Source of the DNA: Salimicrobium halophilum
GTDB lineage: Bacteria > Bacillota > Bacilli > Bacillales > Halobacillaceae
Length of the DNA: 64,000 bases
NCBI RefSeq assembly: GCF_900100295.1
Contig: NZ_FNEV01000002.1
Coordinates: 248,001-312,000, forward strand
Direction: 5' to 3'
How positions within the stretch are numbered: the stretch's first letter is position 1; every line of letters begins with the position of its first letter. Both the position numbers and the translations under genes were made by a program. Under the pieces are notes generated by a model. The model made no database searches, had not been told where the DNA came from, and saw nothing but the letters and a program-made list of their open reading frames with translations. Below, piece by piece: positions 1 through 64,000 of this stretch.

Positions 1-2
1 AG

Positions 3-239
3 TTCCAGGGAGACGCGTTCAAGGAAAACGTGCGTAAGGTGAATGAACTGAAGCCGATCGCAGATTCGTATGGTATAGATGTGGCTCAACTGGTCCTCGC
101 TTTCTACATTCATCACGATGCGATTGATGCTGTAATTCCTGGTGCGAAGCGGAAAGAACAGGTGCTTCATAACAACAAAGCTGGTAAAGTGAATCTCGAC
201 AAGAAGACGATCGAACGAATCGATCAGTTGTTTTCATAA
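3..239 (+). CDS. Aldo/keto reductase, C-terminal end (partial)
   Basis: The open frame is already running at the left edge and ends with TAA at 237-239, so only about 78 C-terminal residues are present. The visible part matches the last helices and barrel strand of NADPH-dependent aldo/keto reductases: a helix followed by VLAFYIHHDAIDAVIPGAK, the usual position of the conserved IPG(A/T) turn that contacts the cofactor, and a final helix ending IDQLF. The catalytic Asp-Tyr-Lys-His tetrad lies outside the window, so substrate cannot be judged. It is closed by its own terminator and is not co-transcribed with the next gene. Confidence 0.8.
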   Translation, partial: FQGDAFKENVRKVNELKPIADSYGIDVAQLVLAFYIHHDAIDAVIPGAKRKEQVLHNNKAGKVNLDKKTIERIDQLFS

Positions 240-245
240 GAAATG

Positions 246-274
246 GAAGGTGGGGCGACTCACCTTCTTTTTTT
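246..274 (+). terminator. Rho-independent terminator after aldo/keto reductase
   Basis: A perfect 7-bp stem GAAGGTG/CACCTTC (246-252 with 261-267) is followed at once by seven T residues. Confidence 0.85.
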
Positions 275-345
275 GTGTTAAGATTAGGTAAATTATGCCA
301 AACGACTTTGGATGAATTGCCGACAAGATATTAGGAGGGACATTG

Positions 346-726
346 GTGAAAATCAAAAAGATTTTGGGGCTTTTGTTACTTTCTTTTGTTTTAGTGGGTT
401 GTCAAAACGATAATTTAACCCTGAGCAGCGGGGATGTTACAAGTATCGACGTGTATGAATGGGACAGTGAAAAGCTGGTGGCGACTATTGATGATGAAGG
501 TTTTATTGAAGAACTTGTAACAGAGTTAGATCAAGCCAGTACAGCTTCCACAGCAAATATGGATTTTAAATTACCGGAGTATGAAGTGCACTTTAAAAAC
601 GAAGAAGAAACGTTGCTTAAGCTGGGATATTTCAAAAAGAGTATCGATTTAGGTGTAGAAGGTAGGTACTTAGGTTTGGCGGAAGGTATGTTTTTCAATG
701 TGGAAATCCGGCTACCTATGGAATGA
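346..726 (+). CDS. Small lipoprotein, unknown function
   Basis: This is a 126-aa protein beginning with a lipoprotein signal: positively charged start, hydrophobic core LLLLSFVLV and lipobox LVGC, so Cys near residue 19 should be lipidated and the protein held on the outer face of the membrane. The mature part is acidic with no motif I recognise. GTG at 346 is preferred over TTG at 343 because AGGAGG at 333-338 is then 7 bases away. It stands alone with about 140 bp on its 3' side before the next gene. Confidence 0.75.
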   Translation: MKIKKILGLLLLSFVLVGCQNDNLTLSSGDVTSIDVYEWDSEKLVATIDDEGFIEELVTELDQASTASTANMDFKLPEYEVHFKNEEETLLKLGYFKKSIDLGVEGRYLGLAEGMFFNVEIRLPME

Positions 727-748
727 TTTTCAAGAGATTTTTCAATTT

Positions 749-774
749 TGAAACGAAATTGGTTTACTATCGTA
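749..774 (+). promoter_or_regulatory. Candidate ECF (sigma-W type) promoter
   Basis: TGAAAC at 749-754, exactly 16 bases, then CGTA at 771-774. This equals the known Bacillus sigma-W consensus TGAAAC-N16-CGTA. It lies 96 bp upstream of the membrane protein gene at 870 and would place the following small genes under envelope-stress control. Confidence 0.7.
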
Positions 775-869
775 CGTGTAATAAGAGGGTTGATGGAATA
801 TTTATCCTGCGAAATTGATCTGGTCTTGAACAATCTTGGTGGTAAATAGTTAAGGGGGGCTTACTAGGT

Positions 870-1106
870 GTGAAAGAGAAACTTTCTTATATTTTTTATT
901 GGCTAATATTGTTATTAGGTATTCACTCATTTTGGCAATTTTTCTTCGTGGAATATGGCTTCGTGTATACGATGATCTTTACCTTCAGTTGTGGTTTTCT
1001 AGGACTTGTATTGGCGATGTCATTACGAAGCCGTATATTAATTGCGGTAAGTGCGTCACTCCTCTTGAGTCCGTACCTTCTGTTGGTCGTAATGAATATC
1101 ATTTAG
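870..1106 (+). CDS. Small membrane protein, unknown function
   Basis: This 78-aa protein is almost entirely hydrophobic, with two to three predicted membrane segments (about residues 6-24, 27-47 and 56-77). GTG at 870 is preceded by an AAGGGGGG ribosome site at 852-859. No family was recognised. It is the first gene after a sigma-W-like promoter (749-774) and is followed within 60 bp by another small membrane protein, which suggests a short operon of envelope-stress-responsive membrane proteins. That role is inference. Confidence 0.65.
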   Translation: MKEKLSYIFYWLILLLGIHSFWQFFFVEYGFVYTMIFTFSCGFLGLVLAMSLRSRILIAVSASLLLSPYLLLVVMNII

Positions 1107-1164
1107 AGATTCCGTGATTTACATAGTCACAAGTAAAATCTATAGCAAAGGAGGGGAGAGATCC

Positions 1165-1425
1165 ATGGACATTATCTTATCGATCATACTGGTGATCACT
1201 CTGATCATTTCAGTATCTTATGTAGTGTTTAAGAGAAAACAAGCCGGTATCACCGGAATGAAAAGCGCTTTGACACCCATTTGCCTTTTCCTCATCGGTG
1301 TCGTGAACCTATTCGCTTACTGGTTCGGTTTCAGTGGACTGGTAAGTTGGACGATGAGTATAGTTTTGTTGCTTCTGGGTGCTTATTTCACAAAATATAT
1401 TCAAGCACCTGTGAAACAAGGATGA
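1165..1425 (+). CDS. Small membrane protein, unknown function
   Basis: 86 aa with an N-terminal membrane helix (MDIILSIILVITLIISV), a short basic loop and two more hydrophobic segments. The frame is open further upstream, but ATG at 1165 has a strong AAGGAGGGG site 5' of it (1149-1156), so the longer reading is not supported. No family recognised. It sits between two other small membrane protein genes on the same strand. Confidence 0.65.
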   Translation: MDIILSIILVITLIISVSYVVFKRKQAGITGMKSALTPICLFLIGVVNLFAYWFGFSGLVSWTMSIVLLLLGAYFTKYIQAPVKQG

Positions 1426-1455
1426 AGTGTATGCAGGTTTAGGGGGGATGATCGT

Positions 1456-1674
1456 ATGAAAATACTTAGACTACTTTTGGGCGCGGTGGTAAGTGCCCTG
1501 GCTTGTTTCAGTTTGATAACAGGAACTACTGGGATAACGCCGTATCTCTTATTATTAGTGAGTGGATTAGTTCTCGTTATGGGGATTACGGAGTTTCAAA
1601 AACGGAAACCGATCGCTTTTACTCTATTCCTTGCATTCGGATTCAGCTTTTTCGTCGGGATATATACTTTGTAA
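1456..1674 (+). CDS. Small membrane protein, resembles DUF3953/YczI type
   Basis: 72 aa with three hydrophobic segments. The layout (short basic start, LLLG.VV..L, a central TPYLLLL.SG..LVMGI and basic Q-K-R-K loop before the last helix) recalls the DUF3953 group of Bacillus membrane proteins such as YczI. That assignment is from memory of the family and is tentative. Ribosome site AGGGGGGAT precedes ATG 1456. Confidence 0.6.
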   Translation: MKILRLLLGAVVSALACFSLITGTTGITPYLLLLVSGLVLVMGITEFQKRKPIAFTLFLAFGFSFFVGIYTL

Positions 1675-1728
1675 ATGAAAGTTCTATGAGGAGAAGATTT
1701 ACATAGTCTCAGAGCAAGGAGGGTGGAT

Positions 1729-2277
1729 ATGGAAAAGAAGCACGCGCTGGTGATTGGCGGGACGGGGATGTTATCCGACGTCACGCTTTGGCTTGCGGAA
1801 AAAGGATATGTCGTATCTGTCATTGGAAGAGATAGAATCAGACATGAAATTGTGAGGGGGAAATCGCACGACCCGGAGTTAATTAATAGTTTGAAGGTAG
1901 ATTACAGAGACCATGCATTACTCGAAACTTTAGTTAAAGACGCTATCGAAGAATATGGTCCAATCTCATGTGTCGTCAGTTGGACTCCCTTCCTCGAATC
2001 ATTGGAGTTGATCAATCGGATCATATCGGAGAAGAACCTTAATTGGAAGCTGTTCCAGGTGATGGGAAGCAGACGTTATTTCGAAAAAAATCAGCTGGAG
2101 GTCACACCTCAGTGTCACCATCGAAGCATTTATCTTGGGTTTGTCATGGAGGACAATCACTCAAGGTGGTTGACCCTTGAGGAGATTGCCGGCGGAGTTA
2201 TCGAGAGTGTGAAGGAAGACCGGGAAGAGTCGGTGATCGGCGTTCTTCATCCATATGAGAAACGGCCCGGTTATTAA
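1729..2277 (+). CDS. Short-chain dehydrogenase-like NAD(P)-binding protein
   Basis: 182 aa with an N-terminal Rossmann motif GGTGML at residues 10-15, preceded by a beta strand (HALVIG) and followed by the next strand ending VIGRD, as in short-chain dehydrogenases. It is shorter than classical members (about 250 aa), and I do not see the catalytic Tyr-x-x-x-Lys pair, so enzymatic activity is uncertain. ATG 1729 is chosen over the in-frame GTG 1723 because AAGGAGG (1716-1722) is 6 bases from ATG but adjacent to the GTG. Similar short Rossmann proteins occur singly in many Bacillus genomes. Confidence 0.7.
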   Translation: MEKKHALVIGGTGMLSDVTLWLAEKGYVVSVIGRDRIRHEIVRGKSHDPELINSLKVDYRDHALLETLVKDAIEEYGPISCVVSWTPFLESLELINRIISEKNLNWKLFQVMGSRRYFEKNQLEVTPQCHHRSIYLGFVMEDNHSRWLTLEEIAGGVIESVKEDREESVIGVLHPYEKRPGY

Positions 2278-2316
2278 ACTCACTTGAAAACATCAGAGAG
2301 GCAGGTTTGAATAGAA

Positions 2317-2868
2317 ATGTTACCTGAATTAGAAACAGAACACTTATTGTTACGAGCTTATGAAAGAAAGGATGCTCCGCGAGCTAAAAGATTAGCTGGA
2401 GACAAAGATGTAGCGGAGACTAACTTTTTGCCTCATCCATATACGTTGGAGATGGCCGAAGGTTGGATTTCAAGTCATCCAGATCTGATCGAAAAAGGAG
2501 AAACTTATCCATTTGCGATTATTCTCAAAGGGGAAGATCAACTTGTAGGCACAATGACACTTAGAGTAGACAAATTACATAACAAAGGTGAACTGGCTTA
2601 TTGGATTGGCAAAGACTATTGGAATAATGGTTACGCCACGGAAGCTGCCCAATTAGTTATTGATTTTGGGTTTAAGGAGCAAAAGCTGAATAGGATATGG
2701 GCTCCAGTAATGAGCAAAAACAAAGCTTCGGCAAAATTGATGCAAAAAGTTGGTCTGACCTACGAAGGAACGTTAAAACAGGACATTATAAGATGGGATG
2801 AGTATCAGGATGTCGATATTTTTGGCCTTTTGAAAGAAGATTATTTTGGAAGGAAGCCATCCGTATAA
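2317..2868 (+). CDS. GNAT acetyltransferase, RimJ/RimL type
   Basis: 183 aa covering a whole GNAT fold. The N-terminus LETEHLLLRAYERKDA is the usual first strand and helix of RimJ/RimL-like enzymes. The segment around residues 88-103 (AYWIGKDYWNNGYATEA) is motif A with the acetyl-CoA pyrophosphate loop, and NKASAKLMQKVGL is motif B. These transfer acetyl groups from acetyl-CoA to protein N-termini or small amines. The acceptor cannot be told from sequence. Confidence 0.85.
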   Translation: MLPELETEHLLLRAYERKDAPRAKRLAGDKDVAETNFLPHPYTLEMAEGWISSHPDLIEKGETYPFAIILKGEDQLVGTMTLRVDKLHNKGELAYWIGKDYWNNGYATEAAQLVIDFGFKEQKLNRIWAPVMSKNKASAKLMQKVGLTYEGTLKQDIIRWDEYQDVDIFGLLKEDYFGRKPSV

Positions 2869-2910
2869 AGATGAAGGTATATCTGAATAATTTAGAGAGG
2901 AGAGGTTCCG

Positions 2911-3120
2911 GTGATGATCTTTGTATATTTAGTAATTAGTATTGGTATGTCATTCTTTCTAGGAATCATTCCGGAAGGGTTCGGAAATACGTTGCTGCTT
3001 GGCGCTATTTTGGGTGTGTTGTTAGGAATTTTTCATCAGCTTACTAAAATATACAAATGGTTGAGCAATGAGAATGATGAATCTACTGTTGAGTCAAGTA
3101 AAATACCCATACGTAGGTAA
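2911..3120 (+). CDS. Small membrane protein, unknown function
   Basis: 69 aa with two hydrophobic segments (about residues 1-17 and 26-42) and a charged C-terminal tail. GTG 2911 and ATG 2914 are both possible starts behind GAGAGGAGAGG. No family recognised. It lies 42 bp after the GNAT gene and 14-26 bp before the nucleotidyltransferase gene. Confidence 0.6.
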   Translation: MMIFVYLVISIGMSFFLGIIPEGFGNTLLLGAILGVLLGIFHQLTKIYKWLSNENDESTVESSKIPIRR

Positions 3121-3146
3121 GGGAAAGCAGTGAGGTGAGCCTTAAA

Positions 3147-3911
3147 ATGGTGAAATGGACTCCAGAGAAATTTACTACCAAAGATAGGATGAAAGCTGCT
3201 AATGAAATACTGAAAGAATTGAAAGACAAATATAAAGAGTCATTAATAGCTGTAGCAATTGAAGGGTCGACAGCTAAAGGGTTAGATGCACCAGAATCCG
3301 ACTTGGAGTTAAGAGTACTCTTGGACAAAGACTATAACTATCATAGGTGGTACGCCTTCTTTTATGAAAAAATGTTCGTAGGAATCAGCTATAATTCTGT
3401 TTCCAAAGCATTAGAAGCTTCCAAAGGAATTGATTATGAATGGTCCATAAGTGGCGATAATTTGGAAACTGCTGAAGTGATCTTTGATTCACGAAATGTT
3501 TATGGGGAATTGAAAGCGAATAATAAGGCAGCTGAGCAAAATGCAGACTTTGAGGAACTATTCTTAGAAGCTACAACGGATATGTATGAACGTGTCTATA
3601 AGGTCTATACACTTTCTCGTATGAACTACATAGGGATGACCCGAGAGGTGGCTAATATAGCTTATTGGGCGGCATTAGCGGTTGGTTTAGCCAACAGGGT
3701 TAAGTATAGGTCCAATAAAACTATGGTTGAAGATAGTTTCGCATTGGAAAACACACCAGAAAATTATGAACAGCACGTAAGAAGCTTGTTTTTAAATACA
3801 GACATAGATGATATCCAAAATGCAGTAAGCGATCTATGGATGACGTTTGATAATTGGATTCAGCAAGAGGTTGGTATGAATTTGAATGATGATCACTTAA
3901 GATACATTTAA
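3147..3911 (+). CDS. ANT(4')-like aminoglycoside nucleotidyltransferase family protein
   Basis: 254 aa, close to the 253 aa of the kanamycin nucleotidyltransferase KNTase. It shares a GS motif followed by S-D-L-E in the polymerase-beta-type metal site (GS and SDLE about 11 residues apart, near residues 40 and 51-54), which matches the Gly-Ser...Ser-Asp-Ile-Glu of KNTase. A helix with M-Y-E-R-V-Y-K carries a Glu that aligns by eye with the KNTase base Glu145. The family transfers AMP from ATP to the 4'-hydroxyl of aminoglycosides, but chromosomal relatives in environmental Bacilli may have other substrates. An alternative start is GTG 3135. ATG 3147 has the better-placed site (TGAGGTGAG). Confidence 0.75.
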   Translation: MVKWTPEKFTTKDRMKAANEILKELKDKYKESLIAVAIEGSTAKGLDAPESDLELRVLLDKDYNYHRWYAFFYEKMFVGISYNSVSKALEASKGIDYEWSISGDNLETAEVIFDSRNVYGELKANNKAAEQNADFEELFLEATTDMYERVYKVYTLSRMNYIGMTREVANIAYWAALAVGLANRVKYRSNKTMVEDSFALENTPENYEQHVRSLFLNTDIDDIQNAVSDLWMTFDNWIQQEVGMNLNDDHLRYI

Positions 3912-3937
3912 CTAAACGGATTGGTAAGGGTTGGAAA

Positions 3938-4282
3938 ATGAAGACATTACTTTCGTTCCATTCCATCGTGCACGCAATTTTCTGGATAGGGACTTTGCTC
4001 ATATTCTTTGCTATGAATAAAGAAACGACTGCTTCGTTATTAATGAATGGGTATCTGATGTACCTTGTTTTCTACGTGGTATTTTTAATATATGTAGGGA
4101 TTTCGAAAACAAGAAAGTTGAAGTGGGCTCAATTAAAGGAAAGAATAGTTAGATTCATTGGATGGTTTCTTTCATTAAGTGCTGTCCACTATCTAATGAA
4201 CTGGGAGATCGATATATGGGGGTTAGCTGTTCCTTTAGGTTTGTCACTTGGATTGGTTTTTTCTGAGTTCATGACAAACTAA
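3938..4282 (+). CDS. Membrane protein, unknown function
   Basis: 114 aa with about four hydrophobic segments (residues 5-25, 32-52, 68-86 and 93-111) and a basic loop K-T-R-K-L-K-W between the second and third. No family recognised. It begins 26 bp after the nucleotidyltransferase and is probably co-transcribed. Confidence 0.65.
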   Translation: MKTLLSFHSIVHAIFWIGTLLIFFAMNKETTASLLMNGYLMYLVFYVVFLIYVGISKTRKLKWAQLKERIVRFIGWFLSLSAVHYLMNWEIDIWGLAVPLGLSLGLVFSEFMTN

Positions 4283-4342
4283 AGGCTCGTACCCGTCTCG
4301 CAACATATTATTAAACTAAAAAACGTCAGAGGTGAAGACAGC

Positions 4343-4786
4343 ATGTGTTTTGAATTCAGACCTATAACCATAGAGTATGTGAAAGAAATCTCTTCATGGA
4401 ATTATGAAGGCTACGTGGAAGAAGTGATCATGACTCCATATATTGAGTCCTTCGAGAAGTCACAGGAGCTGACCGGACCTGGTGGCAGTGATGGTTTCGT
4501 AGCATTTTTAAATAATGAAACTGCCGGTTTGTTCGAATTCAACATCCAGGGAACTGTGATGGAGATAGGTTTGGCTCTCAGACCTGATCTTATAGGTCAG
4601 GGCTTAGGAGTGACATATGTTCAACAGGGGTTGGAGTTTGGTCTGCAATATTATACTGCTGACCTTTTCTTGGTGAGATTGTCTGTAGACAAAAGGAATG
4701 AAGCGGCCATTCGAGTCTATGAAAAAACAGGATTCCGTAAAGTGGAAGAGAACGAAGTCGATAGTAAAATGATTCTGCCGTTGTGA
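4343..4786 (+). CDS. GNAT acetyltransferase
   Basis: 147 aa. The acetyl-CoA binding motif A is clear at about residues 79-92 (LRPDLIGQGLGVTYV, fitting the Q/R-x-x-G-x-G/A signature), followed by V-D-K-R-N-E-A-A-I-R-V-Y-E-K-T-G-F, the standard motif B. Acceptor unknown. Ribosome site AGAGGTG lies before ATG 4343. Confidence 0.85.
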   Translation: MCFEFRPITIEYVKEISSWNYEGYVEEVIMTPYIESFEKSQELTGPGGSDGFVAFLNNETAGLFEFNIQGTVMEIGLALRPDLIGQGLGVTYVQQGLEFGLQYYTADLFLVRLSVDKRNEAAIRVYEKTGFRKVEENEVDSKMILPL

Positions 4787-4867
4787 AATGAAGGAATGTC
4801 TAGATGGAGAATCCGTGGCCTGGATGATATTCGAAGTAGAAAATAAGAGCATTAAAGGGAGGATTTT

Positions 4868-5068
4868 ATGAGGCTGGTAATCGTAGGTGGTGTCACGGGG
4901 GTGTTGACTTATATCATTACTGAAATCATATTTCATTTTTTTGATTTTACTTACAACGTGTTCATGAACGATTTTAACCTCCTGTCCGTGGTTATCGATT
5001 TCGGAAGTTACATAGGTATTTTTTTACTGATTTTCTACACCTTAAAGAAAGTATTCATTAAGGAGTAA
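4868..5068 (+). CDS. Small membrane protein, unknown function
   Basis: 66 aa, two hydrophobic segments (residues 3-23 and 40-59) and a basic C-terminus. AAGGGAGG lies 7 bases before ATG 4868. No family recognised. Part of the small-gene array. Confidence 0.6.
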   Translation: MRLVIVGGVTGVLTYIITEIIFHFFDFTYNVFMNDFNLLSVVIDFGSYIGIFLLIFYTLKKVFIKE

Positions 5069-5128
5069 CATTTTAAATCCAGTAAAATTGAAGCTATCAT
5101 CTTTGGGGTAACAAGGAGGGCTTAAACT

Positions 5129-5374
5129 GTGAATAGGGTCTTAAGGATATCGTCGTTTCTCATGCTTATCCTAAGTATATCTTTTGTTATTTTAGATGTG
5201 ATATTAAACCTGATAGAGATGCCGTATTTAATTTGGTTGCTGGGTATGTTGGTTTACTGGTTCTTATTGGGGTACGATGATTATTTCGAGGAAGGCAACA
5301 AAATGTGGGGAGGAGTCACTATGGGCTTGTCCACAGGTTGTTTCTTCACCATTCTATTTTTAATGCTTACATAG
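5129..5374 (+). CDS. Small membrane protein, unknown function
   Basis: 81 aa with three hydrophobic segments and a single acidic loop D-D-Y-F-E-E-G-N before the last helix. GTG 5129 is preceded by AAGGAGGG at 5113-5120. No family recognised. Confidence 0.6.
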   Translation: MNRVLRISSFLMLILSISFVILDVILNLIEMPYLIWLLGMLVYWFLLGYDDYFEEGNKMWGGVTMGLSTGCFFTILFLMLT

Positions 5375-5485
5375 GTAAGGTTTTATATGAAGAGGATGAC
5401 TGCTTATCTTAAATTGCAGTTCCAGATATTTGCAGATACTGAATAGAATTACTGTTCATACTATATTATTTGGAGAGGGATGAAG

Positions 5486-5644
5486 ATGGATAATCAATAT
5501 TTTGTAGGATGGGGGACGTTGGCTCTCATCAATGCGGGGCTTGCTCAAGGAAAGAACAGGACAGGGTTGGACTGGTTCCTGCTTTCTTTAGTATTGGGGC
5601 CGATAGCAACCTTCATCCTATTATTCGTAGAAAAGAGAAGCTAA
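5486..5644 (+). CDS. 52-aa membrane protein of the G-K-x-R-x-G-x-x-W-F-L type
   Basis: A short open frame read directly from the sequence: a first segment (YFVGWGTLALINAGLAQ), a basic turn G-K-N-R-T-G, then WFLLSLVLGPIATFILLFVEKRS. The arrangement of a basic/aromatic turn followed by W-F-L-L-x-L-x-L-G-P is common in small membrane proteins across bacteria. GGAGAGGGATG supplies the ribosome site before ATG 5486. Function unknown. Confidence 0.6.
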   Translation: MDNQYFVGWGTLALINAGLAQGKNRTGLDWFLLSLVLGPIATFILLFVEKRS

Positions 5645-5662
5645 GTTAAGGAGGACGATTGC

Positions 5663-5821
5663 ATGGATTTGCTGATGTCGACATTTCTGATGTTCTTTCC
5701 CATTATCATAGTAGCTTTTCTCATAAGGTGGGTACGTTTGATTAAGATCAATAGTGACAAACAAGTTGAACAGAATAAAAGGATCATTTCTCTTCTTGAG
5801 AAAGCAGAAAAAGAAAAGTGA
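5663..5821 (+). CDS. 52-aa single-span membrane protein
   Basis: The frame codes for one N-terminal membrane helix (MDLLMSTFLMFFPIIIVAFLI) followed by a charged, probably coiled-coil tail ending LLEKAEKEK. AAGGAGG at 5648-5654 sits 8 bases before ATG 5663, and the gene starts 18 bp after the previous stop, so the two small genes are likely co-expressed. It has the shape of a membrane-tethered regulator or assembly factor, but no function is assignable. Confidence 0.6.
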   Translation: MDLLMSTFLMFFPIIIVAFLIRWVRLIKINSDKQVEQNKRIISLLEKAEKEK

Positions 5822-5854
5822 CCGTGCCATAAGTGTTTCGGGAAAGGGGAATAT

Positions 5855-6241
5855 ATGATCAGATGGACGCTGGCTATTGTATTGATTATCACGATAGGAT
5901 TTTACATATGGCAAAGCATGGGTTCGACTTCCTTAGAAGGAGAGTCAGAACATTGGCGTGCAAGCTACGAAGGGTACAAAGAAGGTAAGTTCAACTACAG
6001 AGAATATCGTATCATTTACACAGGAAAAGAAGAGATCAAAGGCACGGACATCACTTATTCGATTGAATCCGACCACATCCAGACAGGGCAAGAAGGAAAC
6101 CTTCAAAAGACAGATAAGCTAGAAGGGAAAGGAGCCGAAGTCACGACAGTTTGCGGAAGTTGCAGAATAGCGATGAAGAGCGGAATGATTACAATAGAAG
6201 TTCAATGGGCCGACCATAAGGAACGCCTGGTACTGGAATAG
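5855..6241 (+). CDS. Membrane-anchored protein with C-x-x-C, paralogue of 34744 lipoprotein
   Basis: 128 aa: an N-terminal membrane anchor (residues 4-20), then a soluble, mostly beta domain. The mature part shares a pattern with the lipoprotein at 34744-35127: an early G-E-S-(E/D)-x-W motif, an I-x-Y-x-G motif, Y-x-I-E, a C-x-x-C pair (CGSC here, CSGC there) and a final W-x-x-H-x-E-R-(I/L)-V-L. This indicates one family anchored in two different ways. The Cys pair could form a disulfide outside the cell. Not recognised as a named family. Confidence 0.65.
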   Translation: MIRWTLAIVLIITIGFYIWQSMGSTSLEGESEHWRASYEGYKEGKFNYREYRIIYTGKEEIKGTDITYSIESDHIQTGQEGNLQKTDKLEGKGAEVTTVCGSCRIAMKSGMITIEVQWADHKERLVLE

Positions 6242-6303
6242 TGATTCTTGCTTTCGTGTTAGGACGAATAAAAGACTGTGAAGTTTGACAGGGGGGAGCA
6301 ACT

Positions 6304-6549
6304 GTGAAGAATCCGAAGAAGCTGATTTTTACTGTGTTTCACATCATAACGCCATTGTTCTATTTTGCAGGGTATTCAGCCATTCAATTTTTTCAAGGTA
6401 ATCCTGTTATGGAGACTATACCAGACACGTTATCAATCATTGCCATCTATTCTATTGTGATGAATATTATGTGGGTGTTCAATGTAGATAAGCTTGATCG
6501 TGCAATTGAAAGAGACAAAGAAAACCGTGAACATAACGCTAATGTATAA
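6304..6549 (+). CDS. Small membrane protein, unknown function
   Basis: 81 aa with two hydrophobic segments (residues 7-28 and 43-60) and a charged tail E-R-D-K-E-N-R-E-H. GTG 6304 follows a GGGGGGAG ribosome site. No family recognised. The open frame of the next gene can be read back into this one, but its real start lies beyond this stop. Confidence 0.6.
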   Translation: MKNPKKLIFTVFHIITPLFYFAGYSAIQFFQGNPVMETIPDTLSIIAIYSIVMNIMWVFNVDKLDRAIERDKENREHNANV

Positions 6550-6598
6550 CCAAACGTCAGCACTTGAACTTCTGGTTAAGAGAGAGGGGAGAAGGATT

Positions 6599-7150
6599 GT
6601 GAAGAAATCTTCGTACGATACCCATTACCGGCAGACTGACTATTTCGGAGACCCTTATCCCGGACTCGTGGAATTCTTTGAAGCGTACGAACCGAAAGGC
6701 CACGTGCTTGACTTAGGTTGCGGGCAGGGAAGAGATTCCTTGAGTTTAGGCAGGCTGGGGTACGAGGTCACGGGCATCGATGTCTCTAGTGTCGGAATCG
6801 AACAGATGAATCGAGCGGCGCGTGAGGAGAATCTGGAAGTGACAGGCGTAGTCGAGGACATCTATACATGTCCGGTGGAAACGAAGTACGATATCGTTCT
6901 GCTTGATTCGATGCTCCATTTTTATAAGAAGGACGAGGAGAAGGAAACGGCACTGGTCCGGAGAATTGCTTCAGAGCTGAAAAATGGCGGAGTGCTTGCG
7001 ATCTTCATGATCGAAGGGATGAAGCGGGAGGCTGTTCTGAAAGGGATCTTCGATGAAATGGACATCCCATGGACCGTGCTAGCTGATCGTTATACGGACT
7101 ATACGGAATTCAGCGCTCGTTATCACATGTATATTTTGAAAAAATCATAG
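6599..7150 (+). CDS. Class I SAM-dependent methyltransferase (TehB/UbiE-like)
   Basis: 183 aa with motif I HVLDLGCGQGRDS (about residues 35-47), then YEVTGIDVSSVGIEQM containing the acidic residue that binds the SAM ribose, and YDIVLLDSMLHF as motif IV. The architecture resembles the TehB group of small-molecule methyltransferases. The substrate is unknown. GTG 6599 is chosen because GAGGGGAG lies 8 bases upstream and homologues start near this point; the longer frame from 6494 overlaps the previous gene. A terminator follows. Confidence 0.8.
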   Translation: MKKSSYDTHYRQTDYFGDPYPGLVEFFEAYEPKGHVLDLGCGQGRDSLSLGRLGYEVTGIDVSSVGIEQMNRAAREENLEVTGVVEDIYTCPVETKYDIVLLDSMLHFYKKDEEKETALVRRIASELKNGGVLAIFMIEGMKREAVLKGIFDEMDIPWTVLADRYTDYTEFSARYHMYILKKS

Positions 7151-7173
7151 AAAGCATGATCATTAGGAAAAGA

Positions 7174-7199
7174 TCGGGGGACGAGCCCTGACTTTTTTT
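7174..7199 (+). terminator. Rho-independent terminator
   Basis: Six-bp stem TCGGGG/CCCTGA (7174-7179 with 7186-7191, one G-T pair) with loop GACGAG, then seven T residues. Confidence 0.75.
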
Positions 7200-7286
7200 G
7201 ACCTGTTTTTGACAGAAGGAGTCATACCTTTGTCACCCCTCTAACCGCTTACATGTGGTAAGATGAAGAGGAAAGAGAGGGTTATC

Positions 7287-8357
7287 ATGATCGAACAGGC
7301 AAAAGAGTTTTTGACCCAATGTTATCAGGAGTTGCAGAAGTCTGAATCTGACCTCCGTAAACGGATAGACGAAGTGGAAAAGGAAATAGAAGAAACGGGA
7401 CTTTATACACACACGTATGAAGAACTGGAACACGGAGCGAAGATGGCGTGGCGCAACAGTAACCGCTGCATCGGCCGTTTGTTCTGGAACCGGCTCGAAG
7501 TGAAAGACTGTCGCCATATGGAAACGGAAGAAGAAGTGGCCGGAGCTCTGACCAATCATATTCGGGAAGCGACCAACGGAGGGAAGATCCAGTCGACGAT
7601 TTCTATTTTCAAACCGAAAACGGAGGAAGGCGAAATCAGAATCTGGAATCATCAGCTGCTCCGTTATGCCGGTTACGAGACAGAGAATGGAATTATCGGC
7701 GATCCCGCTTCGGTGGAACTGACGAAACGGGCGATGGAGCTTGGCTGGAGAGGTGAAGGGACATCTTTTGATATTCTGCCGCATATCTTTCATATCGATG
7801 ACCGTGGTCCTGTCTGGTATGACGTTCCGAAAGACGCCATCCAGGAAGTGGAGCTGAGGCATCCTGATTATGACTGGTTCCGGGAGCTCGGTCTTCGCTG
7901 GTACGCAGTTCCGATCATTTCCGACATGCGTCTCGAGATAGGTGGTATCGACTACACGTGTGCGCCGTTCAATGGCTGGTACATGGAAACGGAGATCGGA
8001 GCGAGGAACTTGGCGGATGATTTCCGGTATGACTTGCTGCCGGTCGTCGCTGAAAAGATGGGAATCGATACGAATCGGAATTCTTCGTTATGGAAGGACC
8101 GGGCGCTCATAGAGTTGAACCAGGCGGTGCTTTATTCCTTTCAGGAAGATGGAGTATCGCTCGTGGATCATCATACGGCTGCGCAGCAGTTCCAGGTTTT
8201 CCAGAAAAATGAGTGCAAGTATGCTCGTCAGGTGACAGGAGACTGGTCGTGGCTGAACCCGCCCGTGTCTCCAGCGACGACACCGATTTTTCATCAAAGT
8301 TATGAGGACCGGATGGATTCACCGAATTATTTTTACCAGGAAGCGGCTTATTCCTGA
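7287..8357 (+). CDS. nos: Bacterial nitric oxide synthase oxygenase
   Basis: 356 aa, the length of Bacillus NOS oxygenases (about 360). The heme-thiolate motif WRNSNRCIGR places the ligand Cys at residue 61, and NGWYMETEIG carries the substrate-binding Glu at residue 236. The enzyme oxidises L-arginine to citrulline and nitric oxide, using a separate flavodoxin or reductase because bacterial NOS lacks the reductase half, and that half is absent here too. In Bacillus, NO made this way protects against oxidative stress and some antibiotics. Start ATG 7287 follows AGAGAGG; the eight extra upstream codons have no ribosome site. No neighbouring gene obviously serves it. Confidence 0.95.
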   Translation: MIEQAKEFLTQCYQELQKSESDLRKRIDEVEKEIEETGLYTHTYEELEHGAKMAWRNSNRCIGRLFWNRLEVKDCRHMETEEEVAGALTNHIREATNGGKIQSTISIFKPKTEEGEIRIWNHQLLRYAGYETENGIIGDPASVELTKRAMELGWRGEGTSFDILPHIFHIDDRGPVWYDVPKDAIQEVELRHPDYDWFRELGLRWYAVPIISDMRLEIGGIDYTCAPFNGWYMETEIGARNLADDFRYDLLPVVAEKMGIDTNRNSSLWKDRALIELNQAVLYSFQEDGVSLVDHHTAAQQFQVFQKNECKYARQVTGDWSWLNPPVSPATTPIFHQSYEDRMDSPNYFYQEAAYS

Positions 8358-8411
8358 AACTTTTCGTGTCGTAAATCGTAGAAACAGAGTAGAAGAGAGG
8401 AGGAGTTGTTA

Positions 8412-11264
8412 TTGGATATCAAACCGAAGAAGACGAGCGGTCTCTCCGCTGGTCAAAAACAGAAACTGAATAAGTTCGGCGGTTGGTTCGGGAAGTTCTT
8501 CACGTTCTTGATCATTGTCGCATTTCTCGTACTTATATCATTCAATTGGATCACCGACTATATATGGATGGGAACCGTGGGGTATCAGGAATCCTACATG
8601 ACCATTCTGACGAGCAAACTGACGCTCGGGGTGGTCGGATTCCTCGTATTTGCGATTTTTACTTATATCACCTTCAGTTGGATCCGGAACGTGTATGTCG
8701 GGCATTTTTCCGCCGGGCAACTTCCGGGATTCATCAATAGTAAGAAACAGAGTCGATTGATGGTGCTTGTTGTTGCGCTTATCGTCGGGCTGCTCGGAAG
8801 TGTGCTCGTACAGGGAGTGGGCTGGGAGCCATGGCTCAAGTTCCTCAACTACGAGACGTTCGGAGTCAGTGACCCGCACTTCGACCGGGACGTGTCATTC
8901 TATATGTTCGTCCTGCCGTTCATTGAGTTCGTCCTTTCCATTGTGCTAGGACTCGCCATCTTTTTCTTCCTAGTGGAGATCGGGTTCTATTCCGTTTACA
9001 ACATGTACCGGATGAGCCGCAAAGCACAGATGCATATGGGTATCACGCTTGCTGTGATCGGGGTATTGCTTGCCGTACAGCACGTACTTGAACCGTTCCA
9101 TTCACTGCTCACCAATCAGGTGAATGCGATCCAGGAGAGTGTGGTACATGGACTCAGCTATACGGATGATGTCGTGAATAACCCGGCATCCTACGTCATG
9201 GCGGGGATTGCCCTGCTTGGAACCATTTGGATCGTCATCTCCTTGTTCCGTGGCAATTGGAAAGGGATGATTGCGCCAATCGTGCTATATATCGCTGTCG
9301 GTATTCTGGCTCAGGGTGCATCGATGATCGTTCAGAACTTCGTTGTATCACCGAATGAATTTTCAAGAGAAAGTCCTTACCTGGAAGAGAACCTATCCAT
9401 GACAAGGACCGCTTATGATTTGGATAATATGACCGAGGAACAGCACCCGGGCGCGGACACCCTCGACCAGGCGATGGTGGAGCGGAACCAGGATACGATC
9501 AATAACGTCCGTATCAATGACGCCCGTCCGATCCTCGATGTCTATAATCAGCTCCAGACGTTCCGTACGTACTATGAGTTCAATGATATCGATATCGACC
9601 GTTACAATATCGACGGGGAATATGAACAGGTTTTCCTCGGCGCTCGTGAATTGAACACATCCGACTTACCGTCTCAGGCACAAACGTGGGTGAACCAGAA
9701 CCTTCGCTATACGCACGGGTACGGAATCGCGATGAGTAATGTCAATGAAATCACTCCGCAGGGACAGCCGGAATACATGGTAGAAAACCTTCCTCCTGAA
9801 GGGGATCTCGAGATCACGCGTCCTCAGGTGTATTTCGGGGAAGAAGAGTACGATTCCGTCATCGTGAACAGTGGAGTCGAAGAATTCGATTATCCCGCCG
9901 GCGACGAGAATATGTCGAACACCTTCGAAGCAGATTCCGGCGTACCTCTATCAGGAATCAACCGGGCTCTATTTGCGATCAATGAAGGATCGTTCCGTAT
10001 GTTCGTCTCCGATCAGGTGACCGGGGATTCTCAGCTTCTACAGACAAGAAATATCATGGATCGTGTAGAAAGAGTCGCTCCATTCCTGAGCTATGACGAA
10101 GATCCATACATTTTCGTCCGCGACGACGGAACGATGGCGTGGATGATCGACGCTTATGTAACAGAAGAGAATTATCCATATTCCGAACCGTATTCCGGCG
10201 ACAATAGCTATATCCGGAACTCGGTGAAAGTGACCGTGGATGCTTATACCGGAGAAATGGACTTCTACGCGGTGAATCCGGAAGAACCGCTACTGCAGAC
10301 ATACCAGCAGATTTTCCCTGATCTGTTTACGACAGAGATTCCGGAGGATGTGAGGAATCACTTCCGTTATCCGATCGACCTGTTCAAAGTACAGGCACAA
10401 ATGTATCAGACGTACCATATGACGAACCTCGAAGTATTCTATAATCGTGAGGACTATTGGGAGATTCCTACCGAGAAGTACTTCAATGAGGATATCGCGA
10501 TGGAGCCGTATTATATAACGATGCGTCTGCCGGAAGCGGAAGAAGAGGAATTCATCCTCATGACGCCGTTCACTCCGAGAAACCGTCAGAACATGATCGC
10601 CTGGATGGGTGTCCGTAACGACGGGGACAATTACGGAGAGATGATGGTCTATGAATTTCCGAAACAGGAAAACATCTATGGACCGCAGCAGATCGAGAAC
10701 CGCATTAACCAGGACAGCAACATTTCCCAACAGCTGAACCTGTGGTCTCAAGGTGGATCCGAAGTTATCCGTGGGAACCTGCTTGTTCTGCCGATTGAAG
10801 ATACCGTACTGTATGCGGAGCCGATTTATATCGAGTCTTCCAACGAGACGTCGCTTCCTGAAGTGAAGCAGGTCATTCTTGCTTATCAGAACCAGATCGT
10901 GATGGAGCCGACGTTCGATGAGGCCCTTGAAGTGCTGCTATCCCGCGTCGATCCGGAAGCGGAAGCACCGGAAGACGGTGGAGATAGTGAACAGCAGGGA
11001 GACACGCCGCAACAGCCATCGATCGAATCGAACGAAGTGTTGCAGGAGCTGTCCGATTTGTTTGACCAGTACCAGCAGCAGATGTCTGAAGGAAATTACG
11101 AAGAAGCAGGTCGTATTATGGAAGAAATCCAGACGACGCTTCAGGATTCCCAGACTCTCCAGGGAGCCCAGCAGCCACAGCCGAACGGAGAGAATCCGGA
11201 CGCTGAAGGCGAAGCGGGTGCTTCCGGAGAAGAAGGTACTACAGAAGAATCTACAGAAGAATAG
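8412..11264 (+). CDS. UPF0182 family large membrane protein
   Basis: About 950 aa. The first 320 residues hold roughly seven membrane helices, with the conserved pattern typical of UPF0182 (F-x-W-x-T-D-Y-x-W-M-G-T-V-G-Y near residues 45-60, VSFYMFVLPF). A large extracytoplasmic domain of about 600 residues follows, then a low-complexity tail rich in Glu, Gln, Ser and Gly. Function is unknown for the whole family. TTG 8412 is taken as the start because AGGAGG (8398-8403) is 8 bases away, while the in-frame TTG 8406 is only 2 away. The strongly acidic tail fits a salt-adapted cell surface. Confidence 0.9.
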   Translation: MDIKPKKTSGLSAGQKQKLNKFGGWFGKFFTFLIIVAFLVLISFNWITDYIWMGTVGYQESYMTILTSKLTLGVVGFLVFAIFTYITFSWIRNVYVGHFSAGQLPGFINSKKQSRLMVLVVALIVGLLGSVLVQGVGWEPWLKFLNYETFGVSDPHFDRDVSFYMFVLPFIEFVLSIVLGLAIFFFLVEIGFYSVYNMYRMSRKAQMHMGITLAVIGVLLAVQHVLEPFHSLLTNQVNAIQESVVHGLSYTDDVVNNPASYVMAGIALLGTIWIVISLFRGNWKGMIAPIVLYIAVGILAQGASMIVQNFVVSPNEFSRESPYLEENLSMTRTAYDLDNMTEEQHPGADTLDQAMVERNQDTINNVRINDARPILDVYNQLQTFRTYYEFNDIDIDRYNIDGEYEQVFLGARELNTSDLPSQAQTWVNQNLRYTHGYGIAMSNVNEITPQGQPEYMVENLPPEGDLEITRPQVYFGEEEYDSVIVNSGVEEFDYPAGDENMSNTFEADSGVPLSGINRALFAINEGSFRMFVSDQVTGDSQLLQTRNIMDRVERVAPFLSYDEDPYIFVRDDGTMAWMIDAYVTEENYPYSEPYSGDNSYIRNSVKVTVDAYTGEMDFYAVNPEEPLLQTYQQIFPDLFTTEIPEDVRNHFRYPIDLFKVQAQMYQTYHMTNLEVFYNREDYWEIPTEKYFNEDIAMEPYYITMRLPEAEEEEFILMTPFTPRNRQNMIAWMGVRNDGDNYGEMMVYEFPKQENIYGPQQIENRINQDSNISQQLNLWSQGGSEVIRGNLLVLPIEDTVLYAEPIYIESSNETSLPEVKQVILAYQNQIVMEPTFDEALEVLLSRVDPEAEAPEDGGDSEQQGDTPQQPSIESNEVLQELSDLFDQYQQQMSEGNYEEAGRIMEEIQTTLQDSQTLQGAQQPQPNGENPDAEGEAGASGEEGTTEESTEE

Positions 11265-11271
11265 ATTTGAG

Positions 11272-11307
11272 AAAGCCGTTCCTTGTCACAGGGAGCGGCT
11301 TTTTTTA
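11272..11307 (+). terminator. Rho-independent terminator after UPF0182 gene
   Basis: Eleven-bp stem AAAGCCGTTCC (11272-11282) with GGAGCGGCTTT (11292-11302), one wobble pair, continuing into a T run. Confidence 0.85.
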
Positions 11308-11335
11308 TAAATGAATTGTTTTTTCGAAGACAATA

Positions 11336-11375
11336 ATGTAATATATAATTAACATAAGTCATTTATATATTACAT
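11336..11375. promoter_or_regulatory. 13-bp inverted repeat, candidate operator of the XRE regulator
   Basis: ATGTAATATATAA (11336-11348) is repeated perfectly inverted at 11363-11375, with 14 bp between the arms. The left arm contains a TATAAT-like -10 hexamer (11344-11349), and the whole structure ends 15 bp before the GTG of the XRE gene. The placement suggests repression of its own promoter. Confidence 0.65.
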
Positions 11376-11389
11376 CGGGAGGGTGAGCT

Positions 11390-11590
11390 GTGAAGAACAA
11401 CGTCAAGATTACACGAATGAAGCTGTCCATCACCCAACAGCATTTGGCACGCAAGGTCGGTGTAGCTAGACAGACGATCGGTCTGATCGAGAAGGGACAG
11501 TACAACCCGAGTCTTAAGCTGTGCATCGCCATTGCGAAAGAGCTGGATGCTACGCTCGACGATTTATTCTGGGAGGAGGAAGCGGAATGA
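11390..11590 (+). CDS. XRE-family transcriptional regulator (YgzD-like)
   Basis: 66 aa that is essentially one Cro/C1 helix-turn-helix: helices 2 and 3 are TQQHLARKVGVARQTIGLIEKG, followed by NPSLKLCIAIAKELDATLDDLFW. This single-domain form is common in Bacilli, where it usually sits before a membrane protein gene. Here the stop overlaps the ATG of such a gene (ATGA at 11587-11590), so the two are translationally coupled. A perfect 13-bp inverted repeat upstream is a likely autoregulatory site. The signal sensed is unknown. Confidence 0.85.
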   Translation: MKNNVKITRMKLSITQQHLARKVGVARQTIGLIEKGQYNPSLKLCIAIAKELDATLDDLFWEEEAE

Positions 11591-12042
11591 AGTCATGGAT
11601 GTCTTTTTTATTATCGAATGACGAGTACAAACGGTTGAAGATGTTACATTTCTACGCAGAAGGCGGCGTACTGCTGTTCATTGCGATGCTTGTGCTTTTC
11701 TTGACGAACGATTATTTCGGACTTGGTCCGGACGTTATAGTGTTGCTCGGTATGATGGTGTTCATTTTCTACGTCAGTACCAGGTATATGTTCGCAGGGA
11801 TCGAGTACCCGGATATGACTTCGGAGAAGAGTTACAGGAAGGAAGTGAGAGTGACCTTGATGCGATCGGTCACGTTCCTGGGTATTTTCAGCGGGTTCTA
11901 TCTCCTGCTGGTGGACATACCTACCACCGCAGAAGCATGGATCGATCTTGCCGGAATTGCTATCATCACAAGCGTGGTCATGTTCGTCTCGACGTTTATT
12001 TCATTGAAGCGATCGTATAAAAAGAACAGAGAATTGCTCTGA
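11587..12042 (+). CDS. Membrane protein coupled to the XRE regulator
   Basis: 151 aa with four predicted membrane helices (about residues 25-44, 50-70, 97-116 and 122-142). It starts at ATG 11587, overlapping the XRE stop by four bases. Pairs of a small XRE regulator and a four-helix membrane protein recur in Firmicutes. The membrane partner may act as a sensor or as the regulated output. Not assigned to a named family. Confidence 0.75.
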   Translation: MKSWMSFLLSNDEYKRLKMLHFYAEGGVLLFIAMLVLFLTNDYFGLGPDVIVLLGMMVFIFYVSTRYMFAGIEYPDMTSEKSYRKEVRVTLMRSVTFLGIFSGFYLLLVDIPTTAEAWIDLAGIAIITSVVMFVSTFISLKRSYKKNRELL

Positions 12043-12132
12043 ACCGAATCTTCTGACCGATCGAGTTCGTACATTCTGGATGAAGGGGATGGCATGGTTC
12101 CCAGTTCTGTATGAACGAAAGGGGGAGATAAG

Positions 12133-12792
12133 TTGATCAAGAGCAGAAAAGCGATAATAAGTTCTCTGCTGATAATGTGCTTATGTATGGTGTTATTCTT
12201 TCCATACCCTGATAACCCCATGGTGGGCGTACGTAGTGCCCTTTGGTCTTTTCCTATAATGAATGAAGAAGGCTATATCATACGTGGGATCATCGGAGCG
12301 GTTCTTTTCGTCACCGGTTTAATTTTACTTGCGGCCGGGATGAAGAAGTATCGGTTCCGGGCAGTGATTTTGCTCATTTTGCTATACACTGCTTTGCCAC
12401 CTGTACTTATTAAGGTCCACCAGGAGACCTTCGCTTCGGGAATAGGAGCCGTATCCTTGAAGGACAATGGGTTGTGCGAGTTTGAAAAGAGAAGTGAAGA
12501 TGTGGTGAATGGACATTGTGAACTTTTTTTACATAACAGAAGTAACGACCCCGTAACATTCGAATTGAAGTTTTTAGACTCTTCTTTTGCTGACATGGAT
12601 ATGCGAGTGGAGTCCCTCATGAATATAGGAGGACCGTATTCTATTACTATAGGAGCGAATCAGGAAAGAATGATCGAGGTGGACAAGCCCATCGATGTAT
12701 CGGATATGGCTGAGGGTGATTATGTAGAAAACGGGACGTCTTTTGAAGTTCATCTTAAGTTGATTAACGATGGAAACGAACGTATCTTGTGA
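12133..12792 (+). CDS. Membrane protein with extracytoplasmic domain, unknown function
   Basis: 219 aa from TTG 12133 behind AAAGGGGGAG. It has three to four hydrophobic segments in the first 105 residues (7-25, 52-70 and 75-97), then a roughly 115-residue domain with alternating hydrophobic strands and two Cys about 14 residues apart (LCEFEKRSEDVVNGHC). The beta-rich look of the C-terminal half suggests an immunoglobulin-like or binding domain outside the membrane, but no family was recognised. A bidirectional terminator follows. Confidence 0.65.
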   Translation: MIKSRKAIISSLLIMCLCMVLFFPYPDNPMVGVRSALWSFPIMNEEGYIIRGIIGAVLFVTGLILLAAGMKKYRFRAVILLILLYTALPPVLIKVHQETFASGIGAVSLKDNGLCEFEKRSEDVVNGHCELFLHNRSNDPVTFELKFLDSSFADMDMRVESLMNIGGPYSITIGANQERMIEVDKPIDVSDMAEGDYVENGTSFEVHLKLINDGNERIL

Positions 12793-12826
12793 AGCAATAA
12801 AGATATGCTTAGGTTAGTTACGACAA

Positions 12827-12857
12827 AAAAGGACCGGCCTTGGTGACCGGTCCTTTT
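12827..12857. terminator. Bidirectional terminator
   Basis: Perfect 11-bp stem AAAAGGACCGG (12827-12837) with CCGGTCCTTTT (12847-12857). It works for the plus-strand gene ending at 12792 and the minus-strand gene ending at 12864. Confidence 0.85.
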
Positions 12858-12863
12858 CCATAA

Positions 12864-13430
12864 TCAAAAATCGTATTTCGCTTCTTCTGCTTCTTTGATT
12901 TTCTGATACGTATCTGTCAGCACCATCGTATCTTCGACGAGACGATCAAGACGGAAGAACACATCGTCATTAATGATTTCTTTATTGAGAAAATCTTTGT
13001 CATTCAGGAATACATACGTCTGAACGACTTGTGCTTTCATATACCCGAGAATCGGCTTCAGCTGCTGCTCCGGAATAAGAAAATGTTTATCGGAGCCGGC
13101 TGTCGCGTACATACTGACGATTTTCCCTTCCAGCCCATCCTGAGGAAGAAGGTCAAAGATATTCTTAAGTGTCGCCGGGATGGATGCCTGGAAAATCGGG
13201 GTGCCGATGATGACAGCGTCCGCTTCCATGATCGTCTGCGCGACGTAACCGGTGTCCCCTTTATAGTCCAGATAGTTCCGTCCGTCACTGAACTCGATGT
13301 CGTAATCGCCGAGATCGATCAAAGTAAACGTGTGCTCCGGATACTGACGTTCCACGGATTGTTTCACATAGTTCATCGCTGTTCTCGTTTTCGAGCCGAC
13401 TTTGGAGCCGGCCAGACCTACAATGTTCAT
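12864..13430 (-). CDS. NADPH-dependent FMN reductase
   Basis: 188 aa with a flavodoxin-like fold. GLAGSKVGSKTRTAM near residues 5-19 is the FMN phosphate loop, and GTPIFQASIPATLKNIFD is the second conserved flavin-binding segment of the NADPH:FMN reductase family. It lies 12 bp after a luciferase-like monooxygenase gene on the same strand, the usual arrangement where the reductase supplies FMNH2 to the oxygenase. ATG 13430 has AAGGAGG upstream. Confidence 0.85.
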   Translation of the reverse strand: MNIVGLAGSKVGSKTRTAMNYVKQSVERQYPEHTFTLIDLGDYDIEFSDGRNYLDYKGDTGYVAQTIMEADAVIIGTPIFQASIPATLKNIFDLLPQDGLEGKIVSMYATAGSDKHFLIPEQQLKPILGYMKAQVVQTYVFLNDKDFLNKEIINDDVFFRLDRLVEDTMVLTDTYQKIKEAEEAKYDF

Positions 13431-13442
13431 CCGAAATCCTCC

Positions 13443-14495
13443 TTACTTCTTCGTATGCTTCTTAACTTCTGGAAGAATCTTTTCCCCGATCAGGTCGATG
13501 TTTTTCTTCAGTTTTTCAAAAGGGACACCGCCGAAGTCCATTTGTGCAATGTAACGCTGGTGACCGAACGTTTCATGCTGGTAAAGAATCTTCTCGATGA
13601 TCTGTTGCGGGCTTCCGACGTTCATGACGCTTCTCGAGTCGGCACCTTGGGCGAACATCTGCTTGGAAAAGCCGTGACCGTTCGTTTTCTTCATGCCTTC
13701 GTTGAAAAATGGATACGATTCGCGCAATGCTTCCTGCGTCGTTTCCCCTGGGTAGAAGAAACCTGCCATGGATACCGGCAATTCGTCCGGATCGTGGCCT
13801 CCCTGGCTGGCAGCCTGACGGAAGGTGTCTACCGTATTCTTGAACGTGGAAACAGGACCACCAAGAGCTGCGAAGAACATCGGAACGCCTGCGTAACCTG
13901 CTTTCATAGCACTCGCCGGATGTCCACCCACAGCACGCCAAATCGGAAGTTCTCCGTTCATCGGTCTTGGTAGAATGTGAGCGTCTCTGAGTGGAGCGCG
14001 GAAGTTCCCGCTCCAGTTGAGCACTTCATGTTCATTGATTTGACGCAGAAGGTCGAATTTTTCCTCATAAAGATCTTCGTAATCCCGGAGGCTATAGCCG
14101 AGAAGTTCGAAGTTCCGGGTACGTGAAGCTCTGCCTGCAATCAGTTCCGTACGCCCACCCGAGATCAGGTCGATTGTTGCGAAATCTTCGAAGACGCGCA
14201 CGGGATCGAGCGTACTGATGATGGTAGAGGAGCTTGCTATTTTTATTTTTTCCGTTGCCTGAGCGATGGCACCGAGCACGACAGAGTGTGCCTGCGTCGT
14301 GAAGTAGTCCTGATGGCTTTCGCCGACACTGAAAAAGTCGATGCCTGCCTGTTCGGCAAGTTGGGATAGTTCGATTATTTCGTTCAATCGCTGGGAGGCT
14401 GGAATCCGCTCACCAGTCGATGGGTTCGGCAAATGGTCGCCGAGGGTGTATAGTCCGAATTCTAGTCCATTCGATTGGTCCAATCCATATTTCAT
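13443..14495 (-). CDS. LLM-class flavin-dependent monooxygenase
   Basis: 350 aa with the bacterial luciferase-like TIM barrel: EFGLYTLGDH at the N-terminus, QLAEQAGIDFFSVGESHQ, IKIASSSTIISTLDPVRVFEDFATIDLISGGRTELIAGRASR and a C-terminal SPQQIIEKI segment. The family uses FMNH2 and O2 to oxidise aldehydes, sulfonates or other organics. ATG 14495 is preferred over TTG 14498 because AAAGGTGAG lies at the right distance. It forms a two-gene unit with the FMN reductase downstream and is divergent from an HxlR regulator that may control both. Confidence 0.85.
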   Translation of the reverse strand: MKYGLDQSNGLEFGLYTLGDHLPNPSTGERIPASQRLNEIIELSQLAEQAGIDFFSVGESHQDYFTTQAHSVVLGAIAQATEKIKIASSSTIISTLDPVRVFEDFATIDLISGGRTELIAGRASRTRNFELLGYSLRDYEDLYEEKFDLLRQINEHEVLNWSGNFRAPLRDAHILPRPMNGELPIWRAVGGHPASAMKAGYAGVPMFFAALGGPVSTFKNTVDTFRQAASQGGHDPDELPVSMAGFFYPGETTQEALRESYPFFNEGMKKTNGHGFSKQMFAQGADSRSVMNVGSPQQIIEKILYQHETFGHQRYIAQMDFGGVPFEKLKKNIDLIGEKILPEVKKHTKK

Positions 14496-14583
14496 CAAAA
14501 ACTCACCTTTCTCTTTTCAGGAGTCTAATGTTATTATGTACGATAATAGAACTGATGGGAAGTACGCACTTTCAGGATAGGTA

Positions 14584-14599
14584 GTATCATCAATGATAC
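14584..14599. promoter_or_regulatory. 16-bp palindrome in the HxlR/monooxygenase divergent region
   Basis: GTATCAT-CA-ATGATAC is a perfect inverted repeat with a 2-bp centre, lying 18 bp before the HxlR ATG. HxlR proteins bind such dyads, so this is a candidate operator. Confidence 0.55.
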
Positions 14600-14617
14600 C
14601 TATGGGGAGGAATAACG

Positions 14618-14956
14618 ATGAACGAACATATGAAACCGGATCAGTGTCAGGTACAGGAAGCACTTGGCATCCTGGTAGGGAAGTGGAAGCCGATCATTTT
14701 GCTTCATTTGTTGAAAGAAGGAACGCAACGTTTCAGCGAATTGAAGCGTGAGATTCCGGAGATTACGCAGAAGATGCTTACGAAGCAGTTGAGGGAATTG
14801 GAAGCGGAAGGAATTGTCGCTCGTGAAGTTTACCCCGAGGTGCCGCCGAAAGTGGAGTATTCGATCACGGAATATGGTCGTGAGCTTCAACCGATTTTGG
14901 AGGCGATGCATGAGTGGGGGCAGAAGCATGCTCAATTTAAGAAGGAGAAAGCTTAG
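14618..14956 (+). CDS. HxlR-family transcriptional regulator
   Basis: 112 aa. The MarR-like winged helix of the HxlR family is complete: an N-terminal Cys-[41 protein letters not shown] (recognition helix) and the wing [12 protein letters not shown]. Several family members sense reactive carbonyls or quinones through an N-terminal Cys, and this one has a Cys at residue 10. It is divergent from the flavin monooxygenase/FMN reductase pair, which it probably regulates. Confidence 0.85.
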
Positions 14957-15009
14957 ATTATCAGTTATGATGATCGACTTTTGATGATTTCTTGAAAAGA
15001 GGTGATACC

Positions 15010-15255
15010 TTGGGGATTAAAAACATAATTATGGGCCTGATATTGGGGTACTTGGCAGTTGTCGGTGTAACGGAATTACTGGGTATGAGAATTGTGCATA
15101 CAGGCTTATTCTTTCCTCTGTTGCTGCTAGGGATTGTAACCATAGATAATGGCATGTCTTTTATAAAAGAGGGATCGAAAATATACGGATTCTTTGTGGG
15201 GTCGATGGGTGGAGTACTTCTGCTCGTCTCATGTGCAGGGATGATCATGGAGTGA
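15010..15255 (+). CDS. Small membrane protein, unknown function
   Basis: 81 aa with three hydrophobic segments (residues 4-20, 31-47 and 59-78). TTG 15010 is chosen because AGAGGTGAT (14998-15006) lies just upstream; an earlier in-frame TTG at 14992 has no ribosome site. No family recognised. Confidence 0.6.
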   Translation: MGIKNIIMGLILGYLAVVGVTELLGMRIVHTGLFFPLLLLGIVTIDNGMSFIKEGSKIYGFFVGSMGGVLLLVSCAGMIME

Positions 15256-15359
15256 CCACATAACCGGACCCTACTCATAAAAGTAATCAGAGGAAAAGGT
15301 TTCTTCCTTGAAAATCAGGGGAAATAATCGGTTAGTTGATACAAAGAAAGGAGTCATCT

Positions 15360-16067
15360 ATGAGCATCGCTTATATCTCAGACATTCATGGAAACGCAAC
15401 AGCACTAGAAGCAGTACTGGAAGACATCAAACAACAAAACATCGACCAAATAGTCGTCCTCGGCGATCTCTGTTTTCGCGGGCCGGAACCTAAAAAATCG
15501 TTGGACCTTATCCGAAAACTGGATGCACCAGTCATCAAAGGCAATGCGGATGCCTGGGTGACACGCGGGATTCGCATCGGCGAAGTACCGGAAAAAGTCA
15601 TAAAGATGATGCGAGAAGAACAGGAGTGGACATGTGCTCAGTTGACGGACGATGACATGTCTTATCTTAGAGAATTACCTGAACAGGTCACAGAATCCAT
15701 AGGAGATAAGAAGGTGTACGGATTTCACGCAACACCGGATAGCCTCTTTGAAGTGGTGAAACCTGATTCGTCCGATGAAGACTTGCGAAAAGCCATTATG
15801 GAAAAAGAAGAGGCTGACATCTATCTTTACGGTCACATCCACACCCCTTATGTGCGTCATATTGACGGAAAAACAGTTGCTAATCTCGGAAGCGTCGGAT
15901 TGCCATTTGATGAGGACCCAAGAGCTTCATATTTAATAGTGAATGAAGAGGGACCGGAAATCAGAAAGGTTTCTTACGACATTGATCAGGCAGTCCAAAA
16001 ACTTTACGACCATGATTATCCGCAAGCGGACCTGGTTGCAAACGTATATCGCACAGGAAAACTCTGA
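15360..16067 (+). CDS. Metallophosphoesterase (calcineurin-like)
   Basis: 235 aa with the full set of di-metal motifs: D-I-H-G-N near residue 9, G-D-L-C-F-R-G-P near residue 37, G-N-A-D near residue 62, a later F-H-A-T-P, and G-H-I-H-T-P for the last histidines. The family hydrolyses phosphomono- or diesters. The closest general type is the YfcE/YvnB-like cytosolic phosphodiesterases. AAGGAG precedes ATG 15360 by 6 bases; the eight extra upstream codons are unsupported. Confidence 0.85.
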   Translation: MSIAYISDIHGNATALEAVLEDIKQQNIDQIVVLGDLCFRGPEPKKSLDLIRKLDAPVIKGNADAWVTRGIRIGEVPEKVIKMMREEQEWTCAQLTDDDMSYLRELPEQVTESIGDKKVYGFHATPDSLFEVVKPDSSDEDLRKAIMEKEEADIYLYGHIHTPYVRHIDGKTVANLGSVGLPFDEDPRASYLIVNEEGPEIRKVSYDIDQAVQKLYDHDYPQADLVANVYRTGKL

Positions 16068-16069
16068 AA

Positions 16070-16097
16070 TAAAAATGCCAGGGCTCACCCCTGGCAT
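16070..16097 (-). terminator. Terminator for the DUF1801 gene
   Basis: Perfect 9-bp stem ATGCCAGGG (16075-16083) with CCCTGGCAT (16089-16097). Five T residues follow on the minus strand (16074-16070). It also lies just after the plus-strand phosphoesterase stop. Confidence 0.8.
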
Positions 16098-16101
16098 ACA
16101 T

Positions 16102-16554
16102 TTACGACTCCTCAGGCGACGCGCACCTTCTGCCGAAACGGTTCCGCTCGTGATCGGCCCAGGAAAAAGCATCTTGGATGGCTTCCTTCATTTTCATCTC
16201 ATCCACTTTTTTAAAATTGCGGATCCGGATGCAATGCTTGCCGTTATTCCCTCCCCCGAGCACTTCTTTTGTGTAGATAGAAGGTAGAGGCCTTCCGTTC
16301 TTTTCTGCCGCTACATAGACGCTGATATTCGTCTTTTGCGGGGCGACACCGATTACCGGCCACACACCTTCCCCCTGATTATCCTGCCAATCCATCTCCC
16401 CATATCCCATCATGGTAATGCTGGAGCCAGCAAACAACTGGCGTTTTGCATTCGGTACAGTATCCATGATCCATGTATCCAACGTACGCATACCTTCTTC
16501 AAACTTCCCTGATGCTTCAAACAATTCTTCAATGGTACCAGCTTCCACTTTCAT
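16102..16554 (-). CDS. DUF1801 (YdhG-like) protein
   Basis: 150 aa. It shows the DUF1801 pattern: a central YGEMDW, the block W-P-V-I-G-V-A-P-Q-K-x-x-I-S-V-Y, and a late helix ending in a Lys-Arg-rich I-R-I-R-N-F-K-K. Proteins of this group are small, cytosolic and of unknown function; they share a fold with the YjbR/iron chaperone-like proteins. AAAGGAGG sits before ATG 16554. Single gene with its own terminator. Confidence 0.75.
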   Translation of the reverse strand: MKVEAGTIEELFEASGKFEEGMRTLDTWIMDTVPNAKRQLFAGSSITMMGYGEMDWQDNQGEGVWPVIGVAPQKTNISVYVAAEKNGRPLPSIYTKEVLGGGNNGKHCIRIRNFKKVDEMKMKEAIQDAFSWADHERNRFGRRCASPEES

Positions 16555-16673
16555 CCGATCGCCTCCTTTTTCTCTATTATAGCTTATCTATGATTATTAA
16601 TCTGCAAACGTATGTTCTTGATTTTTCCATAAAAAAACGATATGTTTAACAAAAGAAAGGACGTGACCGAAGA

Positions 16674-18803
16674 ATGACAAACGTGGTCATCCTGGCGGAA
16701 AAGCCATCCCAGGCGAAAGCATACGCAGACGCCTTCCAAGTGCAGAATAAGACGAATACATATATACAGCTGAAGCCGGATTCTATTTTTTCTGATGGAG
16801 CGACGATTACCTGGGGTGTCGGTCATCTGGTCGAACTGAAAGAGCCTCACGATTATAAAAAAGAATGGAAGAAGTGGAAGCTCGATCAGCTGCCGATGGT
16901 GCCGGACCGTTTTCAGGAGAAAGTGTCGAAGGGGAAGTGGGAGCAGTTCCAGGCGGTGAAGCAGCTGTTCAAACAGGCCGATATGATCGTGAATGCGGCA
17001 GACGTCGACCGCGAAGGCTCGAATATCTTCTATAGTATTCTGCGACTTACTGGTGTGAAGAAGCCGGTGAAGCGTCTGTGGATCAACTCGCTTGAAAAAG
17101 ACGAAGTGCGGAAAGGGTTCGAGCGTCTGCAGAATAACGAGAAGGATCTGCGCATGTTCGAAGAAGCGAAAGCGCGTCAGATCAGCGACTGGCTCGTAGG
17201 GATGAACGCGAGTCGTCTGTTCTCGTTACATCTTCAGAAGAAAGGGTACGGAGGTCATCTGTCGATAGGTCGTGTGCAGTCGCCGACGGTGTATCTTATC
17301 TATCAGCGACACAAAGAGATCGAGAATTTCGTTTCTGAACCCTTTTACCAGATAGAAGGTGAATTCCAAGCGGAAAAAGGGAAGTACAAAGGTCTTGCGA
17401 AGATCAAAGAGAAAGATAAAGCGAAAGTACAAGCCTTGATGGACAAGCATCGCCTGAAGGAACAGGAACCCTATGAAGGCACCATCGAGAACGTGGACAA
17501 GAAAACGAAGCGGATCAAGTCTCCAAAACTCCATTCCCTGTCGACGCTCCAGAGTGTGGCGAACCGTATGTGGAAGTATCCACCGGCGAAAGTATTGAAG
17601 ATCGCCCAGCAGCTGTATGAGAAAAAGCTTCTCTCTTACCCGCGAACGGACTGCAACTTCATTACGAATAGCGAATTCTCTTACCTGGTTAAAAAAGTGG
17701 ATGATTACCAGCGGACGCTCGGCAGCAACTTTTCTCCTGTATCCTTGAAACCGAATAAGCGCTACGTCAATGGTTCCAAGGTGGAAGAGCACTATGCGAT
17801 CATTCCGACCAAAACGATTCCCACGGCGAAGAAGCTCGAAGGTCTCAGCCGCGAGGAGCGCAATATCTACAACGAAGTGTTAGCGACGACGCTTGCGATG
17901 TTCCATAAGGATTACGTGTATGAAGAAACGGTGATTCAGACAGATGTACACGAGTTGCCATTTTTCTCGAAAGGTAAAAGAGAAGTTGACCTTGGGTGGA
18001 AAGAATTGTTCCCACAGCCGAAGAAGAAAAAAGAAGAACTGCTTCCGGAAGTGCAGGAAGGGGAGCGCCCAGAAGCGAACGTTCATATCAAGGAAAGCAT
18101 GACGCAACCGCCGAAGCCATACACGGAAGGACAACTCATCACAATGATGAAAACCGCCGGGAAAACGGTGGAGGATGAGGAAGATGTGGAAATCCTGAAA
18201 GAAGTGGAAGGACTCGGCACGGAAGCCACTCGCTCCGGTATCATCGAGACGATCAAGAAGCAGAACTACATCACCGTCAAGAAGAATGCCGTTTCCATCA
18301 CCGACAAAGGAATTATGCTATGTGAAACGATTGATGGGACACTTCTCTCGAGTCCGTCCATGACCGCCAAATGGGAAGCGTACCTTAGGAAAATTGGAGA
18401 AGGGGAAGGATCGAAACAGACATTCATCGATAACACAGGCAAATTCATCGAGAAGCTGATCCAGGAAGCTCCCGCCTCTGTGGAAAAGGTGCAGATCCGC
18501 GATACAGGAGAGAAGAAAAAGAAGTGGAACGAACCGATCGTCACCTGTCCTTCCTGTAAGAACGGATCCATCATCGACCGCTATAAGTTTTACGCATGTT
18601 CCGGATATAAAGAGGGGTGCAAAGTCACGTTTCCGAAGCGGCTGGCCGGCAAGTCGCTGACGCCGAATATGATCAAAACGCTCTGTGAGAAGAAGCAGAC
18701 GAGAGTGTTGAAAGGGTTCAAGAGTAAGAATAAGAAGTCGTTCAGTACGGCGTTAAAGCTTGATGAAGATTGCAGCATCAAATTCGATTTTGCACAAAAA
18801 TGA
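16674..18803 (+). CDS. topB: DNA topoisomerase III (type IA)
   Basis: 709 aa, close to the 727 aa of Bacillus TopB. The TOPRIM domain has the catalytic Glu at residue 9 (ILAEKPSQAK) and D110-V-D112-R-E-G. The active-site Tyr is residue 322 in S-Y-P-R-T-D-C. The C-terminal part keeps a four-Cys cluster (C-P-S-C near residue 624 and two further Cys) that resembles a zinc ribbon. The enzyme relaxes negative supercoils and unlinks single-stranded or replicating DNA. The ribosome site AAAGGACG is weak and 13 bases away. A long terminator overlaps the stop codon. Confidence 0.95.
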   Translation: MTNVVILAEKPSQAKAYADAFQVQNKTNTYIQLKPDSIFSDGATITWGVGHLVELKEPHDYKKEWKKWKLDQLPMVPDRFQEKVSKGKWEQFQAVKQLFKQADMIVNAADVDREGSNIFYSILRLTGVKKPVKRLWINSLEKDEVRKGFERLQNNEKDLRMFEEAKARQISDWLVGMNASRLFSLHLQKKGYGGHLSIGRVQSPTVYLIYQRHKEIENFVSEPFYQIEGEFQAEKGKYKGLAKIKEKDKAKVQALMDKHRLKEQEPYEGTIENVDKKTKRIKSPKLHSLSTLQSVANRMWKYPPAKVLKIAQQLYEKKLLSYPRTDCNFITNSEFSYLVKKVDDYQRTLGSNFSPVSLKPNKRYVNGSKVEEHYAIIPTKTIPTAKKLEGLSREERNIYNEVLATTLAMFHKDYVYEETVIQTDVHELPFFSKGKREVDLGWKELFPQPKKKKEELLPEVQEGERPEANVHIKESMTQPPKPYTEGQLITMMKTAGKTVEDEEDVEILKEVEGLGTEATRSGIIETIKKQNYITVKKNAVSITDKGIMLCETIDGTLLSSPSMTAKWEAYLRKIGEGEGSKQTFIDNTGKFIEKLIQEAPASVEKVQIRDTGEKKKKWNEPIVTCPSCKNGSIIDRYKFYACSGYKEGCKVTFPKRLAGKSLTPNMIKTLCEKKQTRVLKGFKSKNKKSFSTALKLDEDCSIKFDFAQK

Positions 18804-18846
18804 AGAAGGCGACCAGTTCCTTAGGATAGGAGTTGGTCGCCTTCTT
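18803..18846. terminator. Bidirectional terminator between topB and the 18849 gene
   Basis: A 13-bp stem AAGAAGGCGACCA (18803-18815) with TGGTCGCCTTCTT (18834-18846). It overlaps the topB stop and lies 2 bp past the stop of the minus-strand gene. Confidence 0.85.
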
Positions 18847-18848
18847 TA

Positions 18849-19223
18849 TCAGCTCATGATCTGAGACCCCTGAAGAAGCTCGGGCTTGGCTCCAAGAGTA
18901 AGGAGGAATATCTTGGAATCATTGATATCTTTGTGCTTCTGCATCACCTGGGTCAACTGGTCGATATCCGGATGATCTTTCAGCTTTTGCACTTCCTGTT
19001 GATACAGATGAAGGACAGATCCGCGAAGGAACTTGGGTTCATATGCTGGGAGGTCGTCGTCCATCAATAAAGAACCCATGTATCCGTACTTGAGTTGAAG
19101 CTGTCTTGTTAGACTCACGACATGAACCAACTGCTCCGATAACTCGGGGTAATTCTGCTTCAACGTCTCCAAATCCTCTTTCACATCATACAACTGATTC
19201 AATCCAGCTACCATGTATGTCAT
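18849..19223 (-). CDS. Conserved hypothetical protein coupled to the thioesterase
   Basis: 124 aa, predicted all-helical and soluble, with heptad-like stretches (DVKEDLETLKQNYPELSEQLVHVVSLTRQL; HLYQQEVQKLKDHPDIDQLTQVMQKH). ATG 19223 is used because its A is shared with the TAA of the upstream thioesterase gene and AAGGAGTGG lies upstream, so the two are translationally coupled. No family was recognised. The coupling suggests a role linked to acyl-CoA hydrolysis, but nothing more can be said. Confidence 0.65.
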   Translation of the reverse strand: MTYMVAGLNQLYDVKEDLETLKQNYPELSEQLVHVVSLTRQLQLKYGYMGSLLMDDDLPAYEPKFLRGSVLHLYQQEVQKLKDHPDIDQLTQVMQKHKDINDSKIFLLTLGAKPELLQGSQIMS

Positions 19224-19756
19224 TACACTTCCACTCCTTTTTCCCATGGTTTCTCGAGACCGATGATTTCCGTCAATTCTTTGCTGTGCTGCTTCCTTGT
19301 GCGGCGACGCTCTGCGCGTTCTTTTCCGGATTCGTAAAGAAACTTCTCTTCTTCTGTCTCAGGTACAAGCTGAGGAACGGAGATTGGTTTTTTATTTTCA
19401 TCCAGAGCGACGAAGGTCAGGAATGCCGTAGCTGCCATTCGCCGCTCGCCGGTGATCATGTCTTCCGCTATCACTTTACAGAAAATCTCCATCGATTTGT
19501 TTCCAGTGTAGGAGACGAAGGATTCCACGCATACGGAATCCGTCTGATGAATGGGATGGAGAAAGTCGATCGAGTCCGTGGAGGCAGTCACACATTCCTT
19601 GGCACGTGCATACCGCCGGGCAGACAGGGTTGCATTATTGTCCAGCTTCTTCATAAGCACACCGCCGAACAGGGTATTATAATTATTCAAGTCGTTGATC
19701 ATCACCTGATCCGTATTTACAATCAGGCTTTCCCGTGGATATTTGGTTTCCGTCAT
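19223..19756 (-). CDS. Acyl-CoA thioesterase, hotdog fold (YkhA type)
   Basis: 177 aa. The segment NDLNNYNTLFGGVLMKKLDNNATLSARRYA is the hallmark of the YkhA/BFIT-like acyl-CoA hydrolases: the N-x-x-G-x-x-F-G-G-x-L-(M) helix with a catalytic Asp. The DSIDFLHPI strand follows. It hydrolyses fatty acyl-CoA in the cytosol. The charged C-terminal 45 residues are typical of the group. Downstream it overlaps the 124-aa hypothetical gene by one base. Confidence 0.88.
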   Translation of the reverse strand: MTETKYPRESLIVNTDQVMINDLNNYNTLFGGVLMKKLDNNATLSARRYARAKECVTASTDSIDFLHPIHQTDSVCVESFVSYTGNKSMEIFCKVIAEDMITGERRMAATAFLTFVALDENKKPISVPQLVPETEEEKFLYESGKERAERRRTRKQHSKELTEIIGLEKPWEKGVEV

Positions 19757-19854
19757 GATTCATTCCTTCTTTCCCGAAATTGTTATCCTTTCTTCGATAA
19801 CTCAAGTGTACGCTTGTCTGACGGGAAAAGTGAAATGGATAGTTGCCATTCGTG

Positions 19855-19873
19855 ACATAGACAGAGTCTATGT
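19855..19873. promoter_or_regulatory. Perfect 8-bp dyad upstream of the thioesterase
   Basis: ACATAGAC-AGA-GTCTATGT (19855-19873). It lies about 100 bp before the thioesterase start, between that gene and the LysR gene, and is not followed by a T run on either strand. An operator is more likely than a terminator. Confidence 0.4.
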
Positions 19874-19919
19874 AAATGCTTACAACCATGCAATTAAAGA
19901 ATGAAAATAGGAAGGTGAA

Positions 19920-19952
19920 CAAATAAAAACACTCCCTTAATCGGAAGTGTTT
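19920..19952 (-). terminator. Terminator of the LysR gene
   Basis: Stem formed by AAAACACTCCC (19925-19935) and GGAAGTGTTTT (19942-19952) with one mismatch. It overlaps the end of the gene and is followed by TTTTTATT on the minus strand. Confidence 0.7.
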
Positions 19953-20830
19953 TCGATCAGACGCTCCTGCGTGAACCGAAGCCATTCTTTTGTAGCGTAC
20001 GATAAGTAGTGGTTCTTCCTCCAAATGAGAGCGACGTTCCAGTCTAGAACCGGGTTCCTTACTTTGATGACCCGGACTTCTTCTTTCAGGAGAGCGGCGA
20101 CACTGTAAGGGAGGATGGAGATACCGAGACCGGAAGTGATCATTTTTCCGATGAAATCCCATTGAGAGCTTTCGGAGACCGTTTTCGGCTGGAAACCGGC
20201 CTGTCTACAGGCGTCATGGATGCGTTCATATAGAGCGAAATCCTTGTTGAAGGTAATGAAATTCTCGTGTTCGAGTTCTTGCAGATCGATCCGCTTCCGA
20301 TTGGCGAGAGGGTGAGAGAGGGGTACGACCACTCCCAATTCCTCCTGGATGAAAGAAAACGTATGAAATTCTTCTTCCTCGGTAGGGAGCACTGCGATGC
20401 CGACGTCGAGATTCTCCTTCAAAATGTCTTCTTCAATCCTCTTCGTCCCGTTCTCAATCAGCTCGAACGTAATGTGGGGGTGGAGGTCATGGAACTCTCC
20501 AAGGATTCGGATGACGCGTTCAGCATCCAGAATAGGAGGAAGACCGATACGTATGTGTCCGCGCTGCAGACCGATCAGGTCATCGAGTTCGGTCTTCAGA
20601 TTCTCGGATGCTTTGACGATGGTTTCCGCTTTGGCGTAAATCGCCCGTCCTGCATCAGTCAGCACTAATTTTTTTCGGGAACGATCGAATAATTCGACGC
20701 CCAGTTCTTCTTCGAGATTTTTGATCATTTTACTGATGGTCGGCTGCGTGACATAGAGGTAGTCCGCCGCACGAGTGAAGCTTTCAAAACGGGAGACTTC
20801 TATAAAGTATGTAAGATGTCGGATATCCAT
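19937..20830 (-). CDS. LysR-family transcriptional regulator (CidR/YwbI-like)
   Basis: 297 aa, the standard LysR length. The N-terminal winged helix is intact (MDIRHLTYFIEVSRFESFTRAA, then TQPTISKMIKNLEEELGVELFDRSRKKLVLTDAG), followed by a linker helix and the two-lobed effector domain (GHIRIGLPPILDAERVIRI; GIAVLPTEEEEF; LGISILPYSVAAL). By resemblance it is nearest to the CidR/YwbI group that responds to acetate or overflow metabolism, but no cidAB genes are here. Divergently transcribed from the glycosidase-like gene at 20991, its most likely local target. Confidence 0.85.
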   Translation of the reverse strand: MDIRHLTYFIEVSRFESFTRAADYLYVTQPTISKMIKNLEEELGVELFDRSRKKLVLTDAGRAIYAKAETIVKASENLKTELDDLIGLQRGHIRIGLPPILDAERVIRILGEFHDLHPHITFELIENGTKRIEEDILKENLDVGIAVLPTEEEEFHTFSFIQEELGVVVPLSHPLANRKRIDLQELEHENFITFNKDFALYERIHDACRQAGFQPKTVSESSQWDFIGKMITSGLGISILPYSVAALLKEEVRVIKVRNPVLDWNVALIWRKNHYLSYATKEWLRFTQERLIENTSD

Positions 20831-20943
20831 AGGTTCACCTGTTTCTATAACGAATAATCAGGTTGAATTGTATCACAGGTAAAATGGAAGAGGAATGGAT
20901 TAAAAGAATATAAGAATATATTAATAAGATGAATGCTTTTTTC

Positions 20944-20952
20944 TGCTATACT
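20944..20952 (+). promoter_or_regulatory. Extended -10 promoter of the glycosidase-like gene
   Basis: TG-C-TATACT at 20944-20952, 38 bp before GTG 20991. A TTAATA hexamer lies 20 bp further upstream. Extended -10 promoters need little -35 match. Confidence 0.5.
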
Positions 20953-20990
20953 AAGAGTAAATAATTGTAATTCGTAAAGGAGAGGTTCGG

Positions 20991-22130
20991 GTGAAGCTTG
21001 CAAAGGGGATCATAGCTTTTGCGATTGGTATGTTCATTATAGTGGCGATATCCGTCGGTTCTAGCTATCTATCCTCGAACGTTGAGACAACAGGGAAGGC
21101 AGAAAGTCGGAATGCGCCTATCATCAGTTCGGAGGATAAGCTTCCAGTGAAAGAACCCATGATCGAACCGGTGTCTCGCAAATATGAAGTGGAGGAGTTC
21201 CAAGCAGGAATGAACCTGCTAGTCTACGGGGATCCCGATTTGGCAGAAGCGGAAGGTTATTTTGAGCGCTTCCGGGAACTTGGGTTTAACAGCGTGACGA
21301 TCACTTTCCCTTTTTACCAGGAACATTGGCAGGCGAATGAGGTGAGAACGGATCCGGTGATTACCCCGGAGCTGCCTGACCTCGAACGTTTGATTCAAGC
21401 GGCACAGATCCAGGATCTGAAAGTAATGCTCAGGCCGACGATGGACGAACAGTCATTATTGAAAACCGGTCATTGGAGAGGGGAGATTCAGCCCACAGAT
21501 CCCGGAGCCTGGTTTGACAGCTATTTCGAGCTTCTCCTGATGTATGCGGATCTTGCTGAAAAGCACAACGTGGAGTATTTCAATATCGGTACGGAGTTCA
21601 ATTCTATAGAAAACCGATATAGCGAAGAGTGGCTGACCCTGATTGAAGACTTGAGAGTTCGTTATAAGGGAGACCTGCTTTACTCGTTCAACTGGAATAC
21701 AGTGAAAAATATTTCTTCAATTGAATTTGTTCAGCAGCTCGATCACGTCGGCATTGATGCATATTACCCTTTAGACGCACCGGACGGGGCAAGTGTCGAC
21801 ATGCTGACCCAGGCATGGAGCAAATGGACCGAAGATTTGTCTGCCCAAGCGACTCACCCGTCTGTCCTCATAACAGAAGCTGGCATGATTCCGATAGACG
21901 GCGCTTACCGTCGGCCATATGCGTGGAAAATCCCTGGGGGAACCGTCGATCGTCATGCGCAAGCCGATTATTATGAAGCGACCTTTACCGCATTGAAACC
22001 AATCAGTGAAGGCATCTACTGGTGGAGCGTAACGCTCGATGAGGATACGGGAAATGATAGTCTTGATTATTCTCCGCTTAATGGGCCGGCAGAAGATGTG
22101 CTGAGGCAGCTGTTCGTGGAGGAAAAATAA
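20991..22130 (+). CDS. Membrane-anchored GH113-like glycoside hydrolase
   Basis: 379 aa: an N-terminal membrane anchor (residues 6-28), a linker of about 40 residues, then a TIM-barrel domain. Two carboxylates stand where retaining glycosidases need them: E202 in Y-F-N-I-G-T-E-F (acid/base) and E296 in V-L-I-T-E-A-G (nucleophile). Both motifs recall GH113 beta-mannanases. It probably acts outside the cell on a beta-linked glycan or on the cell's own wall polysaccharide. Divergent from a LysR regulator and read from an extended -10 promoter. Substrate is inference. Confidence 0.75.
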   Translation: MKLAKGIIAFAIGMFIIVAISVGSSYLSSNVETTGKAESRNAPIISSEDKLPVKEPMIEPVSRKYEVEEFQAGMNLLVYGDPDLAEAEGYFERFRELGFNSVTITFPFYQEHWQANEVRTDPVITPELPDLERLIQAAQIQDLKVMLRPTMDEQSLLKTGHWRGEIQPTDPGAWFDSYFELLLMYADLAEKHNVEYFNIGTEFNSIENRYSEEWLTLIEDLRVRYKGDLLYSFNWNTVKNISSIEFVQQLDHVGIDAYYPLDAPDGASVDMLTQAWSKWTEDLSAQATHPSVLITEAGMIPIDGAYRRPYAWKIPGGTVDRHAQADYYEATFTALKPISEGIYWWSVTLDEDTGNDSLDYSPLNGPAEDVLRQLFVEEK

Positions 22131-22168
22131 AAGCAGAGAGGCCTTTCCAAGAAGACCTCTTGTAATTG

Positions 22169-22306
22169 TTATTCTCTTCTGCCACCTGCTTCGCGGGCTG
22201 TAATGTCGCCCTGGCCACGTTGCAGATCTTCCTGGATCTCCTGCTTCACTTTTTCGGGATTTGTCTTATTAGATGCTTCAGCGGAAGTTTTCTTTTGAGA
22301 ACTCAT
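22169..22306 (-). CDS. 45-aa hydrophilic protein, unknown function
   Basis: This frame begins at ATG 22306, 7 bases after a perfect AGGAGG on the minus strand, and encodes a highly charged 45-residue protein with NPEKVKQEIQEDL in a helix, then G-Q-G-D-I-T-A-R-E-A-G-G-R-R-E. The composition recalls small spore or stress proteins, but no named family fits. It lies tail to tail with the glycosidase gene. Confidence 0.6.
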   Translation of the reverse strand: MSSQKKTSAEASNKTNPEKVKQEIQEDLQRGQGDITAREAGGRRE

Positions 22307-22413
22307 TCGTCATCCTCCTTTTGTCAAAGGTTATTCTTTAGTTTGATGGAAACAGCGAGTATTATTCCTTTTCTTGATAAGGTTGAACGTTCTGTGACAA
22401 ATGACGAAAGAAG

Positions 22414-22437
22414 GTTATACCTGTATAAATCGGGAAT
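22414..22437 (+). promoter_or_regulatory. Candidate sigma-B promoter
   Basis: GTTATA (22414-22419), 12 bases, GGGAAT (22432-22437). The -10 fits the sigma-B consensus GGGWAW fully, and the -35 fits GTTTAA at four of six positions. Located 27 bp upstream of ATG 22464. Confidence 0.45.
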
Positions 22438-22463
22438 ACTCTCTTTAGAGGGAGGTGTGGATC

Positions 22464-22649
22464 ATGGCATGGCTGCTTACCGGTGTGTCGGTGCTTATGG
22501 TATTGGTTGCGCTTTCTGCTGTTTTTGACAAGAAGAATAAGAATGATTCCTACAGCCGTTATGATGATGAAGAATCCGTCGAGGAGTTTTACCGCGATCA
22601 CGGAGCTGTCAGTAAAGTAGAGAATCCCGAATATACAAAATATTTCTGA
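22464..22649 (+). CDS. Small single-span membrane protein, possible general-stress gene
   Basis: 61 aa: an N-terminal helix (AWLLTGVSVLMVLVALSAVF) followed by a very charged tail with D-D-E-E-S-V-E-E-F-Y. Start ATG 22464 is 8 bases after GGGAGG. A sigma-B-like promoter precedes it and a terminator follows, so it is a monocistronic unit. No family recognised. Confidence 0.65.
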   Translation: MAWLLTGVSVLMVLVALSAVFDKKNKNDSYSRYDDEESVEEFYRDHGAVSKVENPEYTKYF

Positions 22650-22657
22650 ATAGAAGG

Positions 22658-22692
22658 CCGGCATGCAGTGGTACTGTTTGCCGGTTTATTTT
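22658..22692 (+). terminator. Rho-independent terminator
   Basis: Stem CCGGCA/TGCCGG (22658-22663 with 22679-22684), then TTTATTTTTTT. Confidence 0.75.
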
Positions 22693-22755
22693 TTTGTGCC
22701 GGGAATCTGTACGTTCGTAAGGAATTTTTGATGATAAATGTACCGTAAAATTAAG

Positions 22756-22898
22756 TTAGGTATGTTCAGCGGTAAAAATTACTTCTGAGTGTCCAGCAAA
22801 ACAAAGAAGAGTACACTCAGCAAGAAAAGCTACCGCCGAATGGACCGCAAATCGATTTGCAGGACGTTCGCGCTGACAGAAAATCTCTGAACGTCAGC
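22756..22898 (-). repeat. Intergenic element, copy A (about 142 bp)
   Basis: Read on the minus strand it starts with GCTGACGTTCAGAG directly after the rlmN terminator. It contains GCAAATCGATTTGCGGTCC and TGGACACTCA, and ends ACCGCTGAACATACC. The same ordered blocks and length occur in copies B (27668-27809) and C (27861-28002). This and the flanking terminators account for the roughly 300-bp space between 22650 and 22955, in which I see no gene. Confidence 0.6.
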
Positions 22899-22916
22899 AA
22901 AAACCGAACAATAGAA

Positions 22917-22948
22917 AAACCGCCTCCCCGAAATAGGGAAGGCGGTTC
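22917..22948 (-). terminator. rlmN terminator
   Basis: On the minus strand a stem AACCGCCTTCCC with GGGGAGGCGGTT (one wobble or mismatch) ends in TTTTT. Confidence 0.8.
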
Positions 22949-22955
22949 ATATCAA

Positions 22956-24047
22956 TCACACGCCAGCTTTCTCTTGCTTCGCTTTCTTACGTGCTTTCTC
23001 TTTTTCGATCTGCTTACTTCTCAGCTGTCCGCAGGCAGCGTCGATGTCTGTACCATGCTCGGTACGTACACCACACTTGATGCCGCGATCCATGAGCGTC
23101 TCGTAGAATTTCAGAATAGCTTCTTTTTCACTACGCTCATAAGGGTTATCCGCGACCGGGTTGTACGGAATCAGGTTGACGTAGGATAAGTGTTTCTTAT
23201 CCATCAACAAGTCCGCGAGCTGGTGCGCTTCTTTGACGTGATCGTTCACGTCTTTCAGCAGAATATATTCGAACGTGATCCGCCGGTTCGTCTTCTCGAG
23301 ATAGTAGTCGATGGCCGGCATCAGCTTCTCAAGCGGGTACGCGCGGTTGATCTTCATGATCTGCGTACGAAGTTCGTTTGTTGGTGCGTGGATGGAAAGG
23401 GCCAGGTTGATCTGGATGCCTTCATCTGCGAATTCGTACATCTTCGGCGCGATACCACTTGTAGAAACCGTGATATGACGGGCACCGATGGATAGGCCTT
23501 TTTTGTCGTTGACGACTTTCAGGAAGTCGATCAGGTTATCGTAGTTGTCGAACGGCTCGCCGATACCCATGACGACGATATGGCTGACGCGCTCGTCTTT
23601 CTCTTTTTCGTCCAGGTGCTGTTGAACCTTCATGATCTGTTCGACGATTTCTCCGCCGGAAAGGTCGCGATGTTTACGAAGAACACCGCTGGCGCAGAAG
23701 GAACAGCCGATGTTACAGCCGACCTGCGTCGTCACACAGACGGACAAACCGTAATTGAACCGCATGAGTACGGTTTCGATGACGTTCCCATCATGCAGTT
23801 TGAAGAGGTACTTGATGGTACCGTCTTCGGATTCCTGTTTGATCTCTTCGGACAACGTTTCAATGGTGAAGTTCTCCTTAAGCACATCTATACAGGATTG
23901 GTTCACGTTTTTCATGTCGTCAAAATCCGTTACGCGCTTCTGATAGAGCCAGTCCCATACTTGCTTGGAGCGGAACTTTTTCTCGCCATGGTCCACAAGC
24001 CAATCCGACAGCTGCTCGAACGTTAGTCCGTAAATGGATGGTTTCAT
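22956..24047 (-). CDS. rlmN: 23S rRNA (adenine-2503 C2)-methyltransferase, radical SAM
   Basis: 363 aa. The radical SAM cluster is C-x3-C-x2-C in CNIGCSFC, and the methyl-transfer Cys lies in D-I-D-A-A-C-G-Q-L near the C-terminus. It methylates A2503 of 23S rRNA and A37 of some tRNAs. The sequence after the cluster ([17 protein letters not shown]) and the late [10 protein letters not shown] block resemble the streptococcal form rather than the YloN form of Bacillus, whose equivalent is ASTLGGLKRNLEAGEIV. It may therefore be a second RlmN in this genome. ATG 24047 follows GAGGAG at 8 bases. Confidence 0.9.
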
Positions 24048-24143
24048 ATATACGCTCCTCATTCTCAAAAATTCACTATTCCTATATTAAGGGATACAGG
24101 AGGTAGTTACAAGCCTTATGTTTCGTGAAAGGCAGAGGAAAAA

Positions 24144-24172
24144 TTGACTGAATCCTGTGTCATTTGTGGTAT
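24144..24172 (+). promoter_or_regulatory. Candidate promoter of the fluoride channel operon
   Basis: TTGACT (24144-24149), 17 bases, TGGTAT (24167-24172). The -35 is good and the -10 weak. It is 26 bp upstream of ATG 24198. Confidence 0.45.
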
Positions 24173-24197
24173 CATGAAAAAAGAAGGAGGGGGAACG

Positions 24198-24404
24198 ATG
24201 AATCAGAGAGTGCTTCACGACAAACCTTCCGTGCTCGGGTTTCTGGGAAGTTTCTTATTGGGTGGAATCGCTATTGCTTTGGCTGCCGTCGATCATAGCA
24301 TGTGGCTAGTGTTTCTTGTCTTGTCTCAGGTTATTCTGATCCCGGTCATCGGGCGGACGTCGAGGCTGACCCACGAAACTCCGGTCGAGGGAGCAGGCGA
24401 ATGA
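24198..24404 (+). CDS. Small membrane protein in operon with fluoride channels
   Basis: 68 aa with two membrane helices (about residues 12-30 and 35-52). AAGGAGGGGG precedes ATG 24198. Its stop overlaps the ATG of the first crcB gene (ATGA, 24401-24404), so all three genes are translationally coupled. No known family. Coupling makes an accessory role in fluoride export possible, but that is inference. Confidence 0.7.
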   Translation: MNQRVLHDKPSVLGFLGSFLLGGIAIALAAVDHSMWLVFLVLSQVILIPVIGRTSRLTHETPVEGAGE

Positions 24405-24769
24405 TTTATTTATACATAGCGATCGCCGGATTCGTCGGCGCGGCTCTCCGTTATATGACGGGAGAGCTTTTTTTCCGTCAGGAAGCGGTCTTTCCTTTTG
24501 CAACGCTGAGTGTAAATATTATAGGAACGTTTCTGCTTTCCTGGTTTACGTTCCGTTCTTTGAAATTACCGGATAACGCAAAGAAGGCGATTGGTACTGG
24601 GCTCCTAGGTTCCTTCACGACATTCTCCACGCTGAGTGTGGAAACGGTGGATTTGGTTGATAAAGGAGCTCTCACTTCCGCCTTTTTGTACATAAGCGTT
24701 ACGATCATCGGCGGTCTTGCCGCTGCCGTTCTCGGATTCAGGATCGGGGAAAGGAGGGAGGATGGATGA
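24401..24769 (+). CDS. crcB: Fluoride channel subunit CrcB/Fluc 1
   Basis: 122 aa with four membrane helices. Family motifs are present: G-F-V-G-A-A-L-R-Y in helix 1, T-L-x-V-N-I-I-G-T-F-L-L in helix 2 with the pore Asn, and G-L-L-G-S-F-T-T-F-S-T in helix 3 with the Phe box and central Na+ site. Paired Fluc proteins form antiparallel heterodimeric channels that let fluoride leave the cell. ATG overlap on both sides couples it to its neighbours. Confidence 0.92.
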   Translation: MIYLYIAIAGFVGAALRYMTGELFFRQEAVFPFATLSVNIIGTFLLSWFTFRSLKLPDNAKKAIGTGLLGSFTTFSTLSVETVDLVDKGALTSAFLYISVTIIGGLAAAVLGFRIGERREDG

Positions 24770-25125
24770 CAATCTTTTCGATCTTTCTCGTTGGATGTGG
24801 TGGCGCAATCGGTGCATTCCTTCGTTTTTATTTCAGCAAGAAGTGGAATAAGGAGACGCTTCCGTGGGGGACACTTACTGTAAACCTGACCGGAAGCATG
24901 CTTCTCGGCATTCTTGTAGGCGCCGCTATTCCGGAACAATGGATGCTGCTTGCTGGGACCGGGCTGATGGGGGCGCTTACGACATTCTCGACGTTTCAGG
25001 TGGAAAGCTTGAACCTCTTGAGAGGAAAAGAGAGAAGAAGATACGTGCTTTATCAGGGAGCGAGCTATGCAGGAGGGCTGACCCTTGCGTTCGCCGGACT
25101 TCTGCTGGGAAGATTTCTGAGTTGA
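24766..25125 (+). CDS. crcB: Fluoride channel subunit CrcB/Fluc 2
   Basis: 119 aa, second half of the tandem pair, starting inside the previous stop (ATGA at 24766-24769). It shows G-G-A-I-G-A-F-L-R-F, T-L-T-V-N-L-T-G-S and G-L-M-G-A-L-T-T-F-S-T-F, the matching motifs of the partner subunit. The tandem arrangement of two unequal genes is normal in Bacilli and implies a heterodimer. No fluoride riboswitch was recognised upstream. Confidence 0.92.
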   Translation: MTIFSIFLVGCGGAIGAFLRFYFSKKWNKETLPWGTLTVNLTGSMLLGILVGAAIPEQWMLLAGTGLMGALTTFSTFQVESLNLLRGKERRRYVLYQGASYAGGLTLAFAGLLLGRFLS

Positions 25126-25266
25126 ATGGCTGGCGCTTTTCTTTTCACTGCTGGTGATTTGGGGTATAGTGGAAGGAAAGTGAAAGCGTTCGACCATGTG
25201 CGACTTACATACAAGGCACGGACCGATTATTAGTTTTTGGGTGAAATTTTGAAGGAGGAAGCTGTT

Positions 25267-26505
25267 TTGATCATAGCGATTATCGCACTCATCTTTGTTT
25301 CGCTGTTCTTCTCGGGCAGTGAAACGGCTTTGACGGCGACGAATAAGATGCGCCTGCAGTCACAAGTCGAGAAAGGGAACAAGAGGGCGGACAAACTGCT
25401 CCGTCTCGTTTCCAAACCGAGTGAATTCATTACGACCATATTAATAGGAAACAACATAGCGAATATTCTTTTACCTACGCTTGTTACGACGCTGGCAATC
25501 GAGTACGGCTTTAGTGTCGGGATAGCTTCAGCCATTTTGACGATTGTCATCATTCTCTTTGCGGAAGTGATTCCGAAATCAGTAGCGGCGACTTTTCCCG
25601 ATCGCGTGGCAATGATTGTGTATCCGGTGATCTGGTTTTTCGTCATCGTTTTCAAACCGCTTACGGCCATTCTGAACTGGTTTACGGATAACCTGAACAA
25701 ATTTCTATCCAGGGGACAGCCGGCTAACGTACAGGTGTCCAAGGAAGACCTGCGTACGATGGTGGATGTGGCTGATTCTGAAGGGCAGTTCCATGAAGAG
25801 GAGTCGTACCGGATCAAAGGGGTCCTGGATTTCTATAATCTGAATGTCAAAGATGTTATGAAGACTCCCCGGGTCGATCTGATCGCTCTCGATAAGGACT
25901 CTACCTTCGAAGAGGTACGGGATGAAGTGGTGAACAACCCGTACACGCGTTATCCGGTCTATGATGAAGATATCGACAATATCGTCGCCGTCTTCCACTC
26001 CAAGTTCCTGTTATCGTGGTATGAACATCCGGAAGAACCGTTCTCCGCTTACTACGACGCGGAACCGCTCTTAGTATATGAGTTCCAGTCCATGGAATCG
26101 GCCTTCAAAAAAATGACGATGAGCAAGAAGCATTTGGCTATCGTCCTTGATGAATATGGCGGGACAGAAGGGATTCTGACGCACGAAGATGCGATTGAAG
26201 CGATGATTGGTCTCGAGATTGAAGATGAATGGGATGATGGAAGTGACCCGCTCGTCGAAAGCTTATCGGACGATGAAATCATCTGTGACGGAAAAATAAC
26301 GCTCAGCCGCCTGAACAGCATTTTTGATACAGATATTCCGGAAGAAGAAGACGTGCTTGCGGGTTATATCTTACGGGAGTGCAACGATTTTCCGGAGCAC
26401 GGAGAGATCATTGAACGGGAAGGCCTTGAGTTCCAGGTACTTGAAATCGAAGGACGGATGATCCGCCGTGTGCATATCAAGAAACTCCCCGAGGAGGACG
26501 AATAA
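25267..26505 (+). CDS. CNNM/CorC-type transporter (HlyC family, MpfA/YhdP-like)
   Basis: About 412 aa in three parts: a DUF21 (CNNM) transmembrane domain with S-G-S-E-T-A and I-G-N-N-I-A-N, a CBS pair (about residues 190-310, VKDVMKTPRVDLIAL; LAIVLDEYGGTEGILTHED) and a C-terminal CorC_HlyC domain. Members export Mg2+ or Na+ in Bacilli. The start is set at TTG 25267 because AAGGAGG (25252-25258) is 8 bases away; an earlier TTG at 25237 would place that site inside the gene. The next gene starts immediately after its stop. Confidence 0.88.
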   Translation: MIIAIIALIFVSLFFSGSETALTATNKMRLQSQVEKGNKRADKLLRLVSKPSEFITTILIGNNIANILLPTLVTTLAIEYGFSVGIASAILTIVIILFAEVIPKSVAATFPDRVAMIVYPVIWFFVIVFKPLTAILNWFTDNLNKFLSRGQPANVQVSKEDLRTMVDVADSEGQFHEEESYRIKGVLDFYNLNVKDVMKTPRVDLIALDKDSTFEEVRDEVVNNPYTRYPVYDEDIDNIVAVFHSKFLLSWYEHPEEPFSAYYDAEPLLVYEFQSMESAFKKMTMSKKHLAIVLDEYGGTEGILTHEDAIEAMIGLEIEDEWDDGSDPLVESLSDDEIICDGKITLSRLNSIFDTDIPEEEDVLAGYILRECNDFPEHGEIIEREGLEFQVLEIEGRMIRRVHIKKLPEEDE

Positions 26506-26865
26506 GTGATCGCCGTGCTCGGCGTCGTATTTGTCGTGATATTTCACATAACGGTCAGTGAATTCGTGCTGAAGCGGAAGTGGGGTATAGAACCGGACCG
26601 CTCCGGTCTTTCCTGGGCCGGGCGGGACAAACGATTCGTCGCTGTGGAGATCCTTCTTCTTCTCGCCGCGTTTTCGTTCCTATTTGTGACAAGAGGAGTG
26701 AATCGTACCTTTTTCGTCGTACCGCTGCTTCTGACCGGGTATTTTCTCTCTCAGGCGCTGGAAGCGAAGAAACGGAATTCGGAAGATCGTGGCTACTATT
26801 ATGATGGACTTGCTGTCGTATCGCTATTGCTGATGACACTATTTTCCCTGATGGGGACGATTTAA
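26506..26865 (+). CDS. Membrane protein, DUF4181-like
   Basis: 119 aa with four hydrophobic segments and an early basic loop L-K-R-K-W-G-I-E after helix 1, as in DUF4181 proteins of Bacilli. GTG 26506 abuts the stop of the transporter gene, whose last codons (GAGGAGGAC) supply the ribosome site, so the two are coupled. Function unknown. The DUF assignment is tentative. Confidence 0.65.
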   Translation: MIAVLGVVFVVIFHITVSEFVLKRKWGIEPDRSGLSWAGRDKRFVAVEILLLLAAFSFLFVTRGVNRTFFVVPLLLTGYFLSQALEAKKRNSEDRGYYYDGLAVVSLLLMTLFSLMGTI

Positions 26866-26875
26866 GGAGTTATGT

Positions 26876-27067
26876 ATGGATAAAGAAGACGAGATTCTCG
26901 AAGAGTTGAAGAAAACGAACCGGCTACTGGAAGAACAGAAGGATGAGGTCACTCCTTTTCAGGCCGTGATGGACATGGTGAAATCGCTGTTGCTGGGCGT
27001 ACTGATCGTCGGTCCGATTCTCGCGGTCATCATCGTTCTGTTCCAGTTGATCGGAAGTTGGCTGTAG
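26876..27067 (+). CDS. Small tail-anchored membrane protein
   Basis: 63 aa: an acidic coiled-coil-like N-terminus (DEILEELKKTNRLLEEQKDE) and one C-terminal membrane helix (LLLGVLIVGPILAVIIVLF). TAAGGAG precedes ATG 26876. Fourth gene of a tight plus-strand run. Function unknown. Confidence 0.65.
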   Translation: MDKEDEILEELKKTNRLLEEQKDEVTPFQAVMDMVKSLLLGVLIVGPILAVIIVLFQLIGSWL

Positions 27068-27079
27068 GAGGATGAAGGT

Positions 27080-27622
27080 ATGACGGAAAAAGAAAAAATG
27101 CTCGCAGGCGAGATGTATGATCCCTCAGACTCGGAGTTGATGCGGTTACGCAAGCTGGCGCGCGAGAAGACGCACCGGATCAATATGGAAGTCGATGGGA
27201 AGAAGCGCACGGAACTCGTGAAGGATCTGTTCGGGTCCGGAGATTCGCTATACATAGAACCGAGTTTCCGCTGTGATTACGGGGAAAATATCCACGTCGG
27301 CGAAGACTTTTTCATGAATTTCGACTGTGTATTTCTCGACGTTTGCGAGATCCGCTTCGGAGACCGCTGTCAGGTGGCTCCAGGGGTTCATATTTACACG
27401 GCAACGCACCCGCTTGATGCCAAGGAGCGCTCTGCCGGTAAGGAATACGGAAAACCGGTGACGATCGGCGATGATGTCTGGCTCGGTGGGAGTGCGGTCA
27501 TCAATCCGGGCGTAAGGATCGGAGACCGCGCCGTTGTTGCTGCTGGGGCGGTTGTGACGAAAGATGTTCCTGCGGATACGGTGGTCGGCGGGAATCCTGC
27601 GCGCGTGATCAAAGAGATATGA
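27080..27622 (+). CDS. maa: Sugar O-acetyltransferase (maltose acetyltransferase family)
   Basis: 180 aa. An N-terminal Mac domain ([16 protein letters not shown]) is followed by a left-handed beta helix of hexapeptide repeats ([47 protein letters not shown]) and the C-terminal P-A-R-V-I-K. The catalytic His is in A-T-H-P-L-D. These enzymes acetylate glucose, maltose or related sugars and thiogalactosides. ATG 27080 follows TAGGAGG. Two tandem terminator-plus-repeat units follow. Confidence 0.9.
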
Positions 27623-27630
27623 GTTGCATG

Positions 27631-27660
27631 GACAGAGGGACGAGCCCTCTGTCTTTTTTT
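27631..27660 (+). terminator. maa terminator, first copy
   Basis: Perfect stem GACAGAGGG/CCCTCTGTC (27631-27639 with 27645-27653) and seven T residues. The same sequence recurs at 27824-27853. Confidence 0.9.
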
Positions 27661-27667
27661 GGGCTTG

Positions 27668-27809
27668 GTGGACGTTCGCGAGGTGAATTCTGGCTTGAGT
27701 GGGTGGCAAAGGCGTTTGCGGTACACTCAGGGGCGATGGTCGGTGATGAACGGTTCGCTATTATATTTGCTGGAAACACATGCTGTGAATCTCACCGTGA
27801 GCGACCAAC
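27668..27809 (+). repeat. Intergenic element, copy B (142 bp)
   Basis: Begins GTGGACGTTC and ends CGTGAGCGACCAAC, an imperfect terminal inverted repeat. Over the first 63 bases it matches copy C at 53 positions; the second half is more diverged. Confidence 0.7.
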
Positions 27810-27823
27810 AAACTGAACGCATG

Positions 27824-27853
27824 GACAGAGGGACGAGCCCTCTGTCTTTTTTT
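27824..27853 (+). terminator. Second copy of the maa terminator
   Basis: Same perfect 9-bp stem GACAGAGGG/CCCTCTGTC and seven T residues as 27631-27660, though no gene lies between the two. Confidence 0.85.
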
Positions 27854-27860
27854 GGGCTTA

Positions 27861-28002
27861 GTGGACGTTCAGAGGGTGTTTTCTGTTTTGAGTGGGTGGC
27901 AAAGGAATTTGCGGTACACTCAGAATGGGTGATCAATGCTGTGCGGTCCGCAACTATTTTTGGTGGACACTCACGAAGAAAATCCCACCCTGAGCGTCCA
28001 CC
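27861..28002 (+). repeat. Intergenic element, copy C (142 bp)
   Basis: Starts GTGGACGTTCAGAGGGTG and ends CACCCTGAGCGTCCAC. These are near-complementary ends (one 2-base gap and one substitution), so the element has terminal inverted repeats. Internally it carries further GAGTG, CACTC and GGACACTCA blocks in both orientations. Confidence 0.7.
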
Positions 28003-28037
28003 AAACCTAAAATAATCAGAAAATTTCATAAATTATA

Positions 28038-28068
28038 TTGTAATTAACGTTAACGTCAATGGTAAAAT
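28038..28068 (+). promoter_or_regulatory. MerR-type promoter with 19-bp spacer and operator dyad
   Basis: TTGTAA (28038-28043) and TAAAAT (28063-28068) are 19 bp apart. The spacer holds ATTAACGTTAACGTCAAT (28043-28060), an 18-bp dyad with one mismatched pair. Long spacers with a central dyad are the signature of MerR-regulated promoters, and the ACGTTAACGT core resembles LiuR-type sites. Confidence 0.7.
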
Positions 28069-28091
28069 GAACATATGAGGAGGGGAGCAAG

Positions 28092-28463
28092 GTGAAAACG
28101 ATCCAGGAAACGGCTGAAACGTTCGGAGTATCGACGAGAACGCTCCGTTACTATGAAGAAATCGGATTACTTACGCCTGTGCGCTCCTCCGGCAACCAGC
28201 GAATGTACTCCAAACAGGACGAGACGAGATTGAAACTGATTTTCCGCGGGAAAAAGTATGGCTTTTCGCTCGAAGAGATTCGCGAAATGGTTCTGCTCTT
28301 TGACGAAGACCGGACGGGAAAGAAACAGCTGGAACGGACCATCGAATACGGCGAAGCCAGAGTTCAGGAAATCGAAGCGTCGATTCAGGAATTTCAGGCA
28401 CTGAAAGAGGAGATGGAACATCTGTTGACCGGGTTCAAACAAAAATTGAAGGAGGAACAATGA
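28092..28463 (+). CDS. MerR-family regulator of an acyl-CoA operon (LiuR-like)
   Basis: 123 aa. The MerR winged helix is at the N-terminus (IQETAETFGVSTRTLRYYEEIGLLTPVRSSGNQRMYS), followed by a long dimerisation coiled coil (about residues 75-115). There is no Cys cluster, so it is not a metal sensor. First gene of an operon with an acyl-CoA ligase and acyl-CoA dehydrogenase, and it stands behind a 19-bp-spacer promoter with a dyad. By analogy with LiuR, it probably responds to an acyl-CoA. Its stop overlaps the next start region. Confidence 0.85.
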   Translation: MKTIQETAETFGVSTRTLRYYEEIGLLTPVRSSGNQRMYSKQDETRLKLIFRGKKYGFSLEEIREMVLLFDEDRTGKKQLERTIEYGEARVQEIEASIQEFQALKEEMEHLLTGFKQKLKEEQ

Positions 28464-29956
28464 TGAACACATCTGCACTTCTTGCTCGTAATGCCCGTAA
28501 GTACCCTCACCACGAAGCGATCGTCTGTCAGGGAAAGAGGATTCCCTATGCGGAACTCGATCGACTCGTGAACAAATTTGGAAGCGCTATCAGAGGGAAA
28601 GAGATTCATGCCGAAGACAAGGTGGCACTATTCCTTCCGAACACACCGGAGTTCGCGATCGCTTATCTCGCTGTTCAGCGGATCGGAGCAATCGTCGTTC
28701 CCATCAACGTCAAGCTGACCCAGGAAGAACTGCACTATATTTTAGAAGACAGCGGTGCGAAAGCCCTCATTGCGCATGACATGCTATTTGATACGGTGAA
28801 AACTCTCGAGAGTCCCGTGGAGAAAATCAAGACCGGTGATGCCACGGGTGAGTGGAGTTCTTTTTGGCAGATGCTTGAAGCCCAGAAAGACACCCCGATT
28901 GAATGCTATCTCCGGGAAGACGATCTCTCGACAATTCTGTATACGTCCGGGACGACCGGAAAACCGAAAGGCGTCTTGTTCACGTACCGGAGCATTCTGA
29001 ACGTGGCGACGATGATCAATATCGAAATGGAAGTGAAGCCGGAGAGCCGGATTCTTCTCAGCATGCCGCTCAGTCACTCGGCACCGCTGCATCTCTTTTT
29101 CATGTCCGGGCTGATGACAGGTTCGACGCTTGTCCTCACGCCTACGTTCACGCCGGATCTGTTCCTCGATATGATCGAAGAGGAAAGGACGACACATTTC
29201 TTCGGAGCACCGGTCGCGTACCTCACGACGATGCAGATGGCGAATCCGGCAGGACGCGATTTGTCCTCGATGAAATGGTGGGTGTATGGAGGCGCTCCTT
29301 TATCGGAGAACGAGGTACGAGGGATTAAACAGGCTTTCCCGACCGGACAACTAACGTGCGTCTATGGTCTGACGGAAGCTGGTCCGAGCGGGACGCTGCT
29401 TTTCGATGAAGAGCATAAGGAGAAAGCGGGAAGTATCGGACGCCGCGCAGCCTGGGGGACAGAAATCCGTCTGATTGATGACGTCGGAGATAAAGTGGCG
29501 CCGGGAGATGTCGGGGAGATTGCCCTCCGAGGCGAAGGCAACATGCGGGAGTATTTCCGTAAGTCGCACGAGACAGAAGCTGTGTTTGCCGGAGAATGGC
29601 TTCGCACGGGGGATCTCGCCATGCAGGATGAAGACGGCTATTTCTGGGTGATCGACCGGAAAAAAGATATGATCATCTCGGGTGGTGTGAACATTTATCC
29701 GAAAGAAATCGAGAATGTGATGCTTGAAATCGAAGGAGTCCGGGAAGTGGCGGTGATCGGTGTACCTCACCCGGAATGGGGCGAGACGGTGAAAGCCGTG
29801 TATGCCGGCGACGCAGATGACACGGAAATCCGTAATACCCTCGAGAATCGTGTTGCGTCTTATAAAGTACCGCGAATCTACGAACAGGTGGAAGAACTTC
29901 CTCGGAACGCGTCCGGCAAAATTCTGAAACAGTCGCTCAAGGGGGCTCATGCATGA
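28463..29956 (+). CDS. AMP-dependent acyl-CoA synthetase
   Basis: About 497 aa with all motifs of the ANL superfamily: the P-loop TILYTSGTTGKPKGV (near residue 153), the A-site YGLTEAGP, the hinge region R-T-G-D-L-A and W-V-I-D-R-K-K-D, and the C-terminal catalytic Lys in N-A-S-G-K-I-L-K. It activates a carboxylic acid through an acyl-adenylate to acyl-CoA in the cytosol. ATG 28463 is 7 bases from AAGGAGG; ATG 28460 is the alternative and overlaps the MerR stop. Its own stop overlaps the dehydrogenase start. Confidence 0.9.
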   Translation: MNTSALLARNARKYPHHEAIVCQGKRIPYAELDRLVNKFGSAIRGKEIHAEDKVALFLPNTPEFAIAYLAVQRIGAIVVPINVKLTQEELHYILEDSGAKALIAHDMLFDTVKTLESPVEKIKTGDATGEWSSFWQMLEAQKDTPIECYLREDDLSTILYTSGTTGKPKGVLFTYRSILNVATMINIEMEVKPESRILLSMPLSHSAPLHLFFMSGLMTGSTLVLTPTFTPDLFLDMIEEERTTHFFGAPVAYLTTMQMANPAGRDLSSMKWWVYGGAPLSENEVRGIKQAFPTGQLTCVYGLTEAGPSGTLLFDEEHKEKAGSIGRRAAWGTEIRLIDDVGDKVAPGDVGEIALRGEGNMREYFRKSHETEAVFAGEWLRTGDLAMQDEDGYFWVIDRKKDMIISGGVNIYPKEIENVMLEIEGVREVAVIGVPHPEWGETVKAVYAGDADDTEIRNTLENRVASYKVPRIYEQVEELPRNASGKILKQSLKGAHA

Positions 29957-31461
29957 AGGTATTGCAGGAAAAAATCCGTCAGCACAATTTTTATGAAGAG
30001 GACGAATTTTTACAGAAGCTGCTGCAGCAGTATATGACGCCTGAGTTGTTCCATTATGCGGATCAGGAGCTGAAAACGTTCGGCCGCAGGGTCGCCGGTC
30101 CGATTGATGAACGGGCGAAGCATACCGATCGCGAGGGTCAGCCGAGACTCGAGCGCTATGATAAATTCGGGGAAGAAGTGTCGAAGGTCTGGGTGAACGA
30201 AGGATACAAACAGACGGTGAAGGAAACGTATGACACCGGTATCGTCGGCTACGTGCACAAAGACATTCCGGAACTCGGGAAAAAAGGGACGTACACGTAC
30301 AGCTTCGCGCAAGGATATGTTCTATCCCAGGCGGAACCTGGATTCTACTGTCCGGTGACGCTGACGATGGCGACGGCGTACCTGCTCGACCATTATGCTG
30401 ATGAAGATTTGAAAGAAGCATACTTGCCTCATGTGCTTGCTACCGGAGACACGGAACTCTACGAAGGAGCGACTTTCCTGACGGAGCGTCAGGGTGGTTC
30501 GGATGTTGGTGCGAACGTGGTGGAAGCTGTTCAAGACGGGGATCACTATCATCTGTACGGGGAAAAATATTTCGCCTCCAATGCCGGGATGTGCGGCGTG
30601 GCGATGGTGCTTGCCCGCACGGAAGGTGCTCCGGAGGGCTCCCGTGGATTATCTCTCTTCCTCGTACCGTGGGAGGGAAATAATTTAAGGATTCGTCGAT
30701 TGAAGGATAAATTAGGCGTACGTGCCGTTCCATCGGCGGAAGTGGAATTCACAGGAGCGAAAGCGTATCTCGTCGGTGAAGCGGACCGCGGTTTCTACTA
30801 CATGATGGAAGCTCTCAATCTATCGCGGATCTGTAATGCGGTGGCTTCGCTCGGAATCATGCGGCGTAGTTACACGGAAGCTCTCCACTATGCGGAAGGA
30901 CGGAATGCGTTCGGTCGCAGGCTCGTCGATTTTCCGATGATCCAGCAGACACTGCGGAAACTGCGGGTGAAGTTGGAGAAAGAAACGGCAGCGATTTTCG
31001 ATATGATCCAGCTGTATGAGAAAGTGACCGAAGGCGAAGCGACACCTGAGGATGAGGTGCTGAACCGTCTCCTGATCGCTATCATGAAAAAAGAGTCCGC
31101 CGAGCAGTCCATAGCTTTTGCCCATGAAGCGATTGAGATGCACGGGGGCAACGGCTACATCGAGGATTTCGTCACACCGCGGCTCCTTCGTGATGCGCAG
31201 GTGCTTACTGTTTGGGAAGGCACGGCTAATATTCTCGCACTGGAACTGCTTCGTCTTGTGAATAAGTACGGAGCGCATACGATTTTTATAGATTTACTGA
31301 GAGAGAAAGCGGAAGGCAGTAAACAGCAGGAAATTGATCGCATGGAAGAGCGTCTTATTTACTTCGCTAATCGGGAACAGGTGGAGCAGGAACTCGAAGC
31401 GAAGTCGCTTATGAAAGACATGGCGTGTCTGTACGAAGATGTTATTTACGAGAAACTATAA
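29953..31461 (+). CDS. Acyl-CoA dehydrogenase, AidB-like
   Basis: 502 aa, nearer to AidB-type flavoproteins (about 540) than to classical 380-aa dehydrogenases. Visible are A-T-F-L-T-E-R-Q-G-G-S-D-V-G-A (FAD/substrate loop), A-S-N-A-G-M-C-G, the N-A-F-G-R helix and E-M-H-G-G-N-G-Y-I-E-D-F near the catalytic region. It starts in the stop of the ligase gene (ATGA). With the ligase it could activate and dehydrogenate a branched or unusual acid; alternatively it has a stress role as proposed for AidB. A terminator follows. Confidence 0.87.
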   Translation: MKVLQEKIRQHNFYEEDEFLQKLLQQYMTPELFHYADQELKTFGRRVAGPIDERAKHTDREGQPRLERYDKFGEEVSKVWVNEGYKQTVKETYDTGIVGYVHKDIPELGKKGTYTYSFAQGYVLSQAEPGFYCPVTLTMATAYLLDHYADEDLKEAYLPHVLATGDTELYEGATFLTERQGGSDVGANVVEAVQDGDHYHLYGEKYFASNAGMCGVAMVLARTEGAPEGSRGLSLFLVPWEGNNLRIRRLKDKLGVRAVPSAEVEFTGAKAYLVGEADRGFYYMMEALNLSRICNAVASLGIMRRSYTEALHYAEGRNAFGRRLVDFPMIQQTLRKLRVKLEKETAAIFDMIQLYEKVTEGEATPEDEVLNRLLIAIMKKESAEQSIAFAHEAIEMHGGNGYIEDFVTPRLLRDAQVLTVWEGTANILALELLRLVNKYGAHTIFIDLLREKAEGSKQQEIDRMEERLIYFANREQVEQELEAKSLMKDMACLYEDVIYEKL

Positions 31462-31474
31462 ATGAATGATAGTT

Positions 31475-31503
31475 AAGGCAGAGGGCCAGCCTCTGCCTTC
31501 TTT
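31475..31503. terminator. Terminator, probably bidirectional
   Basis: Perfect 10-bp stem AAGGCAGAGG (31475-31484) with CCTCTGCCTT (31490-31499), then CTTTA. The minus-strand gene ending at 31502 lies just beyond it. Confidence 0.75.
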
Positions 31504-31750
31504 ACTTTATAAATATGTAAATGAGCGTAACGAAGAAAAAGGAACTTAAGATATAACTCAGGATACCGGAGATTTTCTTTCCATTCTTTTGTAACCAGAT
31601 TCCTCTCGTCACTGTCGTATATATAATAAAAGAGAACAGAACAGCGTAGGATAGGGGCCGCTCTGTCGTTAGAGTGAACATGATATAAATCAGTCCTGCT
31701 AAGACAATAATCCAGTCCACTATATTAAGCCATCTCGGCAATCGCTCCAT
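31502..31750 (-). CDS. Small membrane protein, unknown function
   Basis: 82 aa with three hydrophobic segments (about residues 10-27, 35-50 and 60-80). ATG 31750 is chosen because GGAGG is 6 bases upstream on the minus strand; the open frame reaches further but without a ribosome site. No family recognised. Confidence 0.6.
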   Translation of the reverse strand: MERLPRWLNIVDWIIVLAGLIYIMFTLTTERPLSYAVLFSFIIYTTVTRGIWLQKNGKKISGILSYILSSFFFVTLIYIFIK

Positions 31751-31913
31751 CGAATTCCTCCAAGTCTCAAATTTTCCTAAGTGTAAAGGAAAACAAAGGA
31801 TGTAGTAAAGCCTGCTCATTTCCTTACTAGAAGGGTGTAAAGACAGAACATAGGTGAATAGTCTCGTTTTCCGTGAGAAAGCTGAATTTTAAGAAAAAGA
31901 ACCCACGAAATCA

Positions 31914-31941
31914 TTTTCAAACGAAAGAAATACGTTATAAT
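31914..31941 (+). promoter_or_regulatory. Promoter of the Lrp/aminotransferase operon
   Basis: TTTTCA (31914-31919), 16 bases, TATAAT (31936-31941), 52 bp before ATG 31994. Confidence 0.6.
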
Positions 31942-31993
31942 GGAAAAATCAAACCTTTTCTACAACAGGAATTTTAAAAAAGCAGGTGAAAGC

Positions 31994-32491
31994 ATGCAGG
32001 AACAAGAAGTGGAAATCCTACAACTGATTGAAAAGAATGCGAATATGGAACCTTCAAAAATTGCGAAATTGATGAATATAACGGAAGACGAAGTCCGCCA
32101 GCTCCTTCGTGGACTCGAAGAGAAGAAAGCGATTCTCGGTTATTCAACACTGATTGACTGGGCGAAAGTGATTCAACAGGAAGAAGTGACAGCGATGGTC
32201 GATGTGAAAGTCCAGCCGGCGAGAGGCGTCGGATTCGATAAAGTCGCAGAGCGTATCTACCGTTTCCCTGAGGTGAAAGCTGTCTATCTCATGTCCGGGG
32301 CCTATGACTTATCTGTATCAGTGGAAGGTAAAACGATGATGGAGATTGGTCGCTTCATTTCGGAGAAACTCTCTGCGCTCGATTCAGTACTGTCGACGAC
32401 GACGCACTTTATTCTTAAACGATACAAGCATGACGGTATCATTCTCGAGGACGACGATGACAACGACAAGCGAATGGTGGTGTCCCCATGA
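31994..32491 (+). CDS. alaR: Lrp/AsnC-family regulator (AlaR/YugG-like)
   Basis: 165 aa with an Lrp winged helix (EILQLIEKNANMEPSKIAKLMNITEDEVRQLLRGLEEKKAILGY) and a RAM ligand-binding domain (VTAMVDVKVQPARGVGFDKVAERIYRFPEVKAVYLMSGAYDLSV). The stop overlaps the start of an aminotransferase gene by four bases. The same gene pair exists in Bacillus subtilis as yugG-yugH (alaR-alaT), where the regulator controls alanine synthesis. ATG 31994 is used; a longer reading from 31940 overlaps the promoter. Confidence 0.85.
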   Translation: MQEQEVEILQLIEKNANMEPSKIAKLMNITEDEVRQLLRGLEEKKAILGYSTLIDWAKVIQQEEVTAMVDVKVQPARGVGFDKVAERIYRFPEVKAVYLMSGAYDLSVSVEGKTMMEIGRFISEKLSALDSVLSTTTHFILKRYKHDGIILEDDDDNDKRMVVSP

Positions 32492-33654
32492 AGAAGACAT
32501 CCTTCGTATCGAAACAGGCCGACAGCCTTCAGCCATCCGGCATCCGTCGTTTCTTCGATCTGGCGGCGCAGATGGAGGACGTCATCTCTCTTGGCGTAGG
32601 GGAACCGGATTTCGTCACACCCTGGAGTTTCATCGAACACAGCTTCCACGCCTTAGAGCAGGGATACACCTCCTACACGGAGAATGCGGGAATGATTGAT
32701 TTACGTGAAGAGATCAGCAACTACCTCCTAGGAAGCTTCGGCGTGAACTACGACGCGGAAAAAGAAGTCGTCGTAACCGTAGGTGCCAGCCAGGCGATTG
32801 ACCTCGCGCTCCGGGCTACCGTGAACCCGGGCGAAGAAGTGCTCGTCGTCGAACCTGGATTCGTTGCATATGTGCCGACCGTAAGCCTCGCAGGTGGGAC
32901 ACCGGTTACGATTCAGACGAGACCTGAAGATGATTTCAAACTCACTCCTCAACTGATCGAGGAAGCGGTGACGCCGAGGACGAAAGCGATCATCCTCTGT
33001 AACCCGAATAATCCGACAGGTGCCGCTTTATCCAGAAAAGAACTCGAGGACCTGGCAAACGTCGTGGAAAAGCATGACCTGCTTGTGCTTTCGGATGAGA
33101 TTTACGCGGAACTGACGTACGAAGATGTGCATACAAGCTTCCCGGCGATCAAAGGAATGAAAGAGAGGACCGTGCTGATCAGCGGGTTCTCGAAAGCATT
33201 CGCGATGACCGGCTGGCGTCTCGGCTATGCGACAGGACCTCAGGAAATCATCGAAACGATGGTGAAAATCCACCAGTACACGATGATGTGCGCACCAACG
33301 ATCGCTCAGCATGCGGCCCTTGAAGCGATGAAGAACGGAAAACCGAGCGTCGATCATATGATGAAGAGCTACAAACAGCGCCGGAACTTCATCGTCAGCA
33401 GTTTTAATGAGATGGGGCTTGAATGTCCGAATCCAGGTGGCGCTTTCTATGCCTTCCCGTCCATTCGCGAAACAGGGCTGAGCTCCGCCGAATTCGCTGA
33501 AGAACTGCTTCAGGAAGAACAGGTCGCTGTCGTTCCTGGTGATGTGTTCGGCGAAAGCGGAGAAGGATTCGTCCGTTGTTCTTATGCAACTTCTTTGAAA
33601 CAGCTCGATGAAGCGATGAGACGGATGAAGCGTTTTGTTGAGAAAAGAGTATAA
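32488..33654 (+). CDS. alaT: Fold-type I PLP aminotransferase (AlaT/YugH-like)
   Basis: 388 aa. Class I/II aminotransferase motifs are plain: SLGVGEPDFVTP at the start, N-P-N-N-P-T-G (near residue 172), the S-D-E-I-Y-A segment with the Asp that pairs to the PLP nitrogen, and the Schiff-base Lys in S-G-F-S-K-A-F-A-M-T-G-W-R. Pairing with an Lrp regulator matches the alaR-alaT operon, in which the product makes alanine from pyruvate. ATGA overlap at 32488-32491 shows translational coupling. Confidence 0.85.
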   Translation: MKKTSFVSKQADSLQPSGIRRFFDLAAQMEDVISLGVGEPDFVTPWSFIEHSFHALEQGYTSYTENAGMIDLREEISNYLLGSFGVNYDAEKEVVVTVGASQAIDLALRATVNPGEEVLVVEPGFVAYVPTVSLAGGTPVTIQTRPEDDFKLTPQLIEEAVTPRTKAIILCNPNNPTGAALSRKELEDLANVVEKHDLLVLSDEIYAELTYEDVHTSFPAIKGMKERTVLISGFSKAFAMTGWRLGYATGPQEIIETMVKIHQYTMMCAPTIAQHAALEAMKNGKPSVDHMMKSYKQRRNFIVSSFNEMGLECPNPGGAFYAFPSIRETGLSSAEFAEELLQEEQVAVVPGDVFGESGEGFVRCSYATSLKQLDEAMRRMKRFVEKRV

Positions 33655-33669
33655 TACCTTTAATATGAT

Positions 33670-33719
33670 GCAGTTCAACCAGAGATACGATAAGGATCCC
33701 TGGTTGAACTGCTTTTTTT
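33670..33719 (+). terminator. Terminator of the aminotransferase operon
   Basis: Perfect 13-bp stem GCAGTTCAACCAG (33670-33682) with CTGGTTGAACTGC (33700-33712), then seven T residues. Confidence 0.9.
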
Positions 33720-33770
33720 AAGTGACTTGTAAGCGATAAGGTGATCAGTATAAACGTGAGGAGAGATTCT

Positions 33771-34676
33771 GTGCAACACTCATCGATAGAAGAAATCCCA
33801 ATTGTTCAAAAAGCGGACAATATCCAAACGCTTACGAAAGGATTCTCCTATGACGAAAAATATGTCATCGACGAGCAATACCTTTTACGTATTTTCTCCA
33901 GTGACACTAAGCACTCCAGAAGAAAAGAATTTGAAACGATTCATCAGCTGTCTACGTATTCCAATTATGTACCTGAAGCGATAGCGTTCGATACCTTAAA
34001 GGAGAGTGACAAGTCATATATGATTCTATCCTACCTCCCGGGTACGGACGGGGAAGTTGCATTGAACCATTTAATGGACGAGGAACAATATTCCACCGGG
34101 TTTGAAGCAGGGAGAGAATTGAAGAAGTTACATACGTTACCCGCTCCTTCTGACTATCCAACATGGTTTGAAGTGAAGCAGCGAAAAATCAGCAAATACT
34201 TCAAAGAATTAGAAAAGATCGATGTAGATCAAGGTCTCAAGGCGATGTTGGAGAACTATATCAAAGAGAGAGAATGTCTGATGGAAAACAGACCGAACAG
34301 GTTCCAACACGATGATTTCCATCCTTCGAACATTGTGATTGAGAATAAGCGGTTCTCCGGACTCATCGACTTTCAACGAATGGACTGGGGAGACCCGATC
34401 CATGATCTGCAGAAACTGGGCTTTTTCTCGAAGCAGGTCAGCGTTCCGTTCACGAACGGAATCTTGGATGGCTATCACGAGGGAAAGGAGATCAGTGATT
34501 CCTTTTGGGAACTGTTCATTTTTTATAGTGCGGTGCATATCGTTTCCGCACTTGTGTGGGGGGAGAAAAGAAGTCCGGAACAGTATGAGTTGCTTTACGA
34601 GCGTTCCCTGGAGGTTCTTCGTGATCATGAGGATTTCAATCGTATTGTTCCTAAGTGGTACACAGAAAAAGGATAA
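33771..34676 (+). CDS. Aminoglycoside phosphotransferase (APH)-family kinase
   Basis: 301 aa. The kinase core is seen in F-Q-H-D-D-F-H-P-S-N-I-V (Brenner motif with catalytic Asp) and G-L-I-D-F-Q-R-M-D-W-G-D-P (metal-binding Asp), with an N-terminal lobe containing K-S-Y-M-I-L-S-Y-L-P-G as hinge. The family phosphorylates aminoglycosides, macrolides or choline-like metabolites; here the substrate is unknown. GTG 33771 is preferred because GAGGAG lies about 8 bases upstream; GTG 33741 is the alternative. Preceded by a strong terminator, so it has its own promoter. Confidence 0.8.
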   Translation: MQHSSIEEIPIVQKADNIQTLTKGFSYDEKYVIDEQYLLRIFSSDTKHSRRKEFETIHQLSTYSNYVPEAIAFDTLKESDKSYMILSYLPGTDGEVALNHLMDEEQYSTGFEAGRELKKLHTLPAPSDYPTWFEVKQRKISKYFKELEKIDVDQGLKAMLENYIKERECLMENRPNRFQHDDFHPSNIVIENKRFSGLIDFQRMDWGDPIHDLQKLGFFSKQVSVPFTNGILDGYHEGKEISDSFWELFIFYSAVHIVSALVWGEKRSPEQYELLYERSLEVLRDHEDFNRIVPKWYTEKG

Positions 34677-34743
34677 TAGAATGAGGTGCTTCTGAATTAG
34701 AGGAATGGTGCGTAAAATGCATGCGAAGGGGAGGTTGGTATGT

Positions 34744-35127
34744 ATGAAAAGAAACCTTTGGATAGTCCTGTTCCTACTACCTCTGTTGATGGCCAGTTGT
34801 TCTAATCAGAAAACTTTTTACTACGAAGGCGAGAGTGACAATTGGAAAGTCGAATATCAAGTAGATATTACAAGTCAAGATAGCCAGTCTGAAAGCGCGT
34901 CTATACAGTATATCGGCGATGACGCTATACCTGAACGGATCGATTATCTTATTGAGACTCGTACCGGTAAGAATGCGGGTAGCACTCCCTTGAGCGAAGA
35001 AGGGGTGAAAAGACTCTCTCCAGGTTCTTGTAGCGGATGTTCTGTTGTAATGGAAGATGAAGAGGTCAGTGCAACGATTGAATGGGAAGGGCATAGGGAA
35101 CGGATTGTATTATCTCAAAACCAATAA
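34744..35127 (+). CDS. Lipoprotein with C-x-x-C, paralogue of the 5855 protein
   Basis: 127 aa with a lipoprotein signal and lipobox L-M-A-S-C. The mature domain repeats the pattern seen in the protein at 5855-6241: Y-E-G-E-S-D-N-W, I-Q-Y-I-G, Y-L-I-E, C-S-G-C and W-E-G-H-R-E-R-I-V-L. So two members of one small extracytoplasmic family lie 29 kb apart. ATG 34744 follows AAGGGGAGG at 9 bases. Unknown function. Confidence 0.7.
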   Translation: MKRNLWIVLFLLPLLMASCSNQKTFYYEGESDNWKVEYQVDITSQDSQSESASIQYIGDDAIPERIDYLIETRTGKNAGSTPLSEEGVKRLSPGSCSGCSVVMEDEEVSATIEWEGHRERIVLSQNQ

Positions 35128-35168
35128 ATATTATAAGCTTTTCTGAGATATAAAAAAGTAGGGCTACA

Positions 35169-35351
35169 TTGCAAAATAAACTGAGAAAATCTTCAACTGA
35201 TAAATCTATACACGGAGTTTGTGGAGGGATTTCGGAATTCTTTGGCATCTCCTCTTTTGGAATTAGGCTCCTGTTCATCTTCCTGCCAGGTAATTTATTT
35301 ATCTATATCATTCTTGCCAATACGATGCCTGACAGTCCTCGTTCTTTATAG
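35169..35351 (+). CDS. PspC-domain small membrane protein
   Basis: 60 aa consisting of one PspC domain: K-L-R-K-S-S-T-D-K, then the family core I-H-G-V-C-G-G-I-S-E-F-F-G-I and a membrane helix (IRLLFIFLPGNLFIYIILA). PspC proteins act in membrane stress responses. TTG 35169 with AGGG upstream is the likely start, which makes it one of the shortest members. Confidence 0.8.
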   Translation: MQNKLRKSSTDKSIHGVCGGISEFFGISSFGIRLLFIFLPGNLFIYIILANTMPDSPRSL

Positions 35352-35359
35352 GAATTACC

Positions 35360-35566
35360 TTATTGATTTGTACTCTGCTTTTTGTCCATATACCTGGCCA
35401 TTAAATACAAGGACCATGATAGTAGTCCGACAAATGCCGTGATCCAACCTTCTATATCGGCGTCAGAAAACAATATGAAAAGAAAATAAATCAAACATGC
35501 CAATCCAATAACCTTCATTACTACTGATCCCATTGGCAGTACACACCCTTCTTCAAGTATCATCAT
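35360..35566 (-). CDS. Small membrane protein coupled to the broken gene upstream
   Basis: 68 aa with two hydrophobic segments (about residues 18-33 and 41-57) and a basic tail. ATG 35566 overlaps the TGA of the upstream frame by four bases (ATGA on the minus strand, 35566-35563), so it was probably translated by coupling. No strong ribosome site is seen. Unknown function. Confidence 0.5.
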   Translation of the reverse strand: MMILEEGCVLPMGSVVMKVIGLACLIYFLFILFSDADIEGWITAFVGLLSWSLYLMARYMDKKQSTNQ

Positions 35567-36063
35567 TTATTTAGCACATCCTGAATCTCTTGAGTCGATA
35601 GAGAACAGTCTTCGGTCAGTGGCTTGTTTGCCCCTACGTAAAAATTCGTAAAAGTAAGGTTCACTATAAAACCATCTGGCATTGGTTTTTCCTGTCCGGT
35701 AAGTCCAACTCCATGAATCATGTCTTATCTGTTTATTTTAGATCTTTCTCCGTTATCATCAACATAGTAATAGTCGACATTTCTCAATCCGGAACGGTCT
35801 TCATAAGCCCACCCAAAATCACTGGGAGATGACGTTTTCAAATCTCCACCTTCTGGAATTTTATGGGTGATCGTATGATTCTCCATGGGGAGTGCGGGGT
35901 GCTCTTCTAAATCATAGATAACTCTTACACATCCTTCGTATCCTTCAGGTATCAGATACACTTCATCCGCAGCATTGAAATTTTCTCTGTAAATGAGGAA
36001 AGCGATAGTGAAAACAGCCAGGAAAGCGCCGACGATGAAGAAATTCTGTTTGATACGGATCAC
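35563..36063 (-). pseudogene. DUF6843-like extracytoplasmic protein split by an in-frame stop
   Basis: Reading the minus strand from ATG 36063 gives 112 codons: a membrane anchor (residues 6-24), then E-V-Y-L-I-P-E-G-Y-E-G, K-I-P-E-G-G-D-L-K-T-S-S-P and Y-Y-Y-V-D-D-N-G-E-R. The frame then meets TAA at 35725-35727. The same frame continues without shift for 54 more codons (D-M-I-H-G-V-G ... N-F-Y-V-G-A) to TGA at 35563-35565. As I recall the family (DUF6843-like), full-length members have this very order, ending in a F-x-V-G block. The simplest reading is one nonsense mutation in a gene of about 166 codons. Confidence 0.7.
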
Positions 36064-36099
36064 CCTTTTTAGAAACTATGGAGGTAGTTACCACTTAAT

Positions 36100-36366
36100 T
36101 TAGTAGGTGAACAACAAGAAGGCTAAATATATACCTACGCCAATTAGAATAACTAAGAAGACAGTCTCTATTTTAATTTGAATCTCATTCTTTAATTTAT
36201 AATAGATAATCAGATTAACAACAGTTGAAGGTATTCCGATGGCGAGAATTATATAAATGGTGAGGTGAGGCGAAATTGTATTGAAATAGTAGTAAGCAAC
36301 TACTGTCCCTATCGTTGTAAAGTTTCTAAGTGAGTTTAATTTGGAAGGTAAGTTTTCAATAACCAT
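36100..36366 (-). CDS. Membrane protein, unknown function
   Basis: 88 aa with three hydrophobic segments (about residues 17-30, 35-54 and 68-86). GGGAG lies 8 bases before ATG 36366 on the minus strand. It precedes the broken DUF6843-like gene in the same direction by 37 bp. AT-rich relative to neighbours. No family recognised. Confidence 0.6.
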   Translation of the reverse strand: MVIENLPSKLNSLRNFTTIGTVVAYYYFNTISPHLTIYIILAIGIPSTVVNLIIYYKLKNEIQIKIETVFLVILIGVGIYLAFLLFTY

Positions 36367-36558
36367 TTACACTTCTCCCTGCTAAAATAGTTACTTGATT
36401 ACTTTATTAAATTTTCACATAATTATAAATATATTACAATGAAAAGCACAACAACTCAGTAATCATTCCCAGGGGTTCATTATAAGCGATAGATTTAATA
36501 GCGAAGAGGCTTCTGATTATCAATTTGAAAGAATTTATACCCACAACAGGAGGGGAAA

Positions 36559-37056
36559 ATGAATAATCCAAAATTTAATGTATTCTTACATATCACAAGA
36601 GAGTTGAATGAAATTGGCATCGTCCCATTGTTGATGGGGTCAGTTGGCTTAGAAGTTGTTACGGGCAAGAGTTGGAATGCTCAAGATCTGGACATTCATG
36701 TACCAGGAGATGAAAGAGGATGGGAAATACCGCCCGAATCGAACATACATAACTGGAACGACATAGTTAGCATGATGAACGCGATGGAATATACTCTGAT
36801 TGATTTACACGAGCATGAGTTCAAGAAACAAGGGTTATCCGTGGAATTTGGAATCATTGACACTTTACCGGGTTTCGCGGGAGTCCTCTTAGAAGATTTG
36901 GAAATGCTTCAAGAGGGAGAGGTGAACTATTATTTGCTGAATCAGGCACAGTACTTAAAGGTTTATGAAGCTTCTGCAGAAGACAGTTATCGTGCTGATA
37001 ACAACAACAATAAAGACTTAAGAAAAATCGATTTCTTGAAACGTATGAATCAGTAA
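36559..37056 (+). CDS. Nucleotidyltransferase-fold protein
   Basis: 165 aa. L-L-M-G-S-V-G-L-E-V (G27-S28) followed by D-L-D-I-H-V (D43, D45) matches the G-S...D-x-D signature of minimal nucleotidyltransferases, and E-F-G-I-I-D supplies a possible third acidic residue. The C-terminal helices end with R-K-I-D-F-L-K-R. Stand-alone members often have unknown substrates, and some are antitoxins or toxins of MNT/HEPN type, but no HEPN partner is adjacent. AGGAGGGG precedes ATG 36559. Confidence 0.7.
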   Translation: MNNPKFNVFLHITRELNEIGIVPLLMGSVGLEVVTGKSWNAQDLDIHVPGDERGWEIPPESNIHNWNDIVSMMNAMEYTLIDLHEHEFKKQGLSVEFGIIDTLPGFAGVLLEDLEMLQEGEVNYYLLNQAQYLKVYEASAEDSYRADNNNNKDLRKIDFLKRMNQ

Positions 37057-37074
37057 TCATTTGGAATAGCGTCC

Positions 37075-37102
37075 TTTCAGCCCTGTATATTTCTGGTATA
37101 CT
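37075..37102 (+). promoter_or_regulatory. Promoter of the DUF4362 lipoprotein
   Basis: TTTCAG (37075-37080), 16 bases, then an extended -10 TG-G-TATACT (37094-37102), 57 bp before ATG 37159. Confidence 0.55.
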
Positions 37103-37158
37103 AGTTGTTAGAAAATTTGATCATTATCAGGAGAAAAAAGATTGGAAGGGGAGATCGA

Positions 37159-37635
37159 ATGAAGAAACTCGTTTATTTTCTAGTCATCGCGACTGCGGTT
37201 CTTTCCGCCTGCGCAGAAGCGGAATCGGAGAAAGAGTACACGGTCGAAGATGCCCGGGACAACGGTGATGTGATTGTGGAGCACGAAACCCAGAATTTTG
37301 ACCAGATTGCCCAGGGAGCACTTGAGATTGAAAATATCGGAGAAATGACCACACTGCTTGAAAAAGTGGAGAACGAAGAGGAGTACAGCGTAGACGTATC
37401 GATCTTCGACACAGGTGGCAGCCATTACAAAAACACGTTTGAAACGGATGGAACAGAAATCACGTTTGAAAATAATTATGAGGGATATTCCCAGGCGGGG
37501 ACATTCACTTGCCAGTACATGAGTAAGCGTGGTCCGATGATTTACCTCAGCCAATGTGAATCAGAAGAAGGAGAAGAACATTCTACACTGCTCGGTTTCA
37601 TCGGGAAGGAAGAAGCTTTCAGGGAAGCGGAATAA
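37159..37635 (+). CDS. DUF4362-domain lipoprotein
   Basis: 158 aa: a lipoprotein signal with lipobox L-S-A-C, then a domain of the DUF4362 type (D-N-G-D-V-I-V-E...N-F-D-Q-I, S-V-D-V-S-I-F-D-T-G-G, and two Cys in F-T-C-Q-Y...Y-L-S-Q-C). Members are exported lipoproteins of Bacilli with unknown function. ATG 37159 follows GGAAGGGGAG; the frame is open upstream but through the promoter region. Confidence 0.75.
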   Translation: MKKLVYFLVIATAVLSACAEAESEKEYTVEDARDNGDVIVEHETQNFDQIAQGALEIENIGEMTTLLEKVENEEEYSVDVSIFDTGGSHYKNTFETDGTEITFENNYEGYSQAGTFTCQYMSKRGPMIYLSQCESEEGEEHSTLLGFIGKEEAFREAE

Positions 37636-37657
37636 GAACCGGAAGGAAGGGGTTAGA

Positions 37658-37888
37658 ATGGGGATAGTTTGGGTGGTTTTAGTTTTTCTCTCTCTATACG
37701 TAATCGGTGTTTGGCTTAGTGTCTTTGCCTTTAACCATAAGAAGTATCTAGGTTATGTAACCACTTTCTTGTTTCCTATAATCATAGTTTTTTTGTTCGG
37801 CTCAATGGTTGTGATTTATATTTTCCCGGCTTTATTAGTCAGCTTGATTGTGTATCATTTGTTGATGAAATCTAGGAAGAGAGTGTGA
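37658..37888 (+). CDS. Small membrane protein, unknown function
   Basis: 76 aa with two strong hydrophobic segments (residues 2-25 and 32-67, the latter probably two helices). GGAAGGAAGGGG precedes ATG 37658, which lies 22 bp after the lipoprotein stop, so both are likely co-transcribed. No family recognised. Confidence 0.6.
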   Translation: MGIVWVVLVFLSLYVIGVWLSVFAFNHKKYLGYVTTFLFPIIIVFLFGSMVVIYIFPALLVSLIVYHLLMKSRKRV

Positions 37889-37964
37889 AAGTCAATTTTC
37901 GAAAAAAGGTAGCTATTATGAAAATAGTGAAAGTATATTACTACGATACCTGCAGGAGGCCAAA

Positions 37965-38801
37965 ATGGAAAAGATGAAAAGTGATGCTGAGATGAAAACG
38001 AAAATCCACGAGATATTGAACGATACCAGGGATCCGCTTAAAAGCGCTACAGAATATGAAACCATCTTAGAAATCGTAGGAGTCTTGGGTTCTACGGATG
38101 CAGAACTGCGAGATGAACTTGGTTACGAGACTTTATTAAAACTATTGGTACATAAAAATTACTTGAACGGCCATGAACTGAAACGCCTTCTGCAATATGC
38201 CATTTCGGACAACATGCTGTTACATGACATAGGTAGAGAAAACGAGGATAGCGTGTTTCTCCGCTCTTTTTCTGCTTTACTGGTGACACTTCTGTTGCAT
38301 CGCGATAATCAAGACGAGTACCTTTCAAAAGCTGAATACGATGAGGTAGTTCATCGTATTGTAGACTATTGTGAAAAGGAAAGGGACTTCCGGGGATTTG
38401 TCCCGGAAAAAGGCTGGGCTCATGCTCCCGCGCACATCTCTGACGCCATTGATGAATGTGTGAAAAGTAGATATGTCGATATAGAAGTGTGTCGTTCTTT
38501 ATGGGAAGGGTTAAAAAATCTTCTGCTACACGCCCCGTTCGTTTATAGCTGTGAAGAAGATGAACGCATGGCCATCCCCATGTTGGCGATGCTCGACCAG
38601 AATCATGTGACATTGCCGACTCTTAGAACTTGGTTGACGGAGGTTTCGATCGCAGAAGAACCTATGCATACGAAGATTAATTTCAAACATTTCACAAGAT
38701 GTATCACTACTCGTCTTTTGATCAATGGGGAAACAACCGAATACCGTGAGATGGGTGAAGAATTGGAGTACAAGTATAACCCAACTTTTTCCCAGTTATA
38801 G
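37965..38801 (+). CDS. DUF2785 protein
   Basis: 278 aa, all-helical and soluble. The family signature G-F-V-P-E-K-G-W-A-H-A-P-A-H-I-S-D-A lies near residue 146, followed by a second repeat-like helical part. DUF2785 proteins occur in Firmicutes and their function is unknown; the conserved His-x-x-x-His-x-x-Asp pattern could bind a metal. AGGAGG precedes ATG 37965. The DUF4097 gene begins 29 bp after its stop. Confidence 0.78.
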   Translation: MEKMKSDAEMKTKIHEILNDTRDPLKSATEYETILEIVGVLGSTDAELRDELGYETLLKLLVHKNYLNGHELKRLLQYAISDNMLLHDIGRENEDSVFLRSFSALLVTLLLHRDNQDEYLSKAEYDEVVHRIVDYCEKERDFRGFVPEKGWAHAPAHISDAIDECVKSRYVDIEVCRSLWEGLKNLLLHAPFVYSCEEDERMAIPMLAMLDQNHVTLPTLRTWLTEVSIAEEPMHTKINFKHFTRCITTRLLINGETTEYREMGEELEYKYNPTFSQL

Positions 38802-38830
38802 TAGTGAAAATGAATCGAAGGAGAAATCGA

Positions 38831-39721
38831 ATGAAGAAATTTATGAGAGTACTCATCGTTGTTTTTGTGCTTGGCGTTGCTGGGGCAGTTTCTCTAGGGA
38901 TGGTGGATTTTGCTGGAGAAGAGGTGCGCGCCGTCGAAGAATTTCCAGAAGAAGCTATTCAGGACATAGAGGTGGAAGCAACGTCCATGGACGTCGAGGT
39001 GCAAAGCAGTGATTCCGATCAAATTGCCGTCACTTTTGAGGGAACAACGAGAGGAAATGACGAGCCTTATTATCGCGTGGATCGGGAAGGGGAAACATTG
39101 AAAATCGAGCAGATACCACGAAACCAGTTTTCCTTTTTTCCTTTCTTTGCAGGTGATGATGCAAACCTTCGAATAGCCATTCCAGAAAGAATGTTCGATC
39201 ATTTCGCTTTGGAAACAACCTCGGGTGATATGACGATTTCGAAAGTGCAAGCAGGAGAAGCCCACATAAACTCGACTTCGGGATCGATCGAATTGAAGGA
39301 AAGCACAATCGAGGATCGTCTCTCGTTGGAAACCACCAGTGGGGACGTGTACGGTTCATCCAACACTATTCAAAACGCGAGCTATCAAACGACGAGCGGG
39401 TCTATTTCTGATCAATCTCCTCAAGGCGAAACGTTTGATTATCGTACAACATCCGGAGACCTCGAAGTGAAGCGGAGTCAGGTTGCAAGGAATACGAATA
39501 TCCAAACGAATAGCGGGGATGTCTCGTTTCTACATAGTTCGTCCCCGGAATCACTGGCCGTCGAATTTTCCAGTAACTCGGGGGAAGCTGTCGTAGATGC
39601 AGAAGGTATGGTTTATGAAACGAAAACGGAGCACAGCTTCCTAGGGAAAACAGGAGAAAATGATGTTCGTCAATTGAACGTACGTACTCAATCCGGAGAC
39701 TTTCATTTGGAGAAAGAGTAA
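38831..39721 (+). CDS. DUF4097 adhesin-like membrane protein
   Basis: 296 aa with one N-terminal membrane anchor and an extracytoplasmic right-handed beta-helix-like domain made of repeated S-G-D/S-G-S turns (TTSGDMTI, STSGSIEL, TTSGDVYG, TTSGSISD, TTSGDLEV, TNSGDVSF, TQSGDFHL), the hallmark of DUF4097 (putative adhesin). In Bacilli such proteins are often tied to sigma-W or LiaRS-type envelope stress systems (LiaG is one). No liaRS neighbours here. ATG 38831 is used, behind AAGGAGAA. Confidence 0.8.
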   Translation: MKKFMRVLIVVFVLGVAGAVSLGMVDFAGEEVRAVEEFPEEAIQDIEVEATSMDVEVQSSDSDQIAVTFEGTTRGNDEPYYRVDREGETLKIEQIPRNQFSFFPFFAGDDANLRIAIPERMFDHFALETTSGDMTISKVQAGEAHINSTSGSIELKESTIEDRLSLETTSGDVYGSSNTIQNASYQTTSGSISDQSPQGETFDYRTTSGDLEVKRSQVARNTNIQTNSGDVSFLHSSSPESLAVEFSSNSGEAVVDAEGMVYETKTEHSFLGKTGENDVRQLNVRTQSGDFHLEKE

Positions 39722-39790
39722 GTCGCCTGCGAGCTTGCAAAGAAATATGAAACATCTATTCCCATTATAAGGAAAAGGTGGGGGGGTGAA

Positions 39791-40351
39791 ATGCCGACGA
39801 GTATGGAGAAGTGGAAGACTTTACATTCAGAATACTTACATAAGAGTGATTTCGTCCATATCAGAAAGGACCGATGTGAACTCCCAGATGGCTTGATCAT
39901 CGATGATTATTGTGTGAACGAATATCCAGATTGGGTCAATGCGATTGTCATAACAAAAGAACAACAAATGGTTTTAGTAGAACAATACCGTCATGCAGGA
40001 GAAGATTTTTTCCTGGAGATTCCCGCGGGAAAAAAAGAGAACGGAGAAACAGATGAAGAAGGGATACTGAGAGAAGTGAAAGAGGAAACCGGGTATGTGT
40101 CGTCCGTGGAACCAACATATCTGGGTGAGTTCATGATCAATCCGGCGACCCAGACCAACAAGGTGAAGACTTATCTGATTGAGCAAGCTTACAAAGCACA
40201 TGACCAGGATCTTGACGATACGGAAGATATTACTGCGAGGTTGTTTGACTTTGATAGCTTCGGAACACTCATCACAGAAAACAAAGTGAAAACGCAACTG
40301 TTTACAGCGCATGCGTATTTTATGGCGAAGGCCAGGTTGTTAAATAAGTAA
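39791..40351 (+). CDS. ADP-ribose pyrophosphatase-type NUDIX hydrolase
   Basis: 186 aa. The Nudix box G-x5-E-x7-R-E-x2-E-E-x-G spans residues 80-102 (GKKENGETDEEGILREVKEE then TGY). The preceding W-V-N-A-I-V-I-T and E-Q-Y-R-H-A-G-E...E-I-P-A-G are typical of ADP-ribose pyrophosphatases (NudF type), which hydrolyse ADP-ribose to AMP and ribose-5-phosphate. ATG 39791 follows GGTGGGGGGG. The next gene starts about 10 bp after its stop. Confidence 0.85.
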   Translation: MPTSMEKWKTLHSEYLHKSDFVHIRKDRCELPDGLIIDDYCVNEYPDWVNAIVITKEQQMVLVEQYRHAGEDFFLEIPAGKKENGETDEEGILREVKEETGYVSSVEPTYLGEFMINPATQTNKVKTYLIEQAYKAHDQDLDDTEDITARLFDFDSFGTLITENKVKTQLFTAHAYFMAKARLLNK

Positions 40352-40363
40352 GGGGGCTTTATC

Positions 40364-40849
40364 ATCGAAACGAAAAGATGTCTGCTCAAGGGTGTGTCCC
40401 AATCAGATTTTGAAGAGGTCAAGAATCTCTACACCGATGAAAATGTAAGGAGGTTTCTTGGAGGTCCAAGACGAACATTCACTTTGGATGAATTTGCAGA
40501 TGATGTTGATGCAGAACAATCCTGGCATTGGACGGTAAGGAAAGCCGGAACGAATGAGTTCATTGGAATGATTTCGTTGGCTACCCATCATTCTGGAAAA
40601 GACACCGAAGTCTCCTATCAATTTCTGCCTAAGTGGTGGAAAAAGGGGTATGCGAAAGAAACCGTAGCACGAGTAGTTACATTTGCTTTTGAAGATTTGA
40701 ACCTGGAAAGAGTGGTAGCTGAAACTCAGACAGCTAATCGCCCGTCGTGTCTACTACTGGAAAGATTGGGTATGGAAGTGATTGATAATTACGAGCGCTT
40801 CGGTGCCGATCAGTCCCTGTATTCGATTTCTGACAATCGTCATTTTTAA
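40364..40849 (+). CDS. GNAT acetyltransferase with apparent non-canonical start
   Basis: About 161 aa if read from ATC 40364. The GNAT fold needs the segment E-T-K-R-C-L-L-K-G-V-S-Q-S-D-F-E-E-V, whose first half lies upstream of the first GTG (40394). The only good ribosome site, AAGGGGG (40350-40356), is 7 bases before ATC 40364, and no ATG, GTG or TTG occurs in frame near it. Later motifs are normal: Y-Q-F-L-P-K-W-W-K-K-G-Y-A-K-E-T (motif A) and N-R-P-S-C-L-L-L-E-R-L-G-M (motif B). Either a rare AUC start, a start-codon mutation or a sequencing error. GTG 40394 is the conventional choice but truncates strand 1. Confidence 0.6.
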   Translation: METKRCLLKGVSQSDFEEVKNLYTDENVRRFLGGPRRTFTLDEFADDVDAEQSWHWTVRKAGTNEFIGMISLATHHSGKDTEVSYQFLPKWWKKGYAKETVARVVTFAFEDLNLERVVAETQTANRPSCLLLERLGMEVIDNYERFGADQSLYSISDNRHF

Positions 40850-40863
40850 AAAGGGGAATGGAT

Positions 40864-41895
40864 TTGAAAAATTTTCTGGATATAAATCAGCTCATCAGTG
40901 ATGAGAGCAATCATAACAACTTCTCAGGTGCTGTGTATGTAAAGCAGGATGATGAAGTACTGGCTGAGCTGGCGTTCGGTTATGCAGACCGAGCTGAAAA
41001 AAGACTCAATCATCCAACGACACGCTTCGGAATAGCTTCCGGTTCCAAATTATTCACTGCTATCGGGATCTGCCAACTAGTCGAAGAAGGATTGATCACC
41101 TTTGAGACCCATTTAGCGGATGCGCTCGATATAAACTTTCCTCATTTTGATGAAGACATCACCATTCATCAGTTGCTGACGCATACCTCAGGGATCCCGG
41201 ATTATTTTGATGAAGAAGAAATGGATGATTATGAGGACTTGTGGAGGGATTATCCCGTATATCAAATAGAAACCCTCAAGGATTTTCTGCCTCTTTTTCA
41301 GAAGGAACAGATGAAGTTCAACCCGGGGCAGAGGTTCCATTATAATAACGCAGGCTATATCATCCTTGGACTTATTCTGGAACAGCAGACTGGCAGGACT
41401 TTTACAGAATACATAGAAGCAGAAGTTTTTCAAAAATGCGGCATGTCGGACTCAGGTTACTTTGTCATGGATAGACTTCCTGAGAATACGGCGATCGGAT
41501 ACATCGACAACGAGGAAGAACAAACGTGGAGGACAAATATTTTTTCGATTCCTAAAAAAGGTGGATCAGACGGAGGCGCTTATACAACCGCTTACGACAT
41601 AATGAAATTATGGGAAGCGCTGTTCAACTTCGAACTTTTGAGCGAAGATATGACAAAGCAATTGCTCCTTCCTCGGGTCCAAGTGAATGGGGAGGTCCAC
41701 TATGGGTATGGTATCTGGATGAATCAGAGAGAGAACCATATATACAAATATCATCTCATGGGCTATGACCCAGGCGTCAGCTTCAGAACTTCGGTCTACC
41801 CTGACATTAGGATGAAAATGGTTATACCGTCCAACGTCGAATCAGGACCTTTCGAGATTACTAAGGTAATAGAAGGGACCGTGCTGAATACATAA
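40864..41895 (+). CDS. Serine beta-lactamase-fold hydrolase (class C/PBP4*-like)
   Basis: 343 aa from TTG 40864, which is 7 bases from AAGGGG; ATG 40858 is only one base from it. The nucleophile motif S-x-x-K is S59-G-S-K62, the Y-x-N motif is in R-F-H-Y-N-N-A-G-Y, and H-L-M-G-Y-D-P-G stands where H/K-T-G occurs. This family (beta-lactamase related, esterase or D-aminopeptidase-like) is usually cytosolic or secreted. No signal peptide is visible here, so it is likely an intracellular esterase or peptidase rather than a resistance enzyme. Confidence 0.82.
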   Translation: MKNFLDINQLISDESNHNNFSGAVYVKQDDEVLAELAFGYADRAEKRLNHPTTRFGIASGSKLFTAIGICQLVEEGLITFETHLADALDINFPHFDEDITIHQLLTHTSGIPDYFDEEEMDDYEDLWRDYPVYQIETLKDFLPLFQKEQMKFNPGQRFHYNNAGYIILGLILEQQTGRTFTEYIEAEVFQKCGMSDSGYFVMDRLPENTAIGYIDNEEEQTWRTNIFSIPKKGGSDGGAYTTAYDIMKLWEALFNFELLSEDMTKQLLLPRVQVNGEVHYGYGIWMNQRENHIYKYHLMGYDPGVSFRTSVYPDIRMKMVIPSNVESGPFEITKVIEGTVLNT

Positions 41896-41946
41896 TGAAC
41901 CTTTATTTCCATGTAATTAAATTAAGGTATAGAAAGGGGTGGGATT

Positions 41947-42348
41947 TTGACAGAGGGGCTACTTCATCACGTGGAAATCTATGTATCTGATTTAGAAAAG
42001 TCCAAAGCCTTTTGGGGCTGGTTTCTGGTAGAGTTGGGCTATGAATCTTTTCAACAATGGGATAACGGGCATAGCTGGAAGCTTGGAGAAACGTATCTGG
42101 TGTTCGTTCAGACAGAAAGCGAGTATCTGGACGTGCCTTACCACCGGCGCAGAACAGGACTGAATCACCTGGCGTTCCATGCTTCATCTCGTAACAGAGT
42201 TGATGAGATAAGGGAAATGCTGAAGAAATGGGAGGTGCCGATGTTGTACGAAAAGGATTATCCGTACGCGGGCGGCGAAGACCATTATGCTGTTTACTTT
42301 GAAGACCCTGATAGAATTAAAGTTGAAGTTGTCGCGCCAAGTACATAA
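41947..42348 (+). CDS. VOC-family (glyoxalase/bleomycin resistance) protein
   Basis: 133 aa with two beta-alpha-beta-beta-beta modules: LHHVEIYVSDLEKSKAFWGWFL...GLNHLAFHA and the metal-ligand strand A-V-Y-F-E-D-P-D-R-I-K-V-E-V-V. His in the first strand, His in N-H-L-A-F and Glu in the last strand form a possible metal site. Substrate unknown. TTG 41947 follows AAAGGGGTGGG. Confidence 0.8.
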   Translation: MTEGLLHHVEIYVSDLEKSKAFWGWFLVELGYESFQQWDNGHSWKLGETYLVFVQTESEYLDVPYHRRRTGLNHLAFHASSRNRVDEIREMLKKWEVPMLYEKDYPYAGGEDHYAVYFEDPDRIKVEVVAPST

Positions 42349-42389
42349 GTGCAGGGTTTGACGGTTGTAAAGAAGGGAGGAGATGTACT

Positions 42390-42953
42390 TTGAAGAAAAT
42401 TCTCATCTTCGTCGTGATTTTCCTTCTGATTCAGGCGGGTTACCTCTTGGTGTCCAATTTTTTGAATGATGGTCCAAAGAGGTACGATAGTGTTCAGGAA
42501 GCAATAGAAAAAGAAATAGATAACGATATTAATGAAGTGATCCACACAGAACAACGCGATGGGGTAAATGTAGTCATGTACACAATCGATCCGGAAGTAG
42601 ATAATCTTCCGGAAGCTGACTTCGAAGCGCTGGCCATCGCTTTTCTGAAAGGGAATGACGAGAACGGGTGGAAGAACCTCGGGTCTGGTGGATGGACCCA
42701 TTATGATAATGAAAATATGAGGGTATATGTCGAACCTTTGCGGATTCATGAGCACCACTTTCATGTTGTGTTCGGAGAAATAAATAACCCAGCTATTGCA
42801 GTGATCGAAACGAAAGCAGATGATGAAAAATCATTCGAAAAGGCGGGAATCATCACTCACAGAGGGGAAAGGTATTATTTTCAGCCGAAATTGGAACCGA
42901 TTGTACGGGGATTAGCGGAAAATGGAGATATCGTAGATAGACAAGGTGGATAA
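42390..42953 (+). CDS. Membrane-anchored protein, unknown function
   Basis: 187 aa: an N-terminal anchor (residues 3-22) and a soluble domain with several His (R-I-H-E-H-H-F-H-V-V near residue 122) that alternates strands and helices. TTG 42390 follows GGGAGGAG. The His cluster could bind metal but no family was recognised. Confidence 0.6.
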   Translation: MKKILIFVVIFLLIQAGYLLVSNFLNDGPKRYDSVQEAIEKEIDNDINEVIHTEQRDGVNVVMYTIDPEVDNLPEADFEALAIAFLKGNDENGWKNLGSGGWTHYDNENMRVYVEPLRIHEHHFHVVFGEINNPAIAVIETKADDEKSFEKAGIITHRGERYYFQPKLEPIVRGLAENGDIVDRQGG

Positions 42954-42978
42954 AAACAGATTCAGAGGAGGATTTTAC

Positions 42979-43959
42979 ATGCAAACGATACGATGGGGAA
43001 TTATAGGTTGCGGAGACGTCACAGAAAAGAAGAGCGGACCTGCATTTCAGCTCATTGAACAGAGCTCACTGCAAGCTGTCATGAGAAGGAACGGAGAGAA
43101 AGCGAAAGATTATGCCAAACGCCACGGAGTGCCGACATGGTATGACCGGGCAGAAGACTTGATTCACGATGATAAAGTTGATGCCGTCTATATTGCGACG
43201 CCACCATCCTCTCATATGGAGTATACGAAGATGGTCGCAGAAGCCGGAAAGCCGGTGTATGTAGAAAAACCGATGGCGAATAGTGCGGAGGAATGTGAAG
43301 CGATGATTGAAGCGTGTGAGGCGAATGGCGTACCGTTATTCGTTGCTTACTATCGTAGATCTCTGCCCAGGTTTCTAAAACTGAAAGAACTGATCGATGA
43401 AGGAGCAATCGGGGAGGTCCGTTTTGCAACGATGGAACAAACGCAGAAAATCGTCAAGAAAAAGGAAGATGGAAGCTGGCCTTGGCGAGTCATTCCTGAG
43501 CAGAGTGGAGCGGGACTGTTTTACGATGTAGGATCGCACACGCTCGATCTGTTCGATTATCTACTCGGACCGATTACAGACGTACAGGGAGCAGCTGATA
43601 ATCTGGCGGATTCCTATCCAGCTGAAGATACGGTGAACGGAACGTGGAAATTTGAAAACGGCGCAGTAGGAACCGGGGTATGGAACTTCTCTTCTTACAA
43701 AAATGCGGACGATAATCGTATCGTCGGAACCAAAGGTGAGATCCAGTTCTCTACGTTTGATGACCAGCCGATCACCCTTTTGACAGAATCGGAAGAAGAG
43801 TCGTTCTATGTCGAGCATCCAAAGCATATCCAGTATTATCACATCCAATCCATCGTCCGGGAATTACTGGGGCAGGGGACATGTCCGAGTACAGGAAAGA
43901 CAGCGCTTCGCACGAACCAGGTGATGGATGAGTTTGTGAAGGGGTATTATCAGTCATGA
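42979..43959 (+). CDS. Gfo/Idh/MocA-family oxidoreductase
   Basis: 326 aa. The N-terminal Rossmann domain has I-R-W-G-I-I-G-C-G-D-V-T and the dinucleotide-adjacent A-V-Y-I-A-T-P-P-S-S-H, then the family's E-K-P-M-A (E-K-P motif, catalytic Lys) near residue 94. The C-terminal domain holds the D-V-G-S-H-T-L-D-L substrate-site motif. These NAD(P)-dependent enzymes oxidise or reduce sugars and inositols. ATG 42979 follows GAGGAGG. Its stop overlaps the next gene (ATGA). Confidence 0.88.
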   Translation: MQTIRWGIIGCGDVTEKKSGPAFQLIEQSSLQAVMRRNGEKAKDYAKRHGVPTWYDRAEDLIHDDKVDAVYIATPPSSHMEYTKMVAEAGKPVYVEKPMANSAEECEAMIEACEANGVPLFVAYYRRSLPRFLKLKELIDEGAIGEVRFATMEQTQKIVKKKEDGSWPWRVIPEQSGAGLFYDVGSHTLDLFDYLLGPITDVQGAADNLADSYPAEDTVNGTWKFENGAVGTGVWNFSSYKNADDNRIVGTKGEIQFSTFDDQPITLLTESEEESFYVEHPKHIQYYHIQSIVRELLGQGTCPSTGKTALRTNQVMDEFVKGYYQS

Positions 43960-44348
43960 TTCTAGGACTCTATGAAGTACATTTGCCAGTAAGAGATTTG
44001 GATAAGTCGATCGAATTCTATGAGAGGCTGGGACTTGAGTTTGATCATAGGATAGAAGATAGGTTGGCTTTTCTATGGATCGTTAAGGACCAGAGTTGGC
44101 TCGGCTTATGGAAAACGGACAACGTGGAGCTTGAGTACCATCCATCCATCAGGCATATAGCTTTCGAAGTCTCTTTGGAGGGATTGAGAAACTCGGTGAC
44201 CTGGTTGAAAGAGAAAGGATGCGAACCGCGGAAAGCTTTCGGTTTTGAGCCGGTGGAACCGTTCGTGATGCCGAATCCGAGAGAGGGGTTCGGTCATGCT
44301 AAAATTCACTTCAACGATCTGGACGGGAATAGTTTGGAATTCATCTGA
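43956..44348 (+). CDS. VOC-family protein coupled to the oxidoreductase
   Basis: 130 aa. It shows the glyoxalase-like halves LYEVHLPVRDLDKSIEFYERLGLEF...IRHIAFEVS and I-H-F-N-D-L-D-G-N-S-L-E-F, with possible metal ligands His, His and Glu. It starts within the stop codon of the Gfo/Idh/MocA gene, so they are made together and may act on the same substrate. Fosfomycin-resistance-like (FosX/B) relatives share this fold, but the defining residues cannot be confirmed here. Confidence 0.78.
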   Translation: MILGLYEVHLPVRDLDKSIEFYERLGLEFDHRIEDRLAFLWIVKDQSWLGLWKTDNVELEYHPSIRHIAFEVSLEGLRNSVTWLKEKGCEPRKAFGFEPVEPFVMPNPREGFGHAKIHFNDLDGNSLEFI

Positions 44349-44429
44349 AAATCGAGAATCCTAATAATGTAACGGAAAAGATGTATTTGAGTGAGAAGCT
44401 TTAAATAAGTAATTCATAAGGAGAAAAAC

Positions 44430-44897
44430 ATGAATGATTATATAAGAACCATGCGAGAGATGATCGGTCACGAAACGTTGATCACCGTAGGTTGCGGGGC
44501 GATCATTGAAGACGAACGAGGAAGGATTCTGTTACAGAAAAGAACGGATTTCGGAGTATGGGGAGTCCCGGGTGGCTTACTGGAAGTCGGGGAAACGTTC
44601 GAAGAAGCCGTAAGGAGAGAAGTGAAGGAAGAAACGGGTCTCTCTATGAACGCATTGGACCTATTCGGTGTCTACTCGGGAACGAAGGGGTTTGCCGAAT
44701 ACGAGAATGGAGACAAAGTCTTCAGTGTGCAGATCATATTCAAGGTCACGGACTTCCGTGGGACGGTGGAAAAGAATAAGGAAAGTCATGAATTATGTTT
44801 TCTACATAAAGAGGCGATCCCTCAAAAGTTGAATCCACACCAGGCCCCTTTCATACATGACTGGATGAACGATACACCTGGTCCTATTATTAAATGA
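44430..44897 (+). CDS. NUDIX hydrolase
   Basis: 155 aa with the Nudix box at residues 49-71 (G-L-L-E-V-G-E-T-F-E-E-A-V-R-R-E-V-K-E-E-T-G-L), preceded by W-G-V-P-G. An N-terminal Y-I-R-T-M-R-E-M-I-G-H is typical of the YjhB/CDP-choline pyrophosphatase-like group common in Bacilli. Substrate is not predictable. AAGGAG precedes ATG 44430. Confidence 0.83.
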   Translation: MNDYIRTMREMIGHETLITVGCGAIIEDERGRILLQKRTDFGVWGVPGGLLEVGETFEEAVRREVKEETGLSMNALDLFGVYSGTKGFAEYENGDKVFSVQIIFKVTDFRGTVEKNKESHELCFLHKEAIPQKLNPHQAPFIHDWMNDTPGPIIK

Positions 44898-44958
44898 ATT
44901 CTATTTATGAGGATAATATTCTTCTTAGTTAGTGACTACTAAGGTTAGGAGAATACAA

Positions 44959-45267
44959 ATGAATAAAGTGTTGAAGTCCAGTGTAATTATTCTCATATTC
45001 TCAGCCGTAATTGTAGTAGGTGTAATCGTTTTCCATTTAGTTACTGACTCATTGATACTTAAAGGGACTGTGGTAGAAAAGCAGAACAATAATACTATTG
45101 TAATATCTTCAAGTATAGACGGGTCCAAAGGTGAGCCGAGGATCGACAGCATAGGCGACTTTAAATTTGAAAGATTGGAAGAAGGGCAACATGTAACGAT
45201 TATATGTAAAGAGTCTGGACCTCTTAACGAGCCCTTTGATGCCTATTGGATTCTGATCGAAAATTGA
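44959..45267 (+). CDS. Small membrane-anchored protein, unknown function
   Basis: 102 aa: N-terminal anchor (about residues 6-27) followed by a small beta-barrel-like domain (LKGTVVEKQNNNTIVI...HVTIICK) that looks like an OB-fold or DUF3221-type strand pattern. ATG 44959 follows TAGGAGA. No family confirmed. Confidence 0.6.
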   Translation: MNKVLKSSVIILIFSAVIVVGVIVFHLVTDSLILKGTVVEKQNNNTIVISSSIDGSKGEPRIDSIGDFKFERLEEGQHVTIICKESGPLNEPFDAYWILIEN

Positions 45268-45310
45268 ACCAGGAGTATCTTTCTCCTATGGTCATGAGGA
45301 GGGGTATGAT

Positions 45311-45838
45311 TTGAAGAGAAAGATGATTATAGGTCTAGTCGCAGCTCTTTTCCTACTCTCTGTCTCTCTGAATTTCTACTTCTACAGTCAAAAAGAAGAG
45401 GCAGCCGAACGGTCTGAGGAAGTGACCAGCTTGAATGAGCAGCATGTGACCACTATATCTCAAGTTGGTGCAGACATCTTAAAGAATGCCATCGACTCAA
45501 AAGAAATAAGCCAAAGCGATTACACCTCGTTGAAATACATATTCAGCACCCTTCAAGTGAACCTCATGACTATGAACAGAGCTTCGACGGAAGAGCTGAA
45601 CGATGGAGGGGAACCTTTGCAATACCTTAATTTAATCGGAGATTATTTTTTCAGCAGGGAACTGGAAGTGAGTGGAGAAACCATGAGGTTGGATACGGAA
45701 AGTGAACGATATGACAATCTGGAGTATGCTCATAACCTCCTGAATGACATCAGTGATCTAAGTGAGGCGGATAATATGCTGCAAGAAGTGAATGATAGGT
45801 TATCACAGGATGATATGTCCATCCGCGAGAGGTTTTAA
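45311..45838 (+). CDS. Membrane-anchored helical protein, unknown function
   Basis: 175 aa with an N-terminal anchor (residues 5-25) and an otherwise helical, acidic extracytoplasmic region. TTG 45311 follows GAGGAGGGG. No motif recognised; it resembles in layout other single-anchor proteins of this accessory region. Confidence 0.6.
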   Translation: MKRKMIIGLVAALFLLSVSLNFYFYSQKEEAAERSEEVTSLNEQHVTTISQVGADILKNAIDSKEISQSDYTSLKYIFSTLQVNLMTMNRASTEELNDGGEPLQYLNLIGDYFFSRELEVSGETMRLDTESERYDNLEYAHNLLNDISDLSEADNMLQEVNDRLSQDDMSIRERF

Positions 45839-45859
45839 CAAAAAGGAGCTGCTCAAGTT

Positions 45860-46282
45860 ATGGAGATCATCCAACAATGGAAACAGGACGACAGTGACTA
45901 TATAAGGAAAAAGGTAATCGAACACAATATGCAAGAACTCCCTGATGAGCTCAAAACACCGAACAAGGATATCAGCTTTATGCTCAAGGATGACAGCGGA
46001 GAAATCTGCGGAGGCATCACAGCCAACTCGTTCTGGCACCACGTACATATAGAATTTCTGTGGGTAGCGGAAGAATACAGAGGGAAAGGATATGGACGTA
46101 CGTTGCTCGAAAAGGTGGAGCGATTCGCCCGAAACAATGAATGCAGGTTTGTTTACTTGGATTCATTCAGCTTCCAAGCTCCGGAGTTCTACATAAACAA
46201 CGGCTATGAAGTGTTCGGGTGTATTGAAGACCATCCCAAAGGGTTCCATCAATATTTCCTGATCAAGCGTTTTGATAAATGA
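45860..46282 (+). CDS. GNAT acetyltransferase
   Basis: 140 aa. Motif A is V-A-E-E-Y-R-G-K-G-Y-G-R-T-L-L (about residues 71-85), followed by Y-L-D-S-F-S-F-Q-A-P-E-F-Y as motif B. Strand 3 starts G-G-I-T-A-N-S-F-W-H-H-V-H-I. The group includes histone acetyltransferase HPA2-like proteins. Acceptor unknown. AAAAGGAG lies 12 bases before ATG 45860. Confidence 0.83.
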   Translation: MEIIQQWKQDDSDYIRKKVIEHNMQELPDELKTPNKDISFMLKDDSGEICGGITANSFWHHVHIEFLWVAEEYRGKGYGRTLLEKVERFARNNECRFVYLDSFSFQAPEFYINNGYEVFGCIEDHPKGFHQYFLIKRFDK

Positions 46283-46285
46283 AAA

Positions 46286-46318
46286 TCCGCCTCTCATCGT
46301 AGAGAGACGGAAAAAACG
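46286..46318. terminator. Bidirectional terminator
   Basis: TCCGCCTCTC (46286-46295) pairs with GAGAGACGGA (46302-46311) with one mismatch, then AAAAAA. The minus-strand exporter ends at 46319. Confidence 0.7.
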
Positions 46319-47188
46319 TCATGCGGACTGTTTCATGCTTAGTGTGGTGATGGTAAACAGGATAAGAATCATCCCTGCAAGCTGAATGAGCGTGAGTGTA
46401 TCACTTAGTATCAGCACGCCGAATAAGGAAGCTGTCACCGGTTCTACCATCGCGACCATCGAAGCGGTAGATGGAGAGGTCCACTTCACACCGATCAAGT
46501 AAATGATGAACGAAGCACCTGCCCCCAGAATTCCGAGTAACAGGAACCATCCGATGTCACCGGATCCTAAAACATCCGTCAATTCCTGGGTATCCGTGAG
46601 AAGGAACAAGATGACACAGAATGCCAGAAAGGCAGTCGTCAAAATCATCTGCGGTTTACCGATGGCTGCCGCTTTCTTAAAACCGAAAATAAAGAGCGCG
46701 TACGACACCCCGGCACCAAGTCCGGTTGCTATTCCAAGAAAGCCGGCGGATATCTTATCGGTATTGTAAGCTCCTGTAAGCAGAACGATTCCTATCAGAA
46801 CACCGACGATACAAATCCATTTAAACCAGCTCGAATTCTCGATCCCCAATACAAACGAGACTAGAAGCACGAATACGGGCGCCGTATACATCAGGGTAGC
46901 AGCTACGGCTATACTGGAAGACTCGATCGCCAGGAAGTAAAACGTGAAATTCCCTGCAACGCCGAGCCCCGCGATTATGGCGAAGAAGTACAAGCGGCCG
47001 GATACGATCCAGTTCTCTTTCCAGCTGAGCAGAAACCAGCCTATGAAACACAATAATCCTACTGCTCCACGATAGAAGGATATGACAAGAGGGTCCCATC
47101 CTTTACTCATTAAAATATCTGCGATGCCTCCGGTAATCCCCCAGAAGATAGCGGCCAGCACTACCAGAGTGGTTCCTCCAAATTTCAA
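46319..47188 (-). CDS. EamA-family (DMT) transporter, paralogue 1
   Basis: 289 aa with ten hydrophobic helices arranged as two EamA halves (AIFWGITGGIADILMSKGWDPLVISFYRG; the second half starts near residue 150). G-N-F-T-F-Y-F-L-A-I and M-V-A-M-V-E-P-V-T-A-S-L-F-G are the usual signature positions. Drug/metabolite exporters of this type move amino acids or other small compounds. A second, clearly homologous copy lies at 60690-61616. The promoter region carries an 18-bp palindrome over its -10. Confidence 0.85.
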   Translation of the reverse strand: MKFGGTTLVVLAAIFWGITGGIADILMSKGWDPLVISFYRGAVGLLCFIGWFLLSWKENWIVSGRLYFFAIIAGLGVAGNFTFYFLAIESSSIAVAATLMYTAPVFVLLVSFVLGIENSSWFKWICIVGVLIGIVLLTGAYNTDKISAGFLGIATGLGAGVSYALFIFGFKKAAAIGKPQMILTTAFLAFCVILFLLTDTQELTDVLGSGDIGWFLLLGILGAGASFIIYLIGVKWTSPSTASMVAMVEPVTASLFGVLILSDTLTLIQLAGMILILFTITTLSMKQSA

Positions 47189-47204
47189 GCAAAATCCTCC
47201 TTTA

Positions 47205-47236
47205 TTTATTTAGAAATAAATGTATTTTTTATCAAC
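47205..47236 (-). promoter_or_regulatory. Promoter of the EamA gene with overlapping palindrome
   Basis: On the minus strand TTGATA (47236-47231), 17 bases, TAAATA (47213-47208). The -10 is embedded in ATTTATTT-CT-AAATAAAT (47222-47205), a perfect dyad with 2-bp centre, placed for repression. Confidence 0.55.
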
Positions 47237-47311
47237 TCGTAAAGGGGGAATTTCCTTTTCATTTGCGAAATTAAACCTTTAATAAGGAAAAGTAATACCT
47301 TTGTAATATTT

Positions 47312-47410
47312 AGGAGGTTTAGGTGGCTATTCCCTATTAAGAACACCCGCTTCTATTTCGTTGATTTTCCGTGTACACATCTGTCCCGGGTGCATACGAT
47401 GAAGATAGCC
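47312..47410 (+). promoter_or_regulatory. Structured leader before the cupin gene, possible leader peptide
   Basis: GGCTAT (47325-47330) pairs with ATAGCC (47405-47410) and encloses CACCCG (47344-47349) paired with CGGGTG (47387-47392). The enclosed part also holds the palindrome GTGTACAC (47371-47378). In front stands TAGGAGG (47311-47317) followed after five bases by GTG GCT ATT CCC TAT TAA, a possible five-codon leader peptide whose codons make the outer stem. No known riboswitch class recognised. Confidence 0.4.
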
Positions 47411-47432
47411 CTTTGTGAAAGGATGGAGATGT

Positions 47433-48209
47433 ATGGTTTACGATTCCTACCATAAACCTTATTACGGCGAAGCGGTCTACCCTCATTCAGAGAAAACTTC
47501 AAAAGAAGAACAACGCTCTTCTTATTCGTCCGGTTATGATTCGTGGTCGATGATGCTGAAGGATTACGGACCGAACCCTTTCGTCATCGATATCAACGAA
47601 GCGACGAAGCGGAATGATAATTTCCGGACAGCTCTCTGGACGGGAGATCATTTACAGGTTACATTAATGAGCCTGATGCCGGGAGAAGATATCGGCCTCG
47701 AGATACACCCGGATGTCGATCAGTTTATACGTATAGAACAGGGAAGCGGAACGACACGGATGGGAAAAAATAAGAATGATTTGAATTTCATGAGAAATGT
47801 CCAGGATGATTCTGCTATCCTAATCCCCGCTGGATATTGGCATAACCTGATGAATACGGGAAATGTGCCGCTGAAGCTGTATTCGATTTATGCTCCGCCG
47901 AACCATCCATTTGGGACTGTTCACCGGACGAAAGCGGATGCGATTGCAGCGGAGGAACATCATGAACATGGAAATGATCACGCCATGGAAAAAACGCCGG
48001 ATGAGTGGGTGAAGTACACGGAGTATCTCGTGGAGAAGGCCTTGGAGGATATCGACAAAGGAGTGAATATGACGCACGTCATGCAGGAATTCATTCTGAT
48101 GGGGGTCCTTGTAGGAAAAGGATATTCGCCGGAAGAAGCGTATGAAACGGTGGAGAACTGGGAGAAGACGGGAGAATCGCAGTTGTTGATGGAAAGTAAG
48201 AATATGTAG
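47433..48209 (+). CDS. Cupin-domain protein (YdbB/mannose-6-phosphate isomerase-like)
   Basis: 258 aa. A central cupin barrel has G-L-E-I-H-P-D-V-D-Q-F-I-R-I-E-Q-G (cupin motif 1, with His and Glu ligands) and P-A-G-Y-W-H-N-L-M-N-T-G (motif 2, His). It is followed by a His/Glu-rich linker (EEHHEHGNDH) and a helical C-terminus. The N-terminal Y-D-S-Y-H-K-P-Y-Y-G is Tyr/His rich. It may bind a metal and isomerise or bind sugars. ATG 47433 is used. A long structured leader precedes it. Confidence 0.8.
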   Translation: MVYDSYHKPYYGEAVYPHSEKTSKEEQRSSYSSGYDSWSMMLKDYGPNPFVIDINEATKRNDNFRTALWTGDHLQVTLMSLMPGEDIGLEIHPDVDQFIRIEQGSGTTRMGKNKNDLNFMRNVQDDSAILIPAGYWHNLMNTGNVPLKLYSIYAPPNHPFGTVHRTKADAIAAEEHHEHGNDHAMEKTPDEWVKYTEYLVEKALEDIDKGVNMTHVMQEFILMGVLVGKGYSPEEAYETVENWEKTGESQLLMESKNM

Positions 48210-48219
48210 AAGAAAGACG

Positions 48220-48255
48220 CCCCGGGAGAGAGGGATTCTCTTCCGGGGTATTTTG
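48220..48255. terminator. Bidirectional terminator
   Basis: CCCCGGGAGAG...CTCTTCCGGGG forms a stem of about 11 bp (48220-48230 with 48238-48248, with one unpaired position), followed by TATTTT. Confidence 0.8.
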
Positions 48256-48256
48256 C

Positions 48257-49018
48257 TTATTCTTTGTAACGGTCGATCTCCGATTTCAATCTTTCAGCTA
48301 CCTGTTGGACAGGCCCCTCGAGTTCTGAGCTACTCAACGTTACTTTCGCACGGCTCTCATCCATTTCGAGAGCTTCCGCAAATAGTCCGCCAAGGCCACG
48401 TGCGCGACGATCCACCTCAAGCATCACATCAAGCTTGTCTTCACTCAGGAAGAAAATAGCTTCCAGTTCATCCAGATAAGCCCGGTACTCCCCGCCGGCA
48501 GCGAATTCGAATTCCTGCACGAACCCGTGTCGTTTCGAGTATTCCATTTCGACTTCGCGAAGACGAAAGTCCAGATGGTTTTCAAGCGCTTCGAGTACTT
48601 TTTCGATATACGGGTGAGGCTTCAGCGTTACTGGGTCCCGGTCCTCAGGGTCGAGAGCCATCGGGATATCCGCGCCGGTTTCGAACCAGATCGGTAGACG
48701 TCCGAGGGAAGCAGGAGCGTGGTATGGAAGCTGGATGGTAAATGGGATTTCTTTCGTTTCCCCTTCGCCGATCGTTACGTGATCGCTCACTTTATACTTC
48801 TTGAGCGATACCTTCTCCTTCACTTTCTTGTCATCCACTTCCCGGATCGCTTCTGTCATAAGGAAAATATGAATAGCGTCAATCGTCTGCTCGGCTTCTC
48901 CGCCCTGGACCACGACTTTCCCCTGGACATCTTCTCCCGGGACGAATGTTTCCTTCTCGAGCTGCGTATCTACTTTTGCAGCACCAATGCCTACACTGGC
49001 CAAGAATTTTTTGAACAT
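48257..49018 (-). CDS. spo0M: Sporulation-control protein Spo0M
   Basis: 253 aa, near the 258 aa of Bacillus Spo0M. It has the arrestin-like SpoOM domain: M-F-K-K-F-L-A-S-V-G-I-G-A-A-K-V-D-T-Q-L start, G-E-x-V-x-G-K-V-V-V-Q-G-G strand, I-P-F-T-I-Q-L-P and G-A-D-I-P-M-A-L-D-P-E-D. Spo0M negatively influences sporulation stage 0 and membrane or cytoskeletal processes. ATG 49018 follows AAGGAGGG; upstream codons are not supported. An ECF-like promoter precedes it and the gene is divergent from an ECF sigma factor. Confidence 0.9.
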   Translation of the reverse strand: MFKKFLASVGIGAAKVDTQLEKETFVPGEDVQGKVVVQGGEAEQTIDAIHIFLMTEAIREVDDKKVKEKVSLKKYKVSDHVTIGEGETKEIPFTIQLPYHAPASLGRLPIWFETGADIPMALDPEDRDPVTLKPHPYIEKVLEALENHLDFRLREVEMEYSKRHGFVQEFEFAAGGEYRAYLDELEAIFFLSEDKLDVMLEVDRRARGLGGLFAEALEMDESRAKVTLSSSELEGPVQQVAERLKSEIDRYKE

Positions 49019-49040
49019 AGAAGTACCCTCCTTTTCTACT

Positions 49041-49071
49041 ATTATACGAAAAAATAAGAAAGTTTGGTTCA
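49041..49071 (-). promoter_or_regulatory. ECF-like promoter of spo0M
   Basis: On the minus strand TGAACC (49071-49066), 17 bases containing a T tract, then CGTATAAT (49048-49041). The CGTA core and T-rich spacer fit sigma-W/sigma-X promoters, though the spacer is one base longer than the optimum. CGTATAAT also contains TATAAT, so sigma-A use is possible. Confidence 0.5.
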
Positions 49072-49141
49072 AAAAATTAGTGGTATTACGTAATTTTGCA
49101 CATCCAAAAGACGTTTTCTTACGTATGCTGAATGAGAAACG

Positions 49142-49170
49142 TTGTATTCCGGTGATCTGTTTTCTATAAT
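49142..49170 (+). promoter_or_regulatory. Sigma-A promoter of the ECF sigma operon
   Basis: TTGTAT (49142-49147), 17 bases, TATAAT (49165-49170), 30 bp before ATG 49201. Confidence 0.7.
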
Positions 49171-49200
49171 GGGATTACCACACAGAAAAAGGAGAAGCGG

Positions 49201-49764
49201 ATGAGTACTCAGGATGAAGAACTGTACAGACGCGTCCTTCATAAAGATAAAGACGCGCTCGAAACGCTATACGACAAGTATGAGAAACTGTTGTTTTCCT
49301 TCAGCTATAAAATGACGAACAATCATGGGTTATCCGAAGAAGTCGTGCAGGATGTGTTCATGAAGTTATGGACGCAGAAAGGCACCTATGACAGCTCTAA
49401 GGGGAAATTCTCGAGCTGGCTGCTAACGATCGCAAGGAACGCAGCCGTCGATCTTATGAGAAAGAAAAAGGATACTCCTTATGAACTCGAAGAGAGGGAT
49501 GCCCTTCAAACGAACGAACCTTCCGTCGAAGAAATGTACGAATGGAAGGAAGAAGCGACAGCGGTCAGAGAAGCAATGCGGGTATTAAATGACAATCAAC
49601 AGCGGGCGATCCAGCTTTTCTATTTCGATGCAAAATCCCACAGGGAGATTGCCGAACAGCTGGGTGTACCGCTTGGAACGGTAAAAGGACGAATACGAAT
49701 GGCATTGAAACATTTACAGACAGAGATGAATCGGAGAGAAGGGGGGAAGGAACGACATGAGTGA
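49201..49764 (+). CDS. ECF-type RNA polymerase sigma factor
   Basis: 187 aa with region 2 (LETLYDKYEKLLFSFSYKMTNNHGLSEEVVQDVFMKLW, then FSSWLLTIARNAAVDLMRKKK) and region 4 (MRVLNDNQQRAIQLFYFDAKSHREIAEQLGVPLGTVKGRIRMAL). It has only these two regions, as expected of ECF factors. The downstream anti-sigma gene overlaps it by 8 bp. The RskA-type partner places it with the SigK-like ECF group. It could drive the adjacent spo0M, but its own promoter looks sigma-A dependent. Confidence 0.9.
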   Translation: MSTQDEELYRRVLHKDKDALETLYDKYEKLLFSFSYKMTNNHGLSEEVVQDVFMKLWTQKGTYDSSKGKFSSWLLTIARNAAVDLMRKKKDTPYELEERDALQTNEPSVEEMYEWKEEATAVREAMRVLNDNQQRAIQLFYFDAKSHREIAEQLGVPLGTVKGRIRMALKHLQTEMNRREGGKERHE

Positions 49765-50530
49765 CAAGCGATGCGATATGCTGATCGATTACTTCAATGG
49801 ACAGTTAACAGACGAAGAAGCAAAACAGTTCGAAGAGCATCTGGAGACGTGCGAGTCGTGTCAGGCAGAGCTTGATGAGTGGCGTTCTTTGACGGAAGAC
49901 CTTCCTTACCTCTCCGAACCTGTAGAGCCGGATACAGAGATGAAAGGGCGTGTGCTCTCCTCCATTTTCGAAGAGGAAGAGGGCACTTCTACAGATACAG
50001 GAAATAAAGAACAGACAGTCGAACGTGAAGAAAACATGAATGAACCGGCGTTGTTTCAGCCGAAGAAGAAAAGGAACTGGGCCGTTTGGGGGCTTGCTGC
50101 CGCGCTCGCCGCTTCTCTGATAGGGAATGCAGCGTTTCTCACCCAATGGCCGGCAACGACAACGACGGAACCGGAAGAAGAAGTCGTGATCGATAACCTC
50201 GAACAGGCACTTACTCTTCAGAACCCTGAAGGGGGAGAAGCGAGTGGCCGGGCTTCGATGGTTGCGAATAATGGGGAAGCTCAGCTTGTCGTTCAGGCAG
50301 AACAGCTTGAACCTCTCTCGGGTGATGAAGCCTATCAGGTATGGCTGCTTGAAGAAGGCCAGCCGGTAAGAGCCGGAACCTTCGTACCGAACGAAGAAGG
50401 CACCGGAGCGGTGACGTATCCGATGGATGAGCTCCAGGACGGGAACTGGGATACGCTCGCCATCACCAAAGAACCTGGACCTGATAGTGAAACACCTCAG
50501 GGAGACATTGTACTCGCTGCAGAAATATAA
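49757..50530 (+). CDS. Anti-sigma factor, zinc-finger plus RskA domain
   Basis: 257 aa. The N-terminal zinc-binding anti-sigma domain has H28-x3-C32-x2-C35 (E-E-H-L-E-T-C-E-S-C). After an acidic linker comes one membrane helix (about residues 108-128) and an extracytoplasmic RskA domain (Q-L-V-V-Q-A-E-Q-L...Y-Q-V-W-L-L-E-E-G-Q-P-V-R-A-G-T-F). It should hold the upstream ECF sigma factor at the membrane until a signal leads to release. ATG 49757 lies 8 bp inside the sigma gene. Confidence 0.9.
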   Translation: MSDKRCDMLIDYFNGQLTDEEAKQFEEHLETCESCQAELDEWRSLTEDLPYLSEPVEPDTEMKGRVLSSIFEEEEGTSTDTGNKEQTVEREENMNEPALFQPKKKRNWAVWGLAAALAASLIGNAAFLTQWPATTTTEPEEEVVIDNLEQALTLQNPEGGEASGRASMVANNGEAQLVVQAEQLEPLSGDEAYQVWLLEEGQPVRAGTFVPNEEGTGAVTYPMDELQDGNWDTLAITKEPGPDSETPQGDIVLAAEI

Positions 50531-50539
50531 AGAATGAGG

Positions 50540-50569
50540 GCTGCTCTCTTTAAAAGGGAGCGGCTTTTT
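50540..50569 (+). terminator. Terminator of the sigma/anti-sigma operon
   Basis: GCTGCTCTCTTT (50540-50551) pairs with AAAGGGAGCGGC (50553-50564) through 12 pairs including wobbles, followed by TTTTT. Confidence 0.75.
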
Positions 50570-50596
50570 CTACATACATAGGAGGATGATGAGCGC

Positions 50597-51373
50597 ATGA
50601 TCATTGATATGCAAGGCGTTTCCCTTAAGAGGGAGGGACGCTTCATTCTGAACGACATCAACTGGAAAGTGGAAAAGAAGCAGCACTGGGCCCTGCTTGG
50701 CCTGAACGGATCGGGGAAGACGTTTCTTTTGAATCTCATCAATGCTTATACATTTCCTACGAAAGGAAGAATGAATGTGCTCGGCCTCGAATTCGGTAAG
50801 ACCTATCTTGCTGAAAAGCTCCGCAAGCAGATCGGTTTCGTTTCTGCTTCCGTGCAGAATCGTCTGCATAAAGGAGATAATGCGTTTGAAGTCGTACTGA
50901 GCGGGGCTTTCGCTTCCATAGGGCTGTATGATACACCTACGGATGAGATCAGAGAAAAAGCGATCGGGTTATTGAAAGATCTCGGCTGTTTTGATTATGC
51001 CAACCGTCTGTATGAAACGTTATCCTCGGGGGAAAAGCAACGGGTCCTTATTGCGAGAGCACTGATGGCAGATCCTGAGCTTCTTATCCTGGATGAACCG
51101 ACGAACGGTCTTGATTTCCTCGCGAAAGAACAGTTGCTTGAGTCGGTGGAACGTATCGCTCAGAGGGAAAACGGTCCGACAATTCTCTACGTAACCCACC
51201 ACGTCGACGAGGTGTTACCCGTATTTGAAAACACGCTGCTTTTGAAAGAAGGGGAGATATATGATTCCGGAGACACGTCCCGTCTGCTTACCTCAGATAC
51301 GATGTCTTCGTTCTTCGAAGTGCCCGTTGATATCACCTGGAACAAACGACGTCCATTTTTAATGAAGCGATGA
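50597..51373 (+). CDS. ABC transporter ATP-binding protein (YlmA-like)
   Basis: 258 aa with Walker A G-L-N-G-S-G-K-T (residues 35-42), signature L-S-S-G-E-K-Q-R, Walker B L-L-I-L-D-E-P-T and H-loop V-T-H-H. No permease gene is adjacent, as in YlmA/ModF-type ATPases, which are annotated as transporter subunits but may act in other cytosolic roles. GGAGG lies 12 bases before ATG 50597. Confidence 0.85.
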   Translation: MIIDMQGVSLKREGRFILNDINWKVEKKQHWALLGLNGSGKTFLLNLINAYTFPTKGRMNVLGLEFGKTYLAEKLRKQIGFVSASVQNRLHKGDNAFEVVLSGAFASIGLYDTPTDEIREKAIGLLKDLGCFDYANRLYETLSSGEKQRVLIARALMADPELLILDEPTNGLDFLAKEQLLESVERIAQRENGPTILYVTHHVDEVLPVFENTLLLKEGEIYDSGDTSRLLTSDTMSSFFEVPVDITWNKRRPFLMKR

Positions 51374-51450
51374 ACCCTCGTCACAGAGGGATATTTTTAA
51401 AAAAGTTATAAAAAATTCAACTTTTTTCGAAAAATAATGATCCAGTGCGA

Positions 51451-51496
51451 GATCCTCTCCGTATGCTTGGTGAAATCAATTAAAAAGGAGAGGATC
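51451..51496 (+). promoter_or_regulatory. Hairpin masking the ribosome site of the 51501 gene
   Basis: GATCCTCTCC (51451-51460) is perfectly complementary to GGAGAGGATC (51487-51496), which contains the Shine-Dalgarno sequence of the gene starting at 51501. The loop is 26 bases. Such a structure would hide the ribosome site unless a protein, metal, temperature or RNA opens it. Confidence 0.6.
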
Positions 51497-51500
51497 ATCA

Positions 51501-52844
51501 ATGAACTGGAAAAAAGGACTAGTAACGATTCCGCTTGCTGCAACGATTGCTGTACCGAGCTTAGGATTGAACGTGTACGCGGACGATCACGTAGAAACAC
51601 CGTCCGTCGATACAGAAGCGGTAGAACTTCGGTCATCTCTCGATCATCTGTTGAGTGAACACGTGTATTTGGCAGTAGAAACAATGAGAAAAGGAGCGGA
51701 AGGAGCTTCCGACTTTGATCAGGCTGCCGGCGCATTGAGCCAGAATACAGAAGATCTTTCAGCGGCGATCGCTTCCGTTTACGGAGAAGAAGCGGGTAAC
51801 CAATTCAACGAAATGTGGTCTGAACATATCGGCTACTTCGTCGATTATGTAAAAGCGACAGGTGCTGAGGATGAAGCGGCTAAACAGGAAGCGCTCGATA
51901 ACCTTGGCCAATACAAACAGGAATTCTCCCAGTTCCTTGAACAGGCAACAGGAGAACGCTTAGAAGCAGGAGCACTTGCGGAAGGACTTCAAATGCACGT
52001 GAACCAACTTATCGGAGCATTTGACGCCTTCGTTGCGGGAGATTATGACAAAGCATATGAATATGAAAGAGAAGCGATGAGCCACATGTATATGGTAAGT
52101 AAAGGGCTCTCCGACGCAATGTCCAACCAATTCCCTGAGAAATTCAATGATACATCCGCGGTAACGCCGGCGGCAGATCTACGTTCCGACTTGAGCTATC
52201 TGTTGAGTGAACACGCAGGACTAGCAGTCGTAGCGATGCAGAATGGTATTGACGGAAGTGAAGACTTCGAAGCATCTGCAGAAGCGTTGAGCAATAACAC
52301 CGAAGACTTGTCCAACACGATTGCTTCCGTATACGGAGAAGAAGCGGGACAGCAGTTCCAGCAAATGTGGTCCGACCACATCGGTAACTTCGTCTCTTAT
52401 GTAGAAGCGACAGGGGCGGAAGATGAGCAGGCGAAAGAACAGGCGCTGACAGCACTTGAAGGCTACCGCTCTGAGTTCTCTTCCTTCATCGAAACAGCGA
52501 CCGAAGGAAAAGTAAGTGCTGATGTAATGTCAGAAGGGCTACAAATGCACGTGAATCAGCTAATCGGCGCTTTTGACAGCTACGCTATGGAAGACTATGA
52601 AGCAGCTTATGGTGACATCCGTGCGGCTTATGAGCACATGTTCACTCCTGGTAAAGCACTATCCGGAGCAATTTCCGCACAGTTCCCTGATAAGTTTAGT
52701 CAGGAAATGCCATCCGACATGCCGAAGACCGGCCTTGCACCACAAGATACAGGAATGAATAGCACAACGTGGCTTGCAATCGGTGGAATGTTCGCACTGA
52801 TCACAGCACTTGTGTTCCACTTCAGAAGACAACAGGAACAGTAA
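51501..52844 (+). CDS. Secreted two-repeat His-conserved surface protein with sortase-type C-terminus
   Basis: 447 aa: signal peptide cut after V-Y-A (residue 27), two homologous helical units (about 43-215 and 227-399), then M-P-K-T-G (407-411), a membrane helix and R-R-Q-Q-E-Q. This is the order of a cell-wall sorting signal, with Met instead of Leu in LPxTG. Each unit keeps four His at matching places (54, 109, 166, 195 and 238, 293, 350, 379) amid Glu/Asp, which suggests a metal-binding helical bundle. Function unknown. It is acidic and translation may be controlled by the hairpin at 51451-51496. Confidence 0.75.
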   Translation: MNWKKGLVTIPLAATIAVPSLGLNVYADDHVETPSVDTEAVELRSSLDHLLSEHVYLAVETMRKGAEGASDFDQAAGALSQNTEDLSAAIASVYGEEAGNQFNEMWSEHIGYFVDYVKATGAEDEAAKQEALDNLGQYKQEFSQFLEQATGERLEAGALAEGLQMHVNQLIGAFDAFVAGDYDKAYEYEREAMSHMYMVSKGLSDAMSNQFPEKFNDTSAVTPAADLRSDLSYLLSEHAGLAVVAMQNGIDGSEDFEASAEALSNNTEDLSNTIASVYGEEAGQQFQQMWSDHIGNFVSYVEATGAEDEQAKEQALTALEGYRSEFSSFIETATEGKVSADVMSEGLQMHVNQLIGAFDSYAMEDYEAAYGDIRAAYEHMFTPGKALSGAISAQFPDKFSQEMPSDMPKTGLAPQDTGMNSTTWLAIGGMFALITALVFHFRRQQEQ

Positions 52845-52854
52845 TTAGTAGACC

Positions 52855-52882
52855 GCCTCTTTTTGAAGGGGCGGTTTTTCAT
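52855..52882 (+). terminator. Rho-independent terminator
   Basis: ACCGCCTC (52855-52862) pairs with GGGGCGGT (52871-52878, two G-T/C-G closing pairs), followed by TTTTT. Confidence 0.8.
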
Positions 52883-52950
52883 ATGGAGTAATGTAAGAGG
52901 AAGGAAAACATTTCCTTTTGTCGAAGCTAGTAGACATAAGGAGGTTTATT

Positions 52951-53286
52951 ATGCCAGAAGATTTTTATTGTGAAGAAGTACTAAGCGGGAAAACCCAGGT
53001 AACTAAGGTGATGGAGACCGAAAACATATTGGCTTATTATCATACGAGACCTTTTTGGCCTACCCATATAGTTGCTATTCCCAAGAAGCACATATCTTCC
53101 CTCATCACATTAGAAGAAAGCGATAACGAATTACTATTAGAACTGCTTGGCGTGATCAAAAAGGTTTCCGCTAAGGTAAAAGAAGAAAAGGGTGCTTGTA
53201 GAGTTATAACGAATCTCGGAGAATACCAGGATTCCAAACATCTACATTGGCATATAGTTTCCGGGAAGCCTTTAAGGGAGGAGTGA
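52951..53286 (+). CDS. HIT-family (histidine triad) protein
   Basis: 111 aa. The histidine triad is H-L-H-W-H-I-V near residue 100, and the N-terminal part has F-W-P-T-H-I-V-A-I-P-K-K-H-I-S-S-L as in HIT nucleotide hydrolases. These bind purine nucleotides and cleave phosphoramidates or Ap4A-like compounds. A slightly divergent stand-alone type. AAGGAGG precedes ATG 52951. Confidence 0.82.
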   Translation: MPEDFYCEEVLSGKTQVTKVMETENILAYYHTRPFWPTHIVAIPKKHISSLITLEESDNELLLELLGVIKKVSAKVKEEKGACRVITNLGEYQDSKHLHWHIVSGKPLREE

Positions 53287-53329
53287 ATGGTGTTAATATG
53301 CCTCCCTACATAGGTGGGAATGAGCCAAG

Positions 53330-53369
53330 CTGGTAAGAAATAGAATGAACGTATGAAGTAACTTACCAG
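53330..53369 (+). promoter_or_regulatory. Hairpin adjoining the ribosome site of the DUF2642 gene
   Basis: CTGGTAAG (53330-53337) and CTTACCAG (53362-53369) are perfectly inverted. The right arm runs directly into AGGAGGGG (53368-53375). It may modulate initiation, or be a remnant stem-loop. Confidence 0.35.
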
Positions 53370-53381
53370 GAGGGGAAAAGT

Positions 53382-53630
53382 ATGCGACCCAATGAAATGA
53401 TGTATTCCGGGGCGTCGCCGAACAGACCTATGCAGGTGGTGGTAGTGGAGCCTTATGTATATGCAGCTCTTCAAAGCCTGATGGGAAAAAGAGCGGTTAT
53501 TGATACGTCCCGCGGTTCCGTAAGTGGGACAGTAATGGATGTGAAACCCGATCATGTCGTGCTTCAAGAACGTGATTCAGCATTTTTTGTCCGCATCTCT
53601 GAAATTGTTTGGATTATGCCAGAATCTTAG
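53382..53630 (+). CDS. DUF2642 (YuzF-like) protein
   Basis: 82 aa with V-V-E-P-Y-V-Y-A-A-L-Q-S-L-M-G-K-R-A-V-I-D-T-S-R-G-S-V-S-G broken into a small barrel typical of DUF2642, ending R-I-S-E-I-V-W-I-M-P. Related proteins include YuzF and the spore germination/coat protein GerQ region. Function unknown, possibly spore-associated. AGGAGGGG precedes ATG 53382. Confidence 0.75.
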   Translation: MRPNEMMYSGASPNRPMQVVVVEPYVYAALQSLMGKRAVIDTSRGSVSGTVMDVKPDHVVLQERDSAFFVRISEIVWIMPES

Positions 53631-53660
53631 AATTTATAATGGTGTGTCGTGAAAAATAAA

Positions 53661-53689
53661 CAGGTCGTAGAGAAAACCCCTACGACCTG
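53661..53689. terminator. Terminator between the DUF2642 and LVIVD genes
   Basis: Perfect 10-bp stem CAGGTCGTAG (53661-53670) with CTACGACCTG (53680-53689). T residues follow best on the minus strand (TTTATTTTTC), where it closes the 53713 gene. Confidence 0.75.
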
Positions 53690-53712
53690 AAAATCATCTA
53701 AGCCGGTGCTTA

Positions 53713-55074
53713 TCATTTTCCGTTGTTTTTAAGCAGAACCTTCAATCCGTTATCCATATCAGAGGCGAGGATATAGTTCCGATCAATATCAACGCCCCAG
53801 AAGTAAGCTCCCTCAGGCTGGTATTGGCCTATTTGGGTCGGTTTGGCCGGGTTCGTGATATCGACTGCGAAAAGACCGCCTGCATAATGGGATAGATATA
53901 AGGTGTTGCCGCGCACTTTAGGATCGTGAACCGTGTTGGCGAACGTGACACCATCTTCCACATTATCAACTAGATCCGTCTTGAAAGTACTCAGTTCTTT
54001 TGGATTAGTAGGATCCTTAATATCAAAAATTCTCGTGTACCCGTATGATTCTTCGTATCCTTCTTTAACAGGATTGTAGACTTCTCTTGTTTCAATTAAG
54101 ACGTTTCCACCCTTTGCTAAAGTTGCAGAGTGGGCAGAGCCCTGGACGTCTGGAGCGAAATCTGTACGTCCCTCATATTTTACGTTGTAAGGATCAGAAA
54201 TATCTAGAATGATTGTCCCTAAATCCCAGAAGGATAAGAGAGCCGTATCTCCATTGTTATCAGTCATGGCACTATGGTTGAATACTGGTCTTGTTTTCCC
54301 ATCGGGGGAGTTCCAATGATAGCCATTGAAGTCTTCTGATACTTCAGGGAGAATACGTGGATCGAACTCATAGATAGTTTTCGGCTGGTTCGGATCCGAG
54401 ACGTCCACCAGCGCGAAGTCTTTACTCTCTCCATGAGTGAAGTAGTCGGCGTAAGGGTTAGCAGCCAGTACAAAAGGTTTGCCTTTTTGAACGGTTAAGT
54501 ATAATTCATGAGTTCCCGGAACACGCTTGTCCATTTCCCAGAATCCGAGTTTCTCAGGGTTATGCGGGTCAGATACATTGTATAAAAGGAATCCGCCTTT
54601 AGAATCAGGATTACCTCTATCTAATTGCTGAACGCTGACAACCGCCAATTCTCCTTTGAATTCAGGTGTGTTCACTGATTTCACAATCACTTTTTCCTGC
54701 CATGTGCCAGGGATATCATCTGCAAACTTGGCGATTTCTTCAGGGTTTTCAGGATCCTTCATATCAAAGATTCGGACTCCGCCTTCGCCACCGTTCTTCG
54801 TATGTGTGCCCAAATAAGCGTAGCCCTTATAAGTGTAGACATCGGCAGTATTATTTTCGACGCCGTCGTATTTTTTCAGAGGCTCCGCTGCAACTTCTTT
54901 CCAATTCGAAAGGTTCTTGCTCCCTTCCAGTTTAGGGATATCATTCAGGTCTGCTTCTTGTGCACCTTTTTCAACCCCTACCCCATCTAACATATCGTGG
55001 GCAAAGGTCGTAGGTGTGAACATAGATAACGACATGATACCAGCAATAGAAGTCGCTAAAAGTTTTTTCTTCAT
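53713..55074 (-). CDS. Secreted LVIVD-repeat beta-propeller protein
   Basis: 453 aa with a signal peptide ending T-T-F-A (residue 25). The mature part contains repeats of the LVIVD type: G-V-R-I-F-D-M-K-D-P-E-N-P-E-E-I, G-F-L-L-Y-N-V-S-D-P-H-N-P-E-K-L, F-A-L-V-D-V-S-D-P-N-Q-P, T-I-I-L-D-I-S-D-P and L-F-A-V-D-I-T-N-P-A-K-P. They fold as blades of a propeller, usually on the cell surface; function is unknown, with adhesion or binding proposed. TAGGAGG precedes ATG 55074. A CCATAA-A-TTATGG dyad (55100-55112) lies in the upstream region. Confidence 0.87.
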   Translation of the reverse strand: MKKKLLATSIAGIMSLSMFTPTTFAHDMLDGVGVEKGAQEADLNDIPKLEGSKNLSNWKEVAAEPLKKYDGVENNTADVYTYKGYAYLGTHTKNGGEGGVRIFDMKDPENPEEIAKFADDIPGTWQEKVIVKSVNTPEFKGELAVVSVQQLDRGNPDSKGGFLLYNVSDPHNPEKLGFWEMDKRVPGTHELYLTVQKGKPFVLAANPYADYFTHGESKDFALVDVSDPNQPKTIYEFDPRILPEVSEDFNGYHWNSPDGKTRPVFNHSAMTDNNGDTALLSFWDLGTIILDISDPYNVKYEGRTDFAPDVQGSAHSATLAKGGNVLIETREVYNPVKEGYEESYGYTRIFDIKDPTNPKELSTFKTDLVDNVEDGVTFANTVHDPKVRGNTLYLSHYAGGLFAVDITNPAKPTQIGQYQPEGAYFWGVDIDRNYILASDMDNGLKVLLKNNGK

Positions 55075-55305
55075 AAATTACCTCCTATTAAAATATTTTC
55101 CATAAATTATGGTATCATAGGGGATGCATTCCGTCAGTAATTATCAGAAAAATAAGACAATAATCGTGTGATAGTACTTGAGTTTTATAGGCAATATTAT
55201 CCTTGTATGTTATATCAAAGGACTTATGCCCCTGTTTATAGTTGTTTACATAGGCTATAGTCCTTTCTTTCGAGTAATTGATATATTTTTAAAGGGGGAG
55301 AGTTT

Positions 55306-55761
55306 GTGAAAGAGGAGCAATTATTTGAACAAATGAAATTGTGGCGTACATGGACCGTTGAATATCTTCAAACAATTTCAGAAGAGTTGGTTGATCAAAT
55401 TCCACAAGGTCATAATAATAATATAAGCTGGAATAGTGGTCATATTTTAGTAGGTTGGGACAACGCAATTTTTCCGGCTGAAGAGAGACAAGTTCCTCAC
55501 AATTATCATGTACTGTTTCCTGATGGGAGTAGACCGGAGGAATGGTCACAAGAACTGCCGTCTATGGCTGATATAATTAAACAACTTGAAGAACAACCCA
55601 TACTTATTGAACATGCATGCAAAGGTCATTTGAACAAATCACTTAATGAATCATTCTTAGGTATGAAAACGTTAGGCGGCATGTTTGTTTTCCATATGAA
55701 TCATGAAAATTTGCATATGGGAATCATCAAAAGTATGAAGCAGATGCTTATGAGTAAATGA
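55306..55761 (+). CDS. DinB-like four-helix metalloprotein
   Basis: 151 aa with the DinB/YfiT layout: W-N-S-G-H-I-L-V-G-W in helix 2 and M-N-H-E-N-L-H-M-G in helix 4 give the three-His metal site. The superfamily includes thiol S-transferases (BstA type) using bacillithiol. GTG 55306 follows AAAGGGGGAG. The gene is AT-rich compared with the neighbours to its left. Confidence 0.82.
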   Translation: MKEEQLFEQMKLWRTWTVEYLQTISEELVDQIPQGHNNNISWNSGHILVGWDNAIFPAEERQVPHNYHVLFPDGSRPEEWSQELPSMADIIKQLEEQPILIEHACKGHLNKSLNESFLGMKTLGGMFVFHMNHENLHMGIIKSMKQMLMSK

Positions 55762-55890
55762 CCGTCCGACTTTTGGCTTTCCGACGTATGGAAGATCTAG
55801 GTGGACTTTCATAGCTTGCAACCAATGAGGAGAATTCCAAAGGTGTGTAGGGGGACCGGAACTCTTTTGAAAAAGGAGCGATTACGTAAA

Positions 55891-56526
55891 GTGACGTATA
55901 ATAGACATATATTTTTATTCGGGGGAAGTCCACCCTTTAGTGACTACTTTGCGGAAAAGTTTGCAGAGGTTACTAGAAAAGGGAAAGTAGCTATATTATT
56001 TCTGGAGAGAGACGGTTGGGAAGACTATATGTCCAAGTATGCGTCCGTGCTAGAGGATAATGGGATAAATGAATTCGTTTATCTTCCACTTGGTTCTGAG
56101 CCAGAAGGTGAAACATTGTATGTTTTATCTTCCTGTACCGGAATAATCATCGGTGGTGGTAAGACGGAACTATACCGGAGATATATTGTTGATACTGAGA
56201 TTGGTGAGCGGATCAAACGACTTTATCATCAAGGAGTCCCTGTTGCCGGTTTTTCAGCAGGGGCGTTAATCATCCCTGAGAATTGTGTAATTCCTCCTAT
56301 TGATAATTCCCAAAACAAACATCTTTTTCTCCAGGGGCTTGGCTTGATCGAAGATTGTGTGGTAAGCGTCCATTATACAGAGTGGAAGGAAGAAGAGAAT
56401 TTAAAAGCCGCTTTAAGAAAACTCAACCTGGCTATCGGTTACGGAATAGACGATGAAGCAGCCCTCCATTTTGTGAATGAGGTAGTTTCAGAGACCGATG
56501 GGGAGAAGGTGTATAGACTCACCTAG
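55891..56526 (+). CDS. Peptidase E-like (family S51) protein
   Basis: 211 aa from GTG 55891. The Ser nucleophile is S122 in V-A-G-F-S-A-G-A, and I-I-I-G-G-G-K-T-E-L-Y precedes it by about 30 residues, both typical of S51 peptidases (Asp-dipeptidase, cyanophycinase) and the class I amidotransferase-like fold. An AAGGAG site is 12 bases away. TTG 55867 and an ATG at 55801 are other possible starts, so the N-terminus is uncertain. Confidence 0.75.
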   Translation: MTYNRHIFLFGGSPPFSDYFAEKFAEVTRKGKVAILFLERDGWEDYMSKYASVLEDNGINEFVYLPLGSEPEGETLYVLSSCTGIIIGGGKTELYRRYIVDTEIGERIKRLYHQGVPVAGFSAGALIIPENCVIPPIDNSQNKHLFLQGLGLIEDCVVSVHYTEWKEEENLKAALRKLNLAIGYGIDDEAALHFVNEVVSETDGEKVYRLT

Positions 56527-56639
56527 TTTAAATTAGCATAAAGAGGGCAGAAAATTTTGCTTACATTGATAGTTGATTCTGGAGTGTATTGAACGCAGTC
56601 AAGCATGAGTGCCTAGAATCATTCAAAAAGGGTGATAGA

Positions 56640-57008
56640 TTGAAGAAAGTAGCAATAGTTCTAATTATGGTTTTCTTTCTCAGTGGGTGTGGGGGCCAAA
56701 ATCAAACTGTCGACGATCCCTCTCTTGAAAAACAAGAAGGGGTTATTGCTCACAAAAGAGAAATCGATGATAACGACAATCAAATTTTGCTGATACCAAA
56801 TACGGAACGTGACGAGGTAGTTGATAAATCTGTAAGTCAGCTTACTGGTATGGCTCTGGAGAAGGGTGGAGCCTATTATTACGTGGATTCAGATGAATAC
56901 ATAGACTTAGTAGTCGGAACTAAGGCAATGGTTTACTGGAACGGTACCCAAGAGGATTCTGAAATACCTCAGCGTGAGGCTCAACAAATAGACTTGGTTT
57001 CGGAATAG
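56640..57008 (+). CDS. DUF3221-like lipoprotein
   Basis: 122 aa from TTG 56640 with lipobox F-L-S-G-C, then a small OB-like domain (G-V-I-A-H-K-R-E-I-D...I-L-L-I-P...Y-I-D-L-V-V-G-T-K-A-M-V-Y-W-N-G), the pattern of DUF3221/YobA-type proteins. AAGGGTGA is the ribosome site. A decayed second copy of its C-terminal part lies at 58892-59016, on the far side of two intervening genes. Confidence 0.72.
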   Translation: MKKVAIVLIMVFFLSGCGGQNQTVDDPSLEKQEGVIAHKREIDDNDNQILLIPNTERDEVVDKSVSQLTGMALEKGGAYYYVDSDEYIDLVVGTKAMVYWNGTQEDSEIPQREAQQIDLVSE

Positions 57009-57034
57009 ATAACCGGTGATGAGGATGATTTGTA

Positions 57035-58048
57035 ATGAAGGATATATGTGTGGATTTACTACAAATAAGAGATAGTTCTTTTGAAATCGGTGTTAGAACA
57101 GGAAGAGTGATTCAGAACCAACCAATAGTTCAGACGTTCAAATCTATAACAAAACCTGAAATTGATTATGACAATATGAAGTCGATCTACTCTTCGTTTG
57201 CTCCCCATTTGCTTGAAGAGCTGGATGGGTTAGCGCATAGTATCAATCTTCCTACAAGTAAGGCTGCAGCTTTGTTCAGTGGTTATGATGTTCCGAGGAC
57301 GGAAGCTATGGGCTGTTCGGCACTTCTGACAAAAGATTATTATGTCAGAAATTATGATTTCTCTCCTGCTTTCTATGATGGGATATTCAGCTTACTACAA
57401 CCTGAGAAATTTTTAGCTTCAGCAGGATATAATCTGCAGATCCTCGGAAGACATGATGGCGTGAATGAACAAGGTTTAGTAATAGGTCTGCACTTCGTGA
57501 GTAACGATGGGTACAGAAAAGGTGTATCCCCATGGATTTCTGTTCGAATGGTGTTAGATATGTGTTCTTCGGTCGAGGAAGCAACCTCTATGTTGAAAGA
57601 GATCCCTCACGCTGCTTGCTATAATTTCTCACTTGGAGATAGTCGAGGGAATATGGCTGTTGTAGAAGCTAGTCCAGAGAATATAATGGTAAGACGTGAT
57701 GACTTCTTAACCTGTGTAAATCATTTTCAAGATGATGATCTTAAAGATAAGAATCGTAATATAATTGATGGTTCCTTGGAGCGTAATAGCTATTTACACA
57801 ATCTTCGAGAAACCAACCTTACTCAGGAAGAAGCTTTCAACGAGTTTAAAAGTAAACAGTCGCCATTATTTTTCACTGACTATGACAACCTTTTCGGAAC
57901 GCTGCACACATTTTCTTATTCCTACCAAGACTCAAAGATTCTGACTGCCATAGCGCAAAGCAGTCAGACGTTAGAGGTGGATTTTAAGGAATGGGTGCAA
58001 GGCAAGAATATAAATGTACAGAGACTAAAGGGATCACTTGAGAACTGA
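57035..58048 (+). CDS. C45-family acyltransferase/peptidase (Ntn hydrolase)
   Basis: 337 aa, similar to acyl-CoA:6-aminopenicillanate acyltransferase-like and bile-salt-hydrolase-like Ntn enzymes. C94 in A-M-G-C-S-A-L is the presumptive nucleophile exposed by self-cleavage, followed by Y-Y-V-R-N-Y-D-F-S-P, G-R-H-D-G-V-N-E-Q-G-L-V-I-G-L and A-A-C-Y-N-F-S-L-G-D. Substrates of bacterial members are mostly unknown amides. ATG 57035 follows GATGAGG. The next gene starts 57 bp later. Confidence 0.82.
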   Translation: MKDICVDLLQIRDSSFEIGVRTGRVIQNQPIVQTFKSITKPEIDYDNMKSIYSSFAPHLLEELDGLAHSINLPTSKAAALFSGYDVPRTEAMGCSALLTKDYYVRNYDFSPAFYDGIFSLLQPEKFLASAGYNLQILGRHDGVNEQGLVIGLHFVSNDGYRKGVSPWISVRMVLDMCSSVEEATSMLKEIPHAACYNFSLGDSRGNMAVVEASPENIMVRRDDFLTCVNHFQDDDLKDKNRNIIDGSLERNSYLHNLRETNLTQEEAFNEFKSKQSPLFFTDYDNLFGTLHTFSYSYQDSKILTAIAQSSQTLEVDFKEWVQGKNINVQRLKGSLEN

Positions 58049-58105
58049 TGGTATCCTCGTCCTGTTTATAGGTACTGTATTTACTGAAAGAAAGAGGGAT
58101 GAACG

Positions 58106-58879
58106 ATGGGAATCGATTTCCATAGTAATAAAAACCGTTTTACTTACACCACCCGAACTGCAGACCCTTCCTGGAAAAAGAAGATAGCGCAACTTGTTCC
58201 CATTGGGAATGTTTCAATGGCTGCAGATATCGGATGCGGCGGAGGTATTTATACCAGAGCACTGGCGGATATGGGTGTGACATCCGTCATTGGCGTAGAT
58301 TTTTCTGAAGAGATCCTTGGAGGGGCAAGAGAAAACTGTGATGAGCCCCATATCTCCTTCTGCCATGGTAGTGCTTACGATACCGGGTTAAGTAGTAATA
58401 GTTTAGATCTAGTGCTTGAAAGAGCATTAATACACCACCTCGACGACTTACATAATTGCTTTGATGAAGCATATAGAGTACTAGAAAATAATGGGTGTTT
58501 TGTTGTGCAGGATCGGACACCTGAGGATTGTTTATTAAAAGGAAGTACCAGTCATATAAGGGGATACATGTTTGAATTATTTCCTGATTTAATCGATAAA
58601 GAGGTAAGGCGCAGGTATAGTAGCCAAGCCGTAGTCGAGACTTTGAAGAGTATAGGATTCAGAGAAATCGAGGAAGTGAAGTTGTGGGAAATTAGACAAG
58701 AGTATTCAAATAAGAATCAACTGCTGGAAGATCTAAGAGAGAGAACCGGGAAAAGTATTCTACATGAACTGAATGATAGGGAACTTGAGAAACTGATGAA
58801 TCATGTGGATCAGTCGCTTCCGAATAATGAAATTATAGTGGAGAAAGATAGATGGACCATTTGGAAAGTTGTAAAGTAA
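58106..58879 (+). CDS. Class I SAM-dependent methyltransferase
   Basis: 257 aa. Motif I is A-A-D-I-G-C-G-G-G-I-Y-T-R (near residue 39), motif II V-I-G-V-D-F-S-E-E-I-L, and motif IV L-D-L-V-L-E-R-A-L-I-H-H-L. The methyltransferase-11 type acts on small molecules. AAAGAGGGATG precedes ATG 58106. It may form an operon with the Ntn acyltransferase upstream. Confidence 0.83.
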   Translation: MGIDFHSNKNRFTYTTRTADPSWKKKIAQLVPIGNVSMAADIGCGGGIYTRALADMGVTSVIGVDFSEEILGGARENCDEPHISFCHGSAYDTGLSSNSLDLVLERALIHHLDDLHNCFDEAYRVLENNGCFVVQDRTPEDCLLKGSTSHIRGYMFELFPDLIDKEVRRRYSSQAVVETLKSIGFREIEEVKLWEIRQEYSNKNQLLEDLRERTGKSILHELNDRELEKLMNHVDQSLPNNEIIVEKDRWTIWKVVK

Positions 58880-58891
58880 CAACAGTTGTTA

Positions 58892-59016
58892 GTTGATTCA
58901 GATAAATACATAGGATTGAAAGTCGGTACTCATGTGATGAGTCATTGGAAAAGCACGAAAGAGTATTAAAATTACCACAGCCAGGAGCTGAACGAATAGA
59001 AATAACGACAGATTAG
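58892..59016 (+). pseudogene. Remnant of a second DUF3221-like gene, truncated and frameshifted
   Basis: The frame from 58892 reads V-D-S-D-K-Y-I-G-L-K-V-G-T-H-V-M-S-H-W-K-S-T-K-E and then stops. Shifting the frame near 58965 continues L-K-L-P-Q-P-G-A-E-R-I-E-I-T-T-D to TAG 59014-59016. This parallels the end of the intact protein at 56640-57008 (V-D-S-D-E-Y-I-D-L-V-V-G-T-K-A-M-V-Y-W...I-P-Q-R-E-A-Q-Q-I). The 5' part is missing. Confidence 0.7.
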
Positions 59017-59074
59017 AAAACAGCACGTTGGTTTCAATCAAAGACGAAGAATCGATAAATTAGGAGTGTTGGTT

Positions 59075-59710
59075 TTGGCTGTAGTAGGAATCTTAGGGAT
59101 GACACATGACGAAGAATTGCAGAAGAAATATAATTACCCCTTATCACTGGTAGAGGAGTTAATCACAGAATTTAATCCGGATGTGATTTGCGGTGAAGTA
59201 CATCCAGATAGTTGGAAGCTTTTTTTGAATGAAGGGGAACCTTGTGGAGTGCTCGGAGAAACGCAGAAGGAATATCCAAATTTGATTTACCCATTATGTG
59301 AAGCGAAAGACATCGAATTTGTTCCTGTAGATTGGTTCGAAGAGGACGTTTTTGAAGAGGAGCCTTTTGATAAATTCGATTATGAAACTCGGGAAAAGTT
59401 GGAGGATAAACGGAGTGAATGGAATGAGCAGCAACTTTCAACTTGGAATAAAGGTGAAATCCCACTGAACTCATCTGATTACGATAGAGTAACTAACGAT
59501 ATGTACAACTGGTTACACACTATTAATCCTGAAGTTCAAAATATCGTGTGGAAATCGAGACATTATATTATGCTTGCGAGGGTGAAGAAAACAATCGAAA
59601 AGTATCCTGGCAAGAGGATTCTATGTATCCATGGAGCTGACCATAATTACTGGTATCATGAATCATTGAAGGAAGTAGAAAACATTGAGTTAGTGTATCC
59701 TTTAAGATGA
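59075..59710 (+). CDS. TraB/TIKI-like stand-alone protein
   Basis: 211 aa. V-V-G-I-L-G-M-T-H-D-E-E-L at the start and V-I-C-G-E-V-H-P after about 35 residues, plus I-L-C-I-H-G-A-D-H-N-Y-W-Y near the end, match the G-x-x-H ... E ... G-x-x-H layout of TraB/ChaN/TIKI metalloprotease-like proteins. A cytosolic single-domain form. TTG 59075 is 8 bases from TAGGAG; the GTG at 59066 overlaps that site. Function unknown. Confidence 0.65.
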   Translation: MAVVGILGMTHDEELQKKYNYPLSLVEELITEFNPDVICGEVHPDSWKLFLNEGEPCGVLGETQKEYPNLIYPLCEAKDIEFVPVDWFEEDVFEEEPFDKFDYETREKLEDKRSEWNEQQLSTWNKGEIPLNSSDYDRVTNDMYNWLHTINPEVQNIVWKSRHYIMLARVKKTIEKYPGKRILCIHGADHNYWYHESLKEVENIELVYPLR

Positions 59711-59748
59711 TAATAGCAGAAGTGATTTAGATAGAGGGGAGTTAGTAA

Positions 59749-60108
59749 ATGGAGGATCAGGCAAAAGTGAAAGAAGAAATTTATTCTTTGGAATCGACTC
59801 TACTTAAGGGGGACATTCGCAAATCCGCAGGTAAGTTGGATGAGTTATTAGCGGAGGACTTCATCGAATACTCAAGCACCGGAGAGATCTATGATAAAGT
59901 AAACATTCTGGATCGTTTGCCAGCGGAAGACGATCCTGGAATAACGATGAGTGATTTTGAGGTTAAGCACCTTTCGCCAACTTCCGTATTGTCTACATTT
60001 AAGATATTCATTGAAAGCAAACAGAAACACTCTCTAAGGAGTTCTGTTTGGACATATGAAAATGGGAAATGGCGAATGACCTTTCACCAGGGGACGGTTA
60101 TGGATTAG
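59749..60108 (+). CDS. DUF4440/SnoaL-like protein
   Basis: 119 aa with the NTF2-like cone fold of DUF4440: an N-terminal helix (EEIYSLESTLLKGDIRKSAGKLDELL), A-E-D-F-I-E-Y-S-S-T-G-E-I-Y-D, and the final strands S-S-V-W-T-Y-E-N-G-K-W-R-M-T-F-H-Q-G. Small cytosolic protein; ligand unknown. GAGGGGAG precedes ATG 59749. Confidence 0.8.
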   Translation: MEDQAKVKEEIYSLESTLLKGDIRKSAGKLDELLAEDFIEYSSTGEIYDKVNILDRLPAEDDPGITMSDFEVKHLSPTSVLSTFKIFIESKQKHSLRSSVWTYENGKWRMTFHQGTVMD

Positions 60109-60143
60109 AGGGTGAACACGAAATAGCTTCGAGGAGTGTATTT

Positions 60144-60662
60144 ATGGAAACATGGGATGTTTATGACAAAGACAGAAACCCGACCGGGAAGCGGATGAAA
60201 CGTGGAGACGCCTTTGAGCAGGGAGCCTATCATGTGGTGATCCACGTATGTTTGTTTAATCCACGTGGTGAAATGTTGATCCAACAGCGGCAGCCGGAGA
60301 AAGAACATTGGAAGAACATGTGGGATGTTACGGTCGGAGGTAGTGCTATAGCAGGGGAAACCAGCCAACAAGCTGCAGAAAGAGAAGTGAAGGAAGAGAT
60401 CGGATACGATTTAAACCTGGGAAATATACGCCCTTCCCTGACCGTTAATTTTGAAAATGGATTCGATGATTATTACCTTTTGGAGAGTGATGTCAGTATC
60501 GCGGCTCTTAAAGTGCCCACAGAAGAAGTGATGCAGGTAAGGTGGGGATCACAAAGAGAGATTCTTGGTATGATAGAAGAGGGAACTTTCATTCCTTATC
60601 GTCCGTCGTTAATTGAAGTACTGTTTGATTTGAGAAATGACATGGGAGCTGTTCGTAAGTGA
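60144..60662 (+). CDS. NUDIX hydrolase of the IPP isomerase-like (YfcD) type
   Basis: 172 aa. E-T-W-D-V-Y-D-K-D-R-N-P-T-G-K at the start and the Nudix box at residues 66-88 (G-S-A-I-A-G-E-T-S-Q-Q-A-A-E-R-E-V-K-E-E then I-G-Y) match the YfcD/IDI-like branch. These are cytosolic pyrophosphohydrolases of uncertain substrate. ATG 60144 follows GAGGAG; the frame is open further upstream but overlaps the previous gene. Confidence 0.83.
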   Translation: METWDVYDKDRNPTGKRMKRGDAFEQGAYHVVIHVCLFNPRGEMLIQQRQPEKEHWKNMWDVTVGGSAIAGETSQQAAEREVKEEIGYDLNLGNIRPSLTVNFENGFDDYYLLESDVSIAALKVPTEEVMQVRWGSQREILGMIEEGTFIPYRPSLIEVLFDLRNDMGAVRK

Positions 60663-60673
60663 TTGTTCATGTG

Positions 60674-60705
60674 CAAAAAAAAGAAAGCCTCACATAATGG
60701 AGACT
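60674..60705 (-). terminator. Terminator of the second EamA gene
   Basis: On the minus strand AGTCTC (60705-60700) pairs with GAGGCT (60691-60686), followed by TTCTTTTTTTT. The stem overlaps the stop codon. Confidence 0.65.
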
Positions 60706-61616
60706 TCTTCCGCATATACGATAGGGCTTTCTTGAACTGGGGCAGGCTTCTTGAGACTCAGCACGACGACCGTAATCAAAATCAGTGCGATTCCGAGAAG
60801 CTGCACCAGCGTCAAATGATCTCCGATAAGCAGAAAGCCGAACAAAGAAGCGGTTACCGGTTCTACCATAGCTACCATGGAAGCCGTAGTCGGAGCGATC
60901 CACTTCATACCGATTACATACAGGATAAAGGAAACACCAGCTCCCTGAACGCCTAACAACAGAAACCACACGAGATCTCCAGAAGTCAAAACGCTTGAGA
61001 GTTCTCGAATGTCCGCTACGAGGAAAAGGATGAAACAAAAGGAAAAGAACGCAATCGTGAGCGTAGGTTGCGGCTTTCCGATAGAGGAAGCGTTTTTGAA
61101 CCCGAAGATGAATAGGGCATAGCATAGTCCCGCTGAAAGCCCGGATATCATCCCAAGAACACCGACGGATATCGAGTCAGTATTGTACGCTCCCGTAAGC
61201 ATGACGACCCCGATAAGCACACCGAAGATGCATCCCCACTTGAACCAGGTCGACCGTTCAATCCTTAATAGAAACGAAATGACGAGAACGAATACAGGTG
61301 CCGTATACATCAACGTTGAAGCGACGGCGACACCAGAAGCCTGGATCGTGAAAAAGTAAAAAGTGAAATTTCCGGCAACGCCGACACCCGCCAAAAAGGA
61401 CCAAAGATACAATTTTTTTGAGGAGGTCCGATTTTGTTTGAAGCGGATAAGAAACCATGTGAAAAAACATAGAAAACCGATAGCTCCGCGATAGAAGGAA
61501 ATTACGATAGGGTCCCACCCCTTATCCATCAAAATGTTCGCAATTCCTCCGCTGACACCCCAACATACCGCTGCAAGGATAACCAAGCATACCCCCACCG
61601 ATCTCATCGTGCGCAT
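60690..61616 (-). CDS. EamA-family (DMT) transporter, paralogue 2
   Basis: About 308 aa with ten membrane helices. It is strongly similar along its whole length to the exporter at 46319-47188 (for example W-G-V-S-G-G-I-A-N-I-L-M-D-K-G-W-D-P-I-V-I-S-F-Y and M-V-A-M-V-E-P-V-T-A-S-L-F-G), but it has a longer N-terminus and an added acidic C-terminal tail of about 15 residues. ATG 61616 is 5 bases from GGGAGG; 61619 and 61607 are alternatives. Substrate unknown. Confidence 0.83.
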   Translation of the reverse strand: MRTMRSVGVCLVILAAVCWGVSGGIANILMDKGWDPIVISFYRGAIGFLCFFTWFLIRFKQNRTSSKKLYLWSFLAGVGVAGNFTFYFFTIQASGVAVASTLMYTAPVFVLVISFLLRIERSTWFKWGCIFGVLIGVVMLTGAYNTDSISVGVLGMISGLSAGLCYALFIFGFKNASSIGKPQPTLTIAFFSFCFILFLVADIRELSSVLTSGDLVWFLLLGVQGAGVSFILYVIGMKWIAPTTASMVAMVEPVTASLFGFLLIGDHLTLVQLLGIALILITVVVLSLKKPAPVQESPIVYAEEVSIM

Positions 61617-61998
61617 CATGCCTCCCACTAAATAAAATCTTGCAAACTTCCATCGGAAATCAGTGTGGGCTTGTAACTCAATAGCTTTACCATGTTTCTT
61701 CTTTTCTTCTGTTTGGAAGGCACGGATGATAACTCAGTTGAATGTGAATAGTAGTAGGAAAGTGGGATTCGCATGGTAAGTATTAACAAATTTTATTAAA
61801 TTTTAGCAGGGAACTATCTGTATTTCAATCAAAAATTTTAGAAAAATTTTGATAATTTTTTAAGCGAAAATGGAAACGTTGAATCAGTGGGATTGACGAG
61901 AGTTAGAATTAAAACACTGGAAGGAGTAGTACGTGGAATGAATGGTTGCAAAGGGAGTTGTGTGATTTTTGTATGTCTCTTCTAAGAAGCGCAATAAG
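61617..61998. other. Gene-free AT-rich stretch
   Basis: About 380 bp between the exporter and the sortase terminator. It is rich in A/T with repeated AAATTTT blocks (61790-61860) and has no open frame with codon-like character. A 15-codon frame at 61940 with a distant AAGGAG was judged insufficient. No riboswitch or repeat recognised. Confidence 0.5.
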
Positions 61999-62048
61999 AA
62001 AAACCCTTGATACATAGGTAGCGATTCATCCTTAGTATCGAGGGTTTT
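61999..62048. terminator. Terminator of the sortase gene, bidirectional
   Basis: AAAACCCTTGATAC (62000-62013) pairs with GTATCGAGGGTTTT (62035-62048), 14 pairs with one wobble. Confidence 0.85.
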
Positions 62049-62057
62049 TGGATTTTG

Positions 62058-62687
62058 TTACTTTTTCAATTCTGTATAAACGACAAGTCTGTCTTCTCTT
62101 CCATTAATGGATTCGTTGAAATCTCCTTCGCAGGTAATGAGATTAAGGGCACTGCGATGGGAATACCCGAAAATGTCTTTGACCGGCGAATTCTTACGAT
62201 TGTAGACTTCTTTTCCTATGACTTCGAAAGTCAGTGTCTTGCCCTCTTTATCTTGGACGTGGATTTCGTCTCCAGCTTCAAGCTTGTGCAAGTCATAAAA
62301 AACCGCCGGATTGACGGTATCATCCACATGACCTGCGATGACAGAATTTCCGGCTGCTCCCGGTTTGGTCCCTGGCTCAAACCAGGCGACGTTTTCCATT
62401 CCATCTGGAACTCCCATACGTCCTTGTTCATCGACTCCTACATGTTCTATATCTGCCTCAACATTGATGGCAGGAATTGAGAGGATAGAGGGAGTGATCG
62501 CCTCCCGCTCATCTTTAATGATCGGTTCAGTATATTCCGTGCTCTTTTTCGTCACTGGTTGGATTTCTGTATTCTCTTCGGTCTGAGCTTGTGTTTTTTC
62601 ATTTTCTGCACTTTCCGTATCTTCACCGGATGAGCTCATACATCCACTCAGTATTACAAGTATTAGCAACAATAAATATTTGTACAT
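62058..62687 (-). CDS. Lipoprotein-type sortase (class D/F-like)
   Basis: 209 aa. The catalytic triad is visible: H120 in I-A-G-H-V-D-D, C186 in L-N-L-I-T-C-E-G (the T-L-x-T-C box) and R200 in R-E-D-R-L-V-V-Y. Instead of a plain membrane anchor it begins with a lipoprotein signal and lipobox L-S-G-C (C16), then an acidic Ser/Glu/Thr linker to residue 60. It is closest in layout to class F-like sortases. A possible substrate is the M-P-K-T-G protein at 51501. ATG 62687 is 9 bases from AGGAGG; TTG 62693 is the alternative. Confidence 0.85.
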   Translation of the reverse strand: MYKYLLLLILVILSGCMSSSGEDTESAENEKTQAQTEENTEIQPVTKKSTEYTEPIIKDEREAITPSILSIPAINVEADIEHVGVDEQGRMGVPDGMENVAWFEPGTKPGAAGNSVIAGHVDDTVNPAVFYDLHKLEAGDEIHVQDKEGKTLTFEVIGKEVYNRKNSPVKDIFGYSHRSALNLITCEGDFNESINGREDRLVVYTELKK

Positions 62688-62812
62688 CTGCAAGAGCCTC
62701 CTTTAAAAAGCATACGTAGGAGAAGCGTTGTTGGATCACATGAATTTTTGAAAAAGGTTCAGATGTGATTCAATGGGAAGAGAAGATATACAATCAAAAG
62801 GAGGGAGAGTAG

Positions 62813-63169
62813 ATGGAGGTGTCGCACATAAGAGAATTGATAAGGTTGAAAAAGAGGCGTCTGATACATATCAATATACTATTTCTCCTGCTGGTACCAT
62901 TGGCGACGTACGCAGGAAATCACATGAGTGGATTCAGGTTTGTCCTCTTGTTCACTATCATCGTCTGGATAGCCGCTGCTTACTATCTTTTCCTATATTT
63001 CACTGGCAAGAAAATAGGTTTGAATTCGTGGGTACGCCATGATGAATTGGAGCGATTTTACCAGGGGGAACGAAAGTGGAAGCGTAATAAGGTGAAAGAA
63101 ATAGTTTTCATTATTAGTCTTGCTGTTGCATTTACGATTTTTTATATAGTTTTTGAATTCGATTCGTGA
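62813..63169 (+). CDS. Membrane protein, unknown function
   Basis: 118 aa with four hydrophobic segments (about residues 18-33, 42-65, two in the middle and 97-114 at the end) and basic loops. GGAGGGAGAG precedes ATG 62813. No family recognised. Isolated between the sortase and a GNAT gene. Confidence 0.6.
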   Translation: MEVSHIRELIRLKKRRLIHINILFLLLVPLATYAGNHMSGFRFVLLFTIIVWIAAAYYLFLYFTGKKIGLNSWVRHDELERFYQGERKWKRNKVKEIVFIISLAVAFTIFYIVFEFDS

Positions 63170-63211
63170 AAACAGGGGAACGGCGTCGTATTGATTGGAG
63201 GTTGGATCGGA

Positions 63212-63280
63212 GTGAACCTCGGGGAACTGATGAGAATCGGCTGGCTGTCCAGTGAAGAGAAGAGCGATTCACCCGAATAA
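63212..63280 (+). CDS. Possible 22-aa peptide
   Basis: GTG 63212 opens a 22-codon frame (V-N-L-G-E-L-M-R-I-G-W-L...) ending TAA 63278-63280 inside a terminator stem. GGAGG lies about 10 bases upstream. It could be the end of a decayed gene. Weak evidence. Confidence 0.25.
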   Translation: MNLGELMRIGWLSSEEKSDSPE

Positions 63281-63297
63281 AAGGGAATTGCTCTTTT
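63261..63297. terminator. Rho-independent terminator
   Basis: AGAGCGATTC (63261-63270) pairs with GAATTGCTCT (63285-63294) with one wobble, followed by TTTTG. It also ends the minus-strand GNAT gene at 63301. Confidence 0.75.
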
Positions 63298-63300
63298 GTA

Positions 63301-63852
63301 TCATATTCTCTTCCATTGTGATCTTTTCAACGTCATATTGAGCGAATCAATCCAGTCCCCTTGATGCTCCAGGTCATCCTTGTCGACACTTGTTACGGTG
63401 AATCCCAAAGACTCGTACACATGTATTGCTCTCGGGTTGAAAGCAAAGACGCTTAGAGTGATAGCGTGTAGATCCGTTTCTCTGAACGCGTAATCCAGGA
63501 GTAGTTTTGACGCTTCCGTTCCAAGGCCACGGTTCCGTCCATCAGGTCCTATCAGGATACGGAAGTTCATGGAATGGGTTTGTTCGTCGTACAAATTGAG
63601 AACGACTTCGCCCACAAGCATACCTGTTTCCTTATCGATCACAGCAAGATCCAGGCGGTCCGTCTGACTATTTCTCGTCTGGTACCAGTCCTTTGATTTC
63701 TCCTCTTCGAATGTGTCATCACTTCCTGTGTATTTCAGGACGACCGGGTCTTTCAGACATTTCGCAATAGCCGGGAAATCTTTCTTAAAGTGGAAAGGAC
63801 GTAGTGCCACTTTACACCCTTTGATAGTTGGTTTGTGAGATAAGTCAATCAT
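63301..63852 (-). CDS. GNAT acetyltransferase, RimJ/RimL type
   Basis: 183 aa. V-A-L-R-P-F-H-F-K-K-D-F is strand 1, and N-F-R-I-L-I-G-P-D-G-R-N-R-G-L-G-T-E-A-S-K-L-L-L is motif A with the R-x-x-G-x-G/A loop, followed by N-P-R-A-I-H-V-Y-E-S-L-G-F as motif B. Acceptor unknown. ATG 63852 follows AAAGGAAG on the minus strand. Confidence 0.85.
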   Translation of the reverse strand: MIDLSHKPTIKGCKVALRPFHFKKDFPAIAKCLKDPVVLKYTGSDDTFEEEKSKDWYQTRNSQTDRLDLAVIDKETGMLVGEVVLNLYDEQTHSMNFRILIGPDGRNRGLGTEASKLLLDYAFRETDLHAITLSVFAFNPRAIHVYESLGFTVTSVDKDDLEHQGDWIDSLNMTLKRSQWKRI

Positions 63853-63934
63853 TGGATGAACTTCCTTTCCAGAATGATTTTTACAGTTTCCGTTTACTAT
63901 TGTACACTTTCCCTAACAAAAAGGAGAGAGAGAA

Positions 63935-64000
63935 TTGTATATAAGGTATTACAAAACAGAGGACTTCGAAGCGATCAATGGTTTGAATGAGAAAGAAGGC
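63935..64000 (+). CDS. GNAT acetyltransferase, N-terminal end (partial)
   Basis: TTG 63935, 7 bases after AAGGAGAG, opens a frame that runs off the window (22 codons visible). Y-I-R-Y-Y-K-T-E-D-F-E-A-I-N-G-L-N looks like strand 1 and helix 1 of a GNAT enzyme. Divergent from the GNAT gene on its left. Confidence 0.5.
   Translation, partial: MYIRYYKTEDFEAINGLNEKEG

Follow-up and report, generated by a model that had tools for sequence, protein, structure and literature searches.

Analysis of a 64,000-nucleotide stretch of the Salimicrobium halophilum genome (hereafter the window) revealed a gene for a surface protein that carries two copies of one helical domain, and an upstream promoter-like motif that recurs before a sigma factor gene and a sortase gene of the same stretch. 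Our best reading, to which we give a probability of about 0.5, is that of an ECF-controlled, sortase-anchored, metal-binding surface protein, in which we infer metal binding from conserved residues and a predicted fold. The likely ECF promoter and the likely co-regulated sortase are additions to an earlier sequence-only reading of the gene. The features on which the analysis rests are as follows:

49101..49129, + strand: predicted ECF-type promoter of the sigma gene, 1 mismatch
49201..49764, + strand: ECF sigma factor, SigK-like by its best NCBIfam model, under the cut-off; no Cys
49757..50530, + strand: anti-sigma factor, zf-HC2 and RskA_C
51375..51390, + strand: terminator-like hairpin between the ABC ATPase gene and the surface-gene promoter; weak
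51439..51467, + strand: predicted ECF-type promoter of the surface protein gene, GATCCA-N15-CGTATGCT, 0 mismatches
51501..52844, + strand: surface protein gene, 447 aa, ATG start (ORF, family models, pairwise domain alignment)
51501..51581, + strand: signal peptide, about residues 1-27 (...VYA/DD; by eye)
51612..52148, + strand: domain 1, residues 38-216; core His54, His109 and His166; Asn82 and Asp85; variable His195
52164..52700, + strand: domain 2, residues 222-400; core His238, His293 and His350; Asn266; variable His379
52719..52841, + strand: sorting signal with MPKTG (residues 407-411), hydrophobic stretch and charged tail FRRQQEQ
62058..62693, - strand: sortase, closest to class F, candidate anchoring enzyme (Pfam, NCBIfam)
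62709..62737, - strand: predicted ECF-type promoter of the sortase gene, GATCCA-N15-CGTATGCT, 0 mismatches

Domain architecture and distribution of the family

Pairwise alignment of the two domains revealed 59% identity over 179 residues, ungapped (E = 1e-72). The His columns common to both lie at unit positions 17, 72, 129 and 158, i.e., residues 54, 109, 166 and 195 in domain 1 and 238, 293, 350 and 379 in domain 2; unit positions are used hereafter. The surface protein has 11 His and no Cys, with a pI of 4.18 for the chain past residue 27. Its C-terminus matches the NCBIfam model TIGR01167 (LPXTG_anchor) with 18.6 bits against a cut-off of 15.9, the motif being MPKTG and not LPXTG, and the Pfam anchor model remained under its cut-off (15 vs 20). 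The C-terminal motif, the hydrophobic stretch and the charged tail together qualify the protein as a predicted sortase substrate. The duplicated domain with an M-P-K-T-G signal, proposed for 51501-52844 from the letters alone, was therefore confirmed by the identity of the two units and the TIGR01167 match, and the description of the protein as secreted, acidic and wall-sorted was supported by the signal peptide, the pI and the same model.

The closest relatives are found in Salimicrobium species (89–93% identity). The same genome encodes a second copy, 54% identical over residues 9-403, that ends in three SLH stretches and has no sorting signal. The ABC ATPase gene at 50597-51373 was dropped as a linked neighbour, as it is next upstream only in the Salimicrobium loci L003-L005 among 38 loci, a spurious short ORF being disregarded in deciding the next upstream gene. 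Two minus-strand genes of the window that by eye encode similar EamA-type transporters, at 46319-47188 and 60690-61628, flank the region.

A profile grown from the two domains identified 146 copies in the loci first fetched, and the final set holds 190 full copies, 183 of them distinct. The domain is common, with profile matches in 157 of 398 genomes and 44 of 145 genera in the class sample, yet no Pfam or NCBIfam model of it was found; with a single protein as query, 24 of 398 genomes in the phylum sample gave a match. In the architectures seen, the domain occurs twice together with MPxTG, SLH (L002) or Cu_amine_oxidN1 (L041, L047), four times with a sorting-like tail (L051) and once with LysM (L056). 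Single-domain forms occur with or without an apparent signal peptide (by eye), and such relatives were also present on Methylocystis and Nocardioides plasmids. Four of them (L171, L172, L173 and L174) have a Tyr/Pro/Trp-rich or LysM-like N-terminus and no apparent signal peptide, and are possibly spore-coat proteins. Among tandem proteins with a recognised sorting motif, the first residue was Met in every case (69/69), with Leu, Ile and Val also permitted; the tally was MPKTG 25, MPDTG 16, MPNTG 14, MPSTG 7, MPETG 3, MPQTG 2, MPATG 1 and MPAAG 1. For 25 single-domain loci, no neighbour group besides the domain itself was seen in more than four. On a Planococcus versutus plasmid, a gene annotated to the plastocyanin/azurin family (L073, 6083-6595) lies divergent to and adjoining a family gene, a single case.

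Residue conservation in the domain

Conservation was counted over the 183 distinct domain sequences of the 190 full copies, with copies having at least 25 gap columns excluded (an earlier count, under the same exclusion, covered 127 distinct of 140 copies). His17 and His129 were each found in 183/183, and both are also kept in single-domain proteins from other phyla. His72 was present in 176 sequences, with only Gln in the other seven, and the fourth His, His158, in 121. Asn45 was found in 178, with only His in the other five, Tyr57 in 178 (Phe in the other five), Gly58 in 182, and Asp or Glu at position 48 in 172. An alignment of 33 members, reaching down to 17% identity with domain 1, has H17, N45, G58 and H129 as its invariant columns. 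The sequence-only reading had four His at identical positions, and these are shared by both domains; their equal weight did not hold, as three are strongly kept and H158 is variable. The pattern suggests one small site per domain, and the storage of metal that had been considered along with metal binding gained no support. The His-to-Gln exchange at position 72 and the Asn-to-His exchange at position 45 are, in our judgement, of the kind expected among metal ligands and so favour metal binding.

One relative on an IMG/VR viral contig (L200, 4767-5531; 23% identity) lacks the core His by eye, which indicates that the domain can exist without the site. This relative agrees with a structural role, in which a polar layer of His and Asn residues would hold the helices in their packing and the acidic, duplicated domains would serve as a coat or spacer, a halophile-adapted protective cover. 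The use of the acidic domain in multiples and with several wall anchors points the same way. We nevertheless consider this role unlikely, since complete conservation of H17 and H129, single-domain proteins of other phyla included, is stronger than packing usually needs.

Predicted structure and the candidate site

AlphaFold2 predicted domain 1 as a six-helix bundle (pLDDT 88.8, pTM 0.84; 26 sequences), with helices at 4-32, 38-60, 62-87, 91-102/104-116, 122-144 and 148-176. The core His residues (20, 75 and 132 in model numbering) are each 12 residues ahead of the ends of helices 1, 3 and 5, and the conserved Asn (48 in model numbering) sits 10 residues into helix 2. In the full-length model (pLDDT 74.2, with segments 1-35 and 402-447 under 50), the corresponding offsets from His to helix end were 12, 12 and 12 residues in the first copy and 13, 12 and 12 in the second. 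The two models were built from 26 and 13 sequences, all closely related. Hydrophobic moments calculated from 83 non-redundant sequences placed H17, H72, H129 and N45 at -21, -28, -46 and -50 degrees from the buried direction, with D48 (-110 degrees) and H158 (-116 degrees) off the core face. Three core-facing His at matching height on helices that run from a common end would fit a single shared, buried site. Given that H158 is both variable and off the core face, the candidate site comprises three His with Asn/Asp near, and not four His. The helical domain of the sequence-only reading is thus upheld by the predicted fold, and the His residues are not dispersed along the helices, three of the four being at a matching helix level on the core side.

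A three-His core with Asn near, together with the His/Gln and Asn/His exchanges, favours transition-metal binding at about even odds. Points against the metal reading are the position of D48 off the core face, the viral relative without the core His, and the neighbours of the family genes, among which no metal genes occurred repeatedly. A more specific proposal would be an enzyme, with a mononuclear centre of three His and a carboxylate acting at the surface on superoxide, peroxide, NO or a small organic substrate. The three His, the acidic residue at position 48 and the Y57-G58 pair kept in most sequences would suit such a centre, as would ECF-type control. Against this, D48 points off the core, Y57 lies where helix 2 ends, the family searches returned no enzyme, and no recurrent electron-donor gene was recognised among the neighbours, so that we consider an enzyme very improbable.

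Searches for a known family or fold

Pfam and NCBIfam gave no match over cut-off that covers the domain in the proteins scanned. Pfam searches with 33 diverse members revealed no shared match, with the commonest family occurring in two; the Priestia protein L077 had no Pfam family at E <= 0.01. The surface protein itself had no match among PDB sequences at E <= 10. The earlier impression that the protein matches no named family was therefore borne out by Pfam, NCBIfam and the PDB sequence search, and a profile match to a characterised non-metal family was looked for and none was found. In the open-access literature, the matches listed included no paper on the domain family, none on an MPxTG class F substrate and none on a sigma factor controlling such a surface protein-sortase pair.

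A profile of the 33 members gave 11 matches in the PDB, the best of which was 9dm3, a 132-residue 'naphthalenediimide binding protein' (E 3.8e-7, profile positions 12-113), followed by a match at E 0.14. From its name we take 9dm3 to be a designed helical binder, presumably matched for its helical-bundle composition. None of 492 Foldseek matches in the PDB reached E <= 0.001. In a structural second look, a designed six-helix barrel came first (Z 10.1), with microbial rhodopsins at Z about 8-9; both are below the Z of about 13 that the tool states as the telling level for helical bundles, and a relationship to either is not claimed.

These matches bear on a rival reading, the protein as a surface scavenger or sensor whose core accommodates a small ligand or organic cofactor, be it heme, another porphyrin, a quinone or a signal molecule. 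H17 on helix 1 and H129 on helix 5 could coordinate a heme axially, in line with the retention of these two His alone in all sequences and the loss of H72 in seven. The likeness to the barrel and the rhodopsins, below the telling level, and the profile match to the naphthalenediimide binding protein over residues 12-113 also speak for a ligand. On the other hand, three His on one level exceed what a two-ligand heme needs, and the rhodopsin and PDB-profile likeness may be generic to helical bundles. We regard a ligand-binding core as improbable and favour metal binding.

Among viral predicted models, one of 323 Foldseek matches had E <= 0.001, a Bodo saltans virus protein (A0A2H4UVS3; TM 0.88, E 4e-6), and three Caudovirales proteins showed TM 0.86-0.89 at E 0.0012 to 0.029. 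In tblastn searches of phage records, the window protein and L058 gave no match and L074 gave one unverified contig. The viral contig search gave none with query A4, none with L074 and two loci with query A5, and one of the 33 members matched PHROGs (E 0.00097).

Promoter motif and likely regulon

The sites before the surface protein and sortase genes follow the general pattern GATCY-N16-CGWWN, to which the site before the sigma gene is a near match; the strict form of the pattern is GATC(C/T), 16 bases and CG(T/A)(T/A)(A/G). The strict motif was present upstream of 43 of 61 tandem loci, with a spacing of 16 in 42 of the 43, and in 0/61 when the region was reversed; the loci counted include duplicates (L001/window, L003/L015, L004/L017, L005/L016, L051/L070) and the fragments L052 and L071. 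Eight of the 18 loci without it are Salimicrobium copies with another -10 base: these copies, the surface protein gene of the window included, have CGTAT at -10 and are missed by the strict pattern. The strict motif was found in 0/20 single-domain loci, and the regulon claim is accordingly confined to the tandem forms.

Allowing up to two mismatches, the window contains three motif sites against 0.36 expected, a number reached in none of 100 shuffles. Across the whole genome, the pattern ATCCA-N14-16-CGTATG occurs at eight places, three of them the window sites, against one for the reversed pattern. A longer pattern occurred 46 times in 14 of 18 relatives, and never reversed; these genomes were hand-chosen, mostly for having the surface protein gene. 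Of 38 distinct sites among the 46, 19 lie before domain-family genes, six before sigma genes, five before sortase genes homologous to that of the window and eight before others; by coordinates, five of the remaining eight of the 46 are also just before family genes. Of the 'other' sites, one (L150) has a sortase-like gene 344 bases downstream by position. Two lack a clear gene, and the rest precede a gene that by eye looks DoxX-like, the gene of a small secreted protein, ABC-type genes at distances of 753 and 1515 bases and, 504 bases off, the gene of a 703-aa membrane protein. The sortases behind the same motif in L146, L148 and L152 have a C-terminal extension that by eye is fibronectin type III-like. 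All promoter and co-occurrence counts come from related genomes and are not independent. Within 49000-53000, no sigma-70 promoter was found (4.5 expected in shuffles), and six terminator-like hairpins were present against 3.7 expected, which is weak evidence.

The product of 49201-49764 scored 133.5 bits against NCBIfam SigK and did not reach the cut-off of 226; its translated ORF has no Cys by eye, so the redox cysteine pair of SigK is absent. The anti-sigma factor matched RskA_C with 70 bits (cut-off 29.4). Based on the upstream site of the sigma gene itself and on synteny, the window sigma presumably reads the motif. Among the fetched stretches of 38 loci, a window-type sigma was found in 13, the anti-sigma in 14 and the sortase in 13, the neighbour groups being BLAST clusters of which a few members are possibly other ECF or unrelated genes. 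In Methylocystis and Nocardioides, ECF sigma genes next to the single-domain genes were not counted, as they are only 29% and 23% identical to the window sigma. Taken together, the surface protein gene, the sortase gene and the sigma/anti-sigma pair likely form one regulon. The shared promoter gives the protein a testable context consisting of a motif, a sigma factor, an anti-sigma factor and a candidate anchoring enzyme.

Co-occurrence with a class F-like sortase

The product of 62058-62693 matches Pfam Sortase with 83 bits (cut-off 26.6). Its best NCBIfam model is class F, at 140.6 bits against a cut-off of 166, and the class F cut-off was reached by none in 61 relatives, for which reason we call it class F-like. 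A tandem protein and a class F-like sortase occur together in 33 of these 61 relatives and are both absent from 22, with the protein only in two and the sortase only in four (Fisher p = 1.5e-10 by genome and 9e-5 by genus, both made optimistic by kinship). The two with the protein only are G001 and G044, the G044 protein having a Cu_amine_oxidN1 end for which no sortase would be needed. Those with the sortase only are G026, G038, G040 and G050; in G026 there is also a short fragment with 60% identity to the surface protein.

The same genome has a second class F-like sortase, directly 3' of a different secreted protein with an MPQTG motif at its end, which by eye resembles DUF4397. These two (G000:C16, locus L080, 466-1926) form what appears to be a second sortase-substrate pair with an M-P-x-T-G motif. 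As the second sortase follows another MPQTG protein, it is from the shared promoter motif that we infer the 62058-62693 sortase to be the enzyme anchoring the surface protein.

Proposed mechanism

Based on these observations, we propose a stress-inducible system in which an envelope signal would free the ECF sigma from its RskA_C anti-sigma. The freed sigma would then transcribe its own operon, the surface protein gene and the class F-like sortase gene from one promoter type. Upon export of the surface protein, MPKTG would be cut by the 62058-62693 sortase, and both domains would be linked to the cell wall. Each domain is predicted to be a six-helix bundle in which core His17, His72, His129 and Asn45, close in level, would make up one site, most likely for a transition metal such as copper, zinc or iron. 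The protein may act as a surface buffer for this metal or employ it in redox chemistry. If metal does bind to the three-His core, six-helix bundles would gain a new natural metal site.

More broadly, but with considerable doubt, the domain may represent a metalloprotein fold that has no name so far, with a three-His centre on helices 1, 3 and 5 of a six-helix bundle. It would be found in Gram-positive surface proteins, in secreted Methylocystis and Nocardioides proteins and, by fold, in phage and giant-virus proteins, and in Bacilli it would be deployed on the wall by its own regulon of ECF sigma, anti-sigma and MPxTG-specific class F-like sortase.

Comparison with known systems

The database names of the relatives are misleading. 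Proteins called 'copper amine oxidase' on Planococcus plasmids (WP_232336900.1 and WP_065524945.1) belong to the same family, being 61% and 54% identical, and like the window protein have two domains and an MPxTG end. The name may come from the Cu_amine_oxidN1 module of L041 and L047; unlike these relatives, the window protein has no Cu_amine_oxidN1 match, and it is not taken for a copper amine oxidase, having no amine oxidase match in Pfam at E <= 1. Likewise, 'glycosyltransferase' proteins on Cytobacillus and Priestia plasmids hold a single copy of the same domain, and glycosyltransferase was rejected, as neither the window protein nor any of the single-domain proteins scanned matched such a domain. 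The domain resembles hemerythrin-like metal proteins in being a helical bundle with His on several helices, and differs in having six helices. Hemerythrin was also rejected, as the window protein has no Pfam match to it at E <= 1; one of the 33 members matched at E 0.014, and the whole L051 protein scored 25.0 against a cut-off of 25.3.

The regulatory pair resembles SigK-RskA of Mycobacterium tuberculosis in that the ECF sigma adjoins an anti-sigma factor with RskA_C; it differs in that the sigma has no Cys and is under the SigK cut-off and in that the anti-sigma has zf-HC2. In the published accounts, SigK of M. tuberculosis controls surface antigens and its cysteines are described (PMC7509140), and SigK is controlled by a disulfide (PMC7509140, PMC8103513). 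Disulfide control of the SigK type cannot apply to the Cys-free sigma of the window. Compared with class F sortases and their substrates, the window sortase has its best model in the same class, with a score under the cut-off, and the substrate motifs, where recognised in the tandem proteins, begin with Met throughout. If the proposed link is correct, the class F-like sortases of Bacilli would acquire both MPxTG as a predicted substrate motif and a pathway that induces them.
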